A DNA stretch of 23,480 nt. It comes from a bacterium. Lineage in GTDB: Bacteria > JAJRZV01. Below the pieces are notes generated by a model, which worked only from the letters and a program-made list of their open reading frames with translations, searched no databases and was not told the origin of the DNA. This document shows, one piece after another, positions 1 to 23,480 of the stretch. Position 1 is the stretch's first letter, and each line of letters starts with the position of its first letter. The stretch lies in the NCBI GenBank assembly GCA_024275095.1, contig JAJRZV010000080.1, positions 1 to 23,480 on the forward strand, given 5' to 3'. A program made the position numbers and the translations under genes.

Positions 1-564
1 ATCGATCTTTCGTGGTCCATGTCGTGGGGAGGAAAATTTGTGGCAGCGAAGAAGTTAGCCCTTGCACTTCAACATCTCATCGCAGCTAAGTTCCCTCATG
101 ATGTCCTTCACATCATTGGTTTTTACACGGTTGCAAGGCTTATCAAACCCCACGAACTTCCTTACGTGGACCTCAATGTAAGCGATCCCTTCACCAACAT
201 CCAGGATGCACTTCGTCTTGCAACAAAGATTCTTCAGCGGGAGAACCGGTCCGAGCGTCAGATTATTCTGGTAACAGACGGGCAACCCACCGCTTTTTAT
301 CAGGGTGACGTGCTTCAGGTAGAATGGCCTGTGTTTGGTGTCAGTCCTCTGGCTTTCAGAGCAACACTGGAGGAAGTGAAAAGGGTGACTGCACAGGGTA
401 TTACCATAAACACTTTTATGCTGGATTCTTCCCGGGCCCTGGTTTCGTTTGTGGAGGAAATCACGCGCATTAACGGCGGGAGAGCGTTTTTTACAACCCC
501 CATGCGACTGGGAGAATACGTTGTAAAGGATTATGTTGAAAAAAGGGGAAGGTATATTCACTGA
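1..564 (+). CDS. VWA-domain protein (Mg-chelatase ChlD-like family), C-terminal part
   Basis: The reading frame is open from base 1, so the gene starts upstream of the window and only its C-terminal 187 codons are visible. The first residues contain the MIDAS metal-ion motif DxSxS (D-L-S-W-S, bases 4-18). A later Thr in S-D-P-F-T-N and the Asp of V-T-D-G-Q-P complete the usual MIDAS set, so this is a competent von Willebrand A domain. The tail, with T-A-Q-G-I-T-I-N-T-F-M-L and R-I-N-G-G-R-A-F-F, resembles the uncharacterised VWA proteins related to magnesium-chelatase subunits, which usually work with a MoxR/ChlI-type AAA ATPase. That partner would lie upstream and cannot be seen. The first ATG, at base 19, lies inside the MIDAS motif and is not the real start. 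The gene converges on acyP with an 18-base gap. Family is fairly sure; function is unknown. Confidence 0.82.
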   Translation: MDLSWSMSWGGKFVAAKKLALALQHLIAAKFPHDVLHIIGFYTVARLIKPHELPYVDLNVSDPFTNIQDALRLATKILQRENRSERQIILVTDGQPTAFYQGDVLQVEWPVFGVSPLAFRATLEEVKRVTAQGITINTFMLDSSRALVSFVEEITRINGGRAFFTTPMRLGEYVVKDYVEKRGRYIH

Positions 565-582
565 ACACAGCAGAGCTGTTTG

Positions 583-864
583 CTAATAATAACGGATACT
601 AAATTCCCGGAATTCTCCCGTGGCCTCGCTCCAGTTTTCTGCGACAGCTTCCACGCGGGCAGCCGGTGGGCCCTGGTTGCACCAGTGAATAAACTCTCTG
701 AGTTTTTCCTCTTCACCCTCTGCCACAGCCTCGACTCGCCCGTCCGGCATGTTTCTCACCCACCCTGTGAGCCCCAGGCGGCGTGCCACTTCCCGCGCGG
801 TAGCCCTGTAGTACACACCCTGCACGCGACCGCTGATCAAAAGGTGTACGCGTTTGACAGCCAT
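583..864 (-). CDS. acyP: Acylphosphatase
   Basis: A 93-residue protein, the normal size for an acylphosphatase, which hydrolyses acyl phosphates such as carbamoyl phosphate and 1,3-bisphosphoglycerate in the cytoplasm. The phosphate-binding loop S-G-R-V-Q-G-V-Y-Y-R is at residues 11-20, with the catalytic Arg at about 20. The block G-W-V-R-N-M-P-D-G follows, with the catalytic Asn at about 38. Both active-site residues are present and the beta-alpha-beta pattern covers the whole protein. It begins 3 bases after the stop of pncA on the same strand, so the two are probably co-transcribed. The link to NAD salvage is positional only. Small stable acylphosphatases are common in thermophiles, but they occur elsewhere too. 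Confidence 0.95.
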   Translation of the reverse strand: MAVKRVHLLISGRVQGVYYRATAREVARRLGLTGWVRNMPDGRVEAVAEGEEEKLREFIHWCNQGPPAARVEAVAENWSEATGEFREFSIRYY

Positions 865-867
865 CTT

Positions 868-1398
868 TTACCTGCGGGGCTTGAGCACTTCGTTGATGTG
901 TTTCAATGCAAAAAGGTGCCCTTGTTCTGAAAGTCCGGCTGCGCAATCTTCAGGCACGTACACGCTGTAGCCACGCATGAGCGCGTCAACAGAGGTGAAG
1001 AGCACGCAGATTTCTGTACACACGCCTGTGATCACCAGCTCTTTCACCTTCAAATTTTTCAACACTTCTTCCAGTCGCGTTTTGTAAAACCCGGAATATG
1101 ATACCTTCCGGATGATTTTGTCTCCTCTTGCGGGTTTGAGTTCTTCCACCACCTCGGCCCCCTTTGTGCCCTTCACACAGTGGCGCGGCCATACCTTGAA
1201 TTCAGGGTCGTTTTCACGATGGCTGTCACAGATGTAAACAACGGGGTAACCCTCCGTCCTCGCCTCGTCAAGTTCCCGTTTTATATTGGGAATGATTTCA
1301 CGGGCCCCGGGACATTCCAGAGGGGCTCCCGGAAGCACAAAGTCGTTGAGCATGTCTATAATCAGCAGAGCCTTTTGGGGTCTGCTTTTTCTTGCCAC
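868..1398 (-). CDS. pncA: Nicotinamidase (isochorismatase-fold cysteine hydrolase)
   Basis: A 176-residue enzyme that should deamidate nicotinamide to nicotinate. The catalytic triad is visible: Asp15 (I-I-D-M-L-N-D-F), Lys98 (R-K-V-S-Y-S-G-F) and Cys127 (T-G-V-C-T-E-I-C). The residues that bind metal in true nicotinamidases are also present: Asp58 and His60 in C-D-S-H, and His73 in P-R-H-C-V-K-G. This separates it from plain isochorismatases. The frame is open further upstream to 1554. I place the start at the GTG at 1398 because a GGAGGT ribosome site lies 7 bases before it and homology begins there; the longer N-terminus is unlike the family and would overlap the divergent receptor gene. 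pncB, the next enzyme of the pathway, lies about 4.3 kb away in the same window. Confidence 0.9.
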   Translation of the reverse strand: MARKSRPQKALLIIDMLNDFVLPGAPLECPGAREIIPNIKRELDEARTEGYPVVYICDSHRENDPEFKVWPRHCVKGTKGAEVVEELKPARGDKIIRKVSYSGFYKTRLEEVLKNLKVKELVITGVCTEICVLFTSVDALMRGYSVYVPEDCAAGLSEQGHLFALKHINEVLKPRR

Positions 1399-1471
1399 CT
1401 TCACCACCTCCCGGTTAATTAATTTAATAATAACACACTGCGTTAAAAACCTGTACGAGGAGGAATGCACT
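1399..1471. promoter_or_regulatory. Divergent intergenic region between pncA and the copper-receptor-like gene
   Basis: These 73 bases separate two divergent starts and must hold the promoter of each, unless either is read from farther away. The centre is very AT-rich, with TTAATTAA at 1415-1422 followed by TTTAATAATAA. Each side carries a clear ribosome site: GGAGGT on the minus strand for pncA, and GAGGAGG at 1457-1463 for the receptor, 8 bases before its GTG. I see no convincing -35/-10 pair and no clean operator palindrome, so individual sites are not assigned. Confidence 0.45.
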
Positions 1472-3439
1472 GTGCGTGTTATTAATGCAGCAGTTCTGTT
1501 TGTGGTTGCGGGAATGGTTTTTGTGGAAGGAGTTAAAGCACGGGGGGACGGCATCTCTTTAAAGAAAGGAGCAAGAGGATACAGGCCCGTGGAAATGGGA
1601 CTGAAGGGTATGGTGGATACAGCATCAGCTTCCCGGTTTTGGGAAGGTGGAGAAGAAGATGTTTCTTCGTTCTTGGAGCAACGATTTAATGGATATTACA
1701 GTGTTCGCAGGGGCCCGCTGAATAATGACGCAAATGTGAGAGGTATGGGAGGGGATGCGCTGCTGGTGGAGTCTTCTGGAGTCAGGTTGTACAACTCCTG
1801 CCCCAATCGCATGGACAGTCCTTTTTCAAAATTGTTTCTTTTACCGGGCGAAACAGGGGTGCTTGTTAAAGGGCCCTTTGACATGACGCGTTACGGAGGG
1901 GCCGCCGGCTCGGTGGTGTTTGGAAAAGTTTTTGTGACGAAGGGACTGGGGGCGGTCTCGCGTATCATGGTAAACACCCATACATCCTTTGCACCTTCTG
2001 CATATCTCGGCTGGACAGACGAAAGGAAGGGTGTGAGAGGTGGCTATGGTTTTGCCAGAGGTTATCCCTACCGGGATGGGTCCGGCCGAAGGATCACGGA
2101 GTACGCTGCGTACAAGTCCCCGATCCCGGCATTCAATAAAAGCCAGTATACACTTTCCGTTTTTTTGAAGCTGTCGAAGAATCATTTTGTGGAAGCGGGT
2201 TATATGGGCGATCAAGAAAAAGATGTTTTGTATCCTGCGCTGATGATGGATGCACGCAGGACCGTCTCGCAGGGATTATATGCTGCCTACAGGGGAACCA
2301 TCGGGGCTTTTCAATTGAAGGTACTTTATTCATATCATGACAATCTTCATGAGATGGATGACAGGTTCAGGCTTTCTTCAGAAGATGCACCGCTGCCCTA
2401 TTCCATGCGGGTGCGGGCGGGAACATGGACATCCCGTGGTGTGGTGGATGTTGCCTGGAAAAACGACCTTCAAGCCGGTTTGGAAGTTTTACACCGCACC
2501 TGGACGGCCTTTCGCTACACGGCCATGATGAACTACCGTCCAGCAGCCATGATCCCTCACGCGCAGCATTTCGTCACGGGATTTTACAGCACGTACGCCT
2601 CTCGCCTTGCCAGGGACGTTGCGATACAGGCAGGAGGGAGGGCTGATTATTCTGTTCAAGAGTCTGATGCAAGCGAAGCACGTGGCCGATTGCTTTTCAG
2701 TGCCATGGCGGCGCTTCAGTGGAAGCCGCTGCGAGCCGCTGTTTTTTATCTCAAAGTGGGCCGCAAGGCTGCAGATGCCGACTTGTCCCAGCGATACATA
2801 TCCGCTGCGACGATGAAATACACCTGGAAAGGCAATCCGGAGCTGAAACCATATTCGCTGAACGAAGTGGATGTGGGCGCGGTTGTGGACCGGGATAAAG
2901 TGTCGGTAATGCTCTCGGTTTTTCTGGATTATGCCGACAATCTCATAATAGTGCGGGCCCTGCCGGATTCCGTTTTTTCTTATGCCAACCAGGATGCTCT
3001 CATAACCGGCTTTGAACTCAGAGTGGAGGGTGGCTTACCCTCCCTCAGGGGCGGTGTCTCTATGGGATATGCAAGGGGTCGCAAAGTCAATTTTGCAGAG
3101 GGAGAAGATCCCGATCTTTATTTGATGCCGCCTTTCACTTACCGCACTTTCTTGAGATTTCAACAGGGTGGTTGCAGTTTTATGCTGGAGTGGGAAGGCG
3201 CGTTGAAGCAGGACCTTGTAGACGAAGGTTTGGGAGAGGAGAAAACACCTGCGTGGAATATCGTAAACCTGCGGGGCGTGTACGCTCTCGGTCCGTTTAA
3301 GATAGAGGCAGGGCTGGAAAATGTGATGGACAGGTTTTTTGTCAAACATTTTTCATACATACGCAATCCTTTTTGCACCGGTGTGAAGGTTCCCGAGCCC
3401 GGGCGCACGGCGTATATCAACCTGGTTTTTGAGATGTAG
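1472..3439 (+). CDS. TonB-dependent outer-membrane receptor of the OprC/NosA copper type
   Basis: A 655-residue protein with a signal-like N-terminus (hydrophobic residues 4-18), a plug domain (about 60-155) and a long beta-barrel ending A-Y-I-N-L-V-F-E-M. The plug holds G-M-G-G-D-A-L and S-C-P-N-R-M-D, matching the plug of OprC/NosA copper receptors. Those receptors bind copper through C-xxx-M in the plug and H-x-M in a barrel segment. Here Cys110/Met114 and His293/Met295 (L-H-E-M-D-D) give the same two motifs at nearly the same separation as in OprC. The C-terminal N-P-F-C-T-G-V-K-V-P-E-P-G-R block also fits. The start is the GTG at 1472, 8 bases after GAGGAGG; the frame is open upstream, but that part overlaps pncA. 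The last residue is Met rather than the usual aromatic. No TonB, ExbB or ExbD gene is in the window. Copper as substrate is inferred from the motifs. Confidence 0.85.
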   Translation: MRVINAAVLFVVAGMVFVEGVKARGDGISLKKGARGYRPVEMGLKGMVDTASASRFWEGGEEDVSSFLEQRFNGYYSVRRGPLNNDANVRGMGGDALLVESSGVRLYNSCPNRMDSPFSKLFLLPGETGVLVKGPFDMTRYGGAAGSVVFGKVFVTKGLGAVSRIMVNTHTSFAPSAYLGWTDERKGVRGGYGFARGYPYRDGSGRRITEYAAYKSPIPAFNKSQYTLSVFLKLSKNHFVEAGYMGDQEKDVLYPALMMDARRTVSQGLYAAYRGTIGAFQLKVLYSYHDNLHEMDDRFRLSSEDAPLPYSMRVRAGTWTSRGVVDVAWKNDLQAGLEVLHRTWTAFRYTAMMNYRPAAMIPHAQHFVTGFYSTYASRLARDVAIQAGGRADYSVQESDASEARGRLLFSAMAALQWKPLRAAVFYLKVGRKAADADLSQRYISAATMKYTWKGNPELKPYSLNEVDVGAVVDRDKVSVMLSVFLDYADNLIIVRALPDSVFSYANQDALITGFELRVEGGLPSLRGGVSMGYARGRKVNFAEGEDPDLYLMPPFTYRTFLRFQQGGCSFMLEWEGALKQDLVDEGLGEEKTPAWNIVNLRGVYALGPFKIEAGLENVMDRFFVKHFSYIRNPFCTGVKVPEPGRTAYINLVFEM

Positions 3440-3454
3440 TGAGATATTTCGGAT

Positions 3455-4453
3455 TTAGATCACCACATCTGCTTTTCTGTTGCAGGATGCACATCTTCCG
3501 TCAGTGGTAATGCCCGTAATGCGCACGGAATATCCCACGCGGTGAACAAGGATGTTTTTGCATTGGGGACACAGGGTATCTTCTGTGCCGTCAATGAAGA
3601 TGTTGCCCAGATACACGTAATGGAGAAACTCCCTCGCCGCCTCGTATCCCCGCAGCAGCCGTTCCGGCGGCGTGGGAGGATGGGTGTAAAGGCGCTGCGG
3701 GAAATACCGGCTGATGTGCAGCGGGATTTTGTCGGAGATGGAAGAGAGGAGGCGGGCGAGGGTTCTTGTTTCTTCTTCGGAATCCGTTTCATCGGTGACC
3801 ATGAGATGTGTTGCTTCTACCAGCACCTCGTGATTCATCGCGATTTCAATTGTCCTGAGAACGGGCTTCAAACCGCCGTCACACACCCTTTTCAGGTATT
3901 CTTCGTGTGCTGATTTCACATCCACATTCATGGCGTCGACAAACGGAACCAATTCTTTGAAGGGTTTGGGATTGATGAATCCATTGGTCACCAGTGTGAC
4001 ATCGAATCCTTTTTCCTTGATGGATGGCGCCGTGTCCATGATGTACTCGAACCATATAAGCGGTTCGTTGTAGGTATATGAAATTCCAATGGTGCCGGAG
4101 TTTTCCACCAGTTGCACAAGTTTTTCAGGAGGCAGGTCCTCAAGAGGAACCGTCCCTTCTACAAGATGCCAGTTCTGACAAAACGGGCAGTTAAAGTTAC
4201 AACCGATACCTCCTATTGAAAGTATTTGAGAGCCGGGTTTGAAATGATACAGGGGTTTTTTTTCGATGGGATCCGCAGCGACGGCCGCCACCTTGCCGTA
4301 AGTGAACGCATAGAGAACGCCGCCTCTGTTACCCCGTACCCGGCATTTACCGGTTTCCCCCTCAGAAAGTTCGCACCCGTGGGGGCAGAGGGTGCACCGT
4401 ACTTTATGGTTTTCCAGAGAAACTTGAAAAGCGGCTTTTTTTAATGCTTTCAT
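3455..4453 (-). CDS. amrS: AmmeMemoRadiSam-system radical SAM enzyme
   Basis: A 332-residue radical SAM protein. The [4Fe-4S] motif CxxxCxxC is C-N-F-N-C-P-F-C (Cys85, Cys89, Cys92), preceded by G-G-I-G. The N-terminus has the family's own cysteine block, C-T-L-C-P-H-G-C and a further Cys at 37. The C-terminus has a zinc-ribbon-like pair, C-P-Q-C and C-A-S-C. This layout matches AmrS (formerly annotated as pyruvate formate-lyase activating-like), not the short PflA proteins. Its substrate is unsettled. It usually occurs with AMMECR1 and MEMO proteins, neither of which is in this window. The start is the ATG at 4453, with an adjacent in-frame TTG at 4456. There is no strong ribosome site, so it may be coupled to the small overlapping ORF. 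It ends 15 bases from the convergent receptor gene. Confidence 0.9.
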   Translation of the reverse strand: MKALKKAAFQVSLENHKVRCTLCPHGCELSEGETGKCRVRGNRGGVLYAFTYGKVAAVAADPIEKKPLYHFKPGSQILSIGGIGCNFNCPFCQNWHLVEGTVPLEDLPPEKLVQLVENSGTIGISYTYNEPLIWFEYIMDTAPSIKEKGFDVTLVTNGFINPKPFKELVPFVDAMNVDVKSAHEEYLKRVCDGGLKPVLRTIEIAMNHEVLVEATHLMVTDETDSEEETRTLARLLSSISDKIPLHISRYFPQRLYTHPPTPPERLLRGYEAAREFLHYVYLGNIFIDGTEDTLCPQCKNILVHRVGYSVRITGITTDGRCASCNRKADVVI

Positions 4454-4577
4454 CAATTAAAGGGTACTCTTTCTTGTGAAAGAGGGCAACCCGGAGGTTT
4501 TGCTGGTCGATTTCAAAAGTCGTATGAAGAGTAAAGGTGTATTCCTCGTATATTTTCATGGTATCGAGCATACTCAT
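4404..4577 (-). CDS. Possible small protein overlapping the start of amrS
   Basis: A 57-codon ORF starting at ATG 4577 (M-S-M-L-D-T-M-K) and stopping 50 bases inside amrS in another frame. It fills most of the otherwise empty stretch between the aldolase/phosphatase gene and amrS, and its composition looks protein-like, with no obvious repeat or bias. A purine-rich GGGAAGGG lies 11 bases before the ATG, farther than ideal. I recognise no family. Against it are its short length, the distant ribosome site, and a possible promoter whose start point would fall near its first codons. It may simply be leader sequence for amrS. Confidence 0.28.
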   Translation of the reverse strand: MSMLDTMKIYEEYTFTLHTTFEIDQQNLRVALFHKKEYPLIDESIKKSRFSSFSGKP

Positions 4578-4607
4578 ATTATTTTATACCCTTCCCTGTG
4601 AAGTCAA
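4578..4607 (-). promoter_or_regulatory. Possible sigma-70 promoter upstream of amrS
   Basis: On the minus strand TTGACT (4607-4602) is followed after 18 bases by AATAAT (4583-4578), within an AT-rich run. An alternative -10, TAAAAT, would be spaced at 15. Transcription would start near 4570 and give amrS a leader of about 115 bases. It lies after the stop of the upstream aldolase/phosphatase gene and could uncouple amrS from that operon. Confidence 0.33.
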
Positions 4608-4644
4608 AACCGCCGGATATTTCGGATCTGAGAGAGGCGTGAAA

Positions 4645-5751
4645 CTATTTTCTATCGTAAAAGCGGTCCTTGACTTCTTTCAGGCGTTCGACAATTCCAC
4701 CGTATTCCAGGTCGTGATATGGGAGCATTGCAGGCCCTGAAAAACCCTGACGGCGGATTTCAAAAGCTTTCCAGGAGATAATATTCCTCATCCACTCCCA
4801 GAAGGGGTGATCGAACACATCCGCTGGTTCTGTAAGTTTTCCTTCTTTTACACAGAATGCCGCGCCTGAGACAATGGGCGGACCGTCAAAGAAAGAGGTG
4901 GGAGTGTTGAGCTTGACGGGCATGAGGGGACCGTTGTGGCTTCCACGCATGAAGCCTGCCACATAGTGACCGATGGAGAATGCGGAGAGCATTTCTCCTG
5001 TTGCAGGGAATTCTTTTTGCACGCGCACGATCATGATGGGGTCGTCCTTGCCCACGTATTTGCCGGCAATATTGCGCAACCGCGTGGTGCTGGCGGCAAC
5101 AGCCTGTTCGCCACTTTTGCGGGAAGTGATTTTTGCCACCACGTATCGGCCGTTATCGCGCAGAAGAGCCGCGAGGTTGTAAAGGTCTTCCGGCACGTGA
5201 AGCTCGATCACACGGTCGCATTCAACATGTTCTACATCCATTACCGTGAAGGTGAATCCTTTTGCCATGTGGGGGGAGAGTATCAATCCGGAATTGTACA
5301 TGGGATCTGCAAACGCGAGATAAAGTGGAAGGTTGAAAGCTCCGGGTTCGGTTTTGTCTGCAGCAAACACGACGAAAGCTTCGTTGGGCCTTTCTTCAAT
5401 TTCCATCTCTGCAATACCAGGCCCTAATCCCCGGACGTTTCCAGAAAAAGCGTCTTTAAGGAGGTCCTGTCCTGCACCGTAAAGTCCCTGTTGCTTTGCA
5501 ACCTCCGCACCTGCCATAAAGGCGTTCCAGGAAAGCTCATGGACTTCTTCGTTGCCCACTCCATTTTCGTGAGTGAAGAGCAAAGCGATGTCATCCCCTG
5601 TGTAACCGATGTAAAAGTCGATGATCAATCCCTTTTTCAAACCTTCTTCCCGGACAAAGTTTTCCACTGTTTCAAGAATTTTCTTTGAGGGTTTGATATG
5701 TCCGCCGATGCTCCCAATGTCCGCCTTGATGGCGCTGAGGGTTACTTTCAT
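4645..5751 (-). CDS. fbp: Bifunctional fructose-1,6-bisphosphate aldolase/phosphatase (archaeal type, FBPase class V)
   Basis: A 368-residue enzyme that condenses triose phosphates and dephosphorylates the product to fructose 6-phosphate, making gluconeogenesis one-directional. Metal ligands characteristic of the family are seen: Asp11 and His18 (K-A-D-I-G-S-I-G-G-H), Asp53/Asp54 (T-G-D-D-I-A-L) and Asp236/Asp237. The aldolase Schiff-base Lys and its partner Tyr are in Y-V-G-K-D-D-P (Tyr232, Lys235). Other family blocks are G-A-G-Q-D-L and A-F-A-D-P-M-Y-N-S-G-L. The length is normal. The ATG overlaps the stop of pncB by four bases (ATGA), indicating translational coupling. This enzyme is typical of archaea and of deep-branching, mostly thermophilic bacteria. 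It complements the enolase encoded farther along the window. Confidence 0.96.
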   Translation of the reverse strand: MKVTLSAIKADIGSIGGHIKPSKKILETVENFVREEGLKKGLIIDFYIGYTGDDIALLFTHENGVGNEEVHELSWNAFMAGAEVAKQQGLYGAGQDLLKDAFSGNVRGLGPGIAEMEIEERPNEAFVVFAADKTEPGAFNLPLYLAFADPMYNSGLILSPHMAKGFTFTVMDVEHVECDRVIELHVPEDLYNLAALLRDNGRYVVAKITSRKSGEQAVAASTTRLRNIAGKYVGKDDPIMIVRVQKEFPATGEMLSAFSIGHYVAGFMRGSHNGPLMPVKLNTPTSFFDGPPIVSGAAFCVKEGKLTEPADVFDHPFWEWMRNIISWKAFEIRRQGFSGPAMLPYHDLEYGGIVERLKEVKDRFYDRK

Positions 5752-6938
5752 TCCTTCACCTCCTCCTCATCTATCTGGAGTTTTGTGATTTGTTGGAGAA
5801 CGTAGGCTCTGATTTTATCAGGTGAGGGGACACTGTCAACAATTTTGCCGTTTTTAATGAAAGGAATAACGATTTTTTTCATAACCCCTCCACAGGTACA
5901 GGATGAATCCGGGGAAGAGTTTGCCAGTATCACTTTGCCTGATAAACACTGTGGGCACCGGAGCACCTCTTTTCTCCCGGATTTTTTGCCTTTTTTCGCA
6001 AGGGGCCTACCCTCGATTTCCACAATATCCATAGAGAAATCCACCACCGGGGAATTTGAAAGGTATGTTCCCACTCCAAATGCATCTACCACATCCACCA
6101 GTTCTTTCACGGATTTTTCATCAAGTCCTCCGCTAAGGACAATTTTCACGCTGGAATATCCCCTCAACATCAGCTCCCAGCGCACCTCTTCGATAATGGC
6201 CCGGATGTTTCCCCGGCGGGAGGAAGGGGTGTCCAGTCGAATGCCAAACAGTCGCTCTCCAAATGCCTCTGCCACGCGTAATGCTTCGAATTTTTCGTCA
6301 TTGAAAGTGTCAATGAGAGGAATACGGGGAGCGTCCTTTTCCACCACCTCGTCGAAAAGTCGAAATGCCTTAACCGTATCGCCCACCACTAAAATAAGGG
6401 CATGAGGGATGGTTCCTACAGGACTGGTTCCAAGAAGTTCTGCACTTTTTACAGCGGCAACACCATCGCACCCGCCAATGTAGCAGGCACGTTCAATCAT
6501 GGGTGCGATGGCCGGGTGCATGCGTCGTGCGCCGAAGCTGAAGACCAGCTTTTCTCCTGCCGCAAGCCTTATGCGTGCTGCTGCAGTGGCAATGCCGGTG
6601 GCCTGGCAGAGAAACCCCAGGATAGAGGTTTCATAGACAGCAAAATCGTCGTAGTATCCTTCTACCTCAAGAACAGGTTCTCCAGGATAAAAGACAGAAC
6701 CCTCCGGGAGCCCCCGGACTGTTACCGGTACGCCTTCTAATAAATGAACGATCTCCTCCACGCCCGCGAGCACACCCCAGGGATAGTTCCTGGGAAGGCT
6801 TTTTGCCGCGACCTCCATGACCACGCGGCGGCGTATGCCTTTTTGTTTGAGTACCTGAAGGGTTCGCTGAAAGTAAACGTCAGTAACTTTTCCCTGAAGG
6901 ATTTCCTCGTCGCTGGCCGTGTGGAAGCGATTGCTCAT
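5748..6938 (-). CDS. pncB: Nicotinate phosphoribosyltransferase, archaeal type with zinc-ribbon tail
   Basis: A 396-residue enzyme converting nicotinate and PRPP to nicotinate mononucleotide in NAD salvage. Family blocks include F-S-F-G-A-R-R-M-H-P (residues 134-141), G-T-I-P-H-A with the conserved His179, I-D-T-F-N-D-E, I-R-L-D-T-P-S-S, L-S-G-G-L-D-E and G-V-G-T-Y-L-S-N-S. The C-terminus adds a four-cysteine module, C-P-Q-C (328/331) and C-T-C (347/349), as in Thermoplasma-type enzymes. I take the ATG at 6938; no clear ribosome site precedes it, so expression may depend on read-through from the GH51 gene 38 bases upstream. It overlaps the aldolase/phosphatase gene by four bases. Together with pncA it forms the nicotinamide salvage route. 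Confidence 0.94.
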   Translation of the reverse strand: MSNRFHTASDEEILQGKVTDVYFQRTLQVLKQKGIRRRVVMEVAAKSLPRNYPWGVLAGVEEIVHLLEGVPVTVRGLPEGSVFYPGEPVLEVEGYYDDFAVYETSILGFLCQATGIATAAARIRLAAGEKLVFSFGARRMHPAIAPMIERACYIGGCDGVAAVKSAELLGTSPVGTIPHALILVVGDTVKAFRLFDEVVEKDAPRIPLIDTFNDEKFEALRVAEAFGERLFGIRLDTPSSRRGNIRAIIEEVRWELMLRGYSSVKIVLSGGLDEKSVKELVDVVDAFGVGTYLSNSPVVDFSMDIVEIEGRPLAKKGKKSGRKEVLRCPQCLSGKVILANSSPDSSCTCGGVMKKIVIPFIKNGKIVDSVPSPDKIRAYVLQQITKLQIDEEEVKE

Positions 6939-6976
6939 AACTGGAGGCCTATTTTACGCCAGAGACCCGGAGACCA

Positions 6977-8545
6977 TCAATAACGTTCCCTCAAGGAAAG
7001 AAGTCCGAAGGAGTGGGGAGGCAATTTGAGTATTATCGTGCATTCTCCACCTGCCCGGAAGCGCTTTTCTTCAAGCGTGCGGCTGTAAGGTCCTGTGGAT
7101 GTATAGATTCTCACTTCGCCCTCGCGGGGCAGGCAATCATCAAATGCGAGAGAAAGCACAGCCTCACTTCGAATGTTACGATTGAGGAACATCACCTGAA
7201 TGTTGCCATTGTTTTCTCTTACCGGGACAGCATCCACCATGGGCACATTGTGGAGAGGCGGAATGTCTCCCAGTGCATCAGCATCGAATGCAGGTCCTGT
7301 AATTTCGTGTTCGAACATGACGGTATTTCTGATTGTTGATGCAAGCAAAAAAGCATAATAGGGAGGCGTGACAAAAGCTACTGGTCCGTCGGTATAAATA
7401 AGCCCCAGGGTGTTGACCATCTGCGCATAATTCGCCATTGAAAGCATTCCCTGTGCTGAAAGACGGATCATTTCAATAAGCACCCCCGCAGTGAACAGGG
7501 CTTCTCTCATGGTAAATTCTCTGCCCAGCTCAACGTCGTTGGCACGCCATCCCACGTTCCACTCGTCAAAAGCGATGGTTGTACCGGAGTCCTCTCCCAG
7601 CACATAAACGATATCTTCGTAGGCATTTTTTACCATCTGAGAAACGTAAACCGGTGAACCGACAACGCTGTAGTAAGTGCTTTCCTTCGGAGCGATGAAA
7701 GCCGTATTGCCCCCCGGCAGATACACATGGATGGTTAGATAGTCTACATCTTCGCCAGCGATTTCCAGGAATGCTCTGTTCCATGCAGCGTCGTATCCTG
7801 CAGCTGTGAAGCGTATATCAGGTGAGACAGCTTTCATGGCGCGCGTGAATTCGAGGTACCTTTTTGCATAAGAGACAGCGTCTGTGTGTCCCAGGGCCCA
7901 CCAGCCCCATATTTCATTGCCCACTCCCCAAATGGTTACATTGTATGGTTCCCTGTGTCCGTAAGAAGCACGTTTTGCCCCCCAGTACGTGTCTGTGGAG
8001 CCGTTAACATACTCGACCCATTCGGCTGCTTCTTCTGTGGTGCCGGTGGAGTAGTTGACCTGAATATAGGCTTCGCCGCCCACGTAGTTTAGAAACTGGA
8101 AGAACTCGTCTGTTCCGAAATGGTTTGTATCAGGAGGTGCAAATCGTGAGCCCATAAATGCCCAGTAGGGATTTTCTATGACCGGTCGAAGTTCGCGGGG
8201 GCCGATTCCGTTCTGCCAGTGATAGGCGTCGGCATACAGCCCTCCGGGAAATCTGATAACAGGGGGAGACAAGGCCTTTGCAAAATTCAGCACGTCCATT
8301 CTTAAACCTGCTCCCAGCCTTTCCACCGGAGTCTCTTCGTCCCATATTCCCCCGTAGAAGCAACGTCCCAGATTTTCAATAAAGTGCCCGAATATTTTGT
8401 CATCCACAGGACCTACAATGCTGTTTGTGTGTACATTGAGGCGGGCGGATATGGCCTGTGGTGCACTTTCCCCACACGAAGCGATTCCCACACTTATCAC
8501 CACAGGCAGAACAACTCTTAGAAGAGATAACCCTTTTTTCTTCAT
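6977..8545 (-). CDS. GH51-type alpha-L-arabinofuranosidase, predicted lipoprotein
   Basis: A 522-residue glycoside hydrolase (family 51, clan GH-A) expected to remove terminal arabinofuranosyl residues from plant polysaccharides. The family opening F-G-H-F-I-E-N-L-G-R-C is at residues 52-62, followed by R-F-P-G-G and Y-H-W-Q-N-G-I-G-P. The acid/base Glu is in G-V-G-N-E (Glu211) and the nucleophile in F-D-E-W-N (Glu328). The N-terminus has basic residues (K-K-K), a hydrophobic stretch and the lipobox-like G-I-A-S-C with Cys24, which is unusual because most GH51 enzymes are cytoplasmic. I chose the ATG at 8545 because the signal peptide begins there; an in-frame GTG at 8575 would add ten residues. 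No clear ribosome site is seen. It heads the minus-strand run, with no transporter or other sugar gene nearby. Confidence 0.9.
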   Translation of the reverse strand: MKKKGLSLLRVVLPVVISVGIASCGESAPQAISARLNVHTNSIVGPVDDKIFGHFIENLGRCFYGGIWDEETPVERLGAGLRMDVLNFAKALSPPVIRFPGGLYADAYHWQNGIGPRELRPVIENPYWAFMGSRFAPPDTNHFGTDEFFQFLNYVGGEAYIQVNYSTGTTEEAAEWVEYVNGSTDTYWGAKRASYGHREPYNVTIWGVGNEIWGWWALGHTDAVSYAKRYLEFTRAMKAVSPDIRFTAAGYDAAWNRAFLEIAGEDVDYLTIHVYLPGGNTAFIAPKESTYYSVVGSPVYVSQMVKNAYEDIVYVLGEDSGTTIAFDEWNVGWRANDVELGREFTMREALFTAGVLIEMIRLSAQGMLSMANYAQMVNTLGLIYTDGPVAFVTPPYYAFLLASTIRNTVMFEHEITGPAFDADALGDIPPLHNVPMVDAVPVRENNGNIQVMFLNRNIRSEAVLSLAFDDCLPREGEVRIYTSTGPYSRTLEEKRFRAGGECTIILKLPPHSFGLLSLRERY

Positions 8546-8613
8546 TTTCGGGTAATTGTACACGGGTAAAAGCACAGATGACAGGATAAACGAAAAAGAG
8601 AGTATATAGAGTA

Positions 8614-8642
8614 TATAAAGGGGCTAAAACCTCCCTCACCAA
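8614..8642 (-). promoter_or_regulatory. Possible promoter for the GH51 lipoprotein gene
   Basis: On the minus strand TTGGTG (8642-8637) is followed after 18 bases by TTATAT, which runs into the tandem repeat TATATACTC. The repeat gives two further TATACT-like -10 candidates. The match is modest and the leader would be about 60 bases. Confidence 0.28.
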
Positions 8643-8864
8643 TCCCATTTTGGCACCACGTGTATCTGAACAAATCTTTCCAGGAAGTGAGATGGTAAAA
8701 ACATAATCGTTTTTGGTTAAAAGTAATAGAAACAACCAATCTATCGGAAGGTCTGAAGAAAGTGAATGTTGTAGAGTTGTGTTCACATTTTCGTGGCTTT
8801 TAGGTGTGTTCTTATGTGCTTATCCTGTCCCGAAACAATCACCTCTGTTTACCAGTGCCGGAAG

Positions 8865-10193
<1,329 letters not shown>

Positions 10194-10196
10194 AAG

Positions 10197-10850
10197 ATGT
10201 ACGTGATTCTGGGAATAGGAAATTTCGGATATTACGTGGCCAAAACCCTTTACGAAGCCGGCGAAGAGGTCCTTGCTGTAGACCAGAGCAGAGAGCGCGT
10301 TCAGAATGCCGATAAGATATGCACCAAGGCGGTGGTTGCCGACGTGACTGACCGCGATACCCTGAAAAGCCTGGATGTTGATGAGGCCAGGGCTGTCATT
10401 ATCGCTCTTGGTGATGATATGGCGGCCAGCATTCTTGCAACGCTTCACCTGAAAGACCTGGGTGCTCGCCGGATTATAGTAAAAGCCATTTCCGAAGAAC
10501 ACGCGCGCATTCTCGCCATGATCGGGGCTCATGAAGTGATTTTTCCCGAGCGGGATATGGCTCTTAAAGTGGCCAGGCAAATTATTTCTCCCAACATGCT
10601 GGATTCTCTCTACCTCAGCGAACAGTACAGCATGTGGGAAATTGCTCCACCCTCTGGCTGGATCGGTAAGACGCTCAGTCAGATTAAGGTTCGGAATGAA
10701 TATAACATTCAGGTTGTGGCTATTAAAGATGCTCTGGAAGACGCCATGCACATACCCCCTCCCAGTGATTACGTAATCAAAGACAGCGACATACTTATTG
10801 TTATAGGGCGCAACAGAGACCTGGAAAAGCTGAAAAGACTCGAGGGCTGA
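10197..10850 (+). CDS. TrkA/KtrA-family potassium-channel regulatory protein (RCK domain)
   Basis: A 217-residue cytoplasmic subunit with one RCK unit, the size of KtrA, not of the two-unit TrkA of enterobacteria. The nucleotide-binding Rossmann motif is G-I-G-N-F-G (residues 6-11), with an acidic residue at the end of the second strand (V-D-Q, Asp29) that favours NAD(H) or ATP. The C-terminal half (about 135-217) fits an RCK_C ligand-binding domain. Such proteins gate a TrkH/KtrB-type potassium translocator, and none is encoded in the window. It follows eno by three bases and precedes rnr by 22. The family is clear; the exact partner and choice between TrkA and KtrA are not. Confidence 0.88.
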   Translation: MYVILGIGNFGYYVAKTLYEAGEEVLAVDQSRERVQNADKICTKAVVADVTDRDTLKSLDVDEARAVIIALGDDMAASILATLHLKDLGARRIIVKAISEEHARILAMIGAHEVIFPERDMALKVARQIISPNMLDSLYLSEQYSMWEIAPPSGWIGKTLSQIKVRNEYNIQVVAIKDALEDAMHIPPPSDYVIKDSDILIVIGRNRDLEKLKRLEG

Positions 10851-10872
10851 GGCCCTAAAAAATGGATAAACA

Positions 10873-12930
10873 GTGGGTGAACATTTACTGGAAAAAGCTG
10901 TGGATTTTGTCAGGGAGTACTTCCCGAGGGGGACCCCCTCTCCCACCCGTACTGAGCTGACACGTATTGCTCAGGACTCAATAGGAAAAGCAGTACTTAA
11001 AGATGTATTGAAAGTTCTTCTGCGCGTGGGGTACCTCAAACGCAAAGGACGGCGGTACATTGCCAGCCCAAAATACATTATTACTGTTGCCCGGATTGTG
11101 AAAAATGGCGGAAGCCCGGTGGTGGTGTGTGAACAGGACAGGGAGCTTGTCCTTGAATATTCGGAAAACGTGTTTTTTCAAGCCGGAGACAGAATCGCCG
11201 TAATGGTGAGAGCCTCGAGTCGACGCAGACAGCGTGCAGTGTACCTGTGGCATGTGGAGCGGAGAAACGCAGAGGTTGTTGGTTCTGTTCGGCAACAACG
11301 CAAGGGTTTTGTTTTGAAAGTATCCGGGGGCAAGATTGTTTTTCCTGTTGCAAAAGGATTACCCGGATTCAAAGCGGGTTTTATCGTACGTGCTGTGCTT
11401 CACGACCGGCCTGGACGGACGTGGGCCGAGGTAAAAAAAGTAATTGGTAAAGAGGGAGACGCCGAGGCTGAGGTTCGAGCCGTTCTTGTAAAGAATGGCA
11501 TGCCTGCTGAGCATACGCAGGAAGCGGAGGAGGAAGCTCTCAGAGTGGCCCGTCGTCCTGTTCGCATTCTTCGTGAGGATTTACGAGACATTCCTTTTAT
11601 TACACTGGATGTGGACGATGCCAAAGACCATGATGATGCTGTTGCACTTGTGAAGACAGGTGGGGGCTACGTTCTCTATGTGGCTATCGCTGATGTAAGT
11701 TCCTGGATAAGACCGGGTTCCTTGCTGGATGAGGAAGCATTCAGAAGAGGATTTACCATTTATTATCCTGGAGGATTCTTCCCGCTGTTTCCGCGAAAAC
11801 TTACAGATGAAGTATTTTCATTAATTCCCGGTAGGGATCGACGTGCCCTTGTGGTGGAGATGGGACTGACTCAGGACGGACGCCTTCGTTATTACAGCAT
11901 CTGTCCGGCAACCATTCGTTCCCGGGTACGCCTTTTTTACGGAGAGGTCAGCCAGTTTCTCGCAGGCCTGGGATCTGTGCCCTCCCAGGTGGAAGAAATG
12001 ATTTTTGAGATGTCCAGGCTTGCGCAGAAACTGCGCCAGAAAAGAAGGGAACGCGGAAGTCTGGATTTCGACCTTCCCGAACAGTTTTTTGTGTTTGAAG
12101 GGCGGAGACTTCACGGAATTCAAAAACGCATGGCAGAAGAGGCCAGCCATATTGTAGAAGAGTTTATGCTTCTTGCAAATGAGGTTGTGGCGCGCAGGAT
12201 CGCAGAGGAAAATGTATCCAGCATTTATCGTGTTCATCCTCCACCTGATCCTGCGGACATCAGGGAACTGGAAACTGTGCTTGCACAGTATGGAATCCGG
12301 TGGAAAAGACCTCTGGATAGACACCAGCTCGCCGCTGTCGTGGATTTTGTAAAGGGGACACCTCAGGAGCAGGTGCTCATTATGAGCGTGCTGCGCGCGT
12401 TGAAACTGGCAGTTTATAGTGCTGTCCCGGCGGAACACTTTGGTCTCGCACTTCAATACTACACTCATTTCACCTCGCCTATCCGGCGTTATCCCGATGT
12501 GGTGGTTCACCGCGTGCTCAAGCGCGTCCTGGACGTGGATGATGTTTCACCTCTAGCAGAGGGCGTCGGAATGGAAGAGGCGGCGGAGAGGTGTTCTCTG
12601 CTCGAAAGGCGTGTGGAGGAAGTGGAAAGAGAGCTGAACCGTTTTTTCTCAGCCGTTTTTATGAAGGACCGCGTGGGGGAGAGGTTTAAAGGGATTGTCT
12701 CCGGAGTGATCGAGTCTGGTGTGTTTGTGGAGCTGGAGGATCCTTTTGTAGAAGGATTTGCACCACGAAGGTTTATCAGAGGAGGTCCTTTCAGGTATGA
12801 CCGGAAGAGAGGTGTATTGAAGGATCGACACGGAAAAACTATTGCTCCGGGAATGCCTGTTGAGGTAGAAGTGATAAGGGTCAACCCGATCAAGCGATAC
12901 ATAGATTTTAAACTTGTAGAGTTCAGGTGA
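10873..12930 (+). CDS. rnr: Ribonuclease R (RNB-family 3'-5' exoribonuclease)
   Basis: A 685-residue processive exoribonuclease that degrades structured RNA. An N-terminal winged-helix-like segment (about 1-65) and cold-shock-like regions lead into the RNB domain. The four catalytic Asp residues are in L-D-V-D-D-A-K-D-H-D-D (Asp246, 252, 254, 255). The block H-F-T-S-P-I-R-R-Y-P-D marks the end of the RNB domain, and an S1 domain (about 598-680) closes the protein. The only possible start is the GTG at 10873, because an in-frame TAA lies two codons upstream. Its ribosome site is poor (GGAT), so expression may rely on read-through from the upstream gene. A short hairpin (AGGGC/GCCCT, 10843-10856) spans the preceding stop codon. 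dgt follows after four bases. Confidence 0.95.
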   Translation: MGEHLLEKAVDFVREYFPRGTPSPTRTELTRIAQDSIGKAVLKDVLKVLLRVGYLKRKGRRYIASPKYIITVARIVKNGGSPVVVCEQDRELVLEYSENVFFQAGDRIAVMVRASSRRRQRAVYLWHVERRNAEVVGSVRQQRKGFVLKVSGGKIVFPVAKGLPGFKAGFIVRAVLHDRPGRTWAEVKKVIGKEGDAEAEVRAVLVKNGMPAEHTQEAEEEALRVARRPVRILREDLRDIPFITLDVDDAKDHDDAVALVKTGGGYVLYVAIADVSSWIRPGSLLDEEAFRRGFTIYYPGGFFPLFPRKLTDEVFSLIPGRDRRALVVEMGLTQDGRLRYYSICPATIRSRVRLFYGEVSQFLAGLGSVPSQVEEMIFEMSRLAQKLRQKRRERGSLDFDLPEQFFVFEGRRLHGIQKRMAEEASHIVEEFMLLANEVVARRIAEENVSSIYRVHPPPDPADIRELETVLAQYGIRWKRPLDRHQLAAVVDFVKGTPQEQVLIMSVLRALKLAVYSAVPAEHFGLALQYYTHFTSPIRRYPDVVVHRVLKRVLDVDDVSPLAEGVGMEEAAERCSLLERRVEEVERELNRFFSAVFMKDRVGERFKGIVSGVIESGVFVELEDPFVEGFAPRRFIRGGPFRYDRKRGVLKDRHGKTIAPGMPVEVEVIRVNPIKRYIDFKLVEFR

Positions 12931-12934
12931 GGCC

Positions 12935-13981
12935 ATGAATATCCGGGAGAGGCAGGAGGCTCTTGAAAGACAGAGACTCTCTTCGAAGGCCTGTCTCAGT
13001 AGCGAGAGCAGAGGACGCCCCCGGGTCGAGCCCGAGTGCCCTGTGCGCATGGCTTTTCAGCACGACCGCGACCGCATCATTCACTCCAAGGCCTTTAGGC
13101 GCCTGAAGTACAAGACACAGGTGCTTATCCTTCCGGAAGGTGACCACTATCGCACCCGAATGACCCATACCCTGGAAGTGATGCAGATCGCCCGGACCAT
13201 CGCCCGTGCCTTAGGTCTCAATGAAGACCTCACAGAAGCTATTGCCCTGGGCCACGACCTCGGTCACACTCCCTTCGGGCACGTGGGAGAGGATGTGCTC
13301 AACAGAATTTTTCCTGAAGGCTTCAAACACTCGGAACAGTCCCTTCGGGTAGTGGATGTTCTGGAAAAGGATGGCGAGGGGCTTAATCTCACGCACGAGG
13401 TCAGGGATGGCATTCTTCATCATTCCAAAGGCACAGGTCCCATTGTTCCCCTGGAAGGCCGGGGGATACCCCAAACCATGGAAGGGATGGTCGTGCGTGT
13501 GTCCGATATCATTGCATATCTCAACCATGACCTGGATGATGCCCTCAGGGCCCGAATTATCACCATGGACGATGTTCCCCCCATTGCACGGGAGCGTATC
13601 GGCGAGAAATATTCAGCGCGGGTGAACAATATGGTTGTTGATGTAATAGAAGAAACCGCGAGGCGAGATGAATTTTGCGTGTATTTTTCAAAATCCATGT
13701 TAGAAGCGGTGGAGGTATTGCGGAAGTTTTTGCTGGAAAGGGTGTATCAGGCTCCAGAAGTGAAAAAGGAGGCATTCAGGTGTTACAATGTGTTGAAGAG
13801 CCTTTTTGATTATTACATGGAAAACGATGAGGCGTTTGAAAGAGACTGTCAGGGATTCAGGCAGGGCAGGGACGACAAGGTGACACGGGTGAAGGATTTT
13901 ATTGCGGGAATGACCGACCGCTTTGCTCTGAGGAAATACGTTGAGGTGTTCGTGCCTCGACGGTGGGTAACGGTGGATTGA
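12935..13981 (+). CDS. dgt: Deoxyguanosinetriphosphate triphosphohydrolase-like HD protein
   Basis: A 348-residue HD-superfamily enzyme of the shorter dGTPase-like type, expected to split dNTPs into deoxynucleoside and triphosphate. The N-terminal [15 protein letters not shown] block is the family hallmark. The metal ligands are His78 (T-H-T-L-E-V), His107-Asp108 ([12 protein letters not shown]) and the Asp of V-S-D-I-I-A-Y. A good ribosome site (AGGTGAGG) overlaps the end of rnr, and secA follows four bases after the stop. Substrate preference (dGTP only or all dNTPs) cannot be read from sequence. Confidence 0.95.
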
Positions 13982-13985
13982 GCCG

Positions 13986-16727
13986 ATGGTTGAGTGGGTT
14001 CTGAAAAAGATATTTGGCACTCAGAATGAGCGTCGCATTAAAAAGCTTCGCCCTATTGTTGAGGCCATCAACGCTCTTGAAGAAGATGTAAAAAAACTTT
14101 CCAACCAGGAACTGCAGGACAAAACAAAATATTTCCTGGACCAACTTGCCGGTGGCAAAAGCCTGAATGACCTGCTTGTGGAGGCATTTGCTGTGGTACG
14201 GGAGGTGAGCCGGCGGACACTTAACATGCGCCACTTCGATGTTCAGCTCATGGGCGGTGTCGTGCTCCATCGAGGCATGATAGCTGAGATGAAAACCGGT
14301 GAAGGTAAAACATTGGTGGCAACCCTCCCGATTTATCTCAACGCTTTGGAGAGGGACCCTCAAAAGCCCGAGCGCGGAAGAGGTGTTCACCTGGTCACGG
14401 TTAACGATTATCTGGCACGACGTGACGCCCTGTGGATGGGCCCCATATACCTCTTCTTAGGCCTGTCGGTCGGTGTGATCAATCACGAAGCCTCATATCG
14501 TGTTGTCTGGGAGGACGAGGGCACCTTTCGTACAGTTCTGGAGCCGTGTTCTCGCAAGGAAGCGTACGATGCAGATGTAACCTACGGTACGAACAACGAA
14601 TTCGGCTTTGATTATCTGCGCGATAACATGAAGTATTCCCTCGATGAGATGGTCCAGCGGGAATTGAACTATGCCATTATCGACGAGGTGGATAGCATCC
14701 TCATTGACGAGGCACGCACCCCACTCATCATTTCCGGACCATCAGAGGAGTCAACAAACCTGTACTACGTTATAGATCGGGTTGTTCGAAAACTGAGAAA
14801 GGAAAAAGACTTTACAGTGGACGAAAAAGCTCATTCTGTGGTTCTCACCGAAGAGGGGATCAAGCACGCGGAGAAGCTGCTCGGTGTTGAAAACCTTTAC
14901 GATCCCCGACATGTGGACTTAGTGCATCACCTTCAGCAGGCACTGCGGGCTCACCACCTTTACAAACGCGATGTTGATTACATTGTTAAAGACGGCAAGG
15001 TGATCATTGTGGATGAATTCACGGGACGCCTTATGCCCGGTCGCCGCTGGTCTGATGGACTTCACCAGGCTGTTGAAGCGAAAGAAGGCGTGAAAATTGA
15101 GAGCGAGAACCAGACCCTTGCCACCGTGACGTTTCAGAACTTTTTCCGCATGTACAACAAAATTGCCGGCATGACAGGAACGGCCGAAACCGAGGCCATG
15201 GAATTTAAAAAGATTTACAACCTGGAAGTGGTGGTTGTACCCACCAACAAACCCATGATTCGTAAAGATTTCGATGACGTTGTTTACAAGACAGAAGAGG
15301 AAAAATTTGAAGCCATCGTTGAAAAGATCAAGCAGCTTAACGCTTTGGGGATTCCGGTACTGGTTGGAACCATATCCATAGAGAAAAACGAGCTCCTGTC
15401 TCGACTCCTTAAAAACGAAGGCATTAAGCATCACGTGCTCAATGCGAAAAATCATGAGAGGGAAGCCATGATCATTGCCCAGGCGGGTCGCAAGGGTGCG
15501 GTTACTGTTGCCACTAACATGGCCGGCCGCGGTGTGGATATCATGATCGGTGGTAATCCAGAGTATCTTGCCCGGGAAAAAGTGCAGAAGGAAGGCAAAC
15601 CAGAACTGTACCGTGAATATCTGGAGCAATATCAAAAAGAGTGCGAACAGGAAAAGGAGGAAATTCTTAAAATTAAAGCTCCGGAACTGGGTATAGATCG
15701 GGGCGGTGGTCTCTTTGTTATTGGTAGCGAACGTCACGAGTCAAGGCGTATTGATAACCAGCTCAGAGGTCGTTCTGGTCGTCAGGGTGACCCTGGCTAT
15801 ACTCAATTTTACCTGTCCCTTGAGGATGACCTGATGCGCATTTTCGGGGGTGAGCGCCTCAAGCGCATGATGGATCGGCTCGGTGTTCAACGAGGCGAGG
15901 AGATCAGGCACCGCTGGGTGACCAAAGCCATTGAAAATGCCCAGGCCCGGGTCGAGGCCCGTAACTTTGAAATCCGCAAGCACCTGCTCGAATACGACGA
16001 TGTCATGAACCGCCAGCGCGAAACAATTTATTCGTGGCGCAAGGACATTCTTTCCAAAGATGACCTCAAAGAGGACTTTCTCGATATCGTTCGGGATGTG
16101 GTTGAGATGATCGCGGAGGACATGGCCAATCCAGACATTCCCCCGCAGGAATGGGAATGGGAGAGCATCGAAGATGCGGTGAGAAGTGCCTTTTTCTTTC
16201 CTTACACCAGGCCGGAAGTTGACCGTGCGTTTACCGTGGAAGACCTGGCTGAAGATATTTATAAAAAGGCATTGGAGGTTTACGAAACAAAGGAAAGCAC
16301 CTTTGGTGCTGATGTTATGCGGCGCGTGGAAAAGTTCATCATGCTTCAAACCATTGACAGCAACTGGAAGGATCACCTGCTTGCCCTTGATCATTTGCGA
16401 GAAGGCATTGGCCTGAGAGGCTATGCGCAGAGGGACCCTCTTATAGAGTACAAACGCGAGGCCTTTCACATGTTTGAGGCCATGGTGGACCGGGTGAAAA
16501 TGGATATCGTGAAAAAACTCTTCCTGGTGCAAATTACCTCGCAGGAAGAAGCAGAGAGAATCTCTCCCCTCCGACGCCAGCCAGCTCAGCTTCAGTATTC
16601 GGGAGGTGAAGCCTCTGCACAGCCTGCAAAGGGCACGGTCAAAAAGAAACATAAAATTGGCAGAAATGACCCGTGCCCATGTGGCAGCGGTAAAAAATAT
16701 AAAAAATGTTGCGGGAGAGTGGCGTGA
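13986..16727 (+). CDS. secA: Preprotein translocase ATPase SecA
   Basis: A 913-residue motor ATPase that drives proteins through SecYEG. Walker A is M-K-T-G-E-G-K-T (102-109) and the DEAD-type Walker B is D-E-V-D-S (233-237). The block [15 protein letters not shown] and the second nucleotide-binding half with [10 protein letters not shown] are present, and [10 protein letters not shown] supplies the arginine finger region. The C-terminus has the zinc-binding SEC-C motif C-P-C-G-S-G-(x8)-C-C, which also binds SecB or ribosomes. About ten to fifteen extra residues before the Y-G-T-N-N-E block, relative to E. coli, are a variant seen in several phyla. The stop overlaps the argJ start by four bases. 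It is presumably the secretion motor for the exported proteins encoded nearby. Confidence 0.99.
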
Positions 16728-17881
16728 ATGTGAACGGTTTCTATTTTGCAGGAATTCACAGTGGTATTAAGGACAATGCATCCAGGGATTTAGGCCTGAT
16801 TTACGCGCCTGACGGAGCGGCGTGTGCTGCAGCTTTCACTGTTAATCGTTTCAAGGCATCGCACATTCTGCTCGATGTGCCCCGTCTCAGGCGCGGCCGG
16901 TGTCGAGCGGTTCTCGTCAACTCCGGTAATGCCAATGCATGTACAGGCAAAGAAGGACTGGAAGATGCCAGACGACTTACGGCAGTGCTGGCCAGGGAAT
17001 TAGAAATCAGCGCGCAGGACGTGCTCATGGCTTCTACCGGGTTGATCGGCCAGCGCCTCCCTGTAAAAAAGATAGAAAAACGCATACCCGTGCTTATTCG
17101 AAGTCTCAGTCGTTTAAGGGTAGAGCATTTTGCCGAAGCCATTATGACAACAGACCACTTCATGAAGATTCGCGAGGTGGAAATTTCGTCACTGGGTGTG
17201 AAGATTTTGGGCCTGGCCAAAGGGGCGGGCATGATTCACCCGCACATGTCCACAGCAACCATGCTCGCTTTTCTTCTCACGGATGCAGAAGCCACGCACC
17301 TTGACCTGCGCAGTGTTATAGATGCTGTCGTGGATGAAACGTTCAACAGCATTTCCGTGGATGGTCAGATGTCCACCAATGATTCATTTTTTGTGCTGGC
17401 GAATGGTAAAAGCGGGGTGAAGGTATCCACAGGTAAAGAAATGGCACTTTTTCAGAGTGCTGTAAAGGATGTGTGTGCTTCACTGGCGGAACTTATCGTG
17501 CGGGATGGAGAGGGCGCCACGTGCGTTATAGAAGTTGAAGTCAGAGGTGCTCGGACGCGGGTGGATGCGCAGAATGTAGCCCGCACTATAGCTACATCTG
17601 CTCTTGTAAAGACGGCATTTCACGGAGGAGAAGAGAACTGGGGTCGCATTGTTCAGGCTCTGGGTACAACCCGTGCATCGTTCCGACCGGAGAAGGTTAA
17701 AATTTACGTGAACGGGCGGCTGTATTTCAGCGAAGGCAAGGGACGCAGTACCCTGAGACGAAAACGTCGTGAAAAACATCGTGTCGTTATTGACCTCGCA
17801 GCAGGCGCGGCCTCGGCGCGCTTCCTCACGTCAGACCTTTCAGAACAATATGTCCGGATTAATGCTGAGCATTTGACGTAA
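16724..17881 (+). CDS. argJ: Glutamate N-acetyltransferase / bifunctional ornithine acetyltransferase
   Basis: A 385-residue self-cleaving enzyme of arginine synthesis that moves acetyl from N-acetylornithine to glutamate, recycling the acetyl group. The oxyanion residues are in S-T-G-L-I-G-Q (Thr105-Gly106). The autocleavage site is at A-T-M-L (Ala178/Thr179), Thr179 becoming the nucleophile. Further family blocks are [13 protein letters not shown] and N-W-G-R-I. Just before the cleavage site the protein reads [10 protein letters not shown] where the family usually has M-A-T-M-L, an apparent two-residue insertion. The start is the GTG at 16724, six bases after GGGAG and overlapping the secA stop; the longer ATG version at 16706 lies inside secA's tail. 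It is the last gene of the plus-strand run. No other arginine gene is in the window. Confidence 0.95.
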
Positions 17882-17890
17882 CACGGGATG

Positions 17891-17935
17891 ACGTAAAAAA
17901 ACCCGGGTGTGGGGAGGCCCACACACACCCGGGTT
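17891..17935. terminator. Rho-independent terminator between convergent genes
   Basis: A perfect 12-bp inverted repeat, AACCCGGGTGTG (17900-17911) and its complement (17924-17935), with a 12-base loop. On the minus strand the stem is followed by a run of seven Ts, so it is a good intrinsic terminator for the lipoprotein gene. On the plus strand only TTGCTTC follows, so it is weaker for argJ. The 86 bases between the two stops hold nothing else. Confidence 0.85.
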
Positions 17936-17967
17936 GCTTCATAAAAGGCGCCCCGGCACAGACAGGA

Positions 17968-18906
17968 TTACATGCTGCACTCCAGTTCTACTTCTTTTTC
18001 GTGTTCTGTGCTTCGGTCTTTGAGCATCACGCGACCGCTATTGCAGCTTTCTTCGCTGAAATTCAACTCGTAGGAAACTTCTGTCTCCTGGGATTGAGAT
18101 GCTTCGGCCTGCTTTGTCTCACTTTCCATTTCTCCTTCATGCTTGATTTCCACTGTGCATGCTCCTGCTGTTGGATGCTCACATCCTTCTCTCTGCTGGA
18201 CGTTTTCAAATTCAATTTCCATTTCAAGCCCTGCAGCTTCATTGACCACTGTGCACGAACCTGACACTGTGGCAGCCTTCTCCTGCGTTTCAGGCCCGGC
18301 CTCTACATCTACACTCAACTCACAGTCCACATTCAGTGTTATGTTCTCGTCTATTCTGTACACATCGAATGAAAACGTTTTTGTCATTGACATGGAGTGA
18401 TCCTGGAGGTCTATAACCACGGAAAGGTTGGCTGTTCCTGTAATAACCACGTTGGCTCTTTCCACGTTTTCAAAACTCACACTTACCGTGTGAGTGATGG
18501 ATGTGGTCGAGACCTGGGTCCAGACGATTACATCAACGTTACCCTGACCCTCGCCGCAGTTAAGAGAATAGTGCTCCGAACCGTCTTCCATCTGGGTTTT
18601 ATTGACGTTGCCGCAGAGTTCATCCGTTCTGCCTTCGTCTGTGGGCGTGGACTCTCCTTCCGGAAAAGAAGAGTCTGGAATGGTGGTGGTTTCGGCCAGC
18701 GGTGCCAGGGACCCGCTGCTGCTGCTCAGAACAGTCTCGTCCAGAACCGTATCCACTGCATCTATGGAATCGAGAGCAGCAGCTACAGAGGTGGTTGCCG
18801 CCTCTTCTTCAGTGCTTACTCCCTCGCTTCCTCCACACCCTCCCATCACAAGCACGAGAACACTTGCCCCGGCCAGGAGCATTTTCAGCCTTTTTACTTT
18901 CTTCAT
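17968..18906 (-). CDS. Cysteine-rich predicted lipoprotein, unknown function
   Basis: A 312-residue exported protein with a basic N-terminus (M-K-K-V-K-R-L-K), a hydrophobic core and the lipobox V-M-G-G-C (Cys24). Residues 25-95 are a linker rich in Ser, Thr, Glu and Ala. The rest is Thr/Val/Glu-rich with alternating hydrophobic residues, as expected for beta-sandwich or repeat-like sheet. Eight further cysteines fit up to four disulfides, which would form after export. I recognise no family. The ATG at 18906 has GGGAGGTG at the right distance; the GTG just before it is less likely. A promoter-like GTAAC-N17-CGTT sequence precedes the gene, and a strong terminator follows it, so it is probably its own transcription unit within the sigma-factor regulon. 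Function is unknown. Confidence 0.85.
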   Translation of the reverse strand: MKKVKRLKMLLAGASVLVLVMGGCGGSEGVSTEEEAATTSVAAALDSIDAVDTVLDETVLSSSSGSLAPLAETTTIPDSSFPEGESTPTDEGRTDELCGNVNKTQMEDGSEHYSLNCGEGQGNVDVIVWTQVSTTSITHTVSVSFENVERANVVITGTANLSVVIDLQDHSMSMTKTFSFDVYRIDENITLNVDCELSVDVEAGPETQEKAATVSGSCTVVNEAAGLEMEIEFENVQQREGCEHPTAGACTVEIKHEGEMESETKQAEASQSQETEVSYELNFSEESCNSGRVMLKDRSTEHEKEVELECSM

Positions 18907-18945
18907 CACTTCACCTCCCTCAGTTAATGGGTTTCGATTGGTAGA

Positions 18946-18968
18946 ACGGAACAGCCTGACGAAAGGTT
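18946..18968 (-). promoter_or_regulatory. ECF-type promoter candidate for the cysteine-rich lipoprotein gene
   Basis: On the minus strand GTAAC (AAC at 18968-18966) is followed after exactly 17 bases by CGTT (CGT at 18948-18946). An AAC -35 and CGT -10 at 16-17 bases are the hallmark of ECF sigma promoters. The start of transcription would be about 30 bases before the ATG. The same arrangement, with the same first T-A-A-C and C-G-T-T, lies before the beta-barrel gene of the sigma operon. Confidence 0.58.
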
Positions 18969-18997
18969 ACACAATTGCCTCCTCCGCGGAAGGATTT

Positions 18998-19843
18998 TTA
19001 CGGGATGTTGTGGTGAAACTTATCTTTTTTTGTGGGAATCTGAGTGGGGACGCCCATTTCTCCACCGGGTACGAATTGTTCCGGCATCTCCTGCATCAAT
19101 TTTGTCCCTGTAGTTCCTGGCGAGTTGGTTCCTTCGCCTGTGAACGGATTATCCATGCGTATCATGATTTCCTGGAATGAAAATCCTTTTTTGATCCCCT
19201 GTAAGATCCGCTTTTCGTATCTGTAAAGCTCCTTTTCCCGAATTTTCCCGGAGGAGGTGATTTTTCTCAACATGCGTTCGAGGTCCTGTTGGGTGGCACC
19301 TGCCTCGCACATCAGCCCTGCCACATCAGCGAGCTGGGCCAGTTGATGGGGGTTGAGTTGATTGATGTGTTTTTGGACCTGGGAAAAGAAGCGCTCAAGA
19401 AGGGCTCTGTTGTTATCCGGCGTCCGGTATAGTGCGTCCACCAGTGCTTTTACTGTGTAGGTAGGCGGGGTGGATTTGAGGAGCGAAGCTGACAGGGTAT
19501 ACGCCCACTTTACGTCTTCAGCGTAGACTTGGAGCCGATTGAGCAAGAGAGGGGGAGGAACGTGCTTTGCGAGTCCTTCCAGAAGCTTTTGTGACCATAT
19601 TTCCACTTCTTCCCGGGTGCGGAAGGAAGAGAGTGTTTTGACAAGCACATTCTGATTTTCAGGATTTAAGCGTTTTGCAACACGAGCGTGTATATACTGT
19701 GCGCGTTCCTTGCTTAACCCTGCTCTAACGAGGGCTTTTTCCAGCGAAAGGGCCTCGGGGCGCCCCTGGGATGGACAAAGAAACAGGACACAGGCAGCAA
19801 CCAGAATTCCTGCGGCCAGTTTTTGTGAATTTAATACCTTCAC
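18998..19843 (-). CDS. Exported alpha-helical protein, unknown function
   Basis: A 281-residue protein with a signal peptide (hydrophobic residues 9-23). V-A-A-C at 15-18 looks like a lipobox but is followed by more hydrophobic residues, so ordinary signal-peptidase cleavage near residue 27 is as likely. The mature part (about 30-235) is rich in charged and Leu residues, consistent with a helical bundle of unknown family. The last 45 residues are a Gly/Pro/Thr-rich tail. It starts with a GTG overlapping the stop of the CBM48 protein by four bases (GTGA), so translation is probably coupled. It belongs to the sigma-factor operon, and is followed by a promoter candidate and the lipoprotein gene. 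Confidence 0.8.
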   Translation of the reverse strand: MKVLNSQKLAAGILVAACVLFLCPSQGRPEALSLEKALVRAGLSKERAQYIHARVAKRLNPENQNVLVKTLSSFRTREEVEIWSQKLLEGLAKHVPPPLLLNRLQVYAEDVKWAYTLSASLLKSTPPTYTVKALVDALYRTPDNNRALLERFFSQVQKHINQLNPHQLAQLADVAGLMCEAGATQQDLERMLRKITSSGKIREKELYRYEKRILQGIKKGFSFQEIMIRMDNPFTGEGTNSPGTTGTKLMQEMPEQFVPGGEMGVPTQIPTKKDKFHHNIP

Positions 19844-20160
19844 TGCTCTAACCGCAGTATCAAATTGCGTCCACCGAAAGCATCGGGAACAGTTTTCTGG
19901 TCAGGGGGGACGAAAATTTCGCCGTCTACCAGGAAGACATAATGATAAAGTCCTCTTTGCAGCGGAAGACCAACTGTCCATAACCCGTCTTCACATTTCA
20001 TGGTCCCTTTCTCGGGGTCCCACTGGTTGAAGTCGCCTATTACACGCACATCGTGAGCACACGTTTTTAAGTCCAGGATAAGAGTGACACCCTCTGCTTC
20101 CGGCTGCACGCGCAACATATTGGCAGCACAGGATGAGAATATGAGGCCCGCGGAAAGCAT
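19840..20160 (-). CDS. CBM48/AMPK-type domain protein, probable lipoprotein
   Basis: A 106-residue protein that is almost entirely one early-set (CBM48, AMPK glycogen-binding type) domain: V-R-V-I-G-D-F-N-Q-W-D-P at 38-49, G-L-W-T-V, G-L-Y-H-Y-V-F-L-V-D-G and P-D-A-F-G-G-R-N. The N-terminus M-L-S-A-G-L-I-F-S-S-C ends in a lipobox-like Cys11, but it is short and lacks the usual basic residues. A longer version from ATG 20259 would add 33 residues, with many Arg and Lys, but would overlap the anti-sigma gene by 100 bases. I prefer the ATG at 20160 because it overlaps that stop by one base (TGATG) and has AGGGGG seven bases before it. The domain resembles the one in the anti-sigma protein, suggesting duplication. 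Ligand unknown. Confidence 0.82.
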   Translation of the reverse strand: MLSAGLIFSSCAANMLRVQPEAEGVTLILDLKTCAHDVRVIGDFNQWDPEKGTMKCEDGLWTVGLPLQRGLYHYVFLVDGEIFVPPDQKTVPDAFGGRNLILRLEQ

Positions 20161-20795
20161 CAGAATGCCCCCTGCTTTTCGTAGGAAAGTTTGAGCACGG
20201 AGTTGACGTTTCCAAAACCGTCTTTGACGTAGTCTGTAGCAAGCGGGTCGGGTATCCATAAGGAGTTATTTACAACAAAGGCGTAATTGTATCTACCTTT
20301 TTTGAGTGGAACCACGGCGACCCATGTGCCGTCGCCGTCCAGGTCCTCCATGGGAGTGGCGGAAGGATTCCAGTCGTTGAAGTCTCCCACGATGGATACG
20401 GACCGCGCTCCAGGGCGATGGAGCACGAATTTTACGTAGACCACGTCAGGAGAAGTTTTGGGTTGATGGTGGAGAGAAAGAAAGATCGCCGCGGGGATGA
20501 GAATACACAAGACAGCAGTCAGTGCTGCCGCGTACACTTTCAGGAAAAGCGGCGCCCTTTCCACCACCACAGGCTGGGCCTGGATTTGTCGCATGATTTT
20601 TTCGGGAAGCCCTGGAGAAGGCCGGGCTCTGGATTGAAAGCGAGAATACGATTTTTTCAAGGCAATGTATTGTTTGAAGGCTTCTTGAAGTTCGGTATCG
20701 CCTTTCAGAAGTGCAAGCGCATCTTCTTCATTGATACGGTTGCTCAGGAAATCTTCCACCACCCGGTAAAAAAGGAGTCTCTTTTTTAACTTCAT
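20160..20795 (-). CDS. Membrane anti-sigma-like protein with extracytoplasmic CBM48 domain
   Basis: A 211-residue protein with three parts: a cytoplasmic helical region (1-80), one transmembrane segment (about 84-108) and a CBM48/AMPK-type early-set domain (about 118-205). The last carries V-S-I-V-G-D-F-N-D-W-N-P (133-144), W-V-A-V-V-P-L and Y-N-Y-A-F-V-V-N. Its gene begins on the stop of the sigma gene (ATGA overlap, GGGAG ribosome site), the standard place for an anti-sigma factor. The cytoplasmic part lacks the zinc-binding HxxxCxxC of ZAS-type anti-sigma factors, so assignment rests on position and topology. Related sigma/glycogen-binding-domain gene pairs are known in several candidate phyla and are little studied. 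I infer that the outer domain senses a ligand or the second CBM48 protein. Confidence 0.8.
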   Translation of the reverse strand: MKLKKRLLFYRVVEDFLSNRINEEDALALLKGDTELQEAFKQYIALKKSYSRFQSRARPSPGLPEKIMRQIQAQPVVVERAPLFLKVYAAALTAVLCILIPAAIFLSLHHQPKTSPDVVYVKFVLHRPGARSVSIVGDFNDWNPSATPMEDLDGDGTWVAVVPLKKGRYNYAFVVNNSLWIPDPLATDYVKDGFGNVNSVLKLSYEKQGAF

Positions 20796-21400
20796 AATGC
20801 TTTCTCCCTGAAGCTGTTGAGAAAGTGTTTCAAATGCTCTGCCAGACGCTTGCGGCTTCTGTGCACACGGACTTTTAGCAGTGCCACGGGAACCCCCGTG
20901 ATTTTTTTCATTTCCGTGTAGTTCATCTCCAGAATGTGCTTGAGTACAAAAGCCTCCTGCAGGGCCGGGGGCAACGTGCCAAGCGCCTCTTCGAAAACAG
21001 CAACGAGCTCGCTGTCAGCGAGAAGCTGGTGAGGGTCTGTGCCGGTTCTGGTATCAGGAATGGATGCATGTTCTTCTATAGAGTCAGTATGTTTGGAATT
21101 CCAGCTCCGGACGAAGTCAATGGTGCAGTTTCTGGCGATTTTATAAAGCCACTGCCTGAAATTTCCTTTTCTGTATGTGTGAATGTGTGCGAATGCTTTA
21201 AGAAAGGTTTCCTGCACCAGATCCTCCGCAGTGTGCTGATTTCTCACGAGTGCACGGACAAACGCGAATATTTCCCTGTGATACCGCATTACGAGTACCC
21301 CAAAAGCCTCTTTGTCGCCTTGCTTGACCTTTTCAACCACGAAATCGTCATCCTTTTCCTCAAGCTCTGTGGCCTCCGTGTTTTTCTCGTCAATGCTCAA
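20792..21400 (-). CDS. ECF-type RNA polymerase sigma factor
   Basis: A 202-residue extracytoplasmic-function sigma factor. Region 2 (about 22-100) includes R-N-Q-H-T-A-E-D-L-V-Q-E-T-F (53-66), which binds core polymerase, and F-R-Q-W-L-Y-K-I-A-R-N, which melts the -10. Region 4 (about 140-192) has L-P-P-A-L-Q-E-A-F and a helix-turn-helix, M-N-Y-T-E-M-K-K-I-T-G-V, for the -35. The predicted start is a TTG at 21400, 12 bases after the barrel gene, with only a weak ribosome site; an in-frame GTG about 20 codons later is an alternative. Acidic residues 1-19 precede region 2. It overlaps the anti-sigma-like gene by four bases. Two GTAAC-N17-CGTT sequences in this cluster are its likely targets. 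Confidence 0.93.
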   Translation of the reverse strand: MSIDEKNTEATELEEKDDDFVVEKVKQGDKEAFGVLVMRYHREIFAFVRALVRNQHTAEDLVQETFLKAFAHIHTYRKGNFRQWLYKIARNCTIDFVRSWNSKHTDSIEEHASIPDTRTGTDPHQLLADSELVAVFEEALGTLPPALQEAFVLKHILEMNYTEMKKITGVPVALLKVRVHRSRKRLAEHLKHFLNSFREKAL

Positions 21401-21412
21401 TGCCCCAACCTG

Positions 21413-22363
21413 TCACAAGAGAAGCGAAAATGTCACGGTGGCGCCGGCGAAAACTGAATAGTAAGCAGATCGGTTTTGTGGAACTCCCCGGCTGAAAGAG
21501 GCAAACGCTTTTACGGCAAAAGATGAAAGGTAGTACCACAGGTTGAATTCGCCGATACCCTTGTGCTCCCGGGAGTAGAGCCCGCCCTTCTGGAATCCGT
21601 ATGAACCTTTCACATTGATTACAACACGGGAGTTTGTTTCGAGAGAGAGCTTTCCTGTAAAGAGATGAAGAGAGGATGAGGAGCTGTAAAAGCCGTAATT
21701 CTGGATCACCTCGGGAGAGAAACGGGTGTTGTTGAAGGTATAGGTTGCCCCCAGAGTCACATTTTCAGAAGCCGCGAGTGTCACCTGCAGAAATGCGAGG
21801 GTACTGGAGGATTCTATTGCTGTTGTGTCCGGCCAGTTGAAAGCCTGCCCCGCTCCTGTTTCCAGGTGGAAAACAAGAGAGGGAGCGAAAACAGTGGAGG
21901 CTGCGTATCCCCACAGGGTATAGGGAACGTCAGTGGGGAGAGGAGAAAAGACAGAGGCGTGCTGTCCAAAGGAGATAACGTTCAGATAAAGAGTCTCTCT
22001 CCACAGCCGAATTTTTGCTCCGGCTTCTCCACCACCCCTGATCCATACGGGGGAGAGGTTCAGGTATTTGCTCACCTGGCCTTTGCACGTCGTGTACATA
22101 TCGAGCCGCACTCCTCTATAAAGCAGTGTGTAGGTAGCAAAAAATTCTCCAACGCTGACAGTTTCCGGAAGCCCGTTCAGGAATTCCACGGGGAGCGAGT
22201 ATGGATTTTGGGCATGGAAGAGGTTTATGCCGAGGGTAAAACGGTGATGGAAGTCTCCGCCTGCCCTTCCGGGAACAAGAAAGCAGAGCCAGATCGCCAT
22301 GCAGATGTGTCTTCGTACCCGCTCCATGTTTACATTGTACCCTTTCTCCACGCCATGCCGCAT
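21413..22363 (-). CDS. Predicted outer-membrane beta-barrel protein, unknown family
   Basis: A 316-residue protein with a hydrophobic signal segment (I-C-M-A-I-W-L-C-F-L-V-P), then alternating polar and hydrophobic residues rich in Tyr, Phe, Ser and Gly. This pattern is typical of transmembrane beta-strands, as are the paired strand-turn-strand stretches near the C-terminus. I recognise no named family; it looks like a small porin-like barrel. The start could be ATG 22363, with GGGAG nine bases upstream, or ATG 22327, which gives a neater signal peptide but has no ribosome site; I use the first. It is the first gene of the sigma-factor operon, behind an ECF-type promoter candidate. Expression control by the sigma factor is inferred. 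Confidence 0.75.
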   Translation of the reverse strand: MRHGVEKGYNVNMERVRRHICMAIWLCFLVPGRAGGDFHHRFTLGINLFHAQNPYSLPVEFLNGLPETVSVGEFFATYTLLYRGVRLDMYTTCKGQVSKYLNLSPVWIRGGGEAGAKIRLWRETLYLNVISFGQHASVFSPLPTDVPYTLWGYAASTVFAPSLVFHLETGAGQAFNWPDTTAIESSSTLAFLQVTLAASENVTLGATYTFNNTRFSPEVIQNYGFYSSSSSLHLFTGKLSLETNSRVVINVKGSYGFQKGGLYSREHKGIGEFNLWYYLSSFAVKAFASFSRGVPQNRSAYYSVFAGATVTFSLLL

Positions 22364-22420
22364 TAATCCGTGCTCCCGGAAACATCGCATCCGCCCTCGA
22401 GAGAGTGTCTACTTATTAAA

Positions 22421-22443
22421 ACGCTGGAGGGGCGCAAAAAGTT
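22421..22443 (-). promoter_or_regulatory. ECF-type promoter candidate for the barrel-sigma operon
   Basis: On the minus strand GTAAC (AAC at 22443-22441) is followed after 17 bases by CGTT (CGT at 22423-22421), the same form and spacing as the sequence at 18946-18968. The first spacer bases also agree (y-TTT-y-G). It implies transcription starting near 22412 and a leader of about 50 bases. Since this operon encodes the sigma factor, the site suggests autoregulation. Confidence 0.58.
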
Positions 22444-22482
22444 ACGCTTTCCCCCTCCCCCACCTTCGGGGGAGGGGGAAAG
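22436..22482 (-). terminator. Terminator-like hairpin after the secreted-protein gene
   Basis: A perfect 15-bp inverted repeat, CTTTCCCCCTCCCCC (22447-22461) and its complement (22468-22482), with a 6-base loop (ACCTTC). On the minus strand it lies 22 bases after the stop of the upstream gene and is followed, after CGTAAC, by five Ts (22440-22436). The arms are pure pyrimidine and pure purine. The T-run is set back from the stem, so termination may be partial. Confidence 0.7.
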
Positions 22483-22504
22483 GCTTCAAAGAGATTGAGA
22501 GGTG

Positions 22505-23480
22505 TCAGTAATAAATGATTCTTACGTCGTCAATGTACCAGCCGCGGTAATTGTTCCACAGCTCGTCCACAGTATCGAACGAGAACATCACCTTGAAGGA
22601 TCCGAGTCCATCCACGTCGTCAGTAATATCAACTTCAACTCTGACCCACCCCTGGTTGTTATTGCGGATGCGGTACGGGCCACCAACAATGTTGTCTGCT
22701 GAATCCAGAATGTACACTTCTTTAAGGTCGGCAGCATTGGTACGGCCTGGCTCTGTCTGTTCCCATGACCAGAACTCGAGTGCAACTTTGGTATAGTTGG
22801 CAGGAAGGGTAATAACAGGGGATGTAAGGCCACCGCTATTGGTGACGCCGTTATCGTAGTCACCCGTTGCGTCCTGTCCGTACCAGAAAGAGTGTGTGGA
22901 ACTGTGGGTTTCCACGTAAGGACTCACGCCTTCGGTTACCGGGTGCCAGAATCCTGAAGTGGTCCACCCCGAGAAGTCGCCACTTTCAAAGTTGTCAGAA
23001 AAGAGTACATCGTATACTTCAAGGGATACGTCTATGTCAACGCTCCAGGGTTCTCCTTCTGCGTTACCACTTGCCGTAACGGTTGTCTGGTACGCTCCCG
23101 GGGAGAGCGCCCCGGGGTTGAGAGGGCTGAGGGTAATGTCCGGAGTGAGTGTGAGGTTGTCAGAGATGAGGTAAGAAAGCCATGTGGCATTCAGAGCCAC
23201 ACCGGTAACGTTCAAAATGCGTCGTTCGCATATTTCTGAGAGAGTGGATGTCTCTTCCGAAGGATAGGACGTGCTGTCTCCAATGACGTAGGAAAATGCA
23301 AGCGCGGAAGGAGTGGCCCTGAAAATGGGCAGCACGGGGTAAGCCAGGTGAAAGCCGTCGAGCATTTGTGTACTATCGGAGGGATTTTCAATGGTTACGA
23401 GGGTGTGAATTTGATACGTTGTACACGAAAGAGGGAAGTTCGTTGCCAGTGTGAAGACCTGAGATGAGCCCGTGAGAATC
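22505..23480 (-). CDS. Secreted protein with BACON-like and MAM/jelly-roll-like domains, C-terminal part
   Basis: The frame is open to the window edge, so the 5' end is missing; 324 codons are visible. An Ig-like repeat (about bases 23330-23030, A-T-P-S-A-L-A-F-S-Y, ending S-V-D-I-D-V-S-L-E-V) resembles BACON-type domains. It is followed by a jelly-roll region starting F-S-D-N-F-E-S-G-D-F-S-G-W and ending G-W-Y-I-D-D-V-R-I, the pattern of MAM-like domains found in immune-inhibitor-A (M6) peptidases and other secreted proteins. No protease active site is in the visible part. ATG 23365 is internal and not the real start, because clear homology-like sequence continues upstream. Its role is probably adhesion or substrate binding; the catalytic part, if any, lies outside the window. 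Confidence 0.78.
   Translation of the reverse strand, partial: ILTGSSQVFTLATNFPLSCTTYQIHTLVTIENPSDSTQMLDGFHLAYPVLPIFRATPSALAFSYVIGDSTSYPSEETSTLSEICERRILNVTGVALNATWLSYLISDNLTLTPDITLSPLNPGALSPGAYQTTVTASGNAEGEPWSVDIDVSLEVYDVLFSDNFESGDFSGWTTSGFWHPVTEGVSPYVETHSSTHSFWYGQDATGDYDNGVTNSGGLTSPVITLPANYTKVALEFWSWEQTEPGRTNAADLKEVYILDSADNIVGGPYRIRNNNQGWVRVEVDITDDVDGLGSFKVMFSFDTVDELWNNYRGWYIDDVRIIYY

Follow-up and report, generated by a model that had tools for sequence, protein, structure and literature searches.

The window, by which we mean the whole stretch of 23,480 nucleotides that was analysed, carries a cluster of minus-strand genes around an ECF sigma factor. The predicted operon opens with a gene (21413..22390) for an exported protein without a Pfam match, the putative "barrel" of the original prediction; for this gene the alternative start ATG 22327 suits a signal peptide better than ATG 22390. 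This gene is followed by that of the sigma factor (20792..21400), a protein of 202 aa in which a domain search found regions 2 and 4 only, and by a gene (20160..20795) that overlaps the sigma gene by four bases. The 211-aa product of the latter carries a CBM48/AMPK1_CBM domain and, judging from its domains and predicted structure, is probably an anti-sigma factor. Directly after this anti-sigma candidate lies a gene (19840..20259) for a second, lipoprotein-like CBM48 protein with the lipobox-like signal LSAGLIFSSC, and the two glycogen-type domains may both face the periplasm. The next gene (18998..19843) encodes an exported 281-aa protein that belongs to no known family and has a distant counterpart (23% identity) in a paralogous cassette elsewhere in the genome. 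Beyond a second gap lies a gene (17968..18909) for a lipoprotein with a VMGGC lipobox.

The cluster has only two gaps, and each is occupied by one copy of a bipartite motif on the minus strand. Site A (GTAAC-TTTTTG...-CGTTTTA, 22420..22445) is an exact match to the motif and a putative ECF promoter, with its -35 box at 22445-22437 and its -10 box at 22423-22417; it lies in the intergenic gap 22391-22504, 5' of the gene that opens the sigma cluster. Site B (GTAAC-CTTTCG...-CGTTCTA, 18945..18970), also exact and also a putative ECF promoter, lies in the intergenic gap 18910-18997, 5' of the lipoprotein gene. The original prediction had named two copies of GTAAC-N17-CGTT that share y-TTT-y-G after GTAAC, and both observations were borne out: the shared bases are present in both copies, and a pattern search returned exactly two copies in the window, compared to 0.15 expected from dinucleotide shuffles, with at least two matches reached in 1 of 100 such shuffles. 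The positions first given for the copies cover the AAC-to-CGT part, whereas the full motifs run from 22445 to 22420 and from 18970 to 18945. The distance of 40-60 bases to a start codon proved to be approximate only, as the CGTT end of site B lies 38 nt from the lipoprotein ATG 18906 and 35 nt from GTG 18909, and that of site A 29 nt from ATG 22390 and 92 nt from ATG 22327.

AAC (-35) and CGT (-10) are the hallmark promoter boxes of ECF sigma factors (PMC8103513), and both gaps hold AAC-N17-CGT, which is within the separation of 15-17 nt that defines an ECF-type promoter. Two short boxes at a fixed spacing would also fit the half-sites of a DNA-binding regulator with no sigma promoter involved, but the boxes are not palindromic, their form is exactly of the ECF type (PMC8103513), and the sigma factor is the only DNA-binding regulator that could be recognised among the genes of the cluster; we regard the regulator reading as very improbable.

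Since the AAC/CGT form had been stated beforehand in the literature (PMC8103513), we asked for the probability of its joint occurrence in the two gaps. In simulated sequences with the dinucleotide make-up of the gaps, AAC-N15..17-CGT was found in both with P = 0.0035, and with equal spacing in both with P = 0.0011. The site pair is better than chance. Over their 29-base stretches the two sites are identical at 17 of 29 bases, a level reached by 71 of 300 simulated pairs; since this identity is not above chance, the likeness is confined to the boxes, and the gaps do not appear to be recent copies or a duplicated stretch. A scan for sigma70-like promoters found none above threshold in either gap; only weak pairs, with 7-8 of 12 bases, are present there.

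Promoter A is separated from the upstream gene by a C/G-rich, terminator-like hairpin of 16 bp (22447..22482, minus strand) whose T-run is offset by GTAAC. The GTAACTTTTT of site A (the copy at 22445) begins one base past this hairpin (22482-22447), so the T-run of the site could also be taken for a poor terminator tail, a distance of 6 nt from the stem making for a poor intrinsic terminator. The hairpin was also considered as a repeated element, which was rejected, as it is unique in the genome.

The motif was then counted over the 2.45 Mb genome by pattern searches, whose hits were placed by a simple ORF criterion rather than by a full annotation. GTAAC-N17-CGTT occurs 11 times and its backwards control 24 times. 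Eight of the 11 copies are intragenic, and the remaining three are the window pair and a copy at C69:5064-5039. Only these three have Y-TTT after GTAAC; GTAACYTTT-N13-CGTT accordingly has no more than three exact copies in the genome, and its one-mismatch copies are intragenic. The copy on C69 lies 37 nt 5' of the start codon (ATG) of a gene whose lipoprotein product has four Big_5 domains, a spacing nearly equal to the 38 nt of site B, and all three exact copies occupy gaps that precede genes of exported proteins or lipoproteins. This third copy is overlapped on both strands by poor-looking ORFs, which we take to be spurious. Because the YTTT extension was derived from the window pair itself, the copy on C69 is the sole independent one.

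Several looser patterns were also tried for a broad genome-wide regulon. AACYTTT-N11..13-CGT has 45 matches in the genome, 42 of which were scored as intragenic (the C69 copy being counted there through its overlapping ORFs); the window pair makes up two of the remaining matches, and the last, C55:2335-2313, has no downstream gene. Reversed control patterns were as frequent as the motif, or more so. A broad regulon is not supported by these counts. The looser motif is no commoner in gaps than expected, an outcome that the original prediction had named as refuting and that speaks against a wide regulon. A regulon of about three promoters, if real, is plausible.

Some further observations were made during the genome-wide search. 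At C72:7230-7207, GTAACATTTT is followed by CGT at a spacing of 16, with A replacing Y, in an intergenic region that has a panD-like gene on one side and, 131 nt 3' of the site, a type IV pilus ATPase-like gene on the other. Near-identical segments of a cyclic-nucleotide-domain-like gene are found at two contig ends (C81:151 and C88:21071; L137, L138); they may mark an assembly edge or have arisen by recent duplication. A search for relatives by SecA returned no close relative, and all returned genomes were related at domain level only.

These counts bear on whether the sites are mere coincidence, with chance matches in both gaps, site A originating from the T-rich tail of the hairpin, and the genes being transcribed by read-through or from housekeeping promoters that escaped recognition. 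Such a reading would account for the hairpin abutting site A, for the weak sigma70-like pairs, and for a broad motif that is not enriched in gaps and has equally common control patterns; but it has to accommodate a joint chance of about 0.001-0.0035 for the two gaps, the independent exact copy on C69, 37 nt 5' of a lipoprotein start, and a T-run that, at 6 nt from the stem, is badly placed for an intrinsic terminator. We consider coincidence unlikely, while giving it real weight.

The product of 20792-21400 is by its sequence a bona fide, generic ECF sigma factor. Sigma70_r2 (residues 36-99) and Sigma70_r4_2 (residues 136-186) were both found above cut-off and are joined by a linker of about 36 aa; the protein thus has only the sigma2 and sigma4 domains and a linker below 50 residues, as is characteristic of the ECF group (group IV). 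Its best match among solved structures (PDB) is Bacillus subtilis SigW. The scores against the SigW equivalog models reached 111 of 209 bits (NF007223) and 94 of 243 bits (TIGR02948), and the protein was below every equivalog cut-off listed. The -35 box of SigW is ATTGAAACCTTT (PMC8103513), which is matched by the AACCTTT of site B and of the copy on C69, giving the shared Y-TTT a known meaning. About 55% of ECF sigma factors are autoregulated (PMC8103513). We infer that the sigma factor of the window reads these boxes.

The genome contains two more ECF sigma factors, on contigs C103 and C22. The cassette on C103 (L122:67-2017) encodes an ECF sigma factor, a CBM48 membrane protein and an exported protein that are 36%, 34% and 23% identical, respectively, to those of the window. 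On C22 (L202:1-3198), a third ECF operon comprises genes for a large exported protein, a sigma factor, a zf-HC2 anti-sigma factor and a FecR-like protein; as in the window, a predicted envelope gene lies 5' of the sigma gene. The sites could accordingly be genuine ECF promoters that are read by one of these two factors, the cluster being the target of a cascade and not self-driven; the C103 factor is a paralogue with its own CBM48 anti-sigma candidate. However, the strict motif is absent 5' of both other ECF genes, including the sigma gene of the C103 cassette, while the site pair clusters around the local sigma gene, and we think it improbable that another factor is responsible.

The product of 20160-20795 is probably an anti-sigma factor, as its sequence and structural model suggest. 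Its N-terminus is predicted to form a helical bundle (helices 3-17, 23-29 and 34-56; pLDDT mostly 81-94 across the block), followed by a further predicted helix at 65-72, one transmembrane helix at about 83-109 and the C-terminal CBM48/AMPK1_CBM domain, which should face outwards. The modelled N-terminus had no significant match to PDB folds, and its sequence had none to anti-sigma models. The C103 paralogue matches an anti-sigma model weakly (E 5.6e-5, below the model's cut-off). Among proteins of the same architecture, an anti-sigma model match was found in 15 of 18 and the CBM48 domain in all 18. Moreover, 17 distant loci (L171-L187) were picked for their length or the extent of the match, and in 15 of them a gene for a CBM48 membrane anti-sigma-like protein immediately follows an ECF sigma gene; some distant ECF-CBM48 copies contain the zinc-finger anti-sigma motif HxxxCxxC. 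Upstream of the sigma gene in the distant ECF-CBM48 loci, AAC..CGT is not in excess (4 seen compared to about 5-6 expected by simple arithmetic). A scan of viral contigs for the anti-sigma candidate gave no match. The literature searched contained no relevant paper on CBM48 or glycogen-binding anti-sigma factors, which does not disprove their existence elsewhere.

Together, we favor the interpretation that sites A and B are true ECF promoters of the local sigma factor and, together with surface lipoproteins, form part of a small circuit that amplifies itself, which we judge probable. The original prediction that the sigma factor drives its own operon and the lipoprotein is supported in part: it is favored by the placement of the sites in the gaps of the cluster and by the third copy at a lipoprotein gene, but gains nothing from the looser motif, which shows no enrichment in gaps. 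In this circuit, both sites would be read by the sigma factor encoded at 20792-21400. Promoter A would drive the operon for the exported protein, the sigma factor, the CBM48 anti-sigma factor, the CBM48 lipoprotein and the second exported protein; promoter B would provide a separate transcription start for the neighbouring lipoprotein, and the third copy on C69 would serve the Big_5 lipoprotein. At rest, the sigma factor would be held by the membrane anti-sigma factor. An envelope or glycan signal, sensed by the outward CBM48 domain of this protein and perhaps also by the CBM48 lipoprotein, would release the sigma factor, which would then amplify both itself and a small set of surface lipoproteins.

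The promoter pair with its third target is a concrete and cheaply testable proposal for an ECF sigma factor of a bacterium without close relatives among the genomes searched, and the recurring arrangement of an ECF sigma factor with a CBM48 anti-sigma candidate could represent an envelope glycan sensor. It is possible, although we hold the idea only tentatively and lean somewhat against it, that the arrangement defines a widespread unnamed ECF class, in which an outward CBM48 anti-sigma factor senses glycans and whose member in the window controls its own operon and a three-promoter lipoprotein set.

The circuit itself is ordinary and of a well-known kind; the anti-sigma architecture is more interesting. 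Like the autoregulated operons of the SigW/RpoE type, the cluster combines a sigma2 and sigma4 factor, AAC -35 and CGT -10 boxes, a likely membrane anti-sigma factor adjoining the sigma gene, and envelope genes as putative targets. It has AACCTTT in common with the -35 box ATTGAAACCTTT of SigW, whereas its -10 box is CGTT and not the SigW form, and its regulon would be tiny and is predicted only. The class I anti-sigma domain (ASDI) proteins, such as RseA, RsiW, RskA and ChrR, have a three-helix bundle with a fourth helix ahead of the membrane (PMC7406223), and the predicted N-terminal helices before the transmembrane helix and the C-terminal sensor domain of the candidate would follow this layout. 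Different from ASDI proteins, the copy in the window has no zinc motif and no significant anti-sigma model match at its N-terminus, and CBM48 as a sensor is absent from the papers searched. In the SigI/RsgI systems of cellulolytic clostridia, a membrane anti-sigma factor likewise bears an outward carbohydrate-binding module placed for polysaccharide sensing (PMC10575876). The sigma factor of the window, in contrast, is of the ECF type with Sigma70_r4_2, while the SigI type has no sigma4 homology; the module here is CBM48, of the glycogen/starch type, and no autoproteolysis domain was recognised in the protein. By analogy, RsgI is the nearest functional precedent for the CBM48 membrane protein of the window.
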